Assembly: GCA_016794525.1 (NCBI GenBank)
Contig: JAEUJY010000151.1
Location: forward strand, 1 to 60,285
Length of the DNA stretch: 60,285 nt
Origin: Myxococcales bacterium
GTDB lineage: Bacteria > Myxococcota_A > Polyangia > Haliangiales > Haliangiaceae
Direction of reading: 5' to 3'
Shown: piece by piece, positions 1 through 60,285 of the stretch
Numbering within the stretch: position 1 is the stretch's first letter
How the letters are laid out: every line of letters begins with the position of its first letter
The notes under the pieces: model-generated
The model's input: the letters and a program-made list of their open reading frames with translations, nothing else
Told to the model about the DNA's origin: nothing
Database searches by the model: none
Position numbers and translations under genes: made by a program

Positions 1-744
1 GCTGAGCTCGATCGTGTGCCCGGCGACGTCGTGCCACGCCTTGCGGCAATCGCTGCACTGCGTGATCGCGATCTGGTGCATCGGCTTGGCGGCCGCCGCC
101 CCATCTCCCACGTGGGAGCCCGCGAGCTGCGGGTCGCACAACGTCGCGATCACGTCGCCGTCGGTGAGCGGATGCCCACACGCCGCCTCCAGCAACCGCC
201 GCGTCGCCGTGAACTTGCCCAGCACGGCCGGCGGCACCAGCAGCCGCAGCTCGTGCAGGCGCGCGGCGGGGTCCGGCGGGTCATCCGGCCCGTCGCCCGG
301 ACGCCGCCCGCTCACCATGTCCTCGATCTCCCGCACGGTGCAGTCGGCCGCCGCCGCGAGCCACGCCGCCTCGGTGTCGACGGTCGCGACCCGGGTCAGC
401 TCGCGCGCGGCGCTGTACGCGACGTCGCCGGCGCTCATCGCCGCCTGCAGCTTCGGCAGCGCCGCCAGCGCGTCAGCCACCCGCATCCGCTCGCGCGCCA
501 CGCCGGGCGCGTAGCCGAGCACGCGCTCGACGTACTCGAAGAACGTCGCGTAGCCCAGCTCGCGGTGGATGCGGAGCGCACGCGCGCGCCGTAGCCACGC
601 CGCCTCCTCGACGTCGAGCGCCGCCCGCCGCCGGGCCAGCCCTCGCAACGTGCGATCGACCTCGCGCCAGTCAGCGCGGCCCGTCGCCCCAAACCCTGCC
701 GCTGACCCCGCTGCCTTCTGTCCGCCCTCACCACCGTCCATCAT
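1..744 (-). CDS. HNH endonuclease-type protein, N-terminal part (cut by window edge)
   Basis: An open frame of 248 codons runs off the left edge without a stop. Its first half is helical and basic (WLRRARALRIHRELGY, then ERVLGYAPGVARERMRVADA), followed by a conserved LLVPPAVLGKFTATRRLLEA stretch. This resembles the DUF222-like region that precedes an HNH nuclease domain in many myxobacterial and actinobacterial proteins. The HNH motif itself would lie outside the window, although a Cys-x2-Cys (CSDC) near the edge fits the start of a zinc-binding nuclease module. Two adjacent ATG codons (744 and 741) give the start. The family call is from memory of the sequence pattern and is moderate. Confidence 0.6.
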   Translation of the reverse strand, partial: MMDGGEGGQKAAGSAAGFGATGRADWREVDRTLRGLARRRAALDVEEAAWLRRARALRIHRELGYATFFEYVERVLGYAPGVARERMRVADALAALPKLQAAMSAGDVAYSAARELTRVATVDTEAAWLAAAADCTVREIEDMVSGRRPGDGPDDPPDPAARLHELRLLVPPAVLGKFTATRRLLEAACGHPLTDGDVIATLCDPQLAGSHVGDGAAAAKPMHQIAITQCSDCRKAWHDVAGHTIELS

Positions 745-893
745 GCCCAGCGCCAAAGCAAACCACACGCCAGCCGCAACCCCGCGACGCCTCGTGCCCC
801 CTGTCCGAATCCCGGACAAAACGCCCGGATTCCGGCCGGATTCGTCCGGGATCCGGCCACCGCCGGACAGCGGCGCGTGTCCGGCGCCGGACC

Positions 894-931
894 TTGGTCC
901 GCCGGCGCCGGCCATTGGTCCGCCGGCGCCG
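894..931. repeat. Direct repeat in low-complexity GC-rich intergenic stretch
   Basis: The 17-mer TTGGTCCGCCGGCGCCG occurs at 894-910 and 915-931. It lies in a 271-base gene-free stretch (745-1015) made almost wholly of short CCGGAC, GCCGGCG and GCCCGCGCC motifs. No gene or promoter is recognisable there. Confidence 0.6.
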
Positions 932-1015
932 CCGGCGCTGCCCGCGCCGCCCGCGCCGCCCCGCGCCGCCCGCGCTGCTCCCATCGGAGCAGCCGGCGAA
1001 CGGCCGGCCGTGGCG

Positions 1016-1882
1016 TCAGCGGTGGTGCGCGGCGATCCAGGCGGCGAAGTCGTCGGGGAACGTCGTCGCCAGCGACGGGATGTGGGTGCCGTCGGGGATC
1101 GTCCACAGGTCGGCCGCGCCGGCGGCGGCGCAGCCGGCGGTGGCCTCGGCGGTCGACTCGGCGCCGGGCTGGGCCGCGTCGAGGTCCTTCATCCCGGCCG
1201 CGGCGCGGGCGCCGGTGCAGCCGTTCTTGGTGGCCCACAGCGCGACGCTGTCGACCGCGCCCGGCGACTGCACGCCGCCGAACATGCCGGTCTCGTACGG
1301 CACGGTCGCGTCGCCGGTGCCGTGGATGTGCAGCACGCTGACCGGCCGGCTCGGGTTGCACGGCAACGACGACGCGTGGCCCGCGAGGCCGACGATCGCG
1401 TCGATCACGTCGGCGCGCTCGCACGCCATGCGGTAGGCCATGAACGCGCCGTTGGAGTGGCCGAGGAGCGCCACCGAGCCCACCGGCCACGCCGCCTTGA
1501 CGTCGTCGATCATCCCGCCGATGTAGCCGACGTCGTCGGGGGCGATGCCGCCGAAGTCGCAGCACTCGGGCCCCGAGTTCCAGAACTGGCTGCCGCCGGA
1601 GTCGAGCGTGCCGTCGGGCGCGAGGATCAACATCTGCCGCGTCGTGGCCGCGTCGTTGAGCTTGAAGTAGCCCTGCTGCAGGAACGCGTTGGCGCCGTAG
1701 CCGTGGAGGATGATCACCAGCGGGTAGGTCTTGGTCGCGTCGAAGTCGGACGGGACCTGCAGCGTGACCGGGCGATCGCCGCCGAACGTGGTCTGGCGCA
1801 TGGGCGCGTCGACCGGCGCGGCGGCGTCGTCGCCTCCGCAGGCGGCGGCGAACACGAGGAGGCACGAGGCGAGGCGGCGCAT
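1016..1882 (-). CDS. Lipoprotein alpha/beta-hydrolase, PHB depolymerase/esterase type
   Basis: This 288-residue secreted esterase begins with a lipoprotein signal (MRRLASCLLVFAAACGGDD, lipobox Cys15), so it should be anchored in a membrane. The LpqC/poly(3-hydroxybutyrate) depolymerase-like fold shows in IILHGYGAN (oxyanion region), nucleophile GHSNGA, an Asp in HIHGTGD and a catalytic His in IPDGTHIPS. Cysteines in the middle could form disulfides (ECCDFGG). These enzymes cleave polyester or aromatic esters; the substrate here cannot be read. It is co-oriented with the next gene upstream but separated by 17 bases. Confidence 0.75.
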   Translation of the reverse strand: MRRLASCLLVFAAACGGDDAAAPVDAPMRQTTFGGDRPVTLQVPSDFDATKTYPLVIILHGYGANAFLQQGYFKLNDAATTRQMLILAPDGTLDSGGSQFWNSGPECCDFGGIAPDDVGYIGGMIDDVKAAWPVGSVALLGHSNGAFMAYRMACERADVIDAIVGLAGHASSLPCNPSRPVSVLHIHGTGDATVPYETGMFGGVQSPGAVDSVALWATKNGCTGARAAAGMKDLDAAQPGAESTAEATAGCAAAGAADLWTIPDGTHIPSLATTFPDDFAAWIAAHHR

Positions 1883-1899
1883 CCGCGGACCTTACTCGA

Positions 1900-2925
1900 T
1901 CACGGCGGCGGTGGCGCGCCCCGTCGCCACGGCCGGGCCTCGGCCGACACCAGCAGCGTCAGGCCGAACGCCGCGTACAGCAGCTGCACGCCGCGCCGGG
2001 CCACCGCCATCGTCACGCCGAGGCTGGCCGGCTGCCCCAGCGCGGCCATCAGCGCGGCGGTGCCGCCCTCGGCGATGCCCAGCCCCAGCGGCACCAGGTT
2101 GGCGACGATGTTCACCAGCGTGCCGGCGGTGGCGATCACCGCCATCACCTCGAGCGGCGGCGCGTGGCCGTTGGCCGCGAGCACGACCCACGCGGCGACC
2201 CACTGCAGCAGCTTCGAGATCAGCGCCCACGCGCCGGGCAGCCACGACGCGAGCGTGGCGCCGCGCAGCGTCTGATCGAGGTCGGCGGTGCGCGCGGTCC
2301 AGCGCGCGGCGCGGGCGGCCGACACCAGCCGCACCCGGCGCAGGCCGCGCACGACGCTGGCGACCAGGCCGCCGCGCACCAGGAGCGCCAGCCCGCCGAC
2401 CAGCACCACGGCGAGCCCGGTGCCGATCCACAGCGTGCGCACCATCCACGCCGGCAGCGGCAGCGCCAGCGCGCACACCGGCGCGCCGATCACGATCAAG
2501 CCGAGGTTGATGATCACGTAGATCATCCCGAACCGCGCGATCGCCGCGATCGCGCGGGTGCTGTCGGTGTCGCGCATCAGCAGCGTGACCTTGGTGGCCT
2601 CGCCGAGGCTGGCGAACGGCGTGACCAGGTTGATCGCGCGCCCCGCCACCTGCGCGTGCAGCACGCGGCGGAACCGCGACCGGGGCGCGGCGGCGCCGAG
2701 GAAGCCGCTGATCGCCAGCGCGTCGCACAGCGCGGCGACGATCTCGATCGCCACCAGCGCGACGAACCACACGCCGACCGCGCGGAGCTGATCGACGACG
2801 GTGCCGAGGCCGACCTGGTGCAGCGTGATCGCCAGCGCCACGGCGGCGATCACCGAGGCGACGATCGTGAAGCCGCGCGCCCAGCGCGGCGGCGGCGCGG
2901 CGGCGGGCGCGGCCGGCTCGGTCAC
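1900..2925 (-). CDS. Flippase-like membrane protein (lysylphosphatidylglycerol synthase TM domain family)
   Basis: A 341-residue polytopic membrane protein with about eight hydrophobic segments. It matches the MprF/LPG-synthase transmembrane (UPF0104) family in shape, with conserved FLGAAAPRSRFRRVLHAQVAGRAINLVTP, which in this family precedes a GE(A/L)TK motif (SLGEATKVTLL). No soluble acyltransferase domain follows, so it is the stand-alone flippase-like type. The start is GTG at 2925, which overlaps the TGA of the upstream gene as GTGA, implying translational coupling. The lipid or polyprenyl substrate is unknown. Confidence 0.75.
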   Translation of the reverse strand: MTEPAAPAAAPPPRWARGFTIVASVIAAVALAITLHQVGLGTVVDQLRAVGVWFVALVAIEIVAALCDALAISGFLGAAAPRSRFRRVLHAQVAGRAINLVTPFASLGEATKVTLLMRDTDSTRAIAAIARFGMIYVIINLGLIVIGAPVCALALPLPAWMVRTLWIGTGLAVVLVGGLALLVRGGLVASVVRGLRRVRLVSAARAARWTARTADLDQTLRGATLASWLPGAWALISKLLQWVAAWVVLAANGHAPPLEVMAVIATAGTLVNIVANLVPLGLGIAEGGTAALMAALGQPASLGVTMAVARRGVQLLYAAFGLTLLVSAEARPWRRGAPPPP

Positions 2926-4415
2926 CGCAGGTAGGCCGGCGCTTGCACCGCCGAGCGGCACTGCCAGTTGAACGATCGCAGCTGGCCGGCCTCGCCGTGA
3001 TCGCGCAGCCCGGCCACCAGCGCGTCGGCGCTGGCGCGCAGGCTGGCGTCGTCGCGGCCGGCGAAGTGCCACGCCAGCGCCACCAGGTACGCCGACTCGC
3101 CCCAGTGCTCGTCGAAGTCGTCGACCTCGCCGGCGCGGCCCAGGCCCATCCAGTAGTACGGCTTGCCGGACGGATCGAGGCCGTCGCGGGCGACGATCCG
3201 GCCCAGCCGCACCAGCGACGCGCCGACCGCGGCGGCGGCGCTGCCGCCGACCCGCGCGGCGTACGCCGCCAGGCCGTCGGCGAGGATCGCGCTCATCCAC
3301 GGGCTGCAGCCGTCGTAGCCGTACGACTCCCCGTGGGCGGTGGCGCTGTGGGCGAAGCAGCGCGCGTCGCGATCGGTCCAGCTCGCCGGGTAGGAAGCCT
3401 GGACGGCGAGGTACGCGGCGACCGCTTGCTCGGCCCAGCCGGCGAACGTCGCGGCGCGATCGTCGGACACCCGCGCCGCGAACTCGTACGCCAGCAGGCC
3501 GAAGCCGGCGTGGCGCTCGGTCCAGAAGTCGTCGCCGCCGGCGTAGCCGGGGTCGGCCCACAGATCGTGGGCGCGCACCGCGACGTTTTCGGCGGCCTCG
3601 CGGTAACGGACGTCGCCGGTGGTCAGGTAGTGCAGCGCGAGGCCCTGGGTGTAGTGGTACTTCAGATCGTCGGCGGCGCCGGGCACGCCGATCCGGGTCG
3701 CGGCGCCGGTGCCGGTGATGCCGTCGAGGTAGATGCCGGCCTCGCGATAGGCCGAGCGCAGCGGCTCGAGGTCGCCGGTGATCGCGTAGCCGCGGTACAT
3801 CGCGGTCACCCGATCGAACAGCCACACGTCGCGGGTGGCCATGCCGGCGACGAACGCGTCGGTGTCCCAGCGCGCGTAGTCGCAGACGCCGCCCCACGCG
3901 TCGAGCGGCGTGCCGGCGATCGCGGCCTGCGGCACGATCGCGCCGTACGCGCCGCTGGCGGCCAGCCACGTCGCGGGCAGGAGCGCCCACACCCGCGGCG
4001 TGCCGGCGCCGTCGAGCGTGTCGGCCACCGGCACCGCCGCGCGATCGCCGCCGCCGCGGCCGCCGACCTCGATCGCGAGGTCGGCCTCGCCGGCGATCGT
4101 CAGCTCGACCTGCACCAGCACGCTGGCCAGCGAGCCGTCGGGGTGCGTGGCCAGCGGCACGCGGGCGGCCGCGAGATCGGCGCCGCCGGCCGCGACGCGG
4201 ATCGCGGTGGCGTCGTGCAGGTAGCCGGGGGCGAGCGGGATCGCGAAGCTCACGACCTGCGCGCCGGTGACGCCGGCGGCCGGCACCAGGTGCACTGCGA
4301 ACGCCGGGTCGATCGGCGCGGCGTCCGGGCCGGGGCCGGTGTCGTCGGCGGCTTGGTTGCTGCCGCACGCGGCGGCGAGGAGCAGGGCCAGGGCGCAGGC
4401 GCGCAGGGAGGTCAT
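2922..4415 (-). CDS. Lipoprotein with six-hairpin-like carbohydrate-enzyme appearance, function unknown
   Basis: This 497-residue protein starts MTSLRACALALLLAAACGS (lipobox Cys), then an Asp-rich linker. An N-terminal beta-type region (residues about 35-150) is followed by an Ala/Trp/Tyr-rich helical part with repeated aromatic pairs (DDLKYHYTQGLALHYLTTGD, DDFWTERHAGFGLLAYEF, SYGYDGCSPW), as in alpha/alpha-barrel lyases and hydrolases. I cannot assign a family. A TTG at 4424 would add three residues, but the ATG at 4415 places the signal peptide correctly. It is coupled by GTGA to the flippase-like gene downstream, so a cell-envelope polysaccharide or lipid role is plausible. Confidence 0.6.
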   Translation of the reverse strand: MTSLRACALALLLAAACGSNQAADDTGPGPDAAPIDPAFAVHLVPAAGVTGAQVVSFAIPLAPGYLHDATAIRVAAGGADLAAARVPLATHPDGSLASVLVQVELTIAGEADLAIEVGGRGGGDRAAVPVADTLDGAGTPRVWALLPATWLAASGAYGAIVPQAAIAGTPLDAWGGVCDYARWDTDAFVAGMATRDVWLFDRVTAMYRGYAITGDLEPLRSAYREAGIYLDGITGTGAATRIGVPGAADDLKYHYTQGLALHYLTTGDVRYREAAENVAVRAHDLWADPGYAGGDDFWTERHAGFGLLAYEFAARVSDDRAATFAGWAEQAVAAYLAVQASYPASWTDRDARCFAHSATAHGESYGYDGCSPWMSAILADGLAAYAARVGGSAAAAVGASLVRLGRIVARDGLDPSGKPYYWMGLGRAGEVDDFDEHWGESAYLVALAWHFAGRDDASLRASADALVAGLRDHGEAGQLRSFNWQCRSAVQAPAYLR

Positions 4416-4488
4416 CGGCGCCAACTGTGCGGTGGCGGTGGCGCGAGGTCCAGTCGCTGTGCGCGATGTTGCAGGTTATGTTCGGCCG

Positions 4489-5394
4489 GTGCGGCTCAAC
4501 AAGTTCATCAGCGAGACCGGCGCGTGCTCGCGGCGCGAGGCCGACGACTGGATCGCCGCCGGGCGGGTGACGATCAACGGCCAGCCCGCCGGCGTCGGCT
4601 CGGTGGTCGGCGACGGCGACGCGGTCGCGGTCGACGGGCGCGTCATCACCGCCAAGGACAAGCCGAAGCCGGTCTACATCGCGCTCAACAAGCCGGTGGG
4701 CATCGTCTGCACGACCGATCGCCGCGACCCCGACAACATCGTCGATCACGTCGATCACCCCGAGCGGGTGTTCCCGATCGGCCGGCTCGACAAGGACAGC
4801 GACGGCCTGATCTTGCTGACCAACGACGGCGACATCGTCAACGAGGTGCTGCGGGTCGAGCACGACCACGAGAAGGAGTACGCGGTCACGGTCGATCACA
4901 CCGTCACCGACGAGTTCCTCGCGGCGATGGCGCGCGGCGTCCGCATCGACGCCGGCCTGACCCGGCCGTGCAAGACGTGGTCGCTCGGCGCGCGGGCGTT
5001 CGGGATCGTGCTGACGCAGGGGCTCAACCGCCAGATCCGCAAGATGTGCGAGGCGCTGGGCTACCAGGTGCTCGGGCTCACCCGCGTGCGCATCATGCAC
5101 ATCGAGCTCGGCCACCTGAAGCCGGGCCGCTGGCGCAACCTCACCGAGGCCGAGGTCGCGGGGTTGGCGCCGAAGACGCCGCGCCAAGTCCCGAACGCCG
5201 CGCCCGCCGCGCCCCGCGTGGTCGCGCCGGTCAAGGCCGGCCCGGCGCCGGGCAAGCCAGGGCCGGCGGGCGGCGCGAAGCCGCGCCCGGCGCCGATCCC
5301 GTTCGGCCAGCCCGGCGGCGTCGGCGGCCCGCCGCTCGATCGCCGCGGCGCGGGCGGGCGCGGCGGTCGGCCGGGGCCGCGGCGCGGGCGCTGA
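4489..5394 (+). CDS. rluF: 23S rRNA pseudouridine synthase RluF-type
   Basis: RluF/RsuA-family enzyme, which isomerises uridine in 23S rRNA. The 301-residue protein has an S4 RNA-binding domain (VRLNKFISETGACSRREAD, residues 1-45), then the catalytic domain with PIGRLDKDSDG (nucleophilic Asp), DHEKEY and LTQGLNRQIRKMCEALGY. The order and wording match E. coli RluF closely, including the NIVDHVDHPERVFP stretch. Beyond residue 230 it ends in a Pro/Gly/Ala/Arg-rich basic tail, also typical of RluF. The start is GTG 4489, because the S4 domain begins at the next residue. It is divergent from the lipoprotein gene on the left with a 73-base gap. Confidence 0.88.
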   Translation: MRLNKFISETGACSRREADDWIAAGRVTINGQPAGVGSVVGDGDAVAVDGRVITAKDKPKPVYIALNKPVGIVCTTDRRDPDNIVDHVDHPERVFPIGRLDKDSDGLILLTNDGDIVNEVLRVEHDHEKEYAVTVDHTVTDEFLAAMARGVRIDAGLTRPCKTWSLGARAFGIVLTQGLNRQIRKMCEALGYQVLGLTRVRIMHIELGHLKPGRWRNLTEAEVAGLAPKTPRQVPNAAPAAPRVVAPVKAGPAPGKPGPAGGAKPRPAPIPFGQPGGVGGPPLDRRGAGGRGGRPGPRRGR

Positions 5395-5553
5395 TCGGCG
5401 CGACGGCGGGGGCGCCGCGTGTCGCGCGACGTTGCGTTTGGCAACGCGAGGCGCGCTCACCGATCGTCGGCGCACATCGCGCGCTCGCGGCGCGCAGGCT
5501 CGCGCTAGATTGCGGACCGACCGCGCCAGACACCCGCGGTCGGGAGAGCGTTC

Positions 5554-6252
5554 ATGGGAGCCCGAGTCGATCGAGACGTCATCCTGGCCGCGCTGCGGCT
5601 GCGCTACGACCACTACTCCGCCGAGAACGTGCTGGCCGCGGCGCTCGACCGCGCCGGCCTCGTCGGCGTCGCCAGCTTCGACGGCGCCCAGCTCGGCCAG
5701 CTGCGCGCGGCGCTCGAGCGCGTCGGCGATCGGCTGGGCCGCGTGCTGGCCGAGCTCGACGCGCTGGGCGCGGCGCCGGCTGCGGCGAGCGCGCCGGCGC
5801 CGGTGGTGCAGCAGCCGGCGGTCGTCGCGCCGGCGGCGGCGGCGATCGTCGTGGAGCCGGCGGTCGTCGCGCAGCCGGCGGCCGTCGAGGCAGCGCCGGT
5901 CGTCGAGGCGGCCGCGGTCGATGCGCCCGAGGCCTCCGCGGCGGCCGAGCCCGCGGCGGCCGAGCCCGCGGCGGCCGTGACCATCGCGGTCACCGGCGTC
6001 GACGTCGCCGACGGCGCCGAGGTGCTGGTGTGCGGCAACGCGCCGGCGCTGGGCGCCTGGGATCCGACCAAGGCCGCGCGCATGGAGCTGGCCGGCGACG
6101 CGTGGACCGCGACCATCGCGGTCGCGCCCGAGGCCGAGCTGACGTTCAAGTTCCTGCACCGCGGCCCCGACGGCGACGTCGTGTGGGAGGCCGGCGACAA
6201 CCGCGTCGCGCCGGCCACGGGCCGCATCGACGCGACCTGGCGCGCGGCGTAG
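5554..6252 (+). CDS. CBM20 (starch-binding) domain protein
   Basis: The 232-residue protein has a helical N-terminus (residues 1-75), an Ala/Pro/Val-rich linker (75-145) and a C-terminal carbohydrate-binding module 20. The latter shows CGNAPALGAWDPTKAARM, a Trp-containing strand and FKFLHRGPDGDVVWEAGDNR. CBM20 modules bind starch or glycogen; no catalytic domain is present and no signal peptide is seen, so a cytoplasmic glycogen-related role is likely. It is monocistronic with a 159-base upstream gap. Confidence 0.75.
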   Translation: MGARVDRDVILAALRLRYDHYSAENVLAAALDRAGLVGVASFDGAQLGQLRAALERVGDRLGRVLAELDALGAAPAAASAPAPVVQQPAVVAPAAAAIVVEPAVVAQPAAVEAAPVVEAAAVDAPEASAAAEPAAAEPAAAVTIAVTGVDVADGAEVLVCGNAPALGAWDPTKAARMELAGDAWTATIAVAPEAELTFKFLHRGPDGDVVWEAGDNRVAPATGRIDATWRAA

Positions 6253-6297
6253 GCGATCCGTCGTCGAGGCGGCGCGCGTGCGTGGTACGGTGTGGCG

Positions 6298-7641
6298 ATG
6301 GGGGGACGTCGCGTGTTGACCGCGCTCGCGGTCGCGGGCCTGGCTGCGTGCGGCGACGACGCCCCGGCCGCCCGCGATCACTTCACCAGCGGCACGCGGC
6401 TGCGCGCGCAGTGGTGGGAGTTCGCCGGCGGCACGACGCTGTTCCGCGGGTTCGTCGACACCGCGCGCGGCGAGCCCTGCTGGTTCGATGAGCTCGTCGG
6501 CCCGAGCGGCGTGGACCGGTGCCTGCCGAGCGGCGCGTTGACGTTCTTCCGTCGCAGCGCGACCAGCTTCGCCGATCCGGCGTGCACCGAACCGGTGGTC
6601 TCTGCGAGCGGCGCCGAGCCGGCGGTGCTGGCGGTCCCGGACGACGCCTGCGCGTCCGAGCCGGCGCTGTTCGAGCTCGGACCGGTGGCCGCGACCCACT
6701 ACCGCCGCGACGCCGGCGGCGCCTGCGTCGTCGAGACCGCGGGCCTGTTCCACACGCTGGGGCCGGCGATCCCGCTCGATCGCTTCGCCGCGGCGACGCC
6801 CACGGTCGAGCCGGCCGGCGGGCGGATCGACGGGTACGCGCTGGTCGCCGACGACGGCGCGCGCCAGGTCATCGGCGGCTGGGATCGCGATCGCGGCGAG
6901 CGCGTCGTCGACAGCCCCGAGCTCCCCGACGGGCGCTGGTCGCCGCGCGGCATCGCCTACGCCGACGTCGGCGTGTTCGCGGATGCGGGCTGCACCCGTG
7001 CGGTGGCGCGCAAGTACGGCGACTCGGCGGTCTGCCCCGTGACCACGATCCTCGGCGCGGGAGGTCACTGGGCCGCCGGGGCCCGGATCGATCCGCGGGC
7101 GCTGTTCCGGCGCGACGGCGCCGGCGCGTGCGTGGCCTTCAGCGACGATCGCGGCGACCTGTTCTTCGAGATCGGCGCGCCGATCGCCGCCGACGCGTTC
7201 GCGCCCTTGCGCACCGTCGCGGCTGGCGCGGGCCGGGTCCGCCGGCAGGACGCCGCGGGTCCCGACGGCGCACCGATCCTGCCGCGGTGGGAGGCGCCGC
7301 TGCTCGACACCGCCACCGCCCAGCCGTGCGCGGTCCGGGTCGCCAGCGACGGGGTGGCGCGCTGCCTGCCGCAGCGCTACGACGGCGGCTACTTCGCCGA
7401 CGCGGCGTGCACCCAGCCGGTGCTGCAGGCCAGCGCCCCGCCGGCGCTGGTCGCGATCGAGGACCGCGCGGCGGCGATGTTCGTGGTGCGGCCGGTCGGC
7501 GCGCCGTACGCCGCCGCGACGGTCTACGTCCAGCAGCCGACCGGGTGCACCGGCGTGCCGCGCGTCGACGGCTTCGACTACTTCCTGCTCGGCGCGGCCC
7601 GCGCACCGGCCGACTTCGCGGCTGCGATCGCCCACGACTGA
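6298..7641 (+). CDS. Myxobacterial lipoprotein with internal repeats, unknown function
   Basis: A 447-residue lipoprotein (MGGRRVLTALAVAGLAACGDD). The body is built from about three divergent copies of a Cys-containing unit: RLRAQWWEFAGGTTLFRGFVDTARGEPC then RCLPSG, and later RVRRQ..LLDTATAQPC then RCLPQR, each followed by FADxxCTxPV. The repeated ADxxC pattern suggests disulfide-linked beta domains exposed at the cell surface. I recognise no enzymatic motif. ATG 6298 is preferred to the GTG at 6292. It overlaps no neighbour and is convergent with the small membrane protein. Confidence 0.65.
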   Translation: MGGRRVLTALAVAGLAACGDDAPAARDHFTSGTRLRAQWWEFAGGTTLFRGFVDTARGEPCWFDELVGPSGVDRCLPSGALTFFRRSATSFADPACTEPVVSASGAEPAVLAVPDDACASEPALFELGPVAATHYRRDAGGACVVETAGLFHTLGPAIPLDRFAAATPTVEPAGGRIDGYALVADDGARQVIGGWDRDRGERVVDSPELPDGRWSPRGIAYADVGVFADAGCTRAVARKYGDSAVCPVTTILGAGGHWAAGARIDPRALFRRDGAGACVAFSDDRGDLFFEIGAPIAADAFAPLRTVAAGAGRVRRQDAAGPDGAPILPRWEAPLLDTATAQPCAVRVASDGVARCLPQRYDGGYFADAACTQPVLQASAPPALVAIEDRAAAMFVVRPVGAPYAAATVYVQQPTGCTGVPRVDGFDYFLLGAARAPADFAAAIAHD

Positions 7642-7654
7642 GCGCTGTCGCGGG

Positions 7655-7954
7655 TCACGCCGCGGCGGTCGGCGTCGCGAGGCGGCGGCGGATCAGGTAC
7701 GCGAGCACTCCGATCGAGCCCACCGTCGCGATCGCGACGAGGTAGGGCCAGCGGCGGATGCCGCGGGCGGGCGCGTCCCGCCACATCCACCCGACGAACA
7801 CGCTGCAGGCGATCACCAGATCGACCAGCATCTGCAGCGCCCACGGCTCGCGCGCCGCGAGGCGGACGAAGCCCAGGTAGCCGTCGTCGATCACCAGCAG
7901 GGTCGACGGGATCGTGAACGCGAGGAACAGCACGACGAGCAGGAGGGTCTTCAT
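7655..7954 (-). CDS. Small membrane protein, DUF2834-like
   Basis: A 99-residue protein with three hydrophobic segments. The N-terminal MKTLLLVVLFLAFTIPSTLLVIDDGYLGF and the central WALQMLVDLVIACSVFVGWMWRDA resemble the DUF2834 membrane family. Its start at 7954 mirrors that of the XRE regulator across a shared 84-base divergent region with a perfect palindrome in the middle. It is therefore the probable target of that regulator. Function unknown. Confidence 0.65.
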   Translation of the reverse strand: MKTLLLVVLFLAFTIPSTLLVIDDGYLGFVRLAAREPWALQMLVDLVIACSVFVGWMWRDAPARGIRRWPYLVAIATVGSIGVLAYLIRRRLATPTAAA

Positions 7955-7987
7955 GGGCTCACCGTGGCGTCGGCGGCGCGGCGCCAC

Positions 7988-8006
7988 CATTACCTCCCAG
8001 GTAATG
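7988..8006. promoter_or_regulatory. Operator-like palindrome between divergent genes
   Basis: CATTACCT-CCC-AGGTAATG: two perfect 8-base arms around a 3-base spacer. It lies 33 bases from both the regulator start (8039) and the membrane-protein start (7954). The symmetry and position suggest the binding site of the dimeric XRE regulator, controlling both genes. This is inference from position and sequence only. Confidence 0.7.
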
Positions 8007-8038
8007 AGCGCGCGGCCGGGGCGCGCTACCGTGCGCGC

Positions 8039-8845
8039 ATGGCCAGGACCTCATCGGATGGCGTCGGCCCGCTGGTGCGCGCGTGGCGGGGCGCGCGCGG
8101 CCTCAGCCAGGAGCACCTCGCCGCCCGGGCCGGCGTGTCGACCCGCCACCTGTCGTTCATCGAGACCGGCCGCGCGCGCCCCGGCCGCGACGTGCTGCTG
8201 GCGCTGGCCGGCGCGCTCGACGTGCCGCTGCGCGATCAGAACCAGCTCTTGCTCGCGGCCGGCCTGGCCCCCGGCTTCACCAGCGCGGCGCTCGACGGCG
8301 ACGAGCTGGCGATGGTGCGGCGCGCGCTCGACCACGCGCTCGGCCACCACGAGCCGTACCCGGCGGTGGTGTGCGATCGGCTGTGGAACCTGGTGCGCGT
8401 GAACCGCGCGGCGGCGCGGATGCTGGCCGAGGTCGCGCCGGGCCCGCCGCCGCCCGAGGTCGGCGCGTCGCTGGTGCTGGCGCTGCTGCACCCCGCCGCG
8501 TGGAAGCCGGCGATCGTCAACTGGGACGAGGTCGCCGCCGAGCTGATCGAGCGGCTGCACCGCGAGTGCGCGGCCGCGCCCACCGATCGCGCGCTGGCCG
8601 AGCTGCGGGCCCGCGCGCTGGCCATGCCCGACGTGCCGGCGCGCTGGCGCTCGCCGCGGCTGGCGCCGATCGCGCCGTTCGCCACCGTGCACCTGCGGCG
8701 CGGTCCGCTCGAGCTGCGGCTGTTCACGATGGTGACCACGCTGGGCACGCCGCTCGACGTGACCGCCGAGGAGCTGCGCATCGAGAGCTACTTCCCGGCC
8801 GACCTCGCCAGCGAGCAGGTCCTCCGCGGCTGGGCCCCGGCGTGA
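8039..8845 (+). CDS. XRE-family regulator with MmyB-like ligand-binding domain
   Basis: A 268-residue transcription factor. Residues about 10-70 form an HTH_3 domain (VRAWRGARGLSQEHLAARAGVSTRHLSFIETGRARPGRDVLLAL). The rest matches the MmyB-like C-terminal domain, a PAS-like ligand pocket seen in actinobacterial regulators (DRLWNLVRVNRAAARML, FATVHLRRGPLELRLFTMVTTLGTPLDVTAEELRIESYFP). Such regulators commonly control an adjacent divergent gene, here the DUF2834-like protein. The longer GTG-started frame from 7964 would swallow the palindrome, so ATG 8039 is chosen. Confidence 0.82.
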   Translation: MARTSSDGVGPLVRAWRGARGLSQEHLAARAGVSTRHLSFIETGRARPGRDVLLALAGALDVPLRDQNQLLLAAGLAPGFTSAALDGDELAMVRRALDHALGHHEPYPAVVCDRLWNLVRVNRAAARMLAEVAPGPPPPEVGASLVLALLHPAAWKPAIVNWDEVAAELIERLHRECAAAPTDRALAELRARALAMPDVPARWRSPRLAPIAPFATVHLRRGPLELRLFTMVTTLGTPLDVTAEELRIESYFPADLASEQVLRGWAPA

Positions 8846-8902
8846 TCGCCGCGGGGGCGCCGGGCGGTTGAATATCCCGCCGGGCCCGGCCGTCGTCGCC
8901 TC

Positions 8903-9601
8903 ATGCACCGCGCGTGGATCCCCGGGCTCGCGATCATCGGCTGGGCCAGCGGCGCGCGCGCCGACGCGGTGGTGACCGTCGCGGCCGCCGCCCACGTCGA
9001 GGTGTCGGCCCACGTCGACGTCGTCGTCAGCGGTGACGGCTCGGCGGTGGTCGCGCCCGAGGCCCCGCCGCCGCCGCCCCTGGTGCCTCCGGGCGATGCC
9101 GGCGGGCTGACCTTCGCCACCCCGCTGACCCGGCCGCACTGGGAGGGCGAGCTGGCGATGACCCTGCCGCTCGCGCTCGGCGACGTCGGCCTGCACGCGG
9201 CCATCGGCCGCCAGGTCGGCGCGTTCCGGGTGGCGGCCGAGTACACGCTGTCCGACGCCAGCACCGACGGCGGCGCCGGCCCGCTGATGGCGGTCCCGGT
9301 GGACTGCGGCCGGCAGCAGCGGCTCGGCGTGGCGCTGCGCTACCGGCTCGGCATCGGCCTGCCCGAGCTGGGCACCGGCCTGTACGTCGAGGCCGGCCTG
9401 GGCCGCAACACCGTCGCGTGGAAGACCCGCGGCACGACCCGCCACGACGACGTGCTGCTCGGCGTGGGCTTCGACATGCTCGGCGGCGGCGCGCGCACCG
9501 TCGGCCTCGACCTCGGCGCGCGGTTCACGCTGGCCGACACCGGCGGCGGCGACCGCGAAGCCACCGGGGTGATCGCGCTGGGGCTGCTGGTCGGCGGCTG
9601 A
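8903..9601 (+). CDS. Exported outer-membrane beta-barrel-like protein
   Basis: The 232-residue protein has a signal peptide (cleavage near ARA-DA), a Val/Pro-rich linker (PEAPPPPPLVPP), and alternating Gly/Ala/aromatic strands such as GLYVEAGLGRNTVAW and GVGFDMLGGGARTVGLDLGARFTL. These resemble small outer-membrane barrels. No specific family is recognised. Isolated gene on the plus strand. Confidence 0.55.
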   Translation: MHRAWIPGLAIIGWASGARADAVVTVAAAAHVEVSAHVDVVVSGDGSAVVAPEAPPPPPLVPPGDAGGLTFATPLTRPHWEGELAMTLPLALGDVGLHAAIGRQVGAFRVAAEYTLSDASTDGGAGPLMAVPVDCGRQQRLGVALRYRLGIGLPELGTGLYVEAGLGRNTVAWKTRGTTRHDDVLLGVGFDMLGGGARTVGLDLGARFTLADTGGGDREATGVIALGLLVGG

Positions 9602-9652
9602 AGCACGCTCGCGCTGGTCAGGCCACCGCGCCCCCGCGTAGCATGGCGCGCG

Positions 9653-10258
9653 ATGCGCACCGCCGAGCTGATCGCCGACCCCGCCACCGACATCGCCGCG
9701 ATCGCCCGCCACCTCGATGGGCTCGACGCGCGGGCCCGCGCCGCGGAGGTGCTGGGCCTCGATCGCGCGCGGCAGCGGACGCTGTTCGAGAAGGCGGCGG
9801 CCGCCGCGCCGATCGACCTGGCGCACTTCGTCGGCGACGCCGCCGCCGGGGTCGAGGTGATCCACGACGGCCGCAACACGCTGCCGCTGCCGGGCCCGCT
9901 GCGCGGCTTCCAGAAGCGGTTCTGCCGCCCCGCCGACGGCAGCGCGCGCCTGTTCGGCTACAACGAGGGCCCGACCCGGCGCGTCGTCGGGCCCGGCTAC
10001 TTCGTCGCGGTGCCGACCGCCGGCCGGCCGGCGTGGCAGGCCCGGGGCGCGATCGTCGTCGACTACTTCCAGATCCCCGACGGGCCGGTCGCCGCCGGCT
10101 GGCCGCCGGTGGTCGCCAACGACTGGCGGCTGCAGCGCCTCGTCTACCACCACACCCGCGACTTCATGCGCCGGGTGTCGCGCCACGTGTCGATCGGCGC
10201 CGCCTACAAGGAGGAGCGCCCGCTCGATCACTACTTCGTGCTGTGCCGGCAGGGGTGA
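9653..10258 (+). CDS. Conserved hypothetical protein
   Basis: A 201-residue soluble protein with a short helical start and a well-ordered core (GYNEGPTRRVVGPGYFVA, GAIVVDYFQIPDG, RLVYHHTRDFMRRVSRHV). It has no signal peptide or membrane segment. I recognise no family; the conserved-looking Tyr/Asn/Gly motif and His pairs would be compatible with an enzyme. Codon use is like its neighbours. Confidence 0.6.
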   Translation: MRTAELIADPATDIAAIARHLDGLDARARAAEVLGLDRARQRTLFEKAAAAAPIDLAHFVGDAAAGVEVIHDGRNTLPLPGPLRGFQKRFCRPADGSARLFGYNEGPTRRVVGPGYFVAVPTAGRPAWQARGAIVVDYFQIPDGPVAAGWPPVVANDWRLQRLVYHHTRDFMRRVSRHVSIGAAYKEERPLDHYFVLCRQG

Positions 10259-10291
10259 GATCCGGGCGCGCGGTCGTGCGTTGACGATCGG

Positions 10292-10756
10292 ATGCGCGCC
10301 GCCCTGTCCGCCTGCGTGGTGATCGTCGCGGCGACGCCGCACCACGCCGAGGCCGAGCGGACGGTGCGCTGGCGGCCGCAGCCGATGGCCGCCGCGTGCG
10401 GCGAGCAGCGCCACTTCGACGAGTGCAACCCGCGGTTCGAGGGCGCGCACGCGACGCTGGTCCGCTCGGTCGATGACGTCCACGCGGTGGCGCCGCGGTG
10501 CGACCTGGCCACCTGGCCGCGCGGGGCCGCGCTGGTCGCGGTCGACGTGCAGGCCCGCGGGGCGGTCCGGGTGCGGCGCGTCACCCGGCGGGGCGACGCG
10601 CTGACCGTCCACCTCGACGTCGGCCCGTCGTGCGACGCGGCGCCACCGCCGCTCGTCCACACGCGGCTGTGGCTGCGGGTGCCGGCCGGCGCCACGGCGG
10701 TGACGGTCGATCGCCGCGTCCGCCCCCCGCGGCCCCGGTGCTGGCGGCTGCCGTGA
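10292..10756 (+). CDS. Secreted hypothetical protein
   Basis: A 154-residue protein with a short signal peptide (MRAALSACVVIVAATPHHAEA) and five or six cysteines, two of them in CGEQRHFDECNPRFEG. No known domain is visible. It begins 33 bases after the previous gene and ends 33 bases before the radical SAM gene, so it could be co-transcribed with either. Confidence 0.5.
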   Translation: MRAALSACVVIVAATPHHAEAERTVRWRPQPMAAACGEQRHFDECNPRFEGAHATLVRSVDDVHAVAPRCDLATWPRGAALVAVDVQARGAVRVRRVTRRGDALTVHLDVGPSCDAAPPPLVHTRLWLRVPAGATAVTVDRRVRPPRPRCWRLP

Positions 10757-10789
10757 CCGACGGCGGGTGATACGGTGCGGGACCGTCCG

Positions 10790-12730
10790 ATGCGCCTGCT
10801 CCTGGTCACCCCGCCGATGACGCAGCTCAACACGCCGTACCCGGCGACGGCGTACCTGCGCGGCTTCCTGCTCCAGCACGCGGCGCGGCTCGACCTCGAG
10901 GTGGCCCAGGCCGATCCGGCGATCGAGCTGTTCTGCGCGCTGTTCTCGCGCGCCGGCCTGGCCGCGCTGGCCGAGCGCCTGGCCGCGCGGTTCGGCGGCG
11001 GCGGCGGCAAGCGGGCCCGGCGCGCGGCGGCGCTCGATCCGTCGATCGAGCACTTCCTCGCCGAGCGCGACCGCTACCTGGCCACCGTCGACGCGGCGGT
11101 GCGCTTCCTCCAGGGCCGCGATCCCTCGCTGGCGCTGCGCATCGCCGGCCGCGAGTGGCTGCCCGAGGGCCCGCGCTTCGCGGCGATCGACGAGGCGATG
11201 GCCGCCGAGCCCGGCGCCGATCCGCTGGCGTGGGCGTTCGGCGAGCTCGGCATCCACGATCGCGCCAAGTACCTGGCCAGCCTGTACGTCGACGACCTGG
11301 CCGACGTGATCGGCCGCGGCGAGGATCCGCACTTCGGGCTGTCGCGCTACGGCGAGAAGCTGGCGGCCAGCGCGCCCAGCTTCGACGGCCTGGCCGCGGC
11401 GCTGGCGGCGCCGGCGACCTTGGTCGACGAGCAGCTGGCGGCGATCACCCGGCGGCTGCTCGAGCAGCACGAGCCCGACGTGGTGGGCCTGACCGTGCCG
11501 TTCCCCGGCAACGTCTACGGCGCGCTGCGGATGGCCCAGACCGTGCGCGCGGCGGCGCCGGCCACCCGGATCGTGATCGGCGGCGGCTACGTCAACACCG
11601 AGCTGCGCGGCCTGCGCGATCCGCGGCTGTTCGCCCTGGTCGACTACGTGACGCTCGACGACGGCGAGGCGCCGATGCTGGCGCTGCTCGAGCACCTGCG
11701 CGATCCGGCGCGGCCGCTGTTGCGGACGTTCGTGCGCGACGGCGGCGAGGTCGCGTGGCGCACCACCGACGCGCTCCACGACGTCCCGGCGGCGCTGGCC
11801 GGCACGCCGAGCTACGCCGGCCTGCCGCTCGACAAGTACCTGTCGGTGGTCGAGCTGCTCAACCCGATGCACCGGCTGTGGTCCGACGGGCGGTGGAACA
11901 AGCTGACCGTGGCCCACGGCTGCTACTGGAAGAAGTGCAGCTTCTGCGACGTCACGCTCGACTACATCGGCCGCTACGATCCGGTGGCCGCCGATCTGCT
12001 GGTCGATCGGATCGAGGCGATCGTCGCCGAGACCGGGCAGACCGGGTTCCACCTCGTCGACGAGGCCGCGCCGCCGGCCGGGCTGCGGGCGCTGGCCGAG
12101 CGCCTCCTCGCGCGCGGCGTGACGATCACCTGGTGGGGCAACATCCGCTTCGAGAAGACGTTCACGCCCGAGCTGTGCCAGCTCCTGGCCCGGGCCGGTT
12201 GCGTCGCGGTGTCGGGCGGCCTCGAGGTCGCCTCGGATCGGCTGCTGGCGCTGATGAAGAAGGGCGTGACCGTCGAGCAGGTCGCGCGGGTCACGCGGGC
12301 GTTCACCGACGCCGGCGTGATGGTCCACGCCTACCTGATGTACGGCTTCCCGACCGAGACCGAGCAGGAGACGATCGACAGCCTCGAGCGGGTGCGGCAG
12401 CTGTTCGCCGCCGGCTGCGTGCAGTCGGCGTTCTGGCACCGCTTCGCCGCCACCACCCACAGCCCGATCGGCCAGCGCCCCGACCTGTTCGGCATCACGC
12501 TGCGTCGGGCCAAGGCGGTGACGTTCGCCGAGAACGAGGTCGGCTTCAGCGATCCCACCGGCGTCGATCACGATCGGCTCGGCGTCGGGCTGCGCAAGGC
12601 GCTCTACAACTACATGCACGGCCTCGGCCTCGACGTCGACGTGCGGCGCTGGTTCGACGACGGCAGCAAGCGCAAGGTGCCGGCGGCGCGGGTGCCGGTC
12701 GACCTGGTCGAGCGCGCGCTGCGCGGCTGA
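10790..12730 (+). CDS. B12-binding-domain radical SAM protein
   Basis: This 646-residue protein combines a B12-binding-like N-terminal half (VVGLTVPFPGNVYGALRMAQ...RIVIGGGYVNTELRGL) with a radical SAM domain carrying the cluster motif CYWKKCSFC near residue 380. The spacing is Cys-x4-Cys-x2-Cys, a variant seen in some B12-type radical SAM enzymes. Later motifs are WWGNIRFEK, SGGLEVASDRLL and HAYLMYGFPTETEQET. Substrate unknown. ATG 10790 is preferred over GTG 10775, placing MRLLLVTPPM at the N-terminus, as usual for this class. A methyltransferase gene follows after 38 bases. Confidence 0.82.
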   Translation: MRLLLVTPPMTQLNTPYPATAYLRGFLLQHAARLDLEVAQADPAIELFCALFSRAGLAALAERLAARFGGGGGKRARRAAALDPSIEHFLAERDRYLATVDAAVRFLQGRDPSLALRIAGREWLPEGPRFAAIDEAMAAEPGADPLAWAFGELGIHDRAKYLASLYVDDLADVIGRGEDPHFGLSRYGEKLAASAPSFDGLAAALAAPATLVDEQLAAITRRLLEQHEPDVVGLTVPFPGNVYGALRMAQTVRAAAPATRIVIGGGYVNTELRGLRDPRLFALVDYVTLDDGEAPMLALLEHLRDPARPLLRTFVRDGGEVAWRTTDALHDVPAALAGTPSYAGLPLDKYLSVVELLNPMHRLWSDGRWNKLTVAHGCYWKKCSFCDVTLDYIGRYDPVAADLLVDRIEAIVAETGQTGFHLVDEAAPPAGLRALAERLLARGVTITWWGNIRFEKTFTPELCQLLARAGCVAVSGGLEVASDRLLALMKKGVTVEQVARVTRAFTDAGVMVHAYLMYGFPTETEQETIDSLERVRQLFAAGCVQSAFWHRFAATTHSPIGQRPDLFGITLRRAKAVTFAENEVGFSDPTGVDHDRLGVGLRKALYNYMHGLGLDVDVRRWFDDGSKRKVPAARVPVDLVERALRG

Positions 12731-12768
12731 GCGAGCCGCGCGGCGATCGCCGTGTCAGGCTGCCCGCC

Positions 12769-13452
12769 ATGTCCGCGCCCGCCGCCTACTCGCACTTCGG
12801 CATCGAGGTCGCCGCCTACGACGCGACGATCGTCCGCTACATCCCGCACTACCGCGAGCTGCTCGACACGATCGCCGGCTGGCTGGTCGGCCACGTCCCC
12901 GAGGGCGGGCTGGTGATCGACCTCGGCGCCGGCACCGGCGCGCTGGCGGCGACGGTCGCGGCCGCGCTGCCGACCGCGACGCTCGAGCTGGTCGACGCCG
13001 ACGCCGGCATGCTGGCGGCGGCGCGGACCCGGCTGGGCGACGCCGCGCGGGTGCGCACCCGGCAGGCCGACTTCGCCGAGCCGCTGCCGCCGTGCGCCGC
13101 GGTGGTGGCGTCGCTGGCGCTGCACCACGTCGCCGAGCCCGCGGCCAAGCAGGCGCTGTACGCGGCGATCCACGCGGCGCTGGCGCCGGGCGGGGTGCTG
13201 CTGATCGGCGACTGCGTGCTCCACGATCGCGGCCCCGGCGAGGCGCGGGTGCGCGCGGCGTGGGCGGCCCACATGCAGGCCCACGGCATGACCGCCGCCG
13301 AGGCCGCCGAGGCGTTCGCGCGCTGGGACGCCGAGGATCACTACCTGCCGCTGGCCACCGAGCTCGACCTGCTGGCGGCGGCCGGGTTCGCGCGCCCCGA
13401 CGTGTACTGGCGGCGCGGCCCGTGCGCGGTCTACGGCGGCTTCCGCGAGTAG
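12769..13452 (+). CDS. Class I SAM-dependent methyltransferase
   Basis: A 227-residue Rossmann-type methyltransferase. Motif I is VIDLGAGTGALAATVAAALP, the acidic end of strand 2 is LELVDADAGML, and later LALHHVAEPAAKQALYAAIHAALAPGGVLLIGD matches motifs IV-V. The acceptor is unknown. It lies 38 bases downstream of the radical SAM gene on the same strand, which suggests one transcript and possibly one pathway. The ATG at 12769 directly precedes the conserved start of the domain. Confidence 0.82.
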   Translation: MSAPAAYSHFGIEVAAYDATIVRYIPHYRELLDTIAGWLVGHVPEGGLVIDLGAGTGALAATVAAALPTATLELVDADAGMLAAARTRLGDAARVRTRQADFAEPLPPCAAVVASLALHHVAEPAAKQALYAAIHAALAPGGVLLIGDCVLHDRGPGEARVRAAWAAHMQAHGMTAAEAAEAFARWDAEDHYLPLATELDLLAAAGFARPDVYWRRGPCAVYGGFRE

Positions 13453-13467
13453 CGCGGCGGCGCGGGC

Positions 13468-14259
13468 TCAGCCGGGGATCAGCACGATCACGCGGCTGTC
13501 GACGTTGAGGATCTGCCCGCCGGCGTGGCGGGCTACCGGCGCGTCCCAGTGGACGTGGCCGCACACCGTCAGCGGCACCCGCGCGCGCTCGATCACGTCG
13601 CGGATCAGCGGGTGGCCGGGCTGGGCGTCGGCGTCCTCGCCGTGGGGGCCCTCGTGCAGGAGCAGCAGCGCGACGTCGCTGCTCGCCACCACCTCGATCC
13701 GCTCGAGCTGATCGTCCTCGCCGCGGCGCCCGCGCTTGTCGGGGTTGCCGGCGATCAGCCCGACGCCGCCGATCCGCAGCCCGCCGCAGTCGACGACGTC
13801 GGTGTCGAGCAGGTGGACGTGGGCGGCCCGCCGCACCGCCGCGACGTCGTCGTGGTTGCCGGCCACGCCCGCGACCCAGGCGAAGCTGTCGGCGAACCCG
13901 GCCCACACCGCCGCGACGTCGCCGTGGCCACCGCGCTTGTTGGCCGCCGGCACGCTGTACAGATCGCCGGCCAGGACGACGCCGGTGTGATCGGCCGCCG
14001 GCAGCTCGCCGTCGAACGCCAGCTCGGCCAGCAGGTCGGCCACCGCGACGCCGAGCAGGATCGACTCGCGCGTGCGGGGCTCGATCACGACGCCCTGCAG
14101 ATCGCTGGTGGCGATCACCGCGTCGAGATCGGGCGGCAGGCCGCGCACCCGGGCGCGCTCGACGTGGAGCAGCCGCCGCTCGGTGCCGCCGCCGCGCGCG
14201 GCGTTGAGGTAGGGCAGCGTCGCGACCGGGGCGTCGTCGACGTCGACGATCTCGATCAC
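13468..14259 (-). CDS. Calcineurin-like metallophosphoesterase
   Basis: The 263-residue protein carries the dimetal phosphoesterase signature in order: VVLAGDLYS, a Gly-rich segment, VAGNHDD, LLLHEGPHG and VCGHVHWD. The usual first D-x-H motif is replaced by a non-standard N-terminus (DAVIATSDLQG), so metal-ligand 1 is uncertain. Its GTG start at 14259 overlaps the TGA of the upstream membrane-protein gene, so translation is probably coupled. Substrate unknown. Confidence 0.78.
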   Translation of the reverse strand: MIEIVDVDDAPVATLPYLNAARGGGTERRLLHVERARVRGLPPDLDAVIATSDLQGVVIEPRTRESILLGVAVADLLAELAFDGELPAADHTGVVLAGDLYSVPAANKRGGHGDVAAVWAGFADSFAWVAGVAGNHDDVAAVRRAAHVHLLDTDVVDCGGLRIGGVGLIAGNPDKRGRRGEDDQLERIEVVASSDVALLLLHEGPHGEDADAQPGHPLIRDVIERARVPLTVCGHVHWDAPVARHAGGQILNVDSRVIVLIPG

Positions 14260-14921
14260 GGCGGCGCCGTCGCCGCCGCGGCCAGCCGGGCCCGGGCGCG
14301 CAGGTACTCGACCAGCATCACGCCGACCGCGATCGAGCCGGCGATCGCCGCCAGCGGCATCATGTACGCCCCGCCGCGCAGCGCGAACAGCGACGCGCCG
14401 ATCTCGGAGTTGGCCTCGGTCGCGACCCGCGCCAGCACGAGGTGCACCGCGACCGCGGCCAGCGTCGTGACCGTCGACGCCACCGCCGCGGCGGCGACGC
14501 GCACCCGGCGGCTGCCGACGTGGGCGCCGTAGACCAGCGCGATCGTCAGCACGTTGAGGCCGATCAGCGACCACATCACCGCGACGATGATCGCGCCGAC
14601 CGTCTCGATGTCCTCGTCCTTGAGCGCGTCGAGCGTGGCCATCGCGTCCTGGGCGTCGACGACGCCGTCGCGGATCCGGCCGCCGCGCAGCTTGTCGGCC
14701 AGCTTGTCGAGCGCCTTGGCGCCGACCTTGCGCGCCATGCTGCCGCGGTACTTGTGCAAGAAGTCCTTGGCCGCGTCCTTGCGCGCGCCGAGGTCGTACA
14801 GCGACGCGGCCCGGGTGTGGGTCGACACCGGCGTGCGCACCGAGACCTGGCCGGCCGGCATGAAGATCCCGACGACGCAGAGGCAGGCACAGAGGATCGC
14901 GGCGCGCACGGCGAGCTGCAC
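14256..14921 (-). CDS. Membrane protein of unknown function
   Basis: A 221-residue protein with one N-terminal and three C-terminal hydrophobic segments. Between them lies a basic, helical, non-membrane region (DFLHKYRGSMARKVGAKALDKLADKLRGGRIRD). The frame extends upstream to 15074, but that extension is low-complexity and overlaps the divergent dehalogenase. GTG 14921, just before the first hydrophobic helix, is the likely start. It is coupled to the metallophosphoesterase downstream. Confidence 0.6.
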   Translation of the reverse strand: MQLAVRAAILCACLCVVGIFMPAGQVSVRTPVSTHTRAASLYDLGARKDAAKDFLHKYRGSMARKVGAKALDKLADKLRGGRIRDGVVDAQDAMATLDALKDEDIETVGAIIVAVMWSLIGLNVLTIALVYGAHVGSRRVRVAAAAVASTVTTLAAVAVHLVLARVATEANSEIGASLFALRGGAYMMPLAAIAGSIAVGVMLVEYLRARARLAAAATAPP

Positions 14922-15057
14922 CGCCGCATGGTGCGATTGGGGCCTGGGATGGTCAAGGCGGTCGATGAGGTGGGATGCATCGGCCGCGCGCGCGATCGAT
15001 GTGGCCGATCCCGGGCCCCACGCCTGGCGCCGAGGCAAGGGCGGTATGCTGGGTGCC

Positions 15058-15990
15058 ATGGATCGCCTGCGCACCCCCGACGACCGCTTCGCCGATCTGC
15101 CGGACTTCGCCTACGCCCCGCGCTACGTCGAGGTGGCCGCGGGCGACGGCAGCGCGCCGCTGCGGATGGCCTACGTCGACGAGGGGCCGCGCGACGCGCC
15201 GGTGGTGTTGATGCTGCACGGCGAGCCGTCGTGGTCGTTCCTGTACCGCCACGTCATCCGCGCCTGCGTCGCGGCCGGGCTGCGCGCGGTGGCGCCCGAT
15301 CTGATCGGCTTCGGCCGCTCGGACAAGCCGACCGCGCGCGCCGACTACAGCTACGCCGCGCACATGGGGTGGCTGCGCGGGTTCGTCGACGCCGCCGGGC
15401 TGCGCGCGATCACGCTGCTCTGCCAGGACTGGGGCGGGCTGCTCGGGCTGCGGCTGGTCGGCGAGGCGCCGGGACGCTTCGCGCGCGTGGTCGCGGCCAA
15501 CACGTTCTTGCCGACCGGGGACGTCAAGCCGCCCGACGCGTTCTTCGCGTGGCGCCAGTTCTCGCAGACCGTGCCGGAGTTCCCGACCAGCCGGATCGTC
15601 GGCGGCGCGGTGGCGCGCGGGCTGGCGCCGGCGGTGGCCGCCGCCTACGACGCGCCGTTCCCCGACGAGTCGTACAAGGCCGGGGCCCGGCAGTTCCCGA
15701 CGCTGGTGCCGGCGACCCCCGACGATCCCGCCAGCGAGGCCAACCGCGCGGCGTGGCGCGGCCTCGAGGCGTTCACCCGGCCGTTCGTCACCGCGTTCGG
15801 CGACAGCGATCCGATCACCCGCGGCGGCGATCGCGCCCTGCAGGCGCGGATCCCCGGCGCCGCCGGCCAGCCGCACACGACGCTGGCAAAGGCCGGCCAC
15901 TTCCTGCAGGAAGACGTCGGGCCCGAGCTGGCGCAGGTGGTGATCGCGCTGATCGCCGCCACGCCCGACGCCGCGGCTGGGCTGCCGTAG
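15058..15990 (+). CDS. Haloalkane dehalogenase, HLD-I type
   Basis: Alpha/beta-hydrolase that hydrolyses carbon-halogen bonds. The protein is 310 residues. HGEPSWSFLYR is the oxyanion region, and LCQDWGGLLG puts the nucleophile at Asp124 and the halide-binding Trp at 125. These match the length and numbering I recall for Xanthobacter DhlA. FGDSDPIT supplies the acid candidate and KAGHFLQED the catalytic His281. The HLD-I subfamily is therefore likely, though natural substrates of such homologues are often unknown. The gene is divergent from the membrane protein and stands alone. Confidence 0.85.
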   Translation: MDRLRTPDDRFADLPDFAYAPRYVEVAAGDGSAPLRMAYVDEGPRDAPVVLMLHGEPSWSFLYRHVIRACVAAGLRAVAPDLIGFGRSDKPTARADYSYAAHMGWLRGFVDAAGLRAITLLCQDWGGLLGLRLVGEAPGRFARVVAANTFLPTGDVKPPDAFFAWRQFSQTVPEFPTSRIVGGAVARGLAPAVAAAYDAPFPDESYKAGARQFPTLVPATPDDPASEANRAAWRGLEAFTRPFVTAFGDSDPITRGGDRALQARIPGAAGQPHTTLAKAGHFLQEDVGPELAQVVIALIAATPDAAAGLP

Positions 15991-16224
15991 CGCGCGTCAC
16001 GGCGCGCGGGTTGGCATCGTCCGATCGTGACCGGCCGGCTGTGGCGAGATCGCGACATCGCTGTCCGGCACCTGACACAACGCGCGCCCGCGAGAGCGCG
16101 ATTCACGGCGCGTGGCGCGTGGTTAGCGCCGCGCCGCGGCGGTGGCACGGGGGGTGCTCAAGGGGTCGGCACGCTGGCTCGCAACCGTGTGAACCAGCGT
16201 TCCCACCTTCTCTTGGAGCCTCCC

Positions 16225-17037
16225 ATGACCCGCACCCTCTCCCCTCGCTTCTTCTTCACCGCCGCGTTGTCGACCTCGCTGCTCGCCGCTGCATGCGGTG
16301 GAGACGATCACTCGACCGCGAAATTCACCGGCGCCGATGACGCCCACCTCGATCGCGCGCTGACGGCGATGTCCGGCGGCGACCTCGGCTCGGTGTTCCT
16401 CGTCGGCGCGTTCGTGGCCGGCACCACCCAGCCCGGCTGCCCGTCGTTCGCCTACGCCAACAACGTCACCACCGTGACCGGCGGCGGCTGCGTCAACGAG
16501 GACGGCGTCAAGCTCGAGGGCAAGTTCGTCATCACCAACATGCAGGGCCTCTTCCAGGAGGTCCCCGAGTACGACGCGACCAAGCCGAGCGTGGTCGAGG
16601 CCCAGGACTGGAAGGCGACCGCGCCCGACGGCACCTACGAGGGGATCGACGGCACGGTGACGATGACCCCGTCCGCCAGCGGCGGCGTGATCACCGGCGC
16701 GGTCGAGGCGCGGATCGACGGCATCGACACCCACACCGACGCTGGCTGGTCGTGCGACGCGACCGACCTGTGCAGCTACGCCGAGGACAGCTGGATGGAC
16801 GTCGACGGTCTGGGCGCGGCGACGCTGAGCGGCCAGTTCCGCTTCGACGATCCGCGCACCGGCTCGATCGTCGCGACCGGCGCCGAGATCCTGACGCTCG
16901 ACGTCGCCGCCTCGACCGAGGACTGCCGCGCCTACCGGATCGGCACCGGCGCCGTGCAGATGCGCTGCGAGCCGACCGACGGCAACGCCAAGCGCGCGGG
17001 CCAGGACAACGTCTGGCTGCGCCAGCTCGGCAAGTGA
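16225..17037 (+). CDS. Lipoprotein of unknown function
   Basis: A 270-residue lipoprotein: MTRTLSPRFFFTAALSTSLLAAACGGDD gives a clear lipobox. The mature part has six cysteines and Gly/Thr-rich beta-type sequence (FVAGTTQPGCPSF, GAVEARIDGIDTHTDAGWSC, STEDCRAYRIGTGAVQMRC). No family is recognised. A GGAG seven bases before the ATG supports this start rather than any in the upstream frame extension. Confidence 0.65.
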   Translation: MTRTLSPRFFFTAALSTSLLAAACGGDDHSTAKFTGADDAHLDRALTAMSGGDLGSVFLVGAFVAGTTQPGCPSFAYANNVTTVTGGGCVNEDGVKLEGKFVITNMQGLFQEVPEYDATKPSVVEAQDWKATAPDGTYEGIDGTVTMTPSASGGVITGAVEARIDGIDTHTDAGWSCDATDLCSYAEDSWMDVDGLGAATLSGQFRFDDPRTGSIVATGAEILTLDVAASTEDCRAYRIGTGAVQMRCEPTDGNAKRAGQDNVWLRQLGK

Positions 17038-17162
17038 TCGCCGCGGCGCCCGGATCCGGGCGCCGATGTCGCGATCGCGGCGCCGGCGGCGAACCCGCCG
17101 CGCGCAAGTGAGCGCAGGTGGCGGCGGGCGGCGCTGGCGCGGGCGGTGCAATCGCGGCGGGG

Positions 17163-18074
17163 ATGGCTCCCTGGACCTCCGCGCCGCTGGCGCTGCTGGC
17201 GCTCGCCGCCGTCGCCGCGCCCGCGGTGGCCGACACCTGCGTCGAGCCCGCGGTGGCCCGCGCCACCGGCGGGCGGCCGTGCGGCGCCGTCAGCGCCAGC
17301 ATGGGGCGAGCCGAGCTGTGGCGGGCGCCCGGGTTCACCGACCTGCGCGTCTCGCTGGTGCGGATCGGGCTCTACGACAACGACGCCGCCCGCCTGGCCA
17401 CCAGCTTCGAGCTCGGGAGCTGGGAGGCGATCGGCGACGACGACGACGGCTTGCAGAAGCCGGCCGAGCTCGGCGATCGGATGGCGTTGCACGTGCTGGC
17501 GCTGCGGCGGCAGCTCGACCGCGACGCCTGGGGCGCCTACGTCGCGGCCGATCTGCTGAGCCACTGGTTCGGCGGGCTGCGCGCGGTGACGCCGCGGCTG
17601 GGCGCGCGGCTCGGCCACATGGACGGCGCGGCGCTGGTGGTCGAGGCGCGGCTGGCCGGTGCGTTCGCGATCGGCGACTACGACCGCTGGTCGCTGACCC
17701 GCGACCTCGACGTCGGCGCCCGGGCGTTCGCCAGCGTGAGCCGGCGCTGGCGGCTCGAGGCGCGCGGCCGCTACCGCGACCTCACCGCCACCGACGGCTA
17801 CCAGCTGCGCGACGTCACCGGCGCGATCGGCGTCGGCGTCGAGGCCAGCCCGCCCGGCCCGCGCTCGCTGCCGCGCGACGATCGCTGGCGGGTGGTGACG
17901 CTGTTCGTCGGCGTCGCGGCGCGGCGGGCCAGCGAGGTCACGCCGGGCGCGTCGGGCACGCTCGGCGCGCCGCCCGCGATCGCGCGTGAGACGACCCGGG
18001 CCGACGCGCCGTGGCAGGTGCTGCTGTGGCTCGACCTCGACACGACGATCGATAGCGATCGTCGGGTGTGGTAG
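17163..18074 (+). CDS. Exported protein, possible outer-membrane beta-barrel
   Basis: A 303-residue protein with a signal peptide cleaved near AVA-DTC. Alternating aromatic and small residues in the second half (LGARLGHMDGAALVVEARLAG, YDRWSLTRDLDVGARAFASVSRRWRLEARGRYRD) suggest membrane-spanning strands. The ATG at 17163 gives the shortest, cleanest signal peptide. Function unknown; isolated on the plus strand. Confidence 0.55.
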   Translation: MAPWTSAPLALLALAAVAAPAVADTCVEPAVARATGGRPCGAVSASMGRAELWRAPGFTDLRVSLVRIGLYDNDAARLATSFELGSWEAIGDDDDGLQKPAELGDRMALHVLALRRQLDRDAWGAYVAADLLSHWFGGLRAVTPRLGARLGHMDGAALVVEARLAGAFAIGDYDRWSLTRDLDVGARAFASVSRRWRLEARGRYRDLTATDGYQLRDVTGAIGVGVEASPPGPRSLPRDDRWRVVTLFVGVAARRASEVTPGASGTLGAPPAIARETTRADAPWQVLLWLDLDTTIDSDRRVW

Positions 18075-18158
18075 CGTCGAGGACTGCGCGGGCGGCGAAA
18101 GCCGAAGAAAGGACCGACGGCGTGCGTCGCGTCGCGACCGCGAAGGAAGGTGCGGCCC

Positions 18159-19628
18159 ATGCGACGACCCCGACGACCTCGTGCCCACGCCGCGCTGGCC
18201 GCGCTGCTCGCCCTCGCCGCGTGCGGCGGTGACAGCGCGCCCGCGATCGACGCGGCGGCGATCGACGCCGATCCCGATCCCGATCGCACCGCGGCGCTGG
18301 CGCTGCTCGGCGTGCCATGCAGCGACGGCCTCGACGCGGCGTACGCGGCCCACCCGCCGCCGGCGCCGTGGACCGCCGCGCAGCGCGGCGCGATCGCGGC
18401 CTGCGCCTACGAGCGCAAGGTCACGGTCGCCGAGATGCAAGCGCACTTCACGACCGAGAACGTCCCGCCGGCGACCATCTCGACCGACGTCTACAAGTTC
18501 CGCGTCGCGTACTGGACCGAGCGCGGCCCCGATCAGCCGCAGCTCACCTCGGCCGCGTTCTACGTGCCGGTGACCCGGCGCGGCGCGCCGTCGCCGCTGG
18601 TGGTCGCCGGCCACGGCTCGCTGGGCGTCGCCGATCGCTGCGCGCCGTCGAAGGAGGATCCCCAGGGCTTCCTGCGCGACTACCGCACCCAGATGTACCC
18701 GCTGATCGGCGACGGCTGGGTCGTGATGGCGCCCGACTACCCCGGCATCGGCACGCCCGGCGTCGGCACCTGGCAGCTCGCGATCGACGAGGGCCACGCG
18801 CTGCTCGACGGCACCCGCGCGGCGCGGCGGCTGGCCCGCGCCGGCCTGCTGTCGACCCAGAACGCGATCGTCGGCCACTCCAACGGCGGCCACGCCGCGC
18901 TGGCGGCGCAGTCGTACGCGCAGGCCTACGGCAGCGACGGCCCGATCGCGGCGGTCGTGGTGTGGGCGCCGCTGTGGATCTCGAACGCCGCGTGGGGCGC
19001 GCTGATCAGCGACACCGGCGCGGTGCTGCTGACGCCGGCGTTCATGGCGATGTCGCTGATGTACCTCGACGCCCACCTCGAGACGCAGGGCGGCGCGGCA
19101 GAGCTGGCCGAGGCCTACCTGCCGGGCAAGGCCGCGGCGGTGCGGACCTGGCTCGAGGGCGGCTGCTGGCGCGACCTCACCAGCATGACCACCGGCGCTA
19201 CGTCGATCGGCATCGCCACGGGCCGCGACGCGTTCACCGCCGAGTTCGTGACCGAGGTCGGCGACTGCGGGCTCACCGACTCCTGCACCACGCCGCGGGC
19301 GACCACCTGGCGCGCGCGCTTCGCCGCCGACCGGCCGCCGCCCGATCCCAGCATCCCGATCGTGCTGTGGCAGGGGCGCGAGGACGACTTCCTCACCCCG
19401 GGCTACCAGAGCTGCGGCGTCGCGCGCCTCACCGCCGGCGGCGCCGACCTGACCGCGTGCCTCGAGAGCGGCGACCACTCGTCGGTGATCTCGGCGAGCG
19501 CCGACTGGGTGCGCGGCTACCTCGCGAGCAAGCTGCTCGGCGCCGCCGCGCCCGCCGCGTGCACGCCGTTCGTGCCGCCCGGCTGCGCCGTGCCGATCCC
19601 CAACGGGACGATGCCCAGCGATCCGTGA
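18159..19628 (+). CDS. Lipoprotein alpha/beta-hydrolase, secretory lipase-like
   Basis: A 489-residue lipoprotein hydrolase. After the lipobox (LLALAACGGD) it carries PLVVAGHGSLG, WVVMAPDYPGIGTPG, the nucleophile elbow GHSNGGHAAL, an Asp in LWQGREDDFL and a C-terminal His in ESGDHSSV. This layout resembles the secretory lipase (LIP) family acting on acylglycerols or esters. The ATG at 18159 has AAGGAAGG eight bases upstream. It is convergent with the phosphatidyltransferase gene, with only four bases between stops. Confidence 0.75.
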   Translation: MRRPRRPRAHAALAALLALAACGGDSAPAIDAAAIDADPDPDRTAALALLGVPCSDGLDAAYAAHPPPAPWTAAQRGAIAACAYERKVTVAEMQAHFTTENVPPATISTDVYKFRVAYWTERGPDQPQLTSAAFYVPVTRRGAPSPLVVAGHGSLGVADRCAPSKEDPQGFLRDYRTQMYPLIGDGWVVMAPDYPGIGTPGVGTWQLAIDEGHALLDGTRAARRLARAGLLSTQNAIVGHSNGGHAALAAQSYAQAYGSDGPIAAVVVWAPLWISNAAWGALISDTGAVLLTPAFMAMSLMYLDAHLETQGGAAELAEAYLPGKAAAVRTWLEGGCWRDLTSMTTGATSIGIATGRDAFTAEFVTEVGDCGLTDSCTTPRATTWRARFAADRPPPDPSIPIVLWQGREDDFLTPGYQSCGVARLTAGGADLTACLESGDHSSVISASADWVRGYLASKLLGAAAPAACTPFVPPGCAVPIPNGTMPSDP

Positions 19629-19632
19629 GCGG

Positions 19633-20427
19633 CTAGGCGGTCGGCTGCGCCAGCGCGGCCTTGACCTTGGCGTGGTACGCGACCCGCTCGTCCTTGGTCA
19701 TCGACAGCCACGCGGTGGCCGAGTAGCCGAGCATCCAGAAGAACAGCACGTCGAAGATGTACTCGGGGCGCCACACCAGCGACGCGATCAGCGTCGCGAA
19801 GGTCAGCGCGATGAAGAACTTCACGTGGCCGAAGTGGCCGCGCGCCATGCGGTGGCTGGGGAACGGCCAGTAGGTCAGCGCCGCGACGCACGCCAGCGGG
19901 ATCAGGCCGACGCCGAACCACAGCCCGCCCAGGTACTCGTGGAACAGCTTGGCGTCGGCGTAGGCGACGCAGATGAAGCCGAGCACGGTGCGCGGCAGGC
20001 CGACCCAGATGCCCTTGACCTCGATCGGCCGGACGATGTTGCGGGCGTGGCGGATCGAGGCGGTGACCATGATCGATCCGCCCAGCGCGATCGCCAGCAC
20101 CTGCTGCTGCCAGTCGACCATGCCCAGGTCGGCCTGGCGGTAGACCGTGTAGACGATCGCGCCCGGCGCGATGCAGTGCGACAGGTGGTCGGCGATCGTG
20201 TCGTACTCGGCGCCGAACTGGTTCGAGGTGCCGAGCTTGCGGGCGATCCACCCGTCGACGGTGTCGCCGCACAGGTAGCCCAGCAGCATCGCGACGCCCG
20301 CGGCGAACGGGCGGCCGTCGACGCACAGGCAGATCGCGATGACACCGCCCATCGCGTTGATGGTGGTGAAGACGTCCTTGATGCCGAACATGCGATCCGG
20401 CCGCGCCGGTCGCGAGGTGCTGCTCAT
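19633..20427 (-). CDS. CDP-alcohol phosphatidyltransferase family protein
   Basis: An integral membrane enzyme of 264 residues with about six hydrophobic segments. The class I CDP-alcohol phosphotransferase signature D-x2-D-G-x2-A-R-x8-G-x3-D-x3-D is complete (Asp55, Asp58, Gly59, Ala62, Arg63, Gly72, Asp76, Asp80). It transfers a phosphatidyl or similar group from a CDP-linked donor to an alcohol; the head group cannot be read. It is the last gene of a three-gene minus-strand unit with the RpiB-like isomerase (36-base gap) and the aminotransferase. Confidence 0.85.
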   Translation of the reverse strand: MSSTSRPARPDRMFGIKDVFTTINAMGGVIAICLCVDGRPFAAGVAMLLGYLCGDTVDGWIARKLGTSNQFGAEYDTIADHLSHCIAPGAIVYTVYRQADLGMVDWQQQVLAIALGGSIMVTASIRHARNIVRPIEVKGIWVGLPRTVLGFICVAYADAKLFHEYLGGLWFGVGLIPLACVAALTYWPFPSHRMARGHFGHVKFFIALTFATLIASLVWRPEYIFDVLFFWMLGYSATAWLSMTKDERVAYHAKVKAALAQPTA

Positions 20428-20463
20428 AGAGGGGCGGGTTCTATACCATCCACCCGCCCGGCG

Positions 20464-20964
20464 TCACACGCTCTTGAGCGCGCGCGGGCGGGCCGGCTCG
20501 ACCGGGACCAGGTCGTGCTCGAACATCGTGATCCGCGACAGCTGCTCGAGCTTGCGGCCCTCGTAGGCGGTGGTCATGAACGCCGTGATGATCTCGGCGT
20601 TGACCGCCTGGCCGGTGCGCAGCGCCAGGCACAGCACGTTGCAGTTGTTGATCTGCCGCGCCATCGTCGCGTCCTCGACGGTCAAGCAGCGCGCCGCGTA
20701 GACGCCGCTGAACTTGTTGGCCGCGATCGAGACGCCCATGCCGGTCGAGCAGACCAGCACGCCGACGGCGTCGGCCCGGCCGCGGACCCGCTCGCAGACG
20801 CGCTGGGTCGACGCCAGGTAGTGGGGCTGCTCGCCCTGCGCCGCCGACAGCACCAGCCCGTAGCGGGCCAGCGACTCGACGTACGCGTCCACCTCCGGCA
20901 GCCCGTGGTGATCGAACCCGAAGACGATGTGCTTGCCGCTGTGCTGGCCGAGTTGCGAGATCAC
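20464..20964 (-). CDS. RpiB/LacA/LacB-family sugar-phosphate isomerase
   Basis: A 166-residue enzyme of the ribose-5-phosphate isomerase B family. FGFDHHG is the N-terminal active-site loop. VLVCSTGMGVSIAANKFSG carries the catalytic Cys and the anion-binding loop, and NNCNVLCLALRTG matches the C-terminal conserved strand. The GTG start at 20964 overlaps the aminotransferase TGA as GTGA, so the two are translationally coupled. A simple pentose-phosphate role does not explain the pairing with an aminotransferase and a phosphatidyltransferase. Confidence 0.8.
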   Translation of the reverse strand: MISQLGQHSGKHIVFGFDHHGLPEVDAYVESLARYGLVLSAAQGEQPHYLASTQRVCERVRGRADAVGVLVCSTGMGVSIAANKFSGVYAARCLTVEDATMARQINNCNVLCLALRTGQAVNAEIITAFMTTAYEGRKLEQLSRITMFEHDLVPVEPARPRALKSV

Positions 20965-22106
20965 GAGGCACCTCCGTGGACTCGCGCGGCCTCGGTGGCG
21001 GCGCGGGTTTGGACGATGGGAGCGAGGACGCGGTCGAACGCCCGGCACAGACCCTCGACGTCACCGTCGGTTAGATCGCCGATGGTCGAGACCTGGAAGT
21101 GGCTCTCGTTGCCCGGCACGCCGTACAGGAGGAAGAAGCCCTCGGCCTGCATGCGCGGCGCGAACTCCGAGTACTTGATGCCCGGCGGCAGCGAGAAGTT
21201 GACGGCGATCCACGACAGCCGCTCGCGGGGCAGGAGCGGCGTGCAGCCGTAGGTCGCGAGGTGCTTGGCCACGACGTCCATCTGACGCTGGATCCGGGCC
21301 ATGTGGTTGCCGATGCCGATCGCCTTCATGTGGCGGCACGCGGCGTGGAGCGCGGCGTACAGCGGCACCGGCTGCGCGAACCGCGGCTGGTGCTCGGCCA
21401 TCTGCCGCTCGGTCTCGGCGATGACGTCGAGGTAGTAGCTGCGCTCGCTCTTGACCGCCTTGAGCGCGGGCAGCGAGGCCTTCTTGACCATGACGATGCC
21501 GAGGCCGGCGACCGCCATGATCGCCTTGGCCGACGACGTGACCGCGAGGTCCAGCTCGGCGGCCTCGATGTCGACCGGGTACGCGAAGGCGCTCGAGATG
21601 ATGTCGGCGCCGACCATCACGCCGCGGGCCTTGCAGGCCTTGCCGATCTCGACCATCGGGTTGACGAGGCCCATGCGGGTCTCGTGGGAGACGTAGAAGC
21701 ACCACTTGATGTCGGGGTGCGCGTCGAGGTACGCGGCCACCGCGGCGGGATCGATCGGCTGGTCGCTGGGCGACGACAGCGCGTGGTAGGCGAAGCCGTT
21801 CTGCTTGGCCTGGTCGACCCAGCGGGCGCCGAAGAAGCCGTTCTCGAGGATCAGGCCCGGGCCCAGCGCCGCGAAGGCCTGCATGCAGCCCTCGATCGCG
21901 CCGGTGCCCGTGGTGGTCATGATGGTCGCGAAGTACGCGGCCGGGTCGCGCAGGCCGAGCAGCTCGGCCAGGGACGTCTGGATCTCGCCGAAGACCTCCC
22001 GAAAGCCCGCCTGCCGGTGGTAGTTGCACGGCGGCTCGGCCATGGCGGTCGCGACCACCGAGGGGATGCGGACCGGGCCGGGAGTGAACAAGATCGGTAG
22101 GGGCAT
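20961..22106 (-). CDS. Class V aminotransferase, 2-aminoethylphosphonate/alanine-glyoxylate transaminase type
   Basis: A PLP enzyme of 381 residues. FTPGPVRIPS is the typical start of the PhnW/AGXT group, followed by TTGTGAIEG (cofactor phosphate loop), an aromatic-rich region, ADIISSAFAYPVDIE and SSAKAIMAVAGLG with the Schiff-base Lys. PhnW converts 2-aminoethylphosphonate to phosphonoacetaldehyde, while AGXT uses alanine and glyoxylate; the sequence alone does not decide. ATG 22106 sits close to the conserved start; an upstream ATG at 22148 would add 14 residues. No phosphonate mutase is nearby. Confidence 0.8.
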   Translation of the reverse strand: MPLPILFTPGPVRIPSVVATAMAEPPCNYHRQAGFREVFGEIQTSLAELLGLRDPAAYFATIMTTTGTGAIEGCMQAFAALGPGLILENGFFGARWVDQAKQNGFAYHALSSPSDQPIDPAAVAAYLDAHPDIKWCFYVSHETRMGLVNPMVEIGKACKARGVMVGADIISSAFAYPVDIEAAELDLAVTSSAKAIMAVAGLGIVMVKKASLPALKAVKSERSYYLDVIAETERQMAEHQPRFAQPVPLYAALHAACRHMKAIGIGNHMARIQRQMDVVAKHLATYGCTPLLPRERLSWIAVNFSLPPGIKYSEFAPRMQAEGFFLLYGVPGNESHFQVSTIGDLTDGDVEGLCRAFDRVLAPIVQTRAATEAARVHGGAS

Positions 22107-22159
22107 GGTTGTTTTGGGCACGGGAGGCGGTGAGAACCTGTCACTCATCGCCTACATGC

Positions 22160-22194
22160 GTCCGATTTCCAACAGTTTCGTAGCGGAATCGGAC
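22160..22194. promoter_or_regulatory. Inverted repeat upstream of the aminotransferase operon
   Basis: GTCCGATTTCC (22160-22170) and GGAATCGGAC (22185-22194) form a 10-base inverted repeat with one unpaired T. It lies 54 bases before the preferred start of the aminotransferase gene and within the 231-base gap to pepP. It could be an operator or a leader hairpin of the three-gene operon. No other gene-like signal is seen in the gap. Confidence 0.5.
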
Positions 22195-22337
22195 AGTTAC
22201 GTGACGCGACGGAGACAGGCCTAGCACCAAAGCAAGGGCTGTTCCGACCTGGCACCGCCCGCTGGCAGTGGCTCGCTGGTCGGATCAATGGACGGGCGCC
22301 CGCCACCCGCTGGGGCGGCGCCGCGCCGGCGCGACGG

Positions 22338-23663
22338 CTACGCGCAGATGGCTTCGAGGTCCGCGACGTCCTTCGGGCACGCGGCGGTCAGGTTCTCGCG
22401 CCCGTCGGTCGTGATCAGGATGTCGTCCTCGATGCGCACGCCGATGCCGCGCAGCTCGGCCGGCGCGTCCTCGCAGTCGGCGGCGATGTACAGGCCGGGC
22501 TCGACCGTGATGACCATGCCCGGCTCGAGCGGCCGCGGCTTGCCGCCGACGGTGTACGCGCCGGCGTCGTGGACGTCGAGGCCGAGCCAGTGCGACGTCA
22601 GGTGCATGTAGAACCGCTTGTAGGCCAGATCGGCGACGCGCTCGTCGACGGTGCCGGTCAACAGGCCGAGCTCGATCATGCCGGCGGTCAGGCCGCGCAC
22701 GCAGTGCTGGTGGATCTCGTCGAGGGTGACGCCCGGCGCGGCCAGCTCGATCGCCGACTTCTGCACCGCCAGCACCAGCTCGTAGACCTTGCGCTGGGCC
22801 GGGCTGAAGCGGCCGTTGGCCGGCCACGTCCGCGTGATGTCCGCGGTGTAGTGGTTGTACTCGCAGCCGGCGTCGACCAGCACCAGATCGCCGTCGGCGA
22901 CCGCGCAGCGGTTCTCGACGTAGTGCAGCACCGTCGCGTTCTCGCCGGCGCCGACGATCGTGCCGTAGCCCGGGCCGGCGCCGCCGCGGCTGCGGAACGT
23001 GTAGTCGATCGTGGCCTCGAGCTCGTACTCGAAGGTGCCGGGGCGGCCCTGGCGCATCGCCGCGACGTGGGCGTCGCACGAGATCGCCGCGGCCTTGCGC
23101 AGCGCGTGCAGCTCGTCGGGCGCCTTGCGCAGCCGCAGCTCGTGCAGCGCGGCGCGCGGATCGACGATCGCGCGCGGCGGGCGCTGGCCGCGCTTCTCGG
23201 TCTTGCGCAGCCGGGCCACCGTGCGCGCGATCAGCAGGTCGGTGTCCTCGTCGAGGCCGACCGCGTAGTGCAGCTCCTCGAAGTTGCAGATCAGCTCGGG
23301 CAGGCGGGTCGCGAGCTCGGCCGCGGGGTAGGCGGCGTCGGCGCCGTACAGCGCCTTGGCGCCCTCGAGGCCGGCGCGCCGCCCGTCCCACACCTCCATC
23401 GCCGGGTCGCGCGGCCGCACGAACATGACGACCCGATCCTGCTCGGCGCCGGGCCGCAGGATCACCGTCGTGTCGGGCTCGGCGAAGCCGGTCAGGTACA
23501 GCACGTCCGACTGCTGGCGGAACGCGTAGTGCGAGTCGCCGTTGCGCACCCGCTCGGGCAGCGAGCGCACCACCACCACGCCGGTGGGGCCGATCGCCTC
23601 CATCAGCGCCTGGCGGCGGGCGGCGTAGATCGAGCTGGGCGCGGGCTGGGGGACGGCCACCAT
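22338..23663 (-). CDS. pepP: Xaa-Pro aminopeptidase (M24B), PepP-like
   Basis: A 441-residue metallopeptidase that removes N-terminal residues before proline. The creatinase-type N-domain (residues 1-170, with YLTGFAEPDTTVILRPG) is followed by the pita-bread fold. Dimetal ligands are visible: Asp in LVDAGCEYN and TADITRTW, His in SHWLGLDVHD, Glu in TVEPGLYI and Glu in GVRIEDDILI. The size and arrangement match PepP. Cytoplasmic, single gene; an ATG start with the response regulator's stop ten bases upstream. Confidence 0.9.
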   Translation of the reverse strand: MVAVPQPAPSSIYAARRQALMEAIGPTGVVVVRSLPERVRNGDSHYAFRQQSDVLYLTGFAEPDTTVILRPGAEQDRVVMFVRPRDPAMEVWDGRRAGLEGAKALYGADAAYPAAELATRLPELICNFEELHYAVGLDEDTDLLIARTVARLRKTEKRGQRPPRAIVDPRAALHELRLRKAPDELHALRKAAAISCDAHVAAMRQGRPGTFEYELEATIDYTFRSRGGAGPGYGTIVGAGENATVLHYVENRCAVADGDLVLVDAGCEYNHYTADITRTWPANGRFSPAQRKVYELVLAVQKSAIELAAPGVTLDEIHQHCVRGLTAGMIELGLLTGTVDERVADLAYKRFYMHLTSHWLGLDVHDAGAYTVGGKPRPLEPGMVITVEPGLYIAADCEDAPAELRGIGVRIEDDILITTDGRENLTAACPKDVADLEAICA

Positions 23664-23673
23664 GGCCGCGTTC

Positions 23674-24495
23674 TTACCACGCCGGCCGGGCGCCGCCGCC
23701 GGTGATCGGGCGGCTGCTCATCAGCTCGATGATCCGCACGACGTCGTCGTCGGTTGGTCGGGTCAGCACGACGGCGGCCGGCGCCAGCGAGCGCGGGTGC
23801 TCGCCGCGCGACAGCACGATGATCGGCACCCGGGCCAGGCTGGGCGCGTCGCGGACGGTCGCGGCGAACCCGGCGCCGCCGTCGGCGGTGGCCGCCGCGG
23901 CGACGACGATCGCGGCCGGCGCCAGCGCCCGCAGCATCCGCGCCGCGTCGGCGGGGACGCTCGGCAGCGCGATCACCGTGAACCCGCCGTCGGTGAGCCG
24001 CTCGTCGAGGCGGCGCAGCGCGGTCAGATCGTCGTCGACCACCACGACGACGTCGGGGTGGGCGTGATCGGGGTCGTCCTCGCGCGGCGGGTCGAGCGGG
24101 ATCTCGCTGGTCGACTCCTGGCGGGCCCGGAACACCGCCAGCGCCACCTTGTTGAGCAGCTCCTCGACGTCGAACGGCTTCTCGACGACGTCGGTCGCGC
24201 CCAGCGAGATCGCCCGCTGGCCGAGGCCGTGGACCGCGGTCATGACTACCACCGGCACGCTCGAGCGCAGGTCGCGGCGCAGCGCGTGGAGGAACTGGCG
24301 GCCGTTCATGCCCGGCATCATCAGGTCGAGCAGGATCGCGTCGGGCGGGGTGGCGGCCAGGCGCTCGAGCGCGGCGGCCCCGTCGCCGGCGAACTCGACG
24401 GTGTACCCCTCGTCGGTCAGGACGCGGCCGACCGCCGAGCGGACCATCGGCTCGTCGTCGATGACCAGGATCTTCCCTCCCTTGCCGAGAGCCAC
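23674..24495 (-). CDS. Response regulator with receiver and degenerate second receiver domain
   Basis: A 273-residue protein with two receiver-like domains and no DNA-binding output. The first (residues 5-120) is canonical: ILVIDDEP, phosphoacceptor Asp in DAILLDLMMPGMNG, Thr in VVMTA and Lys in VEKPFD. The second (about 145-270) keeps VVVVVDDDL but has Ala where the phosphoacceptor should be (AAIVVAAAATADGG), so it is probably a binding domain. GTG 24495 is chosen because the domain starts immediately. It is divergent from the PP2C operon. Confidence 0.82.
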   Translation of the reverse strand: MALGKGGKILVIDDEPMVRSAVGRVLTDEGYTVEFAGDGAAALERLAATPPDAILLDLMMPGMNGRQFLHALRRDLRSSVPVVVMTAVHGLGQRAISLGATDVVEKPFDVEELLNKVALAVFRARQESTSEIPLDPPREDDPDHAHPDVVVVVDDDLTALRRLDERLTDGGFTVIALPSVPADAARMLRALAPAAIVVAAAATADGGAGFAATVRDAPSLARVPIIVLSRGEHPRSLAPAAVVLTRPTDDDVVRIIELMSSRPITGGGARPAW

Positions 24496-24580
24496 GCCCC
24501 ACTGTACCAGAGCGGCGGCGTGCGATCGGGCGGCGCCGCGCTTCAAGGGTGGCGGTGCGGTTTGCTACCATCGTCGCCCC

Positions 24581-25021
24581 ATGTCGGGCGTGCCCAGCTA
24601 CGTCGCCGCGTTCGAGCAGCTGCGGCCCCAGGTGCTGGCGCGGCTGATCGAGGTCCGCGGCAGCCTCGACCACGCGATCGCGCGGCTGTCGGCCGACGAG
24701 GCGCGGGCGATGTTCGAGGGCGTGCTGCACGCGCTGTCGACGCTGCTGGTGACCGGCGATCACACGCTGCACCGCGGCTTCCTGCACAGCTTCGTCGCGG
24801 TGCGCTCGACCGAGGGCGTCGGCCCCGACCACGCGCAGCGGCTGCTGGTGGCGATCGCCGACGTCGCGGCGACGCTGGCCCGGGCCCAGCACCCCAACGA
24901 TCCGACGGTGGCGCTGGCCATCAACCACGCCGCGCGGCTGACCGCGCGGATGATCAACGACGGCATCGCCGAGGAGCTGGGGCGGCGCAGCGCGCAGCTG
25001 GCGGCGGGGGGCCGGCCATGA
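24581..25021 (+). CDS. Small hypothetical protein, first gene of PP2C operon
   Basis: A 146-residue all-helical soluble protein (VAAFEQLRPQVLARLIEVRG, ALSTLLVTGDHTLHRGFLHSFVAVR). No domain is recognised. Its stop overlaps the ATG of the PP2C gene (ATGA at 25018-25021), so they are expressed together. It shares general helical, Leu/Ala-rich character with the third gene (26907) and both may be partners of the phosphatase's C-terminal region. Confidence 0.6.
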   Translation: MSGVPSYVAAFEQLRPQVLARLIEVRGSLDHAIARLSADEARAMFEGVLHALSTLLVTGDHTLHRGFLHSFVAVRSTEGVGPDHAQRLLVAIADVAATLARAQHPNDPTVALAINHAARLTARMINDGIAEELGRRSAQLAAGGRP

Positions 25022-26910
25022 CGCTGATGGTCGCGGGCTACGGCGACAGCCACGTCGGGTCGGTGCGCGACACCAACGAGGACGCGCTGATCGTCGACGG
25101 CAAGTGGGGGCTGTACGCGGTGCTCGACGGCATGGGCGGCGCCAGCGCCGGCGACGTCGCGTCGACCAAGGCCCGCGACGTGATCCACGAGTACGTGCGC
25201 GCGCGCCGCAGCGCGCTGGGGCCGCGCCAGCTGCTCGAGGCCGCGATCAACGCGGCGTCGGCGGCGGTCCACGGCGAGGCCCAGCGCCGCCGCGATCGCC
25301 GCGGCATGGGCACGACGGTGGTGGCGTGCCTGATCGACGGCCGCCGCGCGACGGTGGCCCACGTCGGCGACAGCCGCGCGTACCTGCTGCGCGACGGCCG
25401 GCTGCACCGGCTGACCAACGACCACACGATCGTCGCCGAGCTGGTGGCGCGCGGCGCGATCCAGCCCGACGAGGCCGATCGCCACGCCTACAAGAACGTG
25501 CTGTCGCGCAACCTCGGGGCCAAGGCCACCGCGGCGGTCGACGTCAACGAGATCGAGCTGCAGGCCGGCGACCGGCTGCTGTTGTGCTCGGACGGCCTGT
25601 ACGGCTACGCGGCCAGCGAGGCGCTGCACCAGCTGATCGCCTCGACCGATCCGGCGGCCGACGTGGTCCGCGATCTGATCGACGCGGCGCTGCGCGGCGG
25701 CGGCGGCGACAACGTCACCGCGATCCTGATCGACGCCGGGGCCCAGCTGGTGCCGCGGGCCACGGTCGTGCTGCGCACCAGCGGCGCCGGGGCGTGGTGG
25801 GCCCGCCGCGATCGGCTGCTGGCGGCGGCCCGGGCCCACGGCATCCACCGCTCGCCGCTGTGCGCGGTGCTGGCCCCCGACGACGCGATCGCGCTGGTGG
25901 CCGGCAACTTCGCCGACGCCGTCTACCACGACCTCGAGAAGGCGACGTCGGTCAACGTCTGGAGCTTCGCCGAGAACCTCGCCGTGGGCTGGCTCGGGCA
26001 GGGCGGCGCCTGGCTGGCGCTGCGCGAGCTGCTCGACGGGCTGGGCCGCGCCGCCGACACCGTGATCAGCGAGCTGCGCGCCGAGGACCCGCCGCTGGCC
26101 GCGCTGGTCGAGGCGGCGGTGGCGCGGGCGCTGGTGACCGCCGAGACCGCGGTCGGCGGCGTGCTGGCGCAGCGGCTGCGCACCGTCGAGGCCGAGCTGG
26201 TGCGGCACGACGCGGCGCGGGCCCGGCAGCCGGCCGAGGTCACCGCGAAATTCATCGACCACCCGACGGTGCCGTACATGCGCGCCGTCGACGCGCCGCC
26301 CGAGGTGCCCGGACCCGACGTCCAGCACCTGCTCGAGGGCGCGCGCCGGCGGGCGCTGGGCCGCCCGGCGGCCACCAGCGATCGCGCGCTGTTCACCCGC
26401 GCGCTCGAGCACGCGCACCGGGTCGCGACCGCGGCCAGCGAGGGCGGCGACGCCGGGCTGGCCGCGCGCGAGCTGTTCGACGTGCGCTCGCTCGACGAGG
26501 CCGGCGTGACGCCGCTGTTCGACGCGCTCGACGCGGCGCGGGCGGCCCACGTCGACGCGGTGCGCGCGGTGCCGGGCGCCGCCAGCGGCAAGGTCGCGGC
26601 GCTGCGCCGGCTGGCCGCCGCCTACCAGCAGCTGTCGTCGACGATCGCCAGCCTCGTCGTCGAGTCGGTGGCGCCGACCGCCGAGGCGCTGCGCGAGGCC
26701 GCCGCCGCGACCGCCAGCCTGCGCGCGCAGGTGACCAAGAACGAGCGGCGGGTCGCCGATCTCGAGCGCAAGTTCGCGACGATCATCGACGACGGCCTGC
26801 CGGCCGGCATGCGCTTCGACCTCGGTCTCGATCCGCCGGCGCCTGCGCGCGACCCGGCCAAGCCGCCGCCGCTGCCGCGCCGCCGGCCGTCCAAGGAGAC
26901 GCTGCGATGA
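25018..26910 (+). CDS. PP2C-family Ser/Thr phosphatase with large C-terminal helical extension
   Basis: A 630-residue protein. Residues 1-240 are a PP2C domain with all signature elements: VRDTNEDA, LYAVLDGMGGASAGD, GMGTTVVACL, AHVGDSRAYLLRDG, LLLCSDGLYGYA and GGGDNVTAIL. It should dephosphorylate Ser/Thr-phosphorylated proteins with two metal ions. The remaining 390 residues are a helical region with a probable coiled coil near the end (SLRAQVTKNERRVADLERKF) and a basic Pro-rich tail. No partner for it is recognised. It is coupled by ATGA on both sides. Confidence 0.85.
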   Translation: MTLMVAGYGDSHVGSVRDTNEDALIVDGKWGLYAVLDGMGGASAGDVASTKARDVIHEYVRARRSALGPRQLLEAAINAASAAVHGEAQRRRDRRGMGTTVVACLIDGRRATVAHVGDSRAYLLRDGRLHRLTNDHTIVAELVARGAIQPDEADRHAYKNVLSRNLGAKATAAVDVNEIELQAGDRLLLCSDGLYGYAASEALHQLIASTDPAADVVRDLIDAALRGGGGDNVTAILIDAGAQLVPRATVVLRTSGAGAWWARRDRLLAAARAHGIHRSPLCAVLAPDDAIALVAGNFADAVYHDLEKATSVNVWSFAENLAVGWLGQGGAWLALRELLDGLGRAADTVISELRAEDPPLAALVEAAVARALVTAETAVGGVLAQRLRTVEAELVRHDAARARQPAEVTAKFIDHPTVPYMRAVDAPPEVPGPDVQHLLEGARRRALGRPAATSDRALFTRALEHAHRVATAASEGGDAGLAARELFDVRSLDEAGVTPLFDALDAARAAHVDAVRAVPGAASGKVAALRRLAAAYQQLSSTIASLVVESVAPTAEALREAAAATASLRAQVTKNERRVADLERKFATIIDDGLPAGMRFDLGLDPPAPARDPAKPPPLPRRRPSKETLR

Positions 26911-27395
26911 CCGACCTCGGCGAGCGCGTGGCGATCCTGCGCGACGAGATCCTCGACGTCGTCTCGGGCGGCAGCGAGGACGCGCCGGCGGTGGCGATCT
27001 TCGACGCGATCGTCCGCACGCTGTCGGCCGGGCTCGACACCGCGCTCGGCCTCGACCTGACGCTGCACGACGCGGTCGCGCGCCGGCTGGCGTGGGGCGA
27101 CACCGAGCAGGCGATCCTCGACGACGCCAGCCTGGTGTTCACCCGGCTGGCGCGGGCGGCGCAGCGCGCGCTGCGCGATCCCGACGAGGAGATGCTGGTG
27201 CTCGAGGCCGCGGCCGACGTCGTCTGCTCGACCTCGCGCATCCTCGGCCTGGCCGCGGTCGGCCGCGCCGGGCGCGATCGCGCGGCGACGTTGCGCGAGG
27301 AGCTGGCCCAGCGCCGCCTGCGCGAGGCGCTCGACGAGCAAGCCCACAACCTGCAGCGGCTGCAGGCCGAGGTCGCGCCCAGCGACTTCGAATGA
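26907..27395 (+). CDS. Hypothetical helical protein in PP2C operon
   Basis: A 162-residue helical protein (LRDEILDVVSGGSEDAPAVAIFD, a coiled-coil-like end RDRAATLREELAQRRLREALDEQ). Its ATG overlaps the stop of the phosphatase gene and its stop overlaps the next ATG, so all four genes form a tightly coupled unit. No function is assigned. Confidence 0.6.
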   Translation: MTDLGERVAILRDEILDVVSGGSEDAPAVAIFDAIVRTLSAGLDTALGLDLTLHDAVARRLAWGDTEQAILDDASLVFTRLARAAQRALRDPDEEMLVLEAAADVVCSTSRILGLAAVGRAGRDRAATLREELAQRRLREALDEQAHNLQRLQAEVAPSDFE

Positions 27396-28135
27396 CGGCG
27401 CGCGCGGCGGGCGTGATCGGGGTGGCGCTGGCGGCGAGCGCCGCGGCGGCGCGCGCCGACGACGGGCCGCTGGCCGCGCCGACGTTGGTGCCGGCCCAGG
27501 CGGTGGCGGTGGCCGCGGCGATCGAGGGCGAGCTCGACGGCGACGCCGCCGACGTCGCGGCCGACGTGTGGTACGGCGTCGGCACCGGGCTGACGCTGGG
27601 GCTGCGCCACTCGCAGCGCGGCGTCGATGCGATCGGCGCCGGCCGCGGCCTGTGCCTGCGCGGCTGCCGCGCCGGCGACGATCGCTACCGCGGCGTCGCG
27701 CTCACCGCGCGGTTCCCGCTGGCCGCGCGGCTGACCGCCGAGCTGGCCACCGACGTCACCGCGTGGTCGCCGGCCCACGCCGCGGTCACCGTCGGCGCGA
27801 TCGCCGACTGGCGCGACGGCCGGCGCTGGGCGCGCGCCACGGCGCGGCTCGGCATCGGCCTGCTGGGGCGCGCCGACGGCAACCGCGATCGCGCCACCGT
27901 CGAGGCCACGGTCGGCGTGCCGCTGGCGGGGCGGTTCGGCGTCGAGGTCGGCGTCGGCGTCGCCGGCCCACCGTCGAGCGACTACTTCGCCGAGGCGACC
28001 GCGCCGGCGTGGGCGCAGCTCGACTGGTGGGCCGGCCGCTGCTGGGGCCTGGGCCTCGCGATCGGCACCGACGACGTCACCCGCGGCGATCGCACCGGCT
28101 ACGGCGCGCTCACCGTCGCCGCGCGCCTGCGCTGA
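27392..28135 (+). CDS. Exported beta-barrel-like protein, last gene of PP2C operon
   Basis: A 247-residue protein with an Ala-rich signal peptide (MTARAAGVIGVALAASAAAARADD). The rest has regular short amphipathic strands (GVGTGLTLGLRHSQRG, ATARLGIGLLGRADGNRDRATVEATVGVPLAG). It is probably located in the outer membrane. One CLRGC pair may form a disulfide. The link to a cytoplasmic phosphatase in one operon is unusual. Confidence 0.55.
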   Translation: MTARAAGVIGVALAASAAAARADDGPLAAPTLVPAQAVAVAAAIEGELDGDAADVAADVWYGVGTGLTLGLRHSQRGVDAIGAGRGLCLRGCRAGDDRYRGVALTARFPLAARLTAELATDVTAWSPAHAAVTVGAIADWRDGRRWARATARLGIGLLGRADGNRDRATVEATVGVPLAGRFGVEVGVGVAGPPSSDYFAEATAPAWAQLDWWAGRCWGLGLAIGTDDVTRGDRTGYGALTVAARLR

Positions 28136-28235
28136 CGGCCCGCCGGCGGCGACGCGCCGCCCGGGACTCAGCGCTCGTCGGTGTTTCGGGCGAGCAACGG
28201 TCGGCGAACCGGGAGTCTCGCGTCGCGGGGGGAGG

Positions 28236-28284
28236 CTCGATCCCGGCTTTGCCGGGATCGAGGGGGGCTCGGCGACGAGCCCCC
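28236..28284. repeat. Abutting double hairpin, copy 1
   Basis: Hairpin 1 pairs CTCGATCCCGGC (28236-28247) with GCCGGGATCGAG (28251-28262). Hairpin 2 follows at once: GGGGGCTC (28263-28270), loop GGCGAC, GAGCCCCC (28277-28284). It lies between the convergent stops of the PP2C operon and the kinase gene, where a two-way terminator would be useful. Related copies lie at 44716-44765 and 47195-47244. Confidence 0.7.
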
Positions 28285-28290
28285 TGGGAC

Positions 28291-30090
<1,800 letters not shown>

Positions 30091-30199
30091 GCGTGGATCG
30101 TAGCCTGGTTTCTCGAAAGGGCGCCACCTCACGCCACCCGGCGCCCTGGCCCGGCTGGCGCCACCTGACGCCCTGGCGCCGCTGGCGCCGAAATGCCGA

Positions 30200-30222
30200 A
30201 CGCCCGGCGGTCAGCCGGGCGT
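30200..30222. terminator. Terminator-like hairpin
   Basis: ACGCCCGGC (30200-30208), loop GGTCA, GCCGGGCGT (30214-30222) form a 9-base-pair hairpin 33 bases past the stop of the cysteine-rich lipoprotein gene on the minus strand. The following minus-strand bases contain only a short T run, so termination may be weak. Confidence 0.5.
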
Positions 30223-30254
30223 CGGACCTCGAATCCGCGATGCGAAGGCCGCGC

Positions 30255-31877
30255 TCAGCCCGGCAGCGGCATCACCCGCGACTCGCAGCGCGTGAACACC
30301 GTGTCGACGCAGGTCCAGGTGCCGTCGGGGTTCGGGGTGCAGACGCCGGTGTAGATCGGCGCGCACTCGACGCGGCTGCGGCACGTCATCTCGTCGGTGA
30401 CGTCCTCGCAGGTGGCGGGCGGCGGGTCACCGCACTGGCTGTCGGGGATGCAGTAGCCGCTCCAGCAGCCGCCGGCGACGCCGGCCGTGGTGCCGATCGG
30501 GCAGGCGGGCGGCGGCAGCGCGCAGATCACGACGCCGTTGCACTGGCCGGGACCGTCGGGCACGCACTCGCCGCGGCAGACGTCGGGGCAGCCGGCCGGG
30601 TCGCCACACGGCGGGCCCGCGCAGGTCTCCTCGCAGTGCGTGCCGGGGCCGCAGTCGATCGCCGCGCAGCCCTGGCCGGGGTCGGGCACGCAGGTGGCGG
30701 TGCAGCCGCCCATCGGGCCCATCGGGTTGTTGGGGTCGACCGGCGTGCACTGGATCTCGCAGTGCGAGCCGGGCATGCAGGTGTCGGGGCCGCACTCGGT
30801 CGTCGGGTCGGGCACGCAGAACGGCTCGCACACCGGGACCTCGCAGCCGCTGCCGTCGGGGAGCGGGTCGCACGGGAAGCAGCGCTCCTCGCAGTGCGCG
30901 TCGGGGCCGCAGTCGAAGCCGGTGCAGGTCGACGGCGGGACGCCCTGGCACTCGAAGTGGCACGGCTGGCCACACGACGGGTCGCCGGGGTAGCCGCACG
31001 GCGGGCAGACCTCGACGCAGGCGCTATCGGGCGGGCACTCGATCGGGCACATCTGCTGGTCGGGGACGCAGGTGGCGGTGCAGGTGCCGGGGGGGATCGG
31101 CGAGTCGCTCTCGGCGCCGCCCGCCGGGCCGCCGCCGGTGCACAGCTCCTCGCAGTGGAAGCCGGGGCCGCAGTCGATCGCGGCGCACGAGCCGCCGGCC
31201 GGGACGCACTGGCCGAAGCACACCGCCGGGCACGCCATGCCGGTCGACGGGTCGCATCCGGGCGGCGGGTCACAGACGCCCTGCTCGGTGGTGCAGGTGT
31301 AGCCGGTCGGGCAGTCGGCGGTCGCGAAGCAGCCCTGCGTGCCCGGCTCGGGCTCGCACGACGTGAACACGCCGCTGCCGCTGTAGCCGTCGTTGGGCAG
31401 GTCGGTCGATCCGTAGATCGCGACGCAGTCGTTGTGGCGCGAGCAGCCGTAGCCGTCGAGGCCCTGGCACGCCTCGCCAGTCACCGGGCCCGACGGCGCG
31501 ATGCCGACGCAGCCCGAGAAGAAGCGGAAGCCGCCCTGCGACGGGTCGGTCTGGGTGTACGTCGCGCGGCACTCGGGCGCGGCGAAGCAGCTCTGCTCGT
31601 CGAGGCCCTCGCACGAGGTGAAGCACTGGGCCCAGTCGACCGGGGCCGGCGCGCCGGCCTGGTCGAACGCCGGCGTGGGCTGGGCGCCGCAGCCGCCGCC
31701 CCCACCGCCGATGAACTCGCACTGGTTGGTCTGCGGGTTGCGCAGGCCGGCCGCCTCGGCGGCGCCGTCGAACAGACAGTCGTCGTCGCCGGTGTCGTCA
31801 CCGAAGTAGAGCGTACAGGCGGAGGCGGTGGTCGCGACGACGGCGGCCACCAGGGTGCGAGCGAGCCAGTGGGTCAT
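30255..31877 (-). CDS. Cysteine-rich repeat lipoprotein
   Basis: A 540-residue lipoprotein (lipobox TTASACTLYFG) with about 60 cysteines. From residue 190 on it consists of repeats of the type CxxIDCGPGFHCEExC...CTATCVPD, like the Cys-rich repeats of myxobacterial surface lipoproteins. All Cys are probably disulfide-bonded outside the cell. The ATG at 31877 has AGGAG eight bases upstream. The ligand or role is unknown; adhesive or structural use is a guess. Confidence 0.75.
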   Translation of the reverse strand: MTHWLARTLVAAVVATTASACTLYFGDDTGDDDCLFDGAAEAAGLRNPQTNQCEFIGGGGGGCGAQPTPAFDQAGAPAPVDWAQCFTSCEGLDEQSCFAAPECRATYTQTDPSQGGFRFFSGCVGIAPSGPVTGEACQGLDGYGCSRHNDCVAIYGSTDLPNDGYSGSGVFTSCEPEPGTQGCFATADCPTGYTCTTEQGVCDPPPGCDPSTGMACPAVCFGQCVPAGGSCAAIDCGPGFHCEELCTGGGPAGGAESDSPIPPGTCTATCVPDQQMCPIECPPDSACVEVCPPCGYPGDPSCGQPCHFECQGVPPSTCTGFDCGPDAHCEERCFPCDPLPDGSGCEVPVCEPFCVPDPTTECGPDTCMPGSHCEIQCTPVDPNNPMGPMGGCTATCVPDPGQGCAAIDCGPGTHCEETCAGPPCGDPAGCPDVCRGECVPDGPGQCNGVVICALPPPACPIGTTAGVAGGCWSGYCIPDSQCGDPPPATCEDVTDEMTCRSRVECAPIYTGVCTPNPDGTWTCVDTVFTRCESRVMPLPG

Positions 31878-31989
31878 GGCGGACTCCTGGGGAGAGGAAG
31901 ATGATAGGCGAATGGGCGGCACGGTTGGCGAGTTCCTGCGTCAGCAAGGGGTGGGCCAGGTGCCCACGTCACAGGTAACGGATTGATCT

Positions 31990-32004
31990 CCCACCCTGGG
32001 TGGG
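31990..32004. promoter_or_regulatory. Palindrome upstream of DUF2760-Hsp70 operon
   Basis: CCCACCC-T-GGGTGGG is a perfect 15-base palindrome 105 bases before the DUF2760 start and 113 bases before the divergent lipoprotein start. A TTGACT at about 32063 may be a -35 element of the operon. Operator function is a guess. Confidence 0.4.
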
Positions 32005-32108
32005 CCGCGGGTGCGCCATCCGTCACGGCCCGAGGCTGATTTCGTCTCAGTTTTCCGAGGCTTGACTTGTGGGTGATCGCGGTTTACCCACGGCCGGAGA
32101 TCGCATCC

Positions 32109-32740
32109 ATGTCCCGTATCGGCCTGGCGTTTTCGTCCTTCTTTCGGCTCCTCTTCGGCAAGAAGCTGTCACCGGCGGTGGCGGACTACCTCCCGCCGGA
32201 GGTCGCGTGGCTCCCGGCCGGGCGCCCCGAGCCAGCCCCCGAGCCGAAGGCGGCGAAGCCCGAGCCCAAGGCGGAGCCGAAGCCGGCCAAGCCCGAGCCC
32301 GCGGCCAAGCCCGCCGAGCCGAAGCCCGAGCCGCCGGCCAAGAAGGTCGACCTGTCGGCGGCGCAGCGCGACGGCGCGCTGGCGCTGCTGGCGCTGCTCC
32401 AGCGCGACGGCCGCCTCATCGACTTCCTGCGCGAGCCCCTCGACGGCTTCGCCGACGCCGACATCGGCGCCGCCGCCCGCGACGTGCACCGCGGCTGCAA
32501 GAAGGTCCTCGATCAGTACTTCACGCTCGAGCCGGTGCTGCCCGGCGCCGACGACGCCAGGGTGACCGTGCCCAAGGGCTTCGACCCCGCCGAGATCCGC
32601 GTCATCGGCGAGGCCAAGGGCGAGCCGCCGTTCGCCGGCGCGCTGCGCCACCACGGCTGGCGCGCGGCCAAGGCCCAGCTGCCCACGCTGGCGGACGGCG
32701 TCGATCGCACGATCGTCGCGCCCGCCGAGGTCGAGCTCTC

Positions 32741-32744
<4 letters not shown>
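32109..32744 (+). CDS. DUF2760 protein
   Basis: A 211-residue protein. Residues 1-30 (MSRIGLAFSSFFRLLFGKKLS) look membrane-associated. A Lys/Pro/Glu/Ala-rich spacer (35-80) follows, then the DUF2760 domain (LALLQRDGRLIDFLREPLDGFADADIGAAARDVHRGCKKVL...GALRHHGWRA). The family is usually encoded next to Hsp70-like genes, and here its stop overlaps the GTG of one. It probably acts with that chaperone, but the mechanism is unknown. Confidence 0.82.
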
Positions 32745-34507
<1,763 letters not shown>

Positions 34508-34526
34508 CGAGCCGCCGAGCACCCTC

Positions 34527-34550
34527 GGGCACGGGCACGGGCACGGGCAC
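34527..34550. repeat. (GGGCAC)4 microsatellite
   Basis: Four perfect tandem GGGCAC hexamers in the 87-base gap between convergent stops of the Hsp70-like gene and the GH44 gene. Copy number could vary between strains; no function is evident. Confidence 0.8.
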
Positions 34551-34594
34551 GGCGCAGGTTGACCTCGAACCGCCCCGGCGTTTCACAGCAACCG

Positions 34595-36247
34595 CTACCG
34601 CGGCACCAGCACCGTCACCGAGGCCGCCGGCACGTCGACCCGGAACGCGTTGGTCGCGGTCGGCGTGACCGCGGCGCCGGCGGTGATCGCGTCGCTGGCG
34701 CTGGTCAGCTGCCAGCGCTCGAGGTGATCGATCGTGCGCGGCGCGGCCACGGTGACGCCGACGGTCAGCGGCTGCGTGGCCTTGTTGATCACGACGATCA
34801 CCTGGCGGCCGCCGAAGTCGTCGTCCGACGCGTACGCGGTGACCCGCGCGACGTCGGAGGTCGTCGCGGCGACGCTGGTGCCGCCGAACGCGCCGCCGTT
34901 GCCGTCGAAGTTGGTGTAGGCGCGCAGCCCGGCCAGCAGGTAGCGCTCCTGCGCCGGGGAGCGCAGCAGCCACAACGTCGCCAGCCCGACCTCGTCGCGC
35001 CCGAACACGCCGAGCACGTCGGCGGTGGCGATCGCGCCGCTGATGTCGTTGCCGCCGCCGTAGTTCCACTCGGTGAAGGCCAGCTTGGTGCCCGGCGCGT
35101 GGTCGGCGATCTGCTGCTTGACCCACGGGATCAGCGCGATCGGGCCGTGCAGCACGTCGTTGACGATCCAGCTGTCCTCCTCGTAGGTCGCGTCCCACAG
35201 CGAGCGCGGCGCCTGCACCCGCGCCGCGGCGCCGGTGCCGCCGCTGACGTCGGAGATGCGCTGCCCGTCGCCGCGGGCCTCGGGGTACCAGTGCAGGTCG
35301 AGGTAGTCGACCAGCTTGTGGCCGGCGGTGGTCTCGGCGGCGCGCACCGCGTCGAGGAACGTCGGGATGAACGGCCGGCCGCCGGCGTCGGGCGCGTTCT
35401 GCAGGTTGAGGTAGCCGGCGTAGCCGTAGCTGACGAAGCCCAGCGTCTCGGCGGCCGGCCACGCGTCCTTGACCGCGGCGGCGTAGGTCAGCGTGCGATC
35501 GATCAGCTCGGCGTAGGTGACCGGCTGCGGGTGGATGCGCGCGTGGGTGCCCGACCAGAGGTCAGGCTCGTTGTCGAGATCGACCAGCACCCGGACGTCG
35601 CCCCAGCCGCGGCGGATGAAGTCGATCGCCTCGTCCTGGTAGACGTCGGCGTCGCCGGCGTTGGGCGTCGGCGAGAACGCGCTGCCCTTGCGCGCGTGGT
35701 TGGCCTTGAAGCGGGTCTGCAGGTAGTTCGGGCCGGAGTTGCGCACGTCGCCGACGCAGGCCGGCGGGCCCTGGCCGGCGTCGCCGAGGTCGTCGTGGTC
35801 GGCCGCGACGTAGTCGACGATCGGCACCGTCACCAGCGCCGCGGTGCCGCGGGCGCGGGCGTCGTCGAGGATGCCGCGGTAGGCGCTGGCCGGCATCGAG
35901 CCGGGGCCGCCGAACGTGCCGTCGTTCTGGAAGCAGTAGTCGCTGCCGGCGTTCGACGCGTTGTTCTCCCAGTTGTACGCGGTCAGGCGGTTGCCGCCCG
36001 AGCGCTGGACCCGCGGCCGATCGCGGGCGACGTCGGCGCCGCCGTTGACGCCGTAGATCAGCGGCGAGATGGTCTTGCGGTCGCGGTCGACGCGGACGTC
36101 GACGCGGACGTCGGCGGCGCCGGGATCGCCGGGCTCGACGATCGTGCCGAGGTCGGCGTCCATGCCGGCGTCGGGGCCGCCGCTGCCGCCGTCGTCACCC
36201 CCGCACGCCACCACCGCCAGGAGGGAGAACGCGATCGCGCTGCGCAT
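34595..36247 (-). CDS. GH44 family glycoside hydrolase (endoglucanase/xyloglucanase type), lipoprotein
   Basis: A 550-residue secreted beta-glucanase. The signal peptide has a lipobox (SLLAVVACGGDD). GH44 features are IYGVNGG, SGGNRLTAYNWENNASNAGSD near residue 95, an acid/base Glu in LVDLDNEPDLWS, and the nucleophile Glu in LAFTEWNYGGGND. DLHWYPEARGDG matches the active-site wall. A C-terminal beta domain closes the protein. GH44 enzymes cut cellulose or xyloglucan, fitting a soil bacterium that degrades plant or microbial glycans. Confidence 0.88.
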   Translation of the reverse strand: MRSAIAFSLLAVVACGGDDGGSGGPDAGMDADLGTIVEPGDPGAADVRVDVRVDRDRKTISPLIYGVNGGADVARDRPRVQRSGGNRLTAYNWENNASNAGSDYCFQNDGTFGGPGSMPASAYRGILDDARARGTAALVTVPIVDYVAADHDDLGDAGQGPPACVGDVRNSGPNYLQTRFKANHARKGSAFSPTPNAGDADVYQDEAIDFIRRGWGDVRVLVDLDNEPDLWSGTHARIHPQPVTYAELIDRTLTYAAAVKDAWPAAETLGFVSYGYAGYLNLQNAPDAGGRPFIPTFLDAVRAAETTAGHKLVDYLDLHWYPEARGDGQRISDVSGGTGAAARVQAPRSLWDATYEEDSWIVNDVLHGPIALIPWVKQQIADHAPGTKLAFTEWNYGGGNDISGAIATADVLGVFGRDEVGLATLWLLRSPAQERYLLAGLRAYTNFDGNGGAFGGTSVAATTSDVARVTAYASDDDFGGRQVIVVINKATQPLTVGVTVAAPRTIDHLERWQLTSASDAITAGAAVTPTATNAFRVDVPAASVTVLVPR

Positions 36248-36288
36248 GGCCGCGATGGTACGGCAGTCCGCGCGCCGGTGGGGCGCGA

Positions 36289-38577
<2,289 letters not shown>

Positions 38578-38661
38578 GCGGATGACCGTACCGCGTTCAC
38601 CTGGGCATGTCGCCGCCGCCGCGGGTTGTCGCGCGGTGCCCCCCAGCGGTACGTTGTCACC

Positions 38662-38892
38662 ATGCAGGTCGAGATCCGTTACTGCTCGATGTGAGGCTAC
38701 CTGGCCAAGGCGACCCGTGCGGCCGCCCAGCTCAAGCGCGCGCTCGACGTCGACGCCACCCTCACCAAGGGCAGCGGCGGCGAGTTCACCATCAGCGTCG
38801 ACGGCGTCGTCGTCTACGACAAGACGCTCACCGGCGAGTTCCCCACCGACCAGCAGGCGGTGCGGGTGGTGCGGGACGCGATGACGCGATGA
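38662..38892 (+). CDS. SelW/Rdx-family selenoprotein with in-frame UGA (Sec11)
   Basis: ATG 38662 opens a frame of 76 codons ending at TGA 38890-38892, interrupted only by a TGA at 38692-38694. Read as selenocysteine (U), residues 5-13 are IRYCSMUGY, matching the redox motif of SelW (EYCGAUGY). The rest keeps the family pattern: [38 protein letters not shown]. Rdx proteins have a thioredoxin-like fold and a CxxU redox site. A bacterial SECIS hairpin just after the UGA is plausible (CTGG/CCAG, GCC/GGC pairs) but not proven. No Sec machinery lies in this window. A normal gene finder would miss or truncate it. Confidence 0.8.
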
Positions 38893-38937
38893 CGCGATGA
38901 GTCGACCCACCCCCCGAGGGTGAGCCGACGCCCGCGG

Positions 38938-39522
38938 TCACTTCGGGATGACGACGGTGTCGATCACGTGGATGACGCCGTTGGCCGCCTCGATGTCGGC
39001 CTTGATGACCGTCGCGCCGTCGATCTTCACGCCGCTCGACGTGTCGATGGTCAGCTCCGCGCCGTTGACCGTCTTGGCGGTCTTGAGCCCGGCGACGTCC
39101 TTGGCCATCACCTTGCCCGGCACCACGTGGTAGGTCAGCACCGCGGTGAGCTTGGCCTTGTCGGCCAGGAGCGCGTCGAGATCGGCCTTCGGGATCTTGG
39201 CGAACGCCTCGTCGGTCGGCGCGAAGACGGTGAACGGCCCCGGGCCGCGCAACGTCTCGACCAGGCCGGCGGCCTCGATCGCGGCGGCCAGGGTCTTGAA
39301 CGTGCCAGCCTCGGCGGCGACGTCGAGGATGCCCTTGGCGGCTGGCGTCGGGGCCGGGGTCGGCGCGGGCGGCGTCGGGGCTGGGGTGGGCGTGGGCGCC
39401 GGGGCCGGCGCGGCGGGCTTGGCGGCCTCGGTCGGCTTGTCCTCCGCCTTCTTCTTGCACGCGGTGAGGGTCGCGCCGCTGACGAGCAGCAACGCCATCG
39501 AGATCGTCGAGAACGAACGCAT
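38938..39522 (-). CDS. Fasciclin-domain lipoprotein
   Basis: A 194-residue surface protein: lipobox [11 protein letters not shown], a Pro/Thr/Ala-rich spacer (residues 35-70), then one FAS1 domain. It shows [37 protein letters not shown] (H1 region), YHVVPGKVM and [13 protein letters not shown] (H2). FAS1 domains mediate adhesion or protein contacts. ATG 39522 is preferred because AAGGAG lies properly spaced before it; the ATG at 39528 touches that sequence. Confidence 0.88.
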
Positions 39523-39775
39523 GGGCATCTCCTTGGTGGCGCCTTCGACGCGCGCGCGCCCCGAGCGGTTACCAGGCGATCGTCGCGGGCGGCGGGCGCC
39601 GCGGGGCGGCTCGCCCCCAGCTCGGCCGGCCGCGGGGCCCGGATCGGGGGGCGCGGCCCCCGCTGGACTCGGATGCGTTCGGAGGCTGTGTTTCCCGTCG
39701 ATCTAGCCTACGCTGCCCGCGCCCGCGCCCGAGTTCGTCGCCGCGGGCATGTTCCCCGATACCGATGAGAGCCAC

Positions 39776-40159
39776 ATGAGCACCCGACTGTACGTAGGCA
39801 ACCTTTCCTTCAACACCTCCAGCGAGACGATCCGGGAAGAGTTCTCGGCGCTGGGCGAGGTCACCGACGTGCACGTCGTGATGGACCGCGAGACCGGCCG
39901 CCCGCGCGGCTTCGCGTTCGTCACCATGGGTTCGCCGGCCGAGGCGCAGAAGGCGATCAGCGAGATGAACGGCAAGATGCTCGACGGTCGGCCGCTCCGC
40001 GTCAACGAGGCCGAGGAGCGCGCGCCGCGCGGCGGTGGCGGCGGCGGTGGTGGCTACGGCGGCGGTGGCGGCGGCTACGGCGGCGGCGGCGGTGGCCGCG
40101 GCGGCCGTGGCGGTGGTGGTGGCGGCGGTGGCGGCGGTCGCGGCGGCGGCCGCTACTAG
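39776..40159 (+). CDS. Glycine-rich RRM RNA-binding protein
   Basis: A 127-residue single-RRM protein of the bacterial/plant-like Rbp type. RNP2 is LYVGNLSF and RNP1 is RGFAFVTM, with all four strands present in residues 1-80. The tail (residues 83-127) is nearly pure Gly with Arg and Tyr, as in cold-inducible RNA chaperones. The ATG at 39776 starts directly at the domain. The 253-base region before it (39523-39775) is divergent from the fasciclin gene and shows no other feature. Downstream is a strong hairpin, then the tRNA island. Confidence 0.9.
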   Translation: MSTRLYVGNLSFNTSSETIREEFSALGEVTDVHVVMDRETGRPRGFAFVTMGSPAEAQKAISEMNGKMLDGRPLRVNEAEERAPRGGGGGGGGYGGGGGGYGGGGGGRGGRGGGGGGGGGGRGGGRY

Positions 40160-40198
40160 CCGGCCCTCCGCGTCCGCGCGGACGATCCGAAAACGCGA

Positions 40199-40222
40199 AC
40201 GCCGCCGAGTGATCGGCGGCGT
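40199..40222. terminator. Two-way terminator hairpin between RRM gene and tRNA island
   Basis: ACGCCGCCGA (40199-40208), loop GTGA, TCGGCGGCGT (40213-40222): a perfect 10-base-pair stem. On the plus strand GTTGCGTTTC follows; on the minus strand TCGCGTTTTCGG follows. It can therefore end both the RRM transcript and the tRNA-island transcript, whose last gene ends at 40244. Confidence 0.75.
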
Positions 40223-40243
40223 GTTGCGTTTCGGGCTGCGCGG

Positions 40244-40316
40244 TACCCACGGTGGGAGTCGAACCCGCCCTCCCCGGGGTGAAAAGCCGGGATCCTGACC
40301 GCTGGACGACGTGGGC
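40244..40316 (-). tRNA. tRNA-Glu(TTC)
   Basis: Acceptor GCCCACG/CGTGGGT, D arm GTCC/GGAT, anticodon loop CTTTTCA on a CCCGG-type stem, T loop TTCGACT, discriminator A. One C-A mismatch in the T stem. Last gene of the island, directly before the terminator hairpin. Confidence 0.85.
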
Positions 40317-40320
40317 GCAG

Positions 40321-40388
40321 TGCCGCCGGGCGGAATCGAACCGCCTCACCAGGCTTCGGAGACCCGGGTCGCATCCGTGCGCGGGGGC
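40321..40388 (-). tRNA. tRNA-Arg(CCG), short D arm
   Basis: 68 nt. Anticodon loop CTCCGAA on stem CGGGT/GCCTG, T arm GGCGG-TTCGATT-CCGCC. The acceptor GCCCCCG/CGGCGGC has one C-C mismatch, and the D arm is a mini-hairpin CGCA/TGCG with a 4-base loop. Function uncertain. Confidence 0.65.
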
Positions 40389-40402
40389 GTGACGTGACGT
40401 GG

Positions 40403-40475
40403 AGCCGACCGAGGGAGTCGAACCCTCCTCTCTCCCGTACCAGGGGAGCGTGTCCACCAGGAGCACCGGGTCGGC
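40403..40475 (-). tRNA. tRNA-Thr(GGT)
   Basis: Acceptor GCCGACC/GGTCGGC fully paired, anticodon stem CTCCC/GGGAG with loop CTGGTAC, T arm GAGGG-TTCGACT-CCCTC, discriminator T. Canonical U33. Confidence 0.85.
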
Positions 40476-40516
40476 GTGGTGTCGGGCGTGGACGGCGCAG
40501 GCCGTCCACCGTGTCG

Positions 40517-40588
40517 AGCGTCTGCCCGGAGTCGCACCGGGTTGAATGCGGGTTGCAATCGCATGCCTCGCTGATCGGCCACAGACGC
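40517..40588 (-). tRNA. tRNA-Cys(GCA)
   Basis: Acceptor GCGTCTG/CAGACGC paired, discriminator T as expected for Cys, anticodon loop TTGCAAC. The T loop is TGCGACT (G55 instead of U55). Confidence 0.8.
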
Positions 40589-40602
40589 AGAGATCGTGAT
40601 CG

Positions 40603-40673
40603 TGGACTCGGGGGGACTCGAACCCCCATCGCCGCCGTGCGAGGACAGCATCCTGCCTTTGAAAGACGAGCCC
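40603..40673 (-). tRNA. tRNA-Ala(CGC)
   Basis: The acceptor GGGCTCG/CGAGTCC contains the G3-U70 pair that marks alanine tRNAs. Anticodon loop CTCGCAC, normal T loop TTCGAGT. The D arm pairs poorly. Confidence 0.75.
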
Positions 40674-40686
40674 GAGATCGAAGCAG

Positions 40687-40760
40687 CGGCCCTGAAGGGA
40701 ATCGAACCCTCCTAGATACTCATAGACAGTGAGCCAACGTCGCCAGACGTACCCAGGGCC
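40687..40760 (-). tRNA. tRNA-Asp(GTC)
   Basis: Acceptor GGCCCTG/CAGGGCC with discriminator G (Asp identity), anticodon stem GCTCA/TGAGT and loop CTGTCTA, T loop TTCGATT. Looks functional. Confidence 0.85.
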
Positions 40761-40794
40761 AGAAAAAGAGACGAACGACGGATCGTGACGATCG

Positions 40795-40865
40795 TGGAAC
40801 CGGAGGGAGTCGCACCCTCGTCGCTGGTCTGCCGAGCCAGCATTCTCCTGTTGAACTACGGCCCC
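40795..40865 (-). tRNA. tRNA-Ala(GGC), C33 and G55
   Basis: Acceptor GGGGCCG/CGGTTCC with G3-U70. Anticodon loop TCGGCAG has C33. T loop TGCGACT. Same body as the Val(CAC), Ala(TGC) and Val(GAC) genes next to it, so these arose by duplication with anticodon change. Confidence 0.75.
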
Positions 40866-40877
40866 GTATCTCAGTCG

Positions 40878-40948
40878 TCGGGCTGGAGGGAGTCGCACCC
40901 CCGCCGCTGGAATGTGAGACCAGCATTCTGCTGTTGAACTACAGCCCG
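40878..40948 (-). tRNA. tRNA-Val(CAC), G55
   Basis: Acceptor CGGGCTG/CAGCCCG perfect, D arm GTTC/GAAT, anticodon loop CTCACAT (U33), T loop TGCGACT. The anticodon stem has a T-T pair next to the loop. Confidence 0.78.
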
Positions 40949-40959
40949 TCTCTGCTCGT

Positions 40960-41030
40960 GGAAACCGAAGGGAGTCGCACCCTCATCACTGGTTTGCAAG
41001 ACCAGGGTTCTCCTGTTGAACTACGGCCCC
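40960..41030 (-). tRNA. tRNA-Ala(TGC), G55
   Basis: Acceptor GGGGCCG/CGGTTTC with G3-U70, anticodon stem CTGGT/ACCAG with loop CTTGCAA (U33), T loop TGCGACT. The discriminator reads C rather than the usual A. Confidence 0.78.
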
Positions 41031-41039
41031 GTATCGTCG

Positions 41040-41110
41040 TGAGGTCGGAAGGAATCGCACCTTCGTCGCCGGCATGTCGGACCGGCACTCTGCTCCTGAG
41101 CTACGACCCC
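41040..41110 (-). tRNA. tRNA-Val(GAC), C33 and G55
   Basis: Acceptor GGGGTCG/CGACCTC, D arm GCTC/GAGT, anticodon stem CCGGT/GCCGG with loop CCGACAT (C33), T loop TGCGATT, discriminator A. Confidence 0.78.
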
Positions 41111-41114
41111 GTCG

Positions 41115-41201
41115 CGGAAGGAGGGGGACTCGAACCCCCAACGCCGGTTCTACGGCGCACGCAGTTAGCACCTGCGCTCCTCGTCCTGCCGGACTCCTTC
41201 C
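41115..41201 (-). tRNA. tRNA-Ser(GCT)
   Basis: 87 nt class II tRNA: acceptor GGAAGGA/TCCTTCC, anticodon stem CGCAG/CTGCG with loop GTGCTAA, long variable arm GCGCCG/CCGGCG, T loop TTCGAGT, discriminator G. First of three Ser genes in a row. Confidence 0.85.
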
Positions 41202-41217
41202 AAGAAAGCACGCGCGG

Positions 41218-41300
41218 CGGAGGAGGGGGGAGTCGAACCCCCAGACCATGGCTGATCACGATTTTCGGGACCGTTGCCCTCACCGATAGGCAGCTCCTCC
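41218..41300 (-). tRNA. tRNA-Ser(CGA), C33
   Basis: 83 nt class II: acceptor GGAGGAG/CTCCTCC, anticodon stem ACGGT/ATCGT, loop CCCGAAA (C33), long variable arm, T loop TTCGACT, discriminator G. Confidence 0.8.
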
Positions 41301-41337
41301 AGAGACGGCGCGGGCGCGCCGGATGCGGTCGTCACAG

Positions 41338-41428
41338 CGAAGGGAGAGGGAGTCGAACCCGCAAGGCACCTCGCGGTGCTCACGCTGCTTTCTAGGCAGG
41401 CGCCGTCGCCACGTCGGCTTGTCCCTTC
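41338..41428 (-). tRNA. tRNA-Ser(AGA)
   Basis: 91 nt class II: acceptor GAAGGGA/TCCCTTC, loop CTAGAAA giving anticodon AGA, long variable arm GCACC/GGTGC, discriminator G. A34 outside Arg(ACG) is rare in bacteria. Confidence 0.8.
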
Positions 41429-41522
41429 AGTCGAAGCGAGGGCGCGGCCCCCCGCCCGGGCGGCCGCGGCCGACGGTGCATCATCCGTCGACCGGGCCGA
41501 CCCTCATCCCACCGTCGCCCGT

Positions 41523-42074
41523 TCACGCTGCCTCCGGATCGGCGTCGATCTCGCCGGTCCAGTACAGGTAGTCACGCCACGCGTCGGGCACCGAGCGCGT
41601 GCTCACCCGGATCGTCACCGCCGGCACCCAGGTCGGCCGCACCGGCTGCGCGCGCAGCTTGAGGCCGGCCTCGCTCGGCGTCCGGTTGCCCTTGGCGCCG
41701 TTGCACGGGTAGCAGCAGGTGACGATGTTCTCCCACGTGGTGCGGCCACCGCGGGCGCGCGGGATCACGTGGTCGTAGGTGAGCTCCGCCAGCGTGCACC
41801 GGACGTTGCAGTACTGGCAGCGGTAGCCGTCACGCGCGTAGATGTTCACGCGCGAGAACTTGACGGGCTTGGCGTGCCGACGGAACGCGCGCAGCAAGCG
41901 CACGACCGCCGGGGCCTTGATGACGAAGGAGACCGCCTTGATCTCGGCGTCGTACTCCTCGATGACCTCGACCTTGCCGAGGGTGAGCAGCGTGATCGCG
42001 CGCTGCCACGAGATGACCTTGATCGGCTCGAAGCCCTGCGACAAGAGCAGGGTCCGGTTCGCCACGTGACTCAT
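41523..42074 (-). CDS. HNH endonuclease inside the tRNA island
   Basis: A 183-residue HNH nuclease of the McrA-like, zinc-stabilised type common in myxobacteria. An N-terminal part (MSHVANRTLLLSQGFEPIKVISWQRAITLLTLGKVEVIEEY) precedes the nuclease: CQYC, YDHVIPRARGG (catalytic His), NIVTCCYPCN with the second CxxC. ATG 42074 has AAAGGA about 10 bases upstream. It lies between Ser(AGA) and Leu(GAG) in the tRNA orientation. It could drive mobility of the tRNA block as a homing-type nuclease, but chromosomal HNH genes of this family also occur elsewhere, so this is open. Confidence 0.85.
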   Translation of the reverse strand: MSHVANRTLLLSQGFEPIKVISWQRAITLLTLGKVEVIEEYDAEIKAVSFVIKAPAVVRLLRAFRRHAKPVKFSRVNIYARDGYRCQYCNVRCTLAELTYDHVIPRARGGRTTWENIVTCCYPCNGAKGNRTPSEAGLKLRAQPVRPTWVPAVTIRVSTRSVPDAWRDYLYWTGEIDADPEAA

Positions 42075-42160
42075 TGCGGTCGTTTCCTTTCGCCGGAGTT
42101 CGAGACAGGGCGCGGGCCGGCCGCCGCGCTCCATCGGCCCACACCGTGTGGGCAAGTTCG

Positions 42161-42234
42161 TGTCGCCGAGAGGATTCGAACCTCCACTGGGTGACTTCTC
42201 GAGCCACCGACTCTGCCAGTTGGTCTACGGCGAC
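42161..42234 (-). tRNA. tRNA-Leu(GAG)-like, short variable loop, C33
   Basis: Acceptor GTCGCCG/CGGCGAC, anticodon stem GTGGC/GTCAC with loop TCGAGAA (C33), T loop TTCGAAT. The variable loop is only about 5 nt, although bacterial Leu tRNAs normally have a long arm. Confidence 0.7.
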
Positions 42235-42252
42235 GTGACGTGATCGTGATCG

Positions 42253-42326
42253 TGTCCCCGGCGGGATTCGAACCCGCGCTGCGCGAGGTTTGAGCTCGCC
42301 GACTCTGCCGGTTGGTCTACGGGGGC
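42253..42326 (-). tRNA. tRNA-Leu(CAA)-like, short variable loop
   Basis: Anticodon stem GCGAG/CTCGC with loop CTCAAAC, T arm GCGGG-TTCGAAT-CCCGC. The acceptor GCCCCCG/CGGGGAC has one C-A mismatch. Class I variable loop despite a Leu anticodon. Confidence 0.72.
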
Positions 42327-42330
42327 GTCG

Positions 42331-42407
42331 TGTCCTCGGTGAGATTCGAACTCACACTGCCCAGGTTCTGAGGCTGGTGACTCCTGCCAAGGTTGGTCTA
42401 CGAGGAC
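42331..42407 (-). tRNA. tRNA-Leu(CAG)-like, short variable loop
   Basis: Acceptor GTCCTCG/CGAGGAC perfect, enlarged D loop, anticodon loop CTCAGAA, T arm GTGAG-TTCGAAT-CTCAC, discriminator A. Class I variable loop as in its two neighbours. Confidence 0.75.
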
Positions 42408-42425
42408 GAAAAGGGCCTGGCGGCG

Positions 42426-42553
42426 CCACGCACCGGATCGCACGTGCAATCGCGATCCCCAACCGCGCGCTCGGTGATCCTCCTCCTGCGGCCCGCGGGT
42501 CGGGGGACGACCCGCGGGGCGAAGAACGGACGAGGCGCCGATCCGGTGCGTGG
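42426..42553 (-). ncRNA. Candidate structured RNA 1, closed by 15-bp stem
   Basis: CCACGCACCGGATCG (42426-42440) pairs perfectly with CGATCCGGTGCGTGG (42539-42553). Inside, CCGCGGGTCG/CGACCCGCGG forms a second strong hairpin, flanked on the minus strand by TCGCCC and GGGCCGCAG, the core of the repeated element found inside nearby tRNAs. With a Ro60 gene 2.4 kb away, a Y-RNA-like role is possible. Confidence 0.5.
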
Positions 42554-42570
42554 AGCCAGGAAAACGTAGC

Positions 42571-42705
42571 TTCTGATGACGCGGCGGGCTTCCAGCTACA
42601 CTCGCGGCAGACGGCCACGTGCTCGATAACCCTCGCTCACCGGCCCGCCGACGGTCGCCCGTCGGCGCGCGACCTGGACGAGGACGTCCGCGCACGCCAT
42701 CAGAA
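42571..42705 (-). ncRNA. Candidate structured RNA 2, closed by 8-bp stem
   Basis: TTCTGATG (42571-42578) pairs with CATCAGAA (42698-42705), with further pairing inward. The minus strand inside carries GGGCCG followed by GAGGGTTATCG, again the repeated core. It directly precedes Pro(CGG) at 42708. No T arm or tRNA shape is visible. Confidence 0.4.
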
Positions 42706-42707
42706 AG

Positions 42708-42779
42708 TCAGGGTGGCAGGACTTGCACCTGCAGCCACTCGGTCCCGAACCGAGCAATCTACTATTGAAATACACCCTG
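42708..42779 (-). tRNA. tRNA-Pro(CGG), G55
   Basis: Acceptor CAGGGTG/CACCCTG, anticodon stem CTCGG/CCGAG with loop TTCGGGA (U33), T loop TGCAAGT, discriminator A. Weak D arm. Confidence 0.8.
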
Positions 42780-42781
42780 GG

Positions 42782-42855
42782 AGTGATCGACGGGACTCGC
42801 ACCCGCTAGGACGAGGGTCACGGCCTCGCGCCTCGACGACTTCGGCCTCGATCAC
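42782..42855 (-). tRNA. tRNA-His(GTG)-like, C33 and G55
   Basis: Acceptor GTGATCG/CGATCAC perfect, anticodon stem CGAGG/CCTCG with loop CCGTGAC (C33), T loop TGCGAGT. The His-specific extra G-1 and C73 are not seen (discriminator T). Confidence 0.7.
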
Positions 42856-42857
42856 GG

Positions 42858-42928
42858 TCCGCCCGGGAGGAATCGCACCTCCATCACTCGGTTATCGGCC
42901 AAGCGCTCTGCTGTTGAGCTACGGGTGG
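42858..42928 (-). tRNA. tRNA-Ile(GAT), C33 and G55
   Basis: D arm GCTC/GAGC, anticodon stem CTTGG/CCGAG with loop CCGATAA (C33), T loop TGCGATT. The acceptor CCACCCG/CGGGCGG has one A-C mismatch. Confidence 0.75.
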
Positions 42929-42995
42929 GAAAGGCGCGCCGTCCGCCCGCGGGACGAGCCGGTGGTCCGGCCCGCGGGCGGCGGTTGGCGCGTTG

Positions 42996-43069
42996 TAGGG
43001 GTGGTCGGAATTGCACCGACGGCCTCATGGTCCCGGACCATGCGTTCTGGCTGCTAGAACTACACCCCT
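42996..43069 (-). tRNA. tRNA-Pro(CGG), second copy, C33 and G55
   Basis: Acceptor AGGGGTG/CACCCCT perfect, D arm GTTC/GAAC, anticodon stem CATGG/CCATG with loop TCCGGGA (C33), T loop TGCAATT. Confidence 0.78.
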
Positions 43070-43080
43070 GGAAGCGTGCG

Positions 43081-43213
43081 CGCAGATGACCGGATTCGAA
43101 CCGGCGGCCACTGGCTTGGAAGGCTGTAACCATCTCGCTGCGGCCCACGGCGGACCGCGGGCGAGGATCGTGAGACGGGTTTTTACAGTGCTCTACCGCT
43201 GAGCTACATCTGC
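43081..43213 (-). tRNA. tRNA-Gly(TCC) interrupted by 61-nt insert
   Basis: Acceptor GCAGATG/CATCTGC, D arm GCTC/GAGC, T loop TTCGAAT. After the third base of the anticodon stem (CTG) a 61-nt insert occupies 43125-43185. Removing it restores CTG-GC, which pairs perfectly with GCCAG around loop CTTCCAA. The insert starts and ends with complementary bases and contains CCGTCTC/GAGATGG. Confidence 0.75.
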
Positions 43214-43242
43214 GTGGCGGTGCCCCGGCGGGCGCCGCGTCG

Positions 43243-43315
43243 TAGGGGTGGCCGGAATCGCACCGACGGCCTCACGGTCCCCGACCGTGCGTTCTCACTA
43301 CTGAACTACACCCCT
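43243..43315 (-). tRNA. tRNA-Pro(GGG), C33 and G55
   Basis: Acceptor AGGGGTG/CACCCCT, anticodon stem CACGG/CCGTG with loop TCGGGGA (C33), T loop TGCGATT. Nearly the same body as the Pro(CGG) gene at 42996. Confidence 0.8.
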
Positions 43316-43325
43316 GAAGAAGTCG

Positions 43326-43451
43326 TGCAGGTGGCCGGACTCGAACCGGCATCTGATTGATTAAGAGTCAATAACCATCCAGCAGCGGCCCGCCTCGCGA
43401 CGGGCGAGGGACGCGAGACGATGATCTGCTCTACCGTTGAGCTACACCCGC
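43326..43451 (-). tRNA. tRNA-Lys(CTT) interrupted by about 53-nt insert
   Basis: Acceptor GCGGGTG/CACCTGC, D arm GCTC/GAGC, anticodon loop CTCTTAA, T arm GCCGG-TTCGAGT-CCGGC. The insert at 43371-43423 lies between the D arm and the anticodon arm; joining GAT to TGA gives a six-pair stem with TCAATC. A second, uninterrupted Lys(CTT) lies at 47447. Confidence 0.75.
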
Positions 43452-43465
43452 GAAGGAAGCATGCG

Positions 43466-43586
43466 TACAGGCGGCTGGAGTCGAACCAGCGTCACTTGAT
43501 CCCACATCAAGAACCATCTCCCAGCGGCCCGGTGACGGGCGAGGGATCGCGAGACGGAAAGTGTCCTGCCGTTAGACGACGCCTGC
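43466..43586 (-). tRNA. tRNA-like gene interrupted by about 50-nt insert, anticodon unclear
   Basis: Acceptor GCAGGCG/CGCCTGT, D arm GTCT/GGAC, T arm GCTGG-TTCGACT-CCAGC. The anticodon stem CTTGA/TCAAG encloses loop TGTGGGA, which reads TGG (Pro) with an abnormal G33; GTG (His) would need a shifted loop. The insert (43509-43558) follows CTT, which is repeated at its other end. Confidence 0.6.
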
Positions 43587-43610
43587 GTGAGGCCGGCGGA
43601 GCCGGCGCGG

Positions 43611-43697
43611 TCGGGGTGATTGGAGTCGAACCAATGAGACCGGTAACCATCCATGTGCGGCCCGTGGCCGGGCGAGGAGGTACAGATGGGCACCCCG
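43611..43697 (-). ncRNA. tRNA-like minihelix with embedded repeat element
   Basis: Acceptor CGGGGTG (43691-43697) pairs with CACCCCG (43612-43618), and the T arm ATTGG-TTCGACT-CCAAT is intact. Only about 55 nt lie between them, mostly the CTCGCCCG...CGGGCCGC...GGTTACCG element. No room is left for normal D and anticodon arms, so it cannot decode. Confidence 0.55.
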
Positions 43698-43702
43698 AGA
43701 AG

Positions 43703-43772
43703 TCGCAGCGGAGGGAGTCGAGCCCTCCTCGAAGCGGATATGAGCCGCTCGTCCTCGCCCGAGGTCGCTGCG
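43703..43772 (-). tRNA. tRNA-Met/Ile2(CAT)
   Basis: Acceptor CGCAGCG/CGCTGCG, anticodon stem AGCGG/CCGCT with loop CTCATAT. C1-G72 is paired, so it is not a typical initiator; Met or Ile2 cannot be separated by eye. T loop CTCGACT (C54), small D loop. Confidence 0.75.
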
Positions 43773-43822
43773 TGGCCCGACGCGTGGCGCGCCGGGGCGT
43801 GTCGTGCGTGTCGTGCGTGTCG

Positions 43823-43892
43823 TGCCACCGGAAGGACTCGAACCCTCGCCAGCGACGTTCGTAGCGTCGTGTCCCATCCTCGGGACGGTGGC
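43823..43892 (-). tRNA. tRNA-Arg(ACG)
   Basis: Acceptor GCCACCG/CGGTGGC, D arm TCCC/GGGA, anticodon stem CGACG/CGTCG with loop CTACGAA, T loop TTCGAGT. Canonical U33; A34 is normal for this Arg isoacceptor. Confidence 0.85.
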
Positions 43893-43910
43893 CTGTCGTG
43901 CGCGTGTTGG

Positions 43911-43976
43911 CACACCGCCAGGGAATCGAGGCTCTGCGTCCGAGGGTGACGCGGAGGCCCGAGCTGGCGTCGATGC
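43911..43976 (-). pseudogene. Degenerate tRNA, Arg(CCT)-like
   Basis: The 3' acceptor strand matches that of the Trp gene next to it, and an anticodon-like arm GCGTC/GACGC holds loop ACCCTCG (anticodon CCT, C33). The T stem does not pair (AGAGC against CCCTG) and the acceptor is irregular. Probably a decayed copy; the 5' boundary is approximate. Confidence 0.4.
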
Positions 43977-43986
43977 GTCGCGGTCG

Positions 43987-44057
43987 CACACCGCCAGGGA
44001 ATCGAACCCTGCGTCGTGGGTTTTGGAGGCCCAGCCCGGCGCCAGCCGGTGCAGTGC
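43987..44057 (-). tRNA. tRNA-Trp(CCA)
   Basis: Acceptor GCACTGC/GCGGTGT with discriminator G (Trp identity), D arm CCGG/CCGG, anticodon loop CTCCAAA, T arm GCAGGG-TTCGATT-CCCTG. U33 present; one C-A pair next to the loop. Confidence 0.8.
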
Positions 44058-44093
44058 ATGGACGTCGCGCGCCGTCGCCGGCTGCGCGCGTGG

Positions 44094-44163
44094 TGCCACC
44101 GGGAGGACTCGAACCTCCGTCATCGACGTTCGCCACGTCGTGTTCCATCCGTGGAACGGGGGC
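44094..44163 (-). tRNA. tRNA-Arg(GCG)-like, G33
   Basis: Same body as Arg(ACG) at 43823: D arm TTCC/GGAA, anticodon stem CGACG/CGTCG, but loop TGGCGAA gives anticodon GCG with G33. The acceptor GCCCCCG/CGGTGGC has one mismatch. GCG is not normally used in bacteria. Confidence 0.65.
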
Positions 44164-44204
44164 AGGTGTACGCGGCCGCCTGACGGCCGGAGGTACGGGT
44201 TGCG

Positions 44205-44422
44205 GGCGAGTCGCCACCGCGAGCGGTGGCGGGGTCTCGACGTCGGTGGCGTCCGCACCGACGAGGTCAGGCTCGTCGGCCGTTGACACGCGCCGGCCAC
44301 CTTCGAGGAGGTGCGCCCGGCGCTTCGCTGACTCGGTCGCCCGAGTGTCGCTACCTTAGGCCCGTTATAGTTACGGTAACCGACGTCTACCGGCCCGAAC
44401 GATCGGCGTCGCCGCCGATCAT
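44205..44422 (-). ncRNA. Structured region with a 23S rRNA helix 69-71 copy
   Basis: On the minus strand, 44348-44374 matches 26 of 27 bases of the very conserved 23S rRNA domain IV segment (GTAACTATAACGG then CCTAAGGTAGCGA). CGGTAGACGTCGG just upstream also resembles 23S CGGTAAACGGCGG. Strong hairpins surround it: GATCGGCG/CGCCGATC (44401-44420), CCGACGAG/CTCGTCGG (44258-44279), CGCCACCG/CGGTGGCG (44212-44231). No open frame or tRNA is present. Whether it is one RNA is not known. Confidence 0.5.
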
Positions 44423-44424
44423 CG

Positions 44425-44497
44425 TGCGCCTGGGGGGAATCGAACCCTCCATATCCGGTTTGAGGGACCGGGGGACTGACCATTGTCCGACAAGCGC
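44425..44497 (-). tRNA. tRNA-Glu(CTC), C33
   Basis: Acceptor GCGCTTG/CAGGCGC, D arm GGAC/GTCC, anticodon stem CCGGT/ACCGG with loop CCCTCAA (C33), T loop TTCGATT. One mismatch in the T stem. Confidence 0.8.
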
Positions 44498-44510
44498 AGA
44501 AAAAACTTCG

Positions 44511-44693
44511 CCTCTTCAGGTTCACGCCGCGCAACCCGCCCGACCGCCCCGCGCCACCCGGGAGGTGTTCGCCTCCTCAGGTTCACGCCGCGCAACCCGC
44601 CCGACCGCCCCGCGCCACCCGTGAGGTGTTCGCCTCCTCAGGTTCACGCCGCGCAACCCGCCCGACCGCCCCGCGCCACCCGTGAGGTGTGCG
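44511..44693. repeat. Three tandem 61-base repeats
   Basis: Unit starts lie at 44511, 44572 and 44633, each reading CCTCNTCAGGTTCACGCC... through CCACCCGNGAGGTGT. The copies differ at only a few bases; the third runs on into TGCGGACAGCCGTC, which leads to the double hairpin at 44716. A diverged single copy precedes the double hairpin at 47195 as well. Confidence 0.85.
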
Positions 44694-44715
44694 GACAGCC
44701 GTCTCGGAAGGAGGA

Positions 44716-44765
44716 CCCGGCGGGGGCATGACCCCGCCGGGGGAAGGTTTGGCGACAAACCTTCC
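44716..44765. repeat. Abutting double hairpin, copy 2
   Basis: CCCGGCGGGG-GCATGA-CCCCGCCGGG (44716-44741) is directly followed by GGAAGGTTT-GGCGAC-AAACCTTCC (44742-44765). Stem bases differ from the other copies but remain paired, while loop GGCGAC is constant. It lies just past the 3' end of tRNA-Asn in the minus direction. Confidence 0.8.
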
Positions 44766-44775
44766 AGTAGTTCAG

Positions 44776-44847
44776 AGGGCCCGGCGGGACTCGAACCCGC
44801 ACCCAACCGGTTAACAACCGGCCGCTCGACCGTTGAGCTTCGAACCC
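44776..44847 (-). tRNA. tRNA-Asn(GTT)
   Basis: Acceptor GGGTTCG/CGGGCCC with two G-U pairs, D arm GCTC/GAGC, anticodon stem GCCGG/CCGGT with loop TTGTTAA, T arm GCGGG-TTCGAGT-CCCGC. The discriminator reads T. Confidence 0.85.
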
Positions 44848-44923
44848 AGATCGCCGGTGGAGGCTGGGACATCCACCGGCGCATGCGTGTTAGGCGGCCC
44901 CGCGCGGGCCCGATCGTCGCCGA

Positions 44924-46561
44924 TCAGGCGCGCGCGAAGTCGCTGATGACCGCCGGCGTCGCCGTGTCGAAACCGACCACGTCGAGCATGCCGGCATCGT
45001 TCGGGTCAGCGATGCTGAACCCGTTCGAGGTCATCCCCACCACCACCACCTTCGCCGCGATGCCACGCGCCTGACGGTACGCGCGGATCGCCTGCGCCGG
45101 GTGCACGCTCCCGGCCCACGTCTCGCTGTCCGTGTAGATGACGAAGGTATCGACATCCACGCGGTTGCGCTCGGCCCACAGCATGGGCAGCGCGCAGTCG
45201 GTGCCACCGAAGGGCAGCCCGTCGACGGCCTTGCAGACGTCGTCGAGCCGCTGCCGCGGCGAGATCGCGAGCGGGCGCAGGCCCGACTCGCCGCCGCCGT
45301 ACTGGCCGCCGTAGCCACCGGCCGCGGCGGTGAACGCCACGAACTGGTGGTCGCGCTCGGTGGCCGCGGTGATCAGCGCCATCGCGGCGCTGCCGATCCG
45401 CGGCGTCAGGCCCGGCACCCCGGCGATCGTGCCCGAGGTCATCGAGCCCGACACGTCGAGGGCGAGCAGCGTGCGCTTGCCGCTCGGCTCGACCGCCTTG
45501 AACGCCTGGTAGAACGCGCCGTCGAGGGCATCGACGACCGCCGCCACCGGTGCCCAGGTGCCGCCGCCGCGCGCGCCGTGACCGCTCTTGTACGTGGTCA
45601 GGGCCGCCAGCACCGCGACCGGATGGACGCGCGCCTTCTTCAGGCGCGCCTCGTCACCCAGCCGCGCCACCACGGTCTTGGCCGCGTCGCTGCCGGCCTT
45701 GAGCAGGCCGACGCGCGTCATCGTCGCGAGGTTGCGGATCATGGCCGTCATCGGCATGTCGGCCAGGAGCGCGTCCCAGATCTCGGCGAAGGTCAGCCAC
45801 GTGGTCGGGACCGCCTCGCGCGGGATGCGGTGCTCGCGCACCAGCGCCGCCGCGCGCGCGACCTCGTCGACGCGCTTGAGCTCGTCGGCCGCGCTCAAGA
45901 GCTGCAGCGCCTGGTCGGCCTTGGCCTCGTCGGTCAGCGCGCCGCTGGTCACCCAGGCGAACAGCCGATCGTGCGAGGGCGAGGCCGCGCGCGGGTGCGC
46001 GAGGCGCAGGAGGTCACGGGTCGACCAGCCGTCGCGGCTGCCGTACTTCACGAGCTGGTAGGCCAGATCGCGGGCCGGCTTGTCGTTGAACCAGGCGGCG
46101 ACCGCCTTGCGCATGCCGCGACCCCAGCCGCCGAAGCCCTGCGCGTACTCGGCGAAGTGCATCAGCTGGGTGCCGGTGCGGCACACGGCCGGCAGCGCGG
46201 CGTAGGCGGCCTTGCGGGTCGCCTCGTCGCCGAGCTTCGCGCACATCGCGAGCGCGAAGATCGCCGGGTCGGTCTTGGGCGCGCGGCCCTCGGTGGCGAC
46301 CGCGACGATCGTGTTGACCACGCGGACGCCGTCCTCGGCGATGCAGCGCTGCACCGCGGCGGCGTTCTCGACGGTGAGCTTGGCCTCCTTGATGTAGTAG
46401 GTGCCGCCCTCGCTGCCGAGGATCAAGAAGCGATCGAGCCGCACCCAGTCGGTGACGGCCCAGGTGAAGCCGCCGGCCGAGTTCGCGACCTGGTTGGTAC
46501 CGGGGATCGCCTGCGCCTGCGGAGTGGTGAGGGTCGAGTAGTGCTTGGTGAACTTGAACAT
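44924..46561 (-). CDS. Ro60-like TROVE domain protein with vWA domain
   Basis: This 545-residue protein is a bacterial Ro60 (Rsr-like) homologue. The TROVE module (residues about 20-370) is a ring of helical repeats (RFLILGSEGGTYYIKEAKLTVENA is the hallmark). The vWA domain (about 375-545) has an intact MIDAS: DVSGSM, a Thr in GGTDCALPMLW, and Asp in YTDSETWAG. Ro60 proteins bind misfolded RNAs and Y RNAs and guide RNA quality control. ATG 46561 has GGAGG eight bases upstream. It lies inside the island between Thr(CGT) and Asn(GTT), in the tRNA orientation, with a 58-base gap to the tRNA upstream. Confidence 0.92.
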   Translation of the reverse strand: MFKFTKHYSTLTTPQAQAIPGTNQVANSAGGFTWAVTDWVRLDRFLILGSEGGTYYIKEAKLTVENAAAVQRCIAEDGVRVVNTIVAVATEGRAPKTDPAIFALAMCAKLGDEATRKAAYAALPAVCRTGTQLMHFAEYAQGFGGWGRGMRKAVAAWFNDKPARDLAYQLVKYGSRDGWSTRDLLRLAHPRAASPSHDRLFAWVTSGALTDEAKADQALQLLSAADELKRVDEVARAAALVREHRIPREAVPTTWLTFAEIWDALLADMPMTAMIRNLATMTRVGLLKAGSDAAKTVVARLGDEARLKKARVHPVAVLAALTTYKSGHGARGGGTWAPVAAVVDALDGAFYQAFKAVEPSGKRTLLALDVSGSMTSGTIAGVPGLTPRIGSAAMALITAATERDHQFVAFTAAAGGYGGQYGGGESGLRPLAISPRQRLDDVCKAVDGLPFGGTDCALPMLWAERNRVDVDTFVIYTDSETWAGSVHPAQAIRAYRQARGIAAKVVVVGMTSNGFSIADPNDAGMLDVVGFDTATPAVISDFARA

Positions 46562-46619
46562 GGCGAACCTCCGGCCCGGGGAATGCGGGCAGTGAGTACG
46601 GTTGCGAGACAACGGTGAG

Positions 46620-46692
46620 AGCCAGACGGGAGAATCGAACTCCGGACATCCGCTTACGGGGCGGCGCCTCGACCCATCGAGGGACGACTGGC
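46620..46692 (-). tRNA. tRNA-Thr(CGT), C33
   Basis: D arm CCTC/GAGG, anticodon arm CCGC/GCGG with loop CCCGTAA (C33), T loop TTCGATT, discriminator T as in Thr(GGT). The acceptor GCCAGTC/GTCTGGC has one T-T mismatch. Confidence 0.75.
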
Positions 46693-46699
46693 GAGAGAC

Positions 46700-46945
46700 A
46701 CAGGCGAAACCCGTGGGCGAGGATCGGCACCGAGGGGGGTACTTTTCGACGGTAACCCTCACGCCTTCGGCCCACCGGCGGCGCAAACGTGGGTCCACGG
46801 GCGAGGTGACGACCGAGGGAGGGTCGTTATCGGCGATAGCCCTCGGTCAGCGGCCCGCGGAGCTGCGCGTCGCCGGGCGAGGTCGTGGCCGAGGGGGATC
46901 GTTCGTAGCGGTAACCCTCGGCCGGCGGCCCGGCGATGTCGCGTT
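46700..46945 (-). repeat. Three tandem structured elements (75-83 nt period)
   Basis: On the minus strand the pattern GGGCCG, 3-5 bases, then GAGGGTTACCG (or GGGCTATCG), then CCCTCGG or similar, then ACCTCGCCCG is repeated three times. Each unit can form hairpin CCGAGGG/CCCTCGG and hairpin CGCCCG/CGGGC. The same GGGCCGC core occurs in the inserts inside tRNA genes at 43125, 43371 and 43509. Confidence 0.7.
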
Positions 46946-46947
46946 GG

Positions 46948-47018
46948 AGTGGCTCGCGGGATTTGCACCCGCACGATCAGGGTGGAGGCCTGAGCTGCTG
47001 CTGTTACATCAGAGCCAC
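46948..47018 (-). tRNA. tRNA-Gly(TCC)-like, C33 and G55
   Basis: Acceptor GTGGCTC/GAGCCAC perfect, anticodon stem TCAGG/CCTGA with loop CCTCCAC (C33), T loop TGCAAAT. The D arm does not pair well; discriminator T. Confidence 0.7.
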
Positions 47019-47194
47019 GAGTCCGTTCGTATGACGCACCGTCTCGCCCTTCACGCTCACCGGTCACGATCACCGTCGAGGTGCACGGTGCACGGTTCAG
47101 GTTCACGGTTCCCGGTTCAGGTTCCCGTGCGAGCACCCGCCCGGTCGGCGCGCGCCACCCGGGAGGTGTGCGGACAGCCGTCCTGGAGGGGAGG

Positions 47195-47244
47195 CTCGGC
47201 GGGGGCATGACCCCGCCGAGGGGAGGCTCGGCGACGAGCCTCCC
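47195..47244. repeat. Abutting double hairpin, copy 3
   Basis: CTCGGCGGGG-GCATGA-CCCCGCCGAG (47195-47220) is directly followed by GGGAGGCTC-GGCGAC-GAGCCTCCC (47221-47244). It lies just past the 3' end of tRNA-Gly(GCC) in the minus direction, as copy 2 does for tRNA-Asn. Confidence 0.8.
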
Positions 47245-47253
47245 TGAAACGCG

Positions 47254-47324
47254 AGCAGATGGCGGGAATCGAACCCGCGATCCCGGTCTGGCGAACCGGT
47301 GTGTCACCACAACACTTCACCTGC
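47254..47324 (-). tRNA. tRNA-Gly(GCC), C33
   Basis: Acceptor GCAGGTG/CATCTGC, D arm GTGT/ACAC, anticodon stem CCGGT/ACCGG with loop TCGCCAG (C33), T arm GCGGG-TTCGATT-CCCGC. Confidence 0.82.
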
Positions 47325-47446
47325 GGCGGTGGGCCCGTGCGTCTGGAAGCGCGTGATCGGCGGATCACACACCTCGTGGAGCGCACGAGACACCTGACGA
47401 GTCATCGGGGCGGTCGGCGGACGTCGCGCCACGACACTCGCTAGCG

Positions 47447-47521
47447 TGAGCCGGGTGGGAATCGAACCCACGTCGGGACGGTTTAAGAAACCGCTGCAAA
47501 GCCAACGTTTGCTACCAGCTC
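47447..47521 (-). tRNA. tRNA-Lys(CTT), uninterrupted
   Basis: Acceptor GAGCTGG/CCGGCTC, D arm GCAAA/TTTGC, anticodon stem GCGGT/ACCGT with loop TTCTTAA (U33), T arm GTGGG-TTCGATT-CCCAC, discriminator A. All canonical positions are present. Confidence 0.88.
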
Positions 47522-47550
47522 GAGTACGGCATGCTTCTCCTCGGAAGCGG

Positions 47551-47623
47551 CCCCACTCTCTGGAATCGAACCAGAATCCTCCGGGTTTCGGCCGGCCGCG
47601 TAGACCACATACGCTAGAGTGGG
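47551..47623 (-). tRNA. tRNA-Phe(GAA), C33
   Basis: Acceptor CCCACTC/GAGTGGG, D arm GCGTA/TACGC, anticodon arm CCGG/CCGG with loop CCGAAAC (C33), T arm TCTGG-TTCGATT-CCAGA, discriminator G. Confidence 0.8.
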
Positions 47624-47826
47624 AGAGAGCCTCGGCGCCCCGCGATCGGGAATCGCGGCGACGCCGGGGATGAGCCTCGCGCGGATTACGGCCGCGCGAG
47701 CTCGTTTGCTGGGCGCCGTGCAAGGGCGCCCACGTCGTTCGTCTCTTCAGTTGTCAGGGATCGGCGTCGTCGGGGAGGCCGCGGGCACACCTCGGGCGTG
47801 ACCGCGTCCCGTCGAGGACGCAGCAG

Positions 47827-47899
47827 TACCGGACCCAGGAGTCGAACCTGGAGTTTTGCGGGTCAGAGCCGCCTGTCTTGCCGATTAGACGAGTCCGGT
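47827..47899 (-). tRNA. tRNA-Gln(CTG)
   Basis: Acceptor ACCGGAC/GTCCGGT, D arm GTCT/AGAC, anticodon arm GCGG/CCGC with loop CTCTGAC (U33), T arm CCAGG-TTCGACT-CCTGG, discriminator A. The 203 bases between it and Phe hold no recognisable feature. Confidence 0.85.
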
Positions 47900-47952
47900 A
47901 GACTCGATTGCTTGTGCGTGTCGCGAGGGCGAGAGGCCCTCAGATGCAGGCG

Positions 47953-48036
47953 TGGGACGTCCAGGAATCGAACCTGGCTGGTGTTGGACACATCGATTTT
48001 ACGGACCGCCTCGCCTCCATAGCGAGCTACCGTCCC
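47953..48036 (-). tRNA. tRNA-Tyr(GTA), C33
   Basis: 84 nt class II with long variable arm GTGT/ACAC, anticodon arm CGGT/ATCG with loop CCGTAAA (C33), T arm CCAGG-TTCGATT-CCTGG, discriminator A. The acceptor GGGACGG/ACGTCCC has one mismatch next to the D arm. First gene of the island. Confidence 0.78.
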
Positions 48037-48061
48037 GTGGGTGAAGGTGGCCGAAACGTCG

Positions 48062-48094
48062 AAGGGCCACCTGGGGTTCGCCCGGGTGGCCCTT
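48062..48094. other. Leader hairpin before the tRNA island
   Basis: AAGGGCCACC (48062-48071) pairs with GGTGGCCCTT (48085-48094) over an inner GGG-TTCG-CCC. It lies 26 bases upstream of tRNA-Tyr in the presumed island leader. It could be a processing site, an attenuator or a plus-strand terminator. Confidence 0.55.
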
Positions 48095-48479
48095 GGTTCA
48101 CTCGTCGAGAGACGAGCTAGACAAAGGCTCCGGGCGGCCGATCCTTGCTACCGATGGCGAGCTGCGAGACGAGCGCCATGCGACGCACGCACGTGGACTC
48201 TCCGCCTTCGCTGGCCAGGCGCGCGGCCCCGAACAGGGCAATCGCGGTTGGCAACGAATACGCGCACCAGCGCTCGGCCAGGACGGCGTTGCGGGTAGCG
48301 GTATGTGCGGAGTTGGTGAACATGGCGTGTTGGCTTTTTGGCGTGTGCTCGGTTGAGTCGTGGCTGCTGGCGTTGTGACGTCCGACGGAGACGTTCGTTC
48401 CAATTTTCTTTCCGACCGACCCCGTTCCGTCTCTCAAGCCGGCCGCGTTCACCCGAAGGCTCGCGCGACGAATGACCAA

Positions 48480-48508
48480 CTTCTAATCGTCCGCCCGGAG
48501 AAAGTCAA
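48480..48508 (-). promoter_or_regulatory. Candidate promoter of the tRNA island
   Basis: Minus strand: TTGACT (48508-48503), 17-base spacer, TAGAAG (48485-48480). A run of seven A lies just upstream of the -35, like an UP element. The plan (A-tract, TTGAC, 17 bases, TA-rich ending AAG) resembles the rrn promoter at 60047. The region 48095-48685 is less GC-rich than its surroundings and holds no convincing gene; two overlapping short frames (48117-48323 minus, 48145-48378 plus) look like chance. Confidence 0.6.
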
Positions 48509-48685
48509 ACACCTTTTTTTGAGAATGTTGGATGTCGCGTTGACTGCTGGAGTTTTTTCGCGCGCGGATCCGTCGTCGGGCGCGCGCGGTTCTCCGACGA
48601 GCCGGCCGCCCGCGTCGGTCGCCGGCCGCGTCTTTCCGCCCGCTGCCGCTGGCGCCGCCGGGCGTCGTCGAGTAAATCCGCGGGG

Positions 48686-51439
<2,754 letters not shown>

Positions 51440-51442
51440 CGG

Positions 51443-53554
51443 CTACGGCGTCACCGCGACGATCAGCACGTCGTCGTCGAGGCGGGCGTCGCCGATGTGG
51501 CCGTCGACCGCCGCCAGCGTCCCGTCGGCGACGTCGCCGGCGCGGCCCACCAGCTCGCGCAGCGTGCGCTGCAGCCGGCGCTCGCCCCACGCCGCCCCGT
51601 CGCGGTTGCAGGCGGCGACCACCCCGTCGGAGACCACCACGACGGCGTCGCCCGGCGCCAGCGTGTGGCTGGCCTCGCTGGCCCGCCAGTCGGGCTCGCC
51701 CAGCGGCGCGCCGCGACCGACCAGCGGCACCAGCTCGACGTCGTCGCCGCGCGGGCGCGTCAGGTAGCCGCCGCGGTGGCCGGCCAGCGCCATCGTCACC
51801 CGCGCCGGCGCGTCGGCGGTCGCGCGCTCGATCAGCAGCGCGGCGGCGGTGACGCGGTGCCGGCCGTTGTCGATCGCGCGGACCACGCCGTGGAGCAGCG
51901 TCAGCACCCCGAGCGGCGTCGCGGTGGGCTCGGCGAGCCCGATCGCGCTCTGGCACGCGCCGATCACCGCGGCCGACACCAGCGCGGCCGGCGTGCCGCG
52001 GCCGGCCACGTCGCCCACCAGCACGAAGCCGCGCCCGTCGGCCAGCTCGCCGGCGAACCACAGATCGCCGGCCACCCGCGGCGCCGGGTGGTAGGCCACC
52101 GCGACGTCGATGCCGGCCAGCGTGCGCCGGCCGCCGGACGCGCGGGCCTGGCGGACCACGTCGGCCAGCTCGACCTCGCGCGCCAGCTCGGTGCGGGCCT
52201 CGATGTCGCGGCGCAGCGAGTGCACGGTGTGGGCGCGGGCGATGGCCCGGGCCAGATCCTCGAGCTGGACGCGCTCCGAGTCGCGCATCGCCCGGTCGCC
52301 GGGCAGGTCGCCGACCAGCAGCCCGACCAGCGCGTCGCGCTCGCACAGCGGCACGACGACGTCGGCGCCGAGCTCGGCGACCCAGGCCATCATCGTCGGG
52401 CGAAGCGGCCCCAGCCGCTCGGTCACCAGGTCGCCGATCGGCAGCGGCCGCGCCTGCTGCACCAGGAACGCGCGGATCTCCGCCGGCACCGCCAGCGGCG
52501 TCGCGCCGCGGCCGCCGGCCGCCGGCCGCAGGTCGCCGGTGCCGAACCACACCCGCACGTGGACCAGGAGGCCCGCCGCGGCCAGCAGCTCGCTGGCGGT
52601 CGCCGCCAGCTCGTCGTCGTGCTCGGCCAGATCGATCGCGTCGCGCAGCGCGACCACCTTCTTGTCGCGGGCCTGGGGCGGCGGGGCCGCCATCGCCAGC
52701 GTGCGGCCGATCGCGACCATCGCCGCCGCGTAGCCGGCGGTGACGACCGCCAGGATCGCCGGCGTGCGGATCGCCATCGCCAGCACCATCACCGCCGCCG
52801 CGCCGGCGATGGCCACCCCGGCCTCGATCACCGCGGCGCGGTCGACGCCGCGCTGGTTCAGCACGTCGCCCGCGAAGATCGCGTACAGCGACAGGCCGAC
52901 CGCGATCAGGCGGGGCAGCCACGACACCGGGTACACGCCGAAGACGCCGTAGGTGAGGAAGATGTCGCTGATCGCCAGCACCGCGAGCACGCCGACGCCC
53001 AGCACCGCCTTGCGCGAGGTGGCGCGCACGAGGCGATCGACCGACGCGCCGCGGGTCGCCCACGCGCCGTAGGCGACGCACGCCGGGATCGACGTGACGA
53101 ACAGGCCGTACAGGTAGCCGGCGCGCGGGTAGGGCAGCCCCCAGCCGGTCGGCGCGATCGACGCGACCACCGTCGACGACGCCGCGCACACCACCATCAG
53201 CGTCGCGTTGATCACCACCGACGCGACGACGATCCGGCGGTGGCCCTCGATCCGGCCGGCGACCCCGAGCATGACGATCAACAGGCCCGAGCCGACCAGC
53301 GGGATCGGCGCGAACGCGGCGCGCATGAACGGCAGCAGCGACGGCCCGTCGTCGACGCACGCGCCCAGCGCGGTGGTCGCCGCCCACGGCAGCGCGCACA
53401 GCCCGATCATCGTGAACCCGAGCCGCACGACGACCTCGCCGCGGACCAGCGCCGGCACCAGCGCCAGCGCCGCCAGCCCGACCGCCAGCGCCAGGAACGG
53501 CAGCGCGGTCAGATGAAAGCTGAGGGCGACCGGCACGGCCGCTGATCGTATCAC
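51443..53554 (-). CDS. Membrane SpoIIE-type PP2C phosphatase with GAF-like domain
   Basis: A 703-residue sensor phosphatase. The first 290 residues hold about eight to nine hydrophobic segments of 7TM-sensor type. A GAF-like region follows (about 320-460, ADVVVPLCERDALVGLLVGDL), then the SpoIIE domain (480-703): VAGDLWFAG, VGDVAGRGTPAALV, ALAGHRGGYL, AVVVVSDGV and DDDVLIVAV. It should dephosphorylate an anti-sigma antagonist-like protein. GTG 53554 is used; GTG 53536 is possible. Convergent with the long Hsp70, three bases between stops. Confidence 0.82.
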   Translation of the reverse strand: MIRSAAVPVALSFHLTALPFLALAVGLAALALVPALVRGEVVVRLGFTMIGLCALPWAATTALGACVDDGPSLLPFMRAAFAPIPLVGSGLLIVMLGVAGRIEGHRRIVVASVVINATLMVVCAASSTVVASIAPTGWGLPYPRAGYLYGLFVTSIPACVAYGAWATRGASVDRLVRATSRKAVLGVGVLAVLAISDIFLTYGVFGVYPVSWLPRLIAVGLSLYAIFAGDVLNQRGVDRAAVIEAGVAIAGAAAVMVLAMAIRTPAILAVVTAGYAAAMVAIGRTLAMAAPPPQARDKKVVALRDAIDLAEHDDELAATASELLAAAGLLVHVRVWFGTGDLRPAAGGRGATPLAVPAEIRAFLVQQARPLPIGDLVTERLGPLRPTMMAWVAELGADVVVPLCERDALVGLLVGDLPGDRAMRDSERVQLEDLARAIARAHTVHSLRRDIEARTELAREVELADVVRQARASGGRRTLAGIDVAVAYHPAPRVAGDLWFAGELADGRGFVLVGDVAGRGTPAALVSAAVIGACQSAIGLAEPTATPLGVLTLLHGVVRAIDNGRHRVTAAALLIERATADAPARVTMALAGHRGGYLTRPRGDDVELVPLVGRGAPLGEPDWRASEASHTLAPGDAVVVVSDGVVAACNRDGAAWGERRLQRTLRELVGRAGDVADGTLAAVDGHIGDARLDDDVLIVAVTP

Positions 53555-53608
53555 CGCGGGGCCGTACGCTGGCTCGCGTCCCGTCGCCCGTGATATCACC
53601 GAGCGTCC

Positions 53609-54289
53609 GTGTCTCGTCGTGCCGTCCGCATCCGCGCCCAGCTCGCCGCCACCGTCCATCCGGTCGCTGGCGACCTGTTCGTGTGCCAGACCCGCGATGT
53701 GTCGTCGGTCGGTTGCTTCCTCGACACCGCCGCGCCGCTCGATCTCGGCGCGCACCTCAGCATCACGATCTTCGATCGCACCCGCGGCGCGCCGATCGAG
53801 GTGACCGGCGCGGTGACCCGCGTGCTGACCGGCGCCAACCCCGGGCTCGGCGTCCGCCTCGACGCGCCGCCCGACGACTGGAAGATCATGGTGGCGGTGC
53901 TGGCCCACGCGACCAGCGCCACCGACAAGCCGGCGCGGCGGCTGCGGGTGCTGGTGGTCGGCGACGAGCGGCGGCAGCGCGGCGCGCTGGCGCTGTACGT
54001 GACCAGCGGCTGGGACGTGCAGTTCGCGACCGACCTCGACGGCACCGTCGAGGCGCTGCGCGGCGTCCACCTCGACGCGGTGATCGCCGAGCACGACGTC
54101 TCCGATCAGCGGTGGCAGGACGTGCTGGGCGCGGCGCGCCGGCTGCAACCGACGACGCGCCGGATCGTGCGCGGGGCCAGCGACGGGCCGCCGCCGCTGC
54201 CGCCGCTGGTCCACCGCTTCGTCGATCGCGAGGCCGGCCTCGACGCGCTGCTCGACGCGCTGACCGCCGACATCGCCCAGAACGCGTGA
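53609..54289 (+). CDS. PilZ domain protein with pseudo-receiver domain
   Basis: A 226-residue protein. Residues 1-95 form a PilZ domain with the c-di-GMP motifs RRAVRIRAQ (RxxxR) and DVSSVGCFLDT (D-x-S-x2-G). Residues 110-220 resemble a receiver (LRVLVVGDERRQRGALALYV, LDAVIAEHDVSDQ), but the phosphoacceptor position is Glu rather than Asp, so it probably is not phosphorylated. GTG 53609 starts directly before the PilZ motif. It is divergent from the phosphatase gene. Confidence 0.78.
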   Translation: MSRRAVRIRAQLAATVHPVAGDLFVCQTRDVSSVGCFLDTAAPLDLGAHLSITIFDRTRGAPIEVTGAVTRVLTGANPGLGVRLDAPPDDWKIMVAVLAHATSATDKPARRLRVLVVGDERRQRGALALYVTSGWDVQFATDLDGTVEALRGVHLDAVIAEHDVSDQRWQDVLGAARRLQPTTRRIVRGASDGPPPLPPLVHRFVDREAGLDALLDALTADIAQNA

Positions 54290-54305
54290 GCGCGCCGCGG
54301 CGCGG

Positions 54306-56324
54306 TCAGCGCTGCGGCAGGATCGTCACGGCCCACGCGACGTCGACGCCGGGCAGCGCGCCCTTGGCCGCGTCGCGGTCGGTGCGGCGCAGCGTGAGCA
54401 CGTCGCCGGTGGCGAGCGTCAGCGCCGCGCGCCCGGGGCCGCGGTCGCGACCGTCGGGGCCGCGCCAGCTCAGCGGCAGCGGCGCCGGCGCGGTCACCTC
54501 GACGACGACCGGGCCCGGCGGGCCGGTCCAGCGCAGCGCGTCGACGTCGGCGCGGGCCTCGAGGTGGCCCCGCACGGCGGCCGACGGCGCGACGGCGAGC
54601 GCGTCGCTGACGTCGCCGTTGGGCTCGCGCTCCCACTCCGGCGCCGGCGGCTCCTCGTGCACCGTCAGGCGGTACCGATCCGAGACGTTCTCGACCGGCA
54701 GCGCCGACGTCATGACCTCGCTGACCTCGATCGTCACCGGGCCATCGACCCGCCGGGCGTACAGCCGCTCGTCGCCGGCGACGCCCTGCTCGTCGGCGCT
54801 GGCCACGATCTCGCCGCCGTCGTCGCGCAGCGTCACCGCGACGTCGATGTTGGGCAGCCCGGTGAGCTCGATCGTCAGCGCGCCGGCGCCCCGCCGCGGC
54901 AGCCGGAACAGATCGACGTCGGGCTCGGTCGGCGAGCGCCGGCGCCCCAGCACGCCGGTGACGGTCGCGTCGGCGGCGATCCGGTTGGCGTGCGGGCGAT
55001 CGTCGTTGGGCTCGCGCTCGGCGCGCACCGGCGCCTCGGTGCGCCAGTGCAGCCACCACGCGGCGCCGGCGCCCAGCGCGCCCACCACCGCCAGCGCGGT
55101 GCCCATCGCCAGCCAGCGGCCGCGACGCAGCGAGCGCTCGTAGCCGTCGATGTCGGCGCGGCGCAGCCGCAGCTCCGACATCGGCTCGTCGTCCTCGGTC
55201 AGCGCCCGCCGCCCGCGGCCGCTGGACCCGGGCTGGGCGCGCTGCGCCGCCAGCGTCGCGCGATCGCCGACCAGCGCGGCGTAGGCGTCGTCGATCGCCG
55301 CGGCCAGCGCCGCGGCCGACGCCCACCGCGCCGCCGGATCCTTGGCCAGCGCGCGCAGCACCAGCGCGTCGACCTCGGGCTCGATGCCCAGCGTCGGCGC
55401 GCGCGCCGACGGCGGCTCGACCTCGGCGGTGAGGTGCTTGGTCAGGACGCCGACCGCGGTCGCGCCGGTGAAGACGTACTGGCCGGTGAGCAGGCGGTAC
55501 ATCAGCGCGCCCATCGCGTAGACGTCGGTGCGCGCGTCGACCTCGTCGCCGCGGATCTGCTCGGGCGCCATGAAGTACGGCGTGCCGACGATCTGCGTCT
55601 GGTCGCTGACGTCGGGCGCGCCGGCGTGGGCCAGCTTGGCCAGCCCGAAGTCGAGCACCTTGGCGAAGTCGCGGCCGCCGGTGGTGCGGGTCACCAGCAC
55701 GTTGTCGGGCTTGAGATCGCGGTGGACGATCCCGAGCTCGTGGGCCTCGCCCAGCGCGCCGAGGATCTGGGTCAGCAGCGGCGCCGCGCGGGCGAACGGC
55801 AGCGGCCCGTCGCGCTCGACGACCGTCGCCAGATCCTGGCCGCGCACGTACTCCATGATCAGGTACAGCGCGCCCTGCGCGGCGCCGAAGTCGAAGACCT
55901 GCACCGCGTTGGGGTGCTGCAGCCGCGACACCGCCGCCGCCTCGCGCTCGAACCGCTGGATCACGTCGGGATCGTCGGCGAGGTCGCGGTGCAACACCTT
56001 CATCGCCGCGATCTTGCCCATGCGGACGTGCTCGACCTTGTAGACCACGCCCATGCCGCCGCGGCCGATCACCTCGAGCACGCGGTAGCGTCCGTCGACG
56101 ATGACGCCGAGCCACGCCTGGTTGGAGGCCGAGACCCGGCGATCGGCGCGCGCGGTGGCCGCCACGCCGGGGCGGGTGTCGCCGGTCAGCGTCTCGCGCG
56201 CCGCCGCCAGGTCGATCGCCGACACCCGCAGCATGTCGGCCCCGCACTCCGAGCAGAACGCCTGCGGCACCGGATAGCTGGCGCGACAGCGCGGGCAGAA
56301 GTGGCGGGGCGCCGGGGTCGACAC
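54306..56324 (-). CDS. Ser/Thr protein kinase with zinc ribbon and PPC-like sensor repeats
   Basis: A 672-residue membrane kinase. It begins with a zinc ribbon (FCPRCRASYPVPQAFCSECGADM). The kinase domain (about 75-340) has VIGRGGMGVVYKVEH, AAMKVLH, IVHRDLKPDNVLV, VLDFGLAK and APEQIRGDE, all active-type. A membrane helix (WLAMGTALAVVGALGAGAAWW) follows. The outside part carries two EREPND/EREPNG motifs with later DVD-x-F/L-R, typical of bacterial pre-peptidase C-terminal (PPC) domains. GTG 56333 would add three residues. Last gene of a four-gene unit. Confidence 0.85.
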   Translation of the reverse strand: MSTPAPRHFCPRCRASYPVPQAFCSECGADMLRVSAIDLAAARETLTGDTRPGVAATARADRRVSASNQAWLGVIVDGRYRVLEVIGRGGMGVVYKVEHVRMGKIAAMKVLHRDLADDPDVIQRFEREAAAVSRLQHPNAVQVFDFGAAQGALYLIMEYVRGQDLATVVERDGPLPFARAAPLLTQILGALGEAHELGIVHRDLKPDNVLVTRTTGGRDFAKVLDFGLAKLAHAGAPDVSDQTQIVGTPYFMAPEQIRGDEVDARTDVYAMGALMYRLLTGQYVFTGATAVGVLTKHLTAEVEPPSARAPTLGIEPEVDALVLRALAKDPAARWASAAALAAAIDDAYAALVGDRATLAAQRAQPGSSGRGRRALTEDDEPMSELRLRRADIDGYERSLRRGRWLAMGTALAVVGALGAGAAWWLHWRTEAPVRAEREPNDDRPHANRIAADATVTGVLGRRRSPTEPDVDLFRLPRRGAGALTIELTGLPNIDVAVTLRDDGGEIVASADEQGVAGDERLYARRVDGPVTIEVSEVMTSALPVENVSDRYRLTVHEEPPAPEWEREPNGDVSDALAVAPSAAVRGHLEARADVDALRWTGPPGPVVVEVTAPAPLPLSWRGPDGRDRGPGRAALTLATGDVLTLRRTDRDAAKGALPGVDVAWAVTILPQR

Positions 56325-56365
56325 CGACGACACCGTAGCACCGAATCCGGGCGCGATCGAAGCGG

Positions 56366-57385
56366 CTACGGCGACGTCAGCAGCCGCCAGCGCACCGCGC
56401 CGCGCTCGATCGTCACGATCGGGATCGCCGACGTCGCGCGCGCGCCGGCGGCGTCGAACCGCGGCACCGGATCGAGCGACCCGGCCGCGATGCCGACCAC
56501 GCCGTCGCCGTCGCGCTCGCCGGCCGTGGCGGGGGCGCCGAGCGGCGCGTGCAGCACGGCCGCCAGCGACGCCACGGTCGCGGTCAGGCCCGGATCGCCG
56601 GCGTGGACGCCCCCGACCAGGCGGTCGCTGGCGCCGCCCTGGGGCGCGGTCGCGGTCGCCAGCACCGCCGGCCGGGTCTCGGCCAGGGCCTGCGCCGCGG
56701 CCACGATCGCCGTCGCGTCGGCGCCGTCGTGGACGCAGCCGTCGCTGGCCGCCGCCAGCCGCTCCGGGTACGAAGCGCCGGGCAGCGTCGCCACGACCGC
56801 CGCGCCGCCATCGAGCAGCCGCAGGTCGCTGCCGTCGACGATCGGCGCGCCGGCCTGGGCCAGCGCGGCCACCGCCGCTCGGTGCGCCGGCCACGCCTCG
56901 GCGGTGCCGGGGACGGCCACCGTCAGCCACGCCGGATCGGTCAGCGCGCCCAGGCTGGCCGTCAGCTCGGCCTCGGTGGTGCCCATCCCGCCCAGCGCGA
57001 TCACCAGGTCGACGTGGGCGTCGCGCAGCGCCGCGCGCCACGCCGCGTCGGCGGCGCCGCGGGCGTCGGCCACCGCCGCCACGGTCAGGCTGGCGCCGGC
57101 GCTGGTCAGCGTGCGCTGCTGGCGGCGCCAGGTCCGGTCGCCGGCCGTCAGCTCGCCCGCGGTCGTCACCGGCGCCAGCGTCGCGCACCGCCACGGCGCC
57201 ACCTCGAGCGCCGCGCGATCGAGCGCCGCGGCCAGCCCCGCCGCCGCCACCTCGCCGGCGCCGCGCCGGCCGCCGCCACCGCCCGAGCCGCACGCCGCCA
57301 ACGTCAGCGCCAGCGCGGCCGCGCTCGAAGCGCCCGCCGCGTAGACCCAGCGAGATGGCCGCGCTGGCGCTCGGCTACGGCGCAT
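56366..57385 (-). CDS. Lipoprotein of unknown function in kinase operon
   Basis: A 339-residue lipoprotein (LALTLAACGSGGGGG). The body is Ala-rich alpha/beta sequence with VDLVIALGGMGTTEAEL and AGAPIVDGSDLRLLDGGAAVV, a layout reminiscent of 5'-nucleotidase or metallophosphoesterase relatives but without metal ligands. No enzyme function is claimed. Its ATG lies 11 bases inside the end of the LysM gene. Confidence 0.55.
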   Translation of the reverse strand: MRRSRAPARPSRWVYAAGASSAAALALTLAACGSGGGGGRRGAGEVAAAGLAAALDRAALEVAPWRCATLAPVTTAGELTAGDRTWRRQQRTLTSAGASLTVAAVADARGAADAAWRAALRDAHVDLVIALGGMGTTEAELTASLGALTDPAWLTVAVPGTAEAWPAHRAAVAALAQAGAPIVDGSDLRLLDGGAAVVATLPGASYPERLAAASDGCVHDGADATAIVAAAQALAETRPAVLATATAPQGGASDRLVGGVHAGDPGLTATVASLAAVLHAPLGAPATAGERDGDGVVGIAAGSLDPVPRFDAAGARATSAIPIVTIERGAVRWRLLTSP

Positions 57386-58279
57386 CGGCCAGCTGCCCGC
57401 CCGCCTTCTTCCACACCGCGACGATCCGCGGCGAGTAGCGGTAGGTCGACATCGTCGTCCGCGGCCGGCGCTCGAGCACCCGCTGGAACGACGCCCGCGC
57501 CGACACCTCGTCGTCGAGCGCCACGTAGGCCGCGCCGAGCAGCTGGCCCAACGCCGCGGCGCGGTCGGTGTCGACGAAGTCGAGGTCCACCGCGATCAGC
57601 TCGCGCTTGACGTCGCCGTACGCGCCGGCCCGCCACGCGTCGGTCGCGCGCGGCAACACCTGGCTGGCCAGCTCCATCATCTGCTCGCGCTTCTGGGTGC
57701 GCGCCTTCGACTCGGCGTCGACCGGCGGCATCGCCGACGCGCGCACCTTGACGTGGTTGATCGGGATGACGATCGACTCGCCGGCGGCGAGCGTGTCGCG
57801 ATCGAGGAAGTTGTAGCCGCGGAGCAGCGGCGCGTTCTTGCTGTCGCCGAAGTACGCCGCGGCGATCGCCGCCAGCGTCTCGTCGCCGGCCGCGGTGTGG
57901 ACGACGTGGAACGGGATCGTCAGCGTCGCGCCGGCGGCGAGGCTGTCGGCGGGATCGACGCCGTTGAACTCGGCGAGGTACGGCGCGCGGCGCTTGTCGC
58001 CGAGGTAGGCCTGGGCCAGCCCCTCGAGCGTGTCGCCGACCGCGGCGGTCACCGTGCGCGACACCGGGATGCGCAGCTTCTCGCCCGGCTTGAGCGGCCG
58101 CGGGTGGTCGAGCTTGTTCGCCACCATGATGAAGACCGCGTGGTTGCGATCGCCGTAGTACTCGGCGGCCAGCAGCGCCAGCGAGTCGCCGGGCCGCACC
58201 TTGTACGTCAGGTAGTCGCGATCGGCGCGCGCCGGCGCGGCCAGCAGCGCGCACACCGCGAGGGCGAGCAGCGCGCGCT

Positions 58280-58283
<4 letters not shown>
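57375..58283 (-). CDS. Exported protein with LysM-type repeats
   Basis: A 302-residue periplasmic or surface protein. After the signal peptide (LLALAVCALLAAPARA-D) come three LysM-like units, each opening with V-x-x-GDTL/GDSL/GDET and ending in a PGEKLRIP, AGATLTIP or AGESIVIP strand. They should bind peptidoglycan or chitin-like glycans. A C-terminal helical part follows. The GTG start at 58283 overlaps the kinase stop as GTGA. Confidence 0.82.
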
Positions 58284-59623
<1,340 letters not shown>

Positions 59624-60046
59624 CGGGGCGTAGCGTACTCCGGTGGGGACGCGGCGGTCGAGCGGCGGCCGGCTTCGGCGGCCAACCTCGCTGGATCGTT
59701 GGCGCGGATGGAGGCCCGGCGGGACGGTAGCGGCGGGGCGCCGGGCCGCTGAAAAAAAATGCGCGCGCGGCGTGACGGCCTGGATCTGCCCGCACGGGCC
59801 GGGATCGGCACGTCTCCTCGTCGCGCGGGCGTCGCGAAATTCGCAGCAATTCTAGATAATTCGAGCCGCCGACGGGAGGATGTGGCGGGCTGCGCGCTGC
59901 GGTGGCGATCGCGGGATCGCCGCCGCGCGCGAGTCATCATGCGGGGATGGCGCAGAAAAAATGCGCGATCCGCTGCGCCATTTCCTACGCGATTTCATGG
60001 AGCTACGCGGCAAAATCGGAGCGCGTAGAAAAAATCGCGATCGATG

Positions 60047-60075
60047 TTGACGCGTTCGGGGTCGTTCTGTATAAG
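60047..60075 (+). promoter_or_regulatory. rRNA operon promoter
   Basis: TTGACG (60047-60052), 17-base spacer, TATAAG (60070-60075). Two A6 tracts in related contexts (around 59951 and 60028) lie upstream, like UP or Fis-type sites. The 59624-60046 stretch holds no gene. Confidence 0.75.
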
Positions 60076-60285
60076 TCGCATCCCTCGACGGCAACCGACA
60101 CGGACGCCGCCGACGACTCGGTCTCTGAAAACTGAATAGCGGAAGAGAGAGCGTTGAGTTTGTGCTGCGCACCTGCCTTCGGGTGGGGCGACAGCAAAAC
60201 CAGCCGCTCCGAACCACGGCGCGAGCCGCGGAGAGGGGTGACTGGATGGATACGTAAGAACACTGATTCTAGGGAGACCCGCAAG
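60076..60285 (+). other. rRNA operon leader, cut by window edge
   Basis: The transcript start region continues with CTGAAAACTGAATAG, a sequence typical of bacterial rRNA leaders, and no open frame of note. The 16S gene itself would start beyond the window. The identity is inferred from promoter and leader only. Confidence 0.6.

Follow-up and report, generated by a model that had tools for sequence, protein, structure and literature searches.

A probable SelW-like selenoprotein gene with an in-frame UGA codon in a Myxococcota genome

The window, a stretch of 60,285 nucleotides, very probably contains a real gene encoding a small selenoprotein of the SelW-like type (Rdx family), in which the UGA at positions 38692-38694 is read as selenocysteine (Sec). 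The SelW-like identity is supported by the protein family, the fold, a conserved TGA, a conserved hairpin and the machinery of the genome. The features of the gene and its direct neighbours are as follows.

38662-38892, + strand: selW-like selenoprotein gene, ATG at 38662, 76 residues and TGA stop at 38890-38892
38683-38694, + strand: CSMU redox motif (TGC TCG ATG TGA), from sequence and translation; C8 and the Sec/Cys column are invariant in a 28-row alignment with U read as C
38692-38694, + strand: in-frame TGA, predicted Sec codon, residue 11, from translation and homologue comparison
38709-38715, + strand: 5' arm of the bSECIS-like hairpin, comparative; A-C mismatch 38713/38723 in the window copy
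38716-38720, + strand: apical loop CGUGC, G at loop position 2, then U
38721-38727, + strand: 3' arm of the bSECIS-like hairpin, comparative
36289-38578, - strand: malic enzyme with phosphotransacetylase domain, divergent neighbour, participation not implied
38938-39528, - strand: fasciclin-domain protein, convergent neighbour, participation not implied

Reading frame, protein family and predicted fold

Translated with the standard code, the selW frame ends after residue 10; with UGA as Sec it ends after residue 76 (...DAMTR). An earlier note on this DNA had described a protein that "stops only if UGA is read as Sec". This wording is garbled, since both readings stop, but the CSMU motif encoded by TGC-TCG-ATG-TGA and the 76-residue Rdx-type product which it named were found in the sequence. 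The TGA occupies the second Cys position of the CxxC/CxxU redox motif. Past the TGA the frame has a GC3 of 0.97, and it shows the largest GC3-GC2 difference among the 11 filter-passing TGA-interrupted frames of the window. No promoter-like or terminator-like sites were found near the gene.

With C put for U the product matched the Rdx model PF10262 over residues 2-72 (E 4.1e-15, 56.2 bits, cut-off 22.6) and scored 45.2 bits on TIGR02174, above the cut-off of 34.2. The best NCBIfam match was NF041051 (SelTWH_Campy) with 62.9 bits. Because this score lies below the equivalog cut-off of 88, the product was not filed under that family. An AlphaFold2 model was calculated from a 9-row alignment headed by the window protein and reached a pLDDT of 95. 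Its elements follow the order strand-helix-strand-strand-strand-helix, and the CxxU site (C8 and U11) comes after the first strand (residues 3-8). A structure search with this model returned 22 PDB chains with E values up to 0.001; most were SelW-related proteins, and these were also the top matches (TM 0.86-0.89). The predicted fold is the thioredoxin-like fold of SelW/Rdx proteins.

The Ser-Met pair between Cys and Sec had been singled out as a departure from the usual Gly-x of SelW. The letters do differ, but they are nothing special: G006, a genome of the same genus, also has CSMU, and among the 27 UGA homologues described below the two residues before Sec are NS, QA, VV, VA, TA, NG, GA and others. 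Since both positions vary widely in the clade, Ser-Met was rejected as an anomaly.

In G006 selW has a malic enzyme gene and an Hsp70-like gene in its vicinity; the Hsp70-like gene is also found close to selW in G002, G003, G004 and G005. The window additionally carries a cluster of 27 tRNA genes on the - strand (40242-48036, ARAGORN) with an HNH endonuclease gene inside it (41523-42155). Similar clusters stand near selW in G006 (21 tRNAs, L070) and G005 (26 tRNAs, L072), and none was seen in the inspected stretches of G002 and G004.

The TGA codon and the hairpin among relatives

To compare the gene with its relatives, a search was made of 56 genomes, among them the own genome. A selW homologue was present in 28 of them, and all 28 were translated. 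The TGA is found at the same codon in 27; the single exception, G040, has Cys at this position and no SelB above the cut-off. The Pfam model matched in 29 genomes, the additional one being G016 with two partial matches near contig ends, which were left out of the alignments. The homologues continue beyond the codon, contrary to the refuting outcome named in the earlier note, in which all of them would end before it. When a contig scan for named relatives was started from the window protein alone, none was obtained; the closer 9-row alignment yielded 8 named loci, located in MAGs labelled Deltaproteobacteria, Myxococcales or Kofleriaceae. On this basis we regard the source of the window as a myxobacterium of Kofleriaceae type.

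A wider sample of the phylum gave an Rdx match in 104 of 235 genomes. By our own count the table of this sample holds 114 Rdx matches, of which 89 contain one TGA (at whatever position) and 25 are free of stops; this points to Sec as the usual form of SelW across Myxococcota. All 21 matches with at least 79 bits were free of stops, and the TGA-bearing matches all scored 68.3 bits or less. It looks as if Cys-type and Sec-type Rdx proteins were two separate subfamilies, although the lower scores may be an effect of the stop itself. In G176 two adjoining Rdx matches on contig C546 (11312-11757), one stop-free and one with a TGA, possibly represent a tandem Cys/Sec pair.

Cys-type Rdx genes exist in the phylum (the 25 stop-free matches), and the TGA of the window could have arisen in a gene of this type, either through an error in sequencing or assembly or through mutation to a pseudogene. 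However, neither an error nor a random change would turn up repeatedly at the same codon, as the TGA does in 27 of 28 homologues from separate assemblies, together with a conserved hairpin and the rule for loop codons given below. Pseudogene and error were rejected on the conserved TGA, and we give this explanation practically no weight compared with a genuine Sec codon.

A bSECIS prediction just past 38694 had been suggested as a further check. For this analysis 50 bases from each TGA of the 27 genes were aligned, which was possible without gaps. RNAalifold, run without a given structure, returned a single stem of columns 18-24 with 30-36, corresponding to 38709-38715 with 38721-38727. The conserved hairpin spans 38709-38727 and begins 15 nt past the TGA. 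Across the 27 genes 93.4% of the cells in the stem are paired, and changes on both sides occur in 4 of the 7 pairs. The covariation score was 0.330, compared with 0.100 ± 0.024 in shuffles, none of the 500 shuffles being as high; the covariation is found mostly at columns 21 and 33, both at the third position of codons that mostly encode Ala. When the 27 genes were compared with 500 synonymous recodings, the natural sequences kept 177 pairs instead of 140.0 ± 4.6 (maximum 155) and had a summed energy of -313 instead of -214 ± 13.6 kcal/mol.

The window copy itself is weak. Its stem consists of 2+4 bp around the A-C mismatch 38713/38723, while most homologues form 7 bp. As given in the available portion of its publication, a bSECIS model places the apical loop 16-37 nt after the UGA and asks for an upper stem of 4-16 bp, a minimum free energy of -7.5 or lower and a loop G followed by G/U (PMC13188914). 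The spacing in the window copy is 21 nt (38695-38715) and lies within that range; its energy of -7.3 (19 nt) or -8.3 kcal/mol (27 nt) falls on either side of the limit. Folded alone, the hairpin did not surpass shuffled sequences, and the 50-nt stretch folded worse than most of them (z +1.65). Support for the predicted hairpin of the window copy is therefore comparative and does not come from single-sequence folding. The mismatch is common to the window copy, G021 and G015, and G021 has SelB.

The apical loop shows a G at position 2 followed by G or U in all 27 genes, the window copy included. Where the loop codon encodes Arg it is CGT or CGG in 21 of 21 cases, compared with 42 of 138 Arg codons elsewhere in the same genes (Fisher P 3e-10), where CGC is the commonest; Ser is encoded by AGT in 5 of 5 loops and in 5 of 69 codons elsewhere (P 2e-5), these P values being too small as they stand because the sequences are related. 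The 27th loop codon is GGT for Gly. With the set thinned to 20 rows, the Arg preference persisted (14/14 in the loop, 32/102 elsewhere, P 6e-7, among sequences still to be read as related). The rule, Arg only by CGU/CGG and Ser only by AGU, offers a clean example from nature of a coding sequence in which a bSECIS prevails over codon preference.

Selenocysteine machinery and the search for SelB

The own genome comprises 9.8 Mb in 177 contigs and is an estimated 96.7% complete. From the UGA gene the earlier note had deduced that selA, selB, selC and selD should be present, and it had recommended a search for tRNA-Sec and SelB. Three of the four genes were identified. The tRNA-Sec gene (selC) lies on contig C60 (72.9 bits, cut-off 47) and was called tRNA-SeC with anticodon TCA by ARAGORN; SelA is encoded on contig C159 (536 bits, cut-off 267.9) and SelD on contig C137 (308 bits, cut-off 125). 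Sec machinery is thus largely present, and selB was not found in the assembly. The selD gene contains an in-frame TGA (L017:2416-2418, - strand) in a glycine-rich N-terminal segment (ARGGGU), so SelD of this genome is itself a predicted selenoprotein.

Among the 56 genomes SelB scored above the cut-off in 38, including 5 of 6 congeners. Divided by the presence of the UGA gene, these are 24 of 27 genomes with it and 14 of 29 others. Either SelB or a tRNA-Sec of at least 60 bits was found in 27 of 27 and 17 of 29 genomes, respectively. As the genomes are related, this co-occurrence is a support and not an independent test.

The tRNA also bears on the possibility that TGA stands for Trp, as in code 4, or is generally suppressed. 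Under such a code the frame is open as well. However, the same gene terminates in TGA, C60 encodes a TCA-anticodon tRNA that scores as tRNA-Sec, and homologues have the second Cys of CxxC at this position and not Trp. The Trp reading was rejected for these reasons, and its chance of being right, like that of general suppression, is minimal. Sec remains the preferred reading of the codon.

In the own assembly no SelB above the cut-off was detected by profile, and none with the protein or the DNA block of a congener. The best matches to the SelB model were EF-Tu (L008) and a second EF-Tu-like protein (L009), and both were rejected as SelB on account of these identities. The second protein is divergent, is present besides the ordinary EF-Tu and comprises 388 amino acids (contig C102, L009:1216-2382); its score on the EF-Tu equivalog model, 491.7 bits, lies below the cut-off of 522.4. 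G002, G005 and G006 share a conserved block of an acyl-CoA synthetase gene and selB, of which no orthologue was found in the own genome. An acyl-CoA synthetase on contig C42 was rejected as selB neighbour, as it is a different synthetase and is followed by other genes. A 19.5-kb stretch surrounding the selB gene of G006 served as a further query against the own genome. Contig C82 (237 kb) is syntenic to this region and matches its left-hand part to about 14.0 kb, after which other genes follow; the right-hand part had no strong match in the own genome. Since C82 continues with other genes rather than ending, a simple contig-end gap for selB is not shown.

Most likely, selB is unassembled or relocated. 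This explanation is favoured because, if SelB were lacking, the two Sec-type genes selD and selW would yield truncated products. If the lineage had instead lost selB recently, the UGA codons of selW and selD would now terminate translation and the gene would be a relic in early decay. The three kinds of search that failed to detect SelB, the lack of an orthologous acyl-CoA synthetase-selB block and a hairpin weaker than most are in line with such a loss. On the other hand, SelA, SelD and tRNA-Sec are intact, the frame past the TGA is open with its GC3 of 0.97, and G021 combines the same A-C mismatch with a SelB. Moreover, the assembly is incomplete (an estimated 96.7%), and G001 and G015 also gave no SelB match yet possess tRNA-Sec and the UGA gene. 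We consider a recent loss unlikely. Still less probable is that the UGA is decoded as Sec without canonical SelB, in which case another factor, for example the EF-Tu-like protein of C102, would carry Sec-tRNA to the hairpin.

Proposed function and relation to known selenoproteins

With an unassembled or relocated selB, expression of the gene would proceed as follows. A ribosome at UGA 38692-38694 would meet the hairpin 38709-38727. SelA and SelD would produce Sec-tRNA-Sec on the tRNA from C60, and SelB, bound to the hairpin and to Sec-tRNA-Sec, would insert Sec, after which translation would continue to the TGA at 38890. Here we infer both the actual insertion of Sec and a SelB outside the assembled sequence. 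The product is most likely a small thiol/selenol redox protein, either a thiol/selenol oxidoreductase or glutathione-linked. This redox function and any partners are deduced from a CxxU motif in a thioredoxin-like fold. For the SelW-like family an interaction with glutathione was found, and in the available part of that report the function is called unclear (PMC1088965).

Among relatives, structures have been solved for SelW-related proteins from Agrobacterium, Streptomyces, Pseudomonas and others. Cys-type bacterial Rdx structures (2fa8, 2obk, 2oka, 2ojl, 2p0g and 3dex) have a like fold with TM 0.86-0.89 and 27-35% identity by structure alignment; in 2fa8, 3dex and 2oka the motif CTQC is aligned to CSMU, with Cys in place of Sec. 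Mouse SelW (2npb) was matched by fold with a probability of 1.00, yet with TM 0.62 and 23% identity. It differs further in that the eukaryotic SECIS sits in the 3' UTR, as stated in the accessible text of PMC2398784.

Within the literature at hand, in part as excerpts, searches on selenoproteins with Myxococcota, Kofleriaceae, myxobacter and broader terms yielded nothing on this gene. A 2006 survey, in its available portion, lists 11 selenoproteins for Anaeromyxobacter dehalogenans, SelW-like not among them (PMC1794560). The present gene adds a well-evidenced selenoprotein for a Myxococcota lineage, of the sort that TGA-stopping gene callers would shorten. Knowledge of the Sec mechanism is unchanged by it.

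According to the accessible parts of the reports, SelW-like Sec proteins were in the literature by 2005 at the latest, and bacterial ones were described from the Sargasso Sea (PMC1088965) and GOS (427; PMC2398784) metagenomes. As far as those parts go, these proteins share with the window gene the Rdx/SelW relationship, CxxU, and an in-frame TGA, after which comes a bacterial SECIS whose small apical loop contains a G (PMC1088965, PMC2398784). They differ in origin, being from marine metagenomes (PMC1088965, PMC2398784), whereas the gene described here belongs to Myxococcota of Kofleriaceae type, has CSMU and carries one A-C mismatch in its hairpin. Thus, family, motif and mechanism were already known, and this member and its clade are additions.

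What the first reader, a model, noticed from the sequence alone, without database searches (positions are those of the whole stretch)
43125..43558. Related 50-61 nt structured inserts interrupt three tRNA anticodon stems
Gly(TCC), Lys(CTT) and the tRNA at 43466 are each split after about the third base of the anticodon stem. All inserts share, on the minus strand, CGTCTC, CTCGCCCG, CGGGCCGC and GATGGTT, and two can pair CCGTCTC with GAGATGG. In Gly, removing the insert restores a perfect stem. They are far too short for group I introns and sit in the stem, not the loop. This may be a new kind of tRNA intron or a tRNA-borne RNA domain.
Basis: partly seen in the sequence, partly recalled or inferred. 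Interest (0 to 1): 0.85.

Follow-up and report, generated by a model that had tools for sequence, protein, structure and literature searches.

The report
Ro60-binding Y stems inside tRNA-like genes
The 'inserts' in these bacterial tRNA genes are most likely copies of the RNA stem (Y RNA) that the Ro60 protein grips, set into the anticodon stem of tRNA-shaped RNAs next to the Ro60 gene; they are probably Ro60 guide RNAs and not a new kind of intron.

Summary
Related 50-61 nt hairpins interrupt the Gly, Lys and 43466 tRNA genes, and a fourth copy (43642-43689) was missed. A covariance model finds them in this 9.8-Mb genome at E<0.01 only in the tRNA array that also encodes a Ro60/TROVE protein. 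In 58 copies from several phyla the hairpin covaries strongly. It has the anatomy of a Y-RNA Ro60-binding stem: CUUG/CUCG facing (bulged C)CGA, an upper stem, then UUAUC, the loop motif of animal Y RNAs and nematode sbRNAs. Similar modules lie within 1.2 kb upstream of Ro60 in 24 of 33 loci outside this bacterial family. So the inserts are most likely Y-RNA stems in tRNA-like RNAs. The topology is the mirror image of the known bacterial Y RNA YrlA: YrlA is a permuted tRNA inside a linear Y RNA; here a closed (permuted) Y hairpin sits inside a normally ordered tRNA, also in Brocadia, Chloroflexi and Thiotrichaceae. The intron reading is not supported: no tRNA endonuclease gene was found in 28 genomes, no constant splice point exists, some relatives lack an anticodon arm, and six of 18 retained loops carry A34 anticodons. 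Yet those 18 loops keep U33 and nearly all R37, so excision is not excluded.

The parts
43082..43213 (-). tRNA-Gly(TCC)-like gene carrying a Y stem between positions 29 and 30 (insert 43125-43185)
   Evidence: acceptor 7/7 and T-stem pairs intact; module E 2.7e-10; joined stem CTGGC/GCCAG
43327..43451 (-). tRNA-Lys(CTT)-like gene carrying a Y stem (module 43370-43421)
   Evidence: module E 5.1e-12; anticodon arm can form with 0-1 base from the 5' half
43467..43586 (-). third tRNA-like gene (loop anticodon TGG) carrying a Y stem (module 43509-43557)
   Evidence: module E 4.7e-12; CTT|GA / TCAAG
43611..43699 (-). fourth, previously missed: tRNA-like RNA with acceptor and T arm only, Y stem (43642-43689) in place of D and anticodon arms
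   Evidence: module E 6.9e-10; no D arm found; six bases between module and T stem
44927..46561 (-). Ro60/Rsr (TROVE + vWA) protein, the likely partner of the Y stems
   Evidence: TROVE 8e-46, Ro60 vWA 2e-62; PDB 1yvp (Xenopus Ro) 7e-162, 2nvo (Deinococcus Rsr) 6e-160
46866..46941 (-). linear Y-RNA-like hairpin 1 upstream of Ro60 (9-bp lower stem TCGCCGGGC/GCCCGGCGA, 9-bp upper stem, GUUACC)
   Evidence: fold; overlaps module hits
46792..46865 (-). linear Y-RNA-like hairpin 2 upstream of Ro60
   Evidence: fold; module hits 46835-46895 (2.9e-10) and 46751-46819
46706..46780 (-). linear Y-RNA-like hairpin 3 upstream of Ro60, with GCCGAAGG
   Evidence: fold
42426..42553 (-). 128-nt RNA-like element with a 15-bp terminal stem and a weak Y-type module inside (42473-42535)
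   Evidence: terminal stem CCACGCACCGGATCG; relative L022 has CCACGAACCGGATCG with the matching change on the other side; module E 0.0022
42625..42684 (-). further module copy outside a recognisable tRNA
   Evidence: E 0.004; E 2.1e-6
41523..42155 (-). HNH endonuclease gene inside the tRNA array
   Evidence: HNH_5 2.3e-15; a homologous HNH-type ORF in the L039 array
40242..48036 (-). tRNA array hosting all of the above

Best explanation
Each insert is a Y-RNA Ro60-binding stem, closed as a hairpin and set into a tRNA-shaped RNA, usually in the anticodon stem near position 29/30. The RNA made from such a gene is a tRNA-like body with natural tRNA ends plus a handle for the Ro60 protein encoded 1.3 kb upstream (5' on the transcribed strand). 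Most likely it is not spliced. RNase P and 3' tRNA processing cut it at the tRNA ends; Ro60 binds the bulged lower stem; the tRNA-like body (acceptor, D and T arms and often an anticodon arm) acts as the effector part, as the tRNA-like part of YrlA does, to tether an enzyme such as PNPase or to imitate tRNA toward tRNA-handling enzymes. Shown here: the conserved covarying structure, the Y-type motif, linkage to Ro60 in several phyla, the tRNA frame and retained anticodon loops. Inferred: binding by Ro60, processing at the tRNA ends, absence of splicing, and effector function.
For: Own-genome hits with E<0.01 lie only in the Ro60 array; in 15 of 30 family genomes the module occurs, mostly on the Ro60 contig. 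In 24 of 33 Ro60 loci outside the family (Methylobacterium, Rhodospirillales, Chloroflexi, Brocadia, Thiotrichaceae and others) a module lies within 1.2 kb upstream of Ro60, whereas about one chance hit was expected in the whole search. Fifty-eight copies: 93.9% of cells paired against 81.6 +/- 0.8 in shuffles, covariation 0.427 against 0.212 +/- 0.011, and 34-56% when slid. Anatomy matches Y RNAs: lower stem with one bulged C and a UUAUC motif after the upper stem (PMC4726728, PMC4450293). In Chloroflexi locus L117 tRNA-Y genes sit beside a linear RNA that scores just under the cut-off of the nematode sbRNA family RF01656 (37.4 bits, cut-off 38) and weakly with Deinococcus Y RNA, aligning the same CCGAAG, GGUUAUC and CUUG-CCCG blocks. 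Tandem tRNA-Y genes in the window give a sub-threshold YrlA match (30.5 bits) spanning the 3' half of one and the 5' half of the next, as expected of a circular permutation; YrlA is circularly permuted relative to tRNA (PMC11472068). The protein is a full-length Ro60 homologue. In several relatives the Y stem sits on the anticodon stem with no anticodon loop (L112-13971, L105-12305) or in the D loop with a tetraloop for anticodon arm (L141-9729), so no tRNA could result.
Against: No binding or expression data. No Rfam Y-RNA family reaches its gathering score here; the copies inside window tRNAs read CCUCG/CCGC where the broad consensus is CUUG/CCGA. Retained anticodon loops are unexpectedly canonical (U33 18/18, R37 17/18), which a pure Ro60 ligand would not need.
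Confidence: 0.77

Rival explanations
1. The hairpins are true introns: an endonuclease removes the Y-like hairpin and a ligase such as RtcB joins the halves, giving a working tRNA (and perhaps a free Y hairpin).
For: The halves are co-adapted: 61 of 84 pairs at 27-29/41-43 against 35.6 +/- 3.6 in shuffles. Seventeen of 18 genes with a 19-nt second-half segment restore 5/5 stem pairs for some boundary, with U33 18/18 and R37 17/18. RtcB is present in 22 of 28 genomes, two copies here, and lies beside Ro60 in the array of G031.
Against: The boundary that works differs: three bases from the 5' half in Gly, L101, L143 and L118, two in L158 (two genes) and L161-1128, one in L120. The PF01974 tRNA endonuclease is absent from 28 genomes while the control archaea ring. 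Six of 18 loops have A34 triplets (ACC, ATG, ATT, AAG, ATC), unusual for bacterial tRNAs (own knowledge). Joined Gly and Lys bodies resemble chromosomal Val and Thr tRNAs as much as their cognates. The chromosome already has Gly(TCC), Lys(CTT, TTT) and Pro(TGG). Related genes have the same module with no anticodon loop to restore.
Confidence: 0.13
2. In the tandem part (43.3-43.7 kb) the mature units are cut inside the hairpin loops, so that the 3' half of one gene and the 5' half of the next make a classical YrlA, as in tandem YrlA-like repeats of a Gordonia phage.
For: YrlA match spanning 43519-43395; tandem Y-type repeats with long junction loops in the Gordonia phage upstream of Ro and long-loop modules in Methylobacterium.
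Against: The Gly copy stands alone between ordinary tRNA-Pro genes, and Brocadia L118 and Thiotrichaceae L120 have a single copy each; acceptor stems pair 7/7 across the module in these genes. X3 and 43642 have very short hairpin loops.
Confidence: 0.06
3. The inserts are remnants of a small mobile element that broke redundant tRNA genes.
For: Several related copies in one array of redundant tRNAs; some hosts are degenerate.
Against: No copies elsewhere in the 9.8-Mb genome; compensatory changes across 58 copies; retained pairing between tRNA halves; association with Ro60 in several phyla.
Confidence: 0.02

Closest known systems
YrlA (bacterial Y RNA with tRNA-like domain; Rfam RF02553; PDB 6CU1)
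   Same: A Ro60-binding stem joined to D, T and acceptor arms of a tRNA; CUUG facing CGA in the stem; encoded next to Ro60.
   Different: YrlA is a linear Y RNA holding a circularly permuted tRNA; here the Y stem is a closed hairpin (itself permuted) inside a tRNA with its natural order and ends. Many copies also keep an anticodon arm, and several isoacceptor-like bodies are used in one array.
Vertebrate Y RNAs and nematode stem-bulge RNAs
   Same: Lower stem with a single bulged C, upper stem, UUAUC just after the upper stem (PMC4726728, PMC4450293).
   Different: Those are linear RNAs without a tRNA body.
Archaeal/eukaryotic tRNA introns (bulge-helix-bulge, EndA)
   Same: Short structured inserts in tRNA genes, including non-canonical positions.
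   Different: No EndA homologue found, no constant exon boundary, and the same module occurs outside tRNAs.
Long tRNA arrays with HNH genes and the Anabaena trn operon
   Same: Clusters of about 30 redundant tRNA genes.
   Different: The arrays studied here carry Ro60 and Y-RNA genes.

Membership tests
Y RNA (Ro60-binding RNA) | Lower stem with a single bulged C and conserved CUUG / (C)CGA strands | tested here: met
   the pair G-C next to the bulged C in 55 of 58, C/U-G at the next pair in 58 of 58, U-A or U-G at the third in 39 of 57; window tRNA copies have CUCG/CCGC, lacking the third pair
Y RNA (Ro60-binding RNA) | Upper stem followed by UUAUC | tested here: met
   (GUUAUC or GUUACC in most copies); motif described in PMC4450293 and PMC4726728
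Y RNA (Ro60-binding RNA) | Encoded close to a Ro60/Rsr gene | tested here: met
Y RNA (Ro60-binding RNA) | Binds Ro60 | not testable with these tools
   no binding data; the partner is a full-length Ro60 homologue
Y RNA (Ro60-binding RNA) | Reaches the Rfam gathering score of a Y-RNA family | tested here: not met
   YrlA at most 30.5 bits against 69; expected if the stem is permuted, but the formal test fails
YrlA | Linear Y stem at the RNA ends enclosing a circularly permuted tRNA domain | tested here: not met
   acceptor 5' and 3' strands pair across a closed Y hairpin, i.e. normal tRNA order
Archaeal-type tRNA intron | tRNA-splicing endonuclease (PF01974) in the genome | tested here: not met
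   none in 28 genomes, controls positive
Archaeal-type tRNA intron | Constant boundary that restores the tRNA | tested here: not met
   needs 3, 2 or 1 bases from the 5' half, depending on the gene
Group I intron | Group I catalytic core, found in Rfam | tested here: not met
   no group I match; inserts of 50-61 nt

The most novel reading that the evidence does not exclude
The tRNA-Y genes are dual-use: the Y hairpin is cut out and handed to Ro60 while the two tRNA halves are joined (for example by RtcB), or the choice between the two is regulated, the insert's 3' tail and the 5' half competing for the same anticodon-stem strand. That would be the first protein-spliced tRNA intron in bacteria and would link Y RNAs to tRNA maturation.
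Probability: 0.12. Interest if true: 0.9.

Novelty: new variant of a known kind. Interest (0 to 1): 0.6.

Why it matters
Bacterial Y RNAs are known to imitate tRNA, but the known form (YrlA) is a circularly permuted tRNA. Here is the un-permuted counterpart: tRNA genes with natural ends that carry the Ro60 handle in the anticodon stem, in Myxococcota, Chloroflexi, Planctomycetes and Gammaproteobacteria. A row of such genes also contains YrlA-like units in the shifted reading (second half of one gene plus first half of the next), which suggests a simple route by which a YrlA could arise from tRNA genes. The conserved U33/R37 anticodon loops pose a testable question: bait for anticodon nucleases, target of modification enzymes, or a tRNA that is released.

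Tried and rejected
Archaeal-type splicing: PF01974 absent, no constant boundary, and no bulge-helix-bulge recognised by hand. Group I or another known ribozyme: no Rfam match on the inserts. The YrlA match at 43519-43395 was at first taken as a chance match to adjacent T and D arms; it became meaningful once the permutation was seen. 'Broken tRNA' or mobile element: rejected by genome-wide distribution and covariation. Searching for insert-free orthologues: in L030 and L032 (same genus) the whole gene is absent from the interval examined, so there is no simple empty site. Phage DNA search with the Gly gene: nothing. R2 in phage and plasmid Ro loci: no hit of note, although the Gordonia phage shows tandem YrlA-like repeats by eye. 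The paper most likely to contain precedents (Chen et al. 2014, RNA 20:1715) and three related papers were not held, so priority could not be checked there.

Full report
What is there. The window belongs to a 9.8-Mb, G+C-rich genome whose named relatives are Kofleriaceae-type Myxococcota MAGs. On the minus strand, 40.2-48.0 kb, lies an array of about 30 tRNA or tRNA-like genes with an HNH gene and a Ro60/TROVE gene. The chromosome carries its own high-scoring tRNA set, including Gly(TCC), Lys(CTT, TTT) and Pro(TGG), so the array is redundant for these.

The inserts. Gly, Lys and the third gene each contain a 50-61 nt hairpin, and a fourth gene at 43699-43611 contains another. The hairpin has a 6-7 bp outer stem (P1), an inner stem GCCCG/CGGGC, conserved CUC(G) and C(CG) flanks, and a tail GUUAUC/GUUACA. 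A covariance model from 11 copies finds, in the own genome at E<0.01, only six places, all in this array. In 30 family genomes 15 have hits, mostly on the contig that carries Ro60.

What the module is. An alignment-based search of genome contigs with the Ro60 protein gave 53 named loci. A second model (30 copies) hits immediately upstream of Ro60 in 24 of 33 loci outside this family, on the same strand, although the E-value limit of 1 would give about one chance hit in the whole search. Across 58 copies 93.9% of pair cells are standard, nine of 14 pairs change on both sides, and the covariation score is twice that of shuffles; slid versions fall to 34-56% paired. The alignment leans toward its own model, but the slid and shuffled controls are clear. 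The inner stem can be drawn as (CUUG or CUCG)-CCCG against CGGG-(bulged C)-CGA: one bulged cytosine and a U-A, U-G, G-C step beyond it. Y RNAs have a lower stem with a single bulged C that is needed for Ro60 binding (PMC4726728), and animal Y RNAs and nematode sbRNAs share a UUAUC motif at the start of the loop, just after the upper stem (PMC4450293, PMC4726728). The module ends in that motif. In Chloroflexi locus L117 two tRNA-embedded modules are followed by a linear RNA that scores 37.4 bits against a cut-off of 38 in the nematode sbRNA family RF01656 and weakly in Deinococcus Y RNA, with GGGCCGAAG, GGUUAUC and CUUGCCCG aligned. Upstream of Ro60 in the window are three tandem linear hairpins of the same type (46941-46706). 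I therefore identify the insert as a Y-RNA Ro60-binding stem with its loop and ends swapped: P1 faces the tRNA, and the strands that are the RNA ends in an ordinary Y RNA are joined by a short loop.

How it sits in the tRNA. An automatic parse (acceptor, D stem, T stem) found a tRNA frame around most array copies. Class A (module at about 29/30, anticodon arm kept) includes Gly and Lys here and genes in Brocadia (L118), Thiotrichaceae (L120), Chloroflexi (L141, L117) and other Myxococcota (L152-L161). Class B has the Y stem on top of the anticodon stem with no anticodon loop (for example L112-13971 CCAGG/CTTGG and L105-12305 GCGGT/ACCGC). Others lie in the D loop (L103-12659 and, from the sequence, L141-9729) or in a T stem (L116-16980), and some hosts lack the D arm (43642 here). 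Across 28 class-A-length genes, including some that do not parse cleanly, the bases before the insert pair with positions 41-43 in 61 of 84 cells against 35.6 +/- 3.6 when halves are shuffled (0 of 20,000). The insert's own last three bases also pair there more than shuffled (46 against 38.8 +/- 1.9; 4 of 20,000). So the arm can form with either partner, and a three-way junction needs no splicing.

Is it an intron? Removing the insert restores a full stem in 17 of 18 of the clearest genes, but only if the boundary is allowed to move: three bases from the 5' half in some, two or one in others. The archaeal-type tRNA endonuclease is missing from 28 genomes. Some hosts have no anticodon loop to restore. 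Six of 18 loops carry A34 triplets that bacterial tRNAs rarely use (own knowledge), and joined bodies are no closer to cognate tRNAs than to others. On the other side U33 is 18/18 and R37 17/18 (the genes are related, so the binomial P is only indicative), RtcB is common and lies beside Ro60 in one array (G031). I leave excision at about 0.13.

Most likely mechanism. By analogy with YrlA, whose basal stem tethers Rsr while its tRNA-like part binds PNPase and is a substrate of tRNA-modifying enzymes (PMC8394870), the chimeric RNA would be bound by the neighbouring Ro60 through the insert and present a tRNA-like body to a tRNA-handling enzyme. A bait role against anticodon nucleases has been proposed for YrlA (PMC7790460) and would give a reason to keep the anticodon loop here. 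These functional steps are inferred.

Relation to the known. YrlA is a circularly permuted match to tRNA (PMC11472068). The genes here show the opposite arrangement, tRNA in normal order and Y stem permuted. In the tandem stretch 43.3-43.7 kb Rfam's YrlA model matches across two neighbouring genes (30.5 bits, below its cut-off of 69), which shows how the two layouts interconvert. I could not read Chen et al. 2014, so an earlier mention of the un-permuted form cannot be ruled out.

Noticed in passing
window 42426-42553 (-): A 128-nt RNA-like element with a 15-bp terminal stem whose sequence covaries with the copy in the congener L022; it is followed by a conserved CCAGGCCCTTTTCGTCCTCGTAGACCAA.
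   Followed up: partly
window 40877-43315 (-): Several array tRNAs lack the D-loop GG and have TGCGA instead of TTCGA in the T loop (for example 42856, 42995, 43242), as if the D-T loop contact had changed on both sides.
   Followed up: no
L039 6913-8109 (G031): In a related family the array carries an RtcB ligase gene beside Ro60.
   Followed up: partly
L169 5600-5930 (Gordonia phage Cashline): Tandem YrlA-like repeats (GCGGGCCGGAGTTGATCGGTTACC, T arm, D arm) upstream of the phage Ro gene, apparently unannotated.
   Followed up: partly
window 39749-40159 (+): Glycine-rich RRM RNA-binding protein encoded next to the end of the tRNA array.
   Followed up: no
L139, L119, L149, L141: Ro60-linked tRNA arrays of 20-33 genes also in Bradyrhizobium, Dormibacterota and Chloroflexi; no Y module was found near Ro60 in L139 or L119.
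   Followed up: no
window 46612-46700 (-): A tRNA-like gene directly upstream of Ro60; relatives have tRNA-Thr(CGT) in that place.
   Followed up: no
L118 14989-15057 (-): A type II hammerhead ribozyme match about 10 kb from the Brocadia Ro60 gene (39.2 bits, cut-off 37).
   Followed up: no
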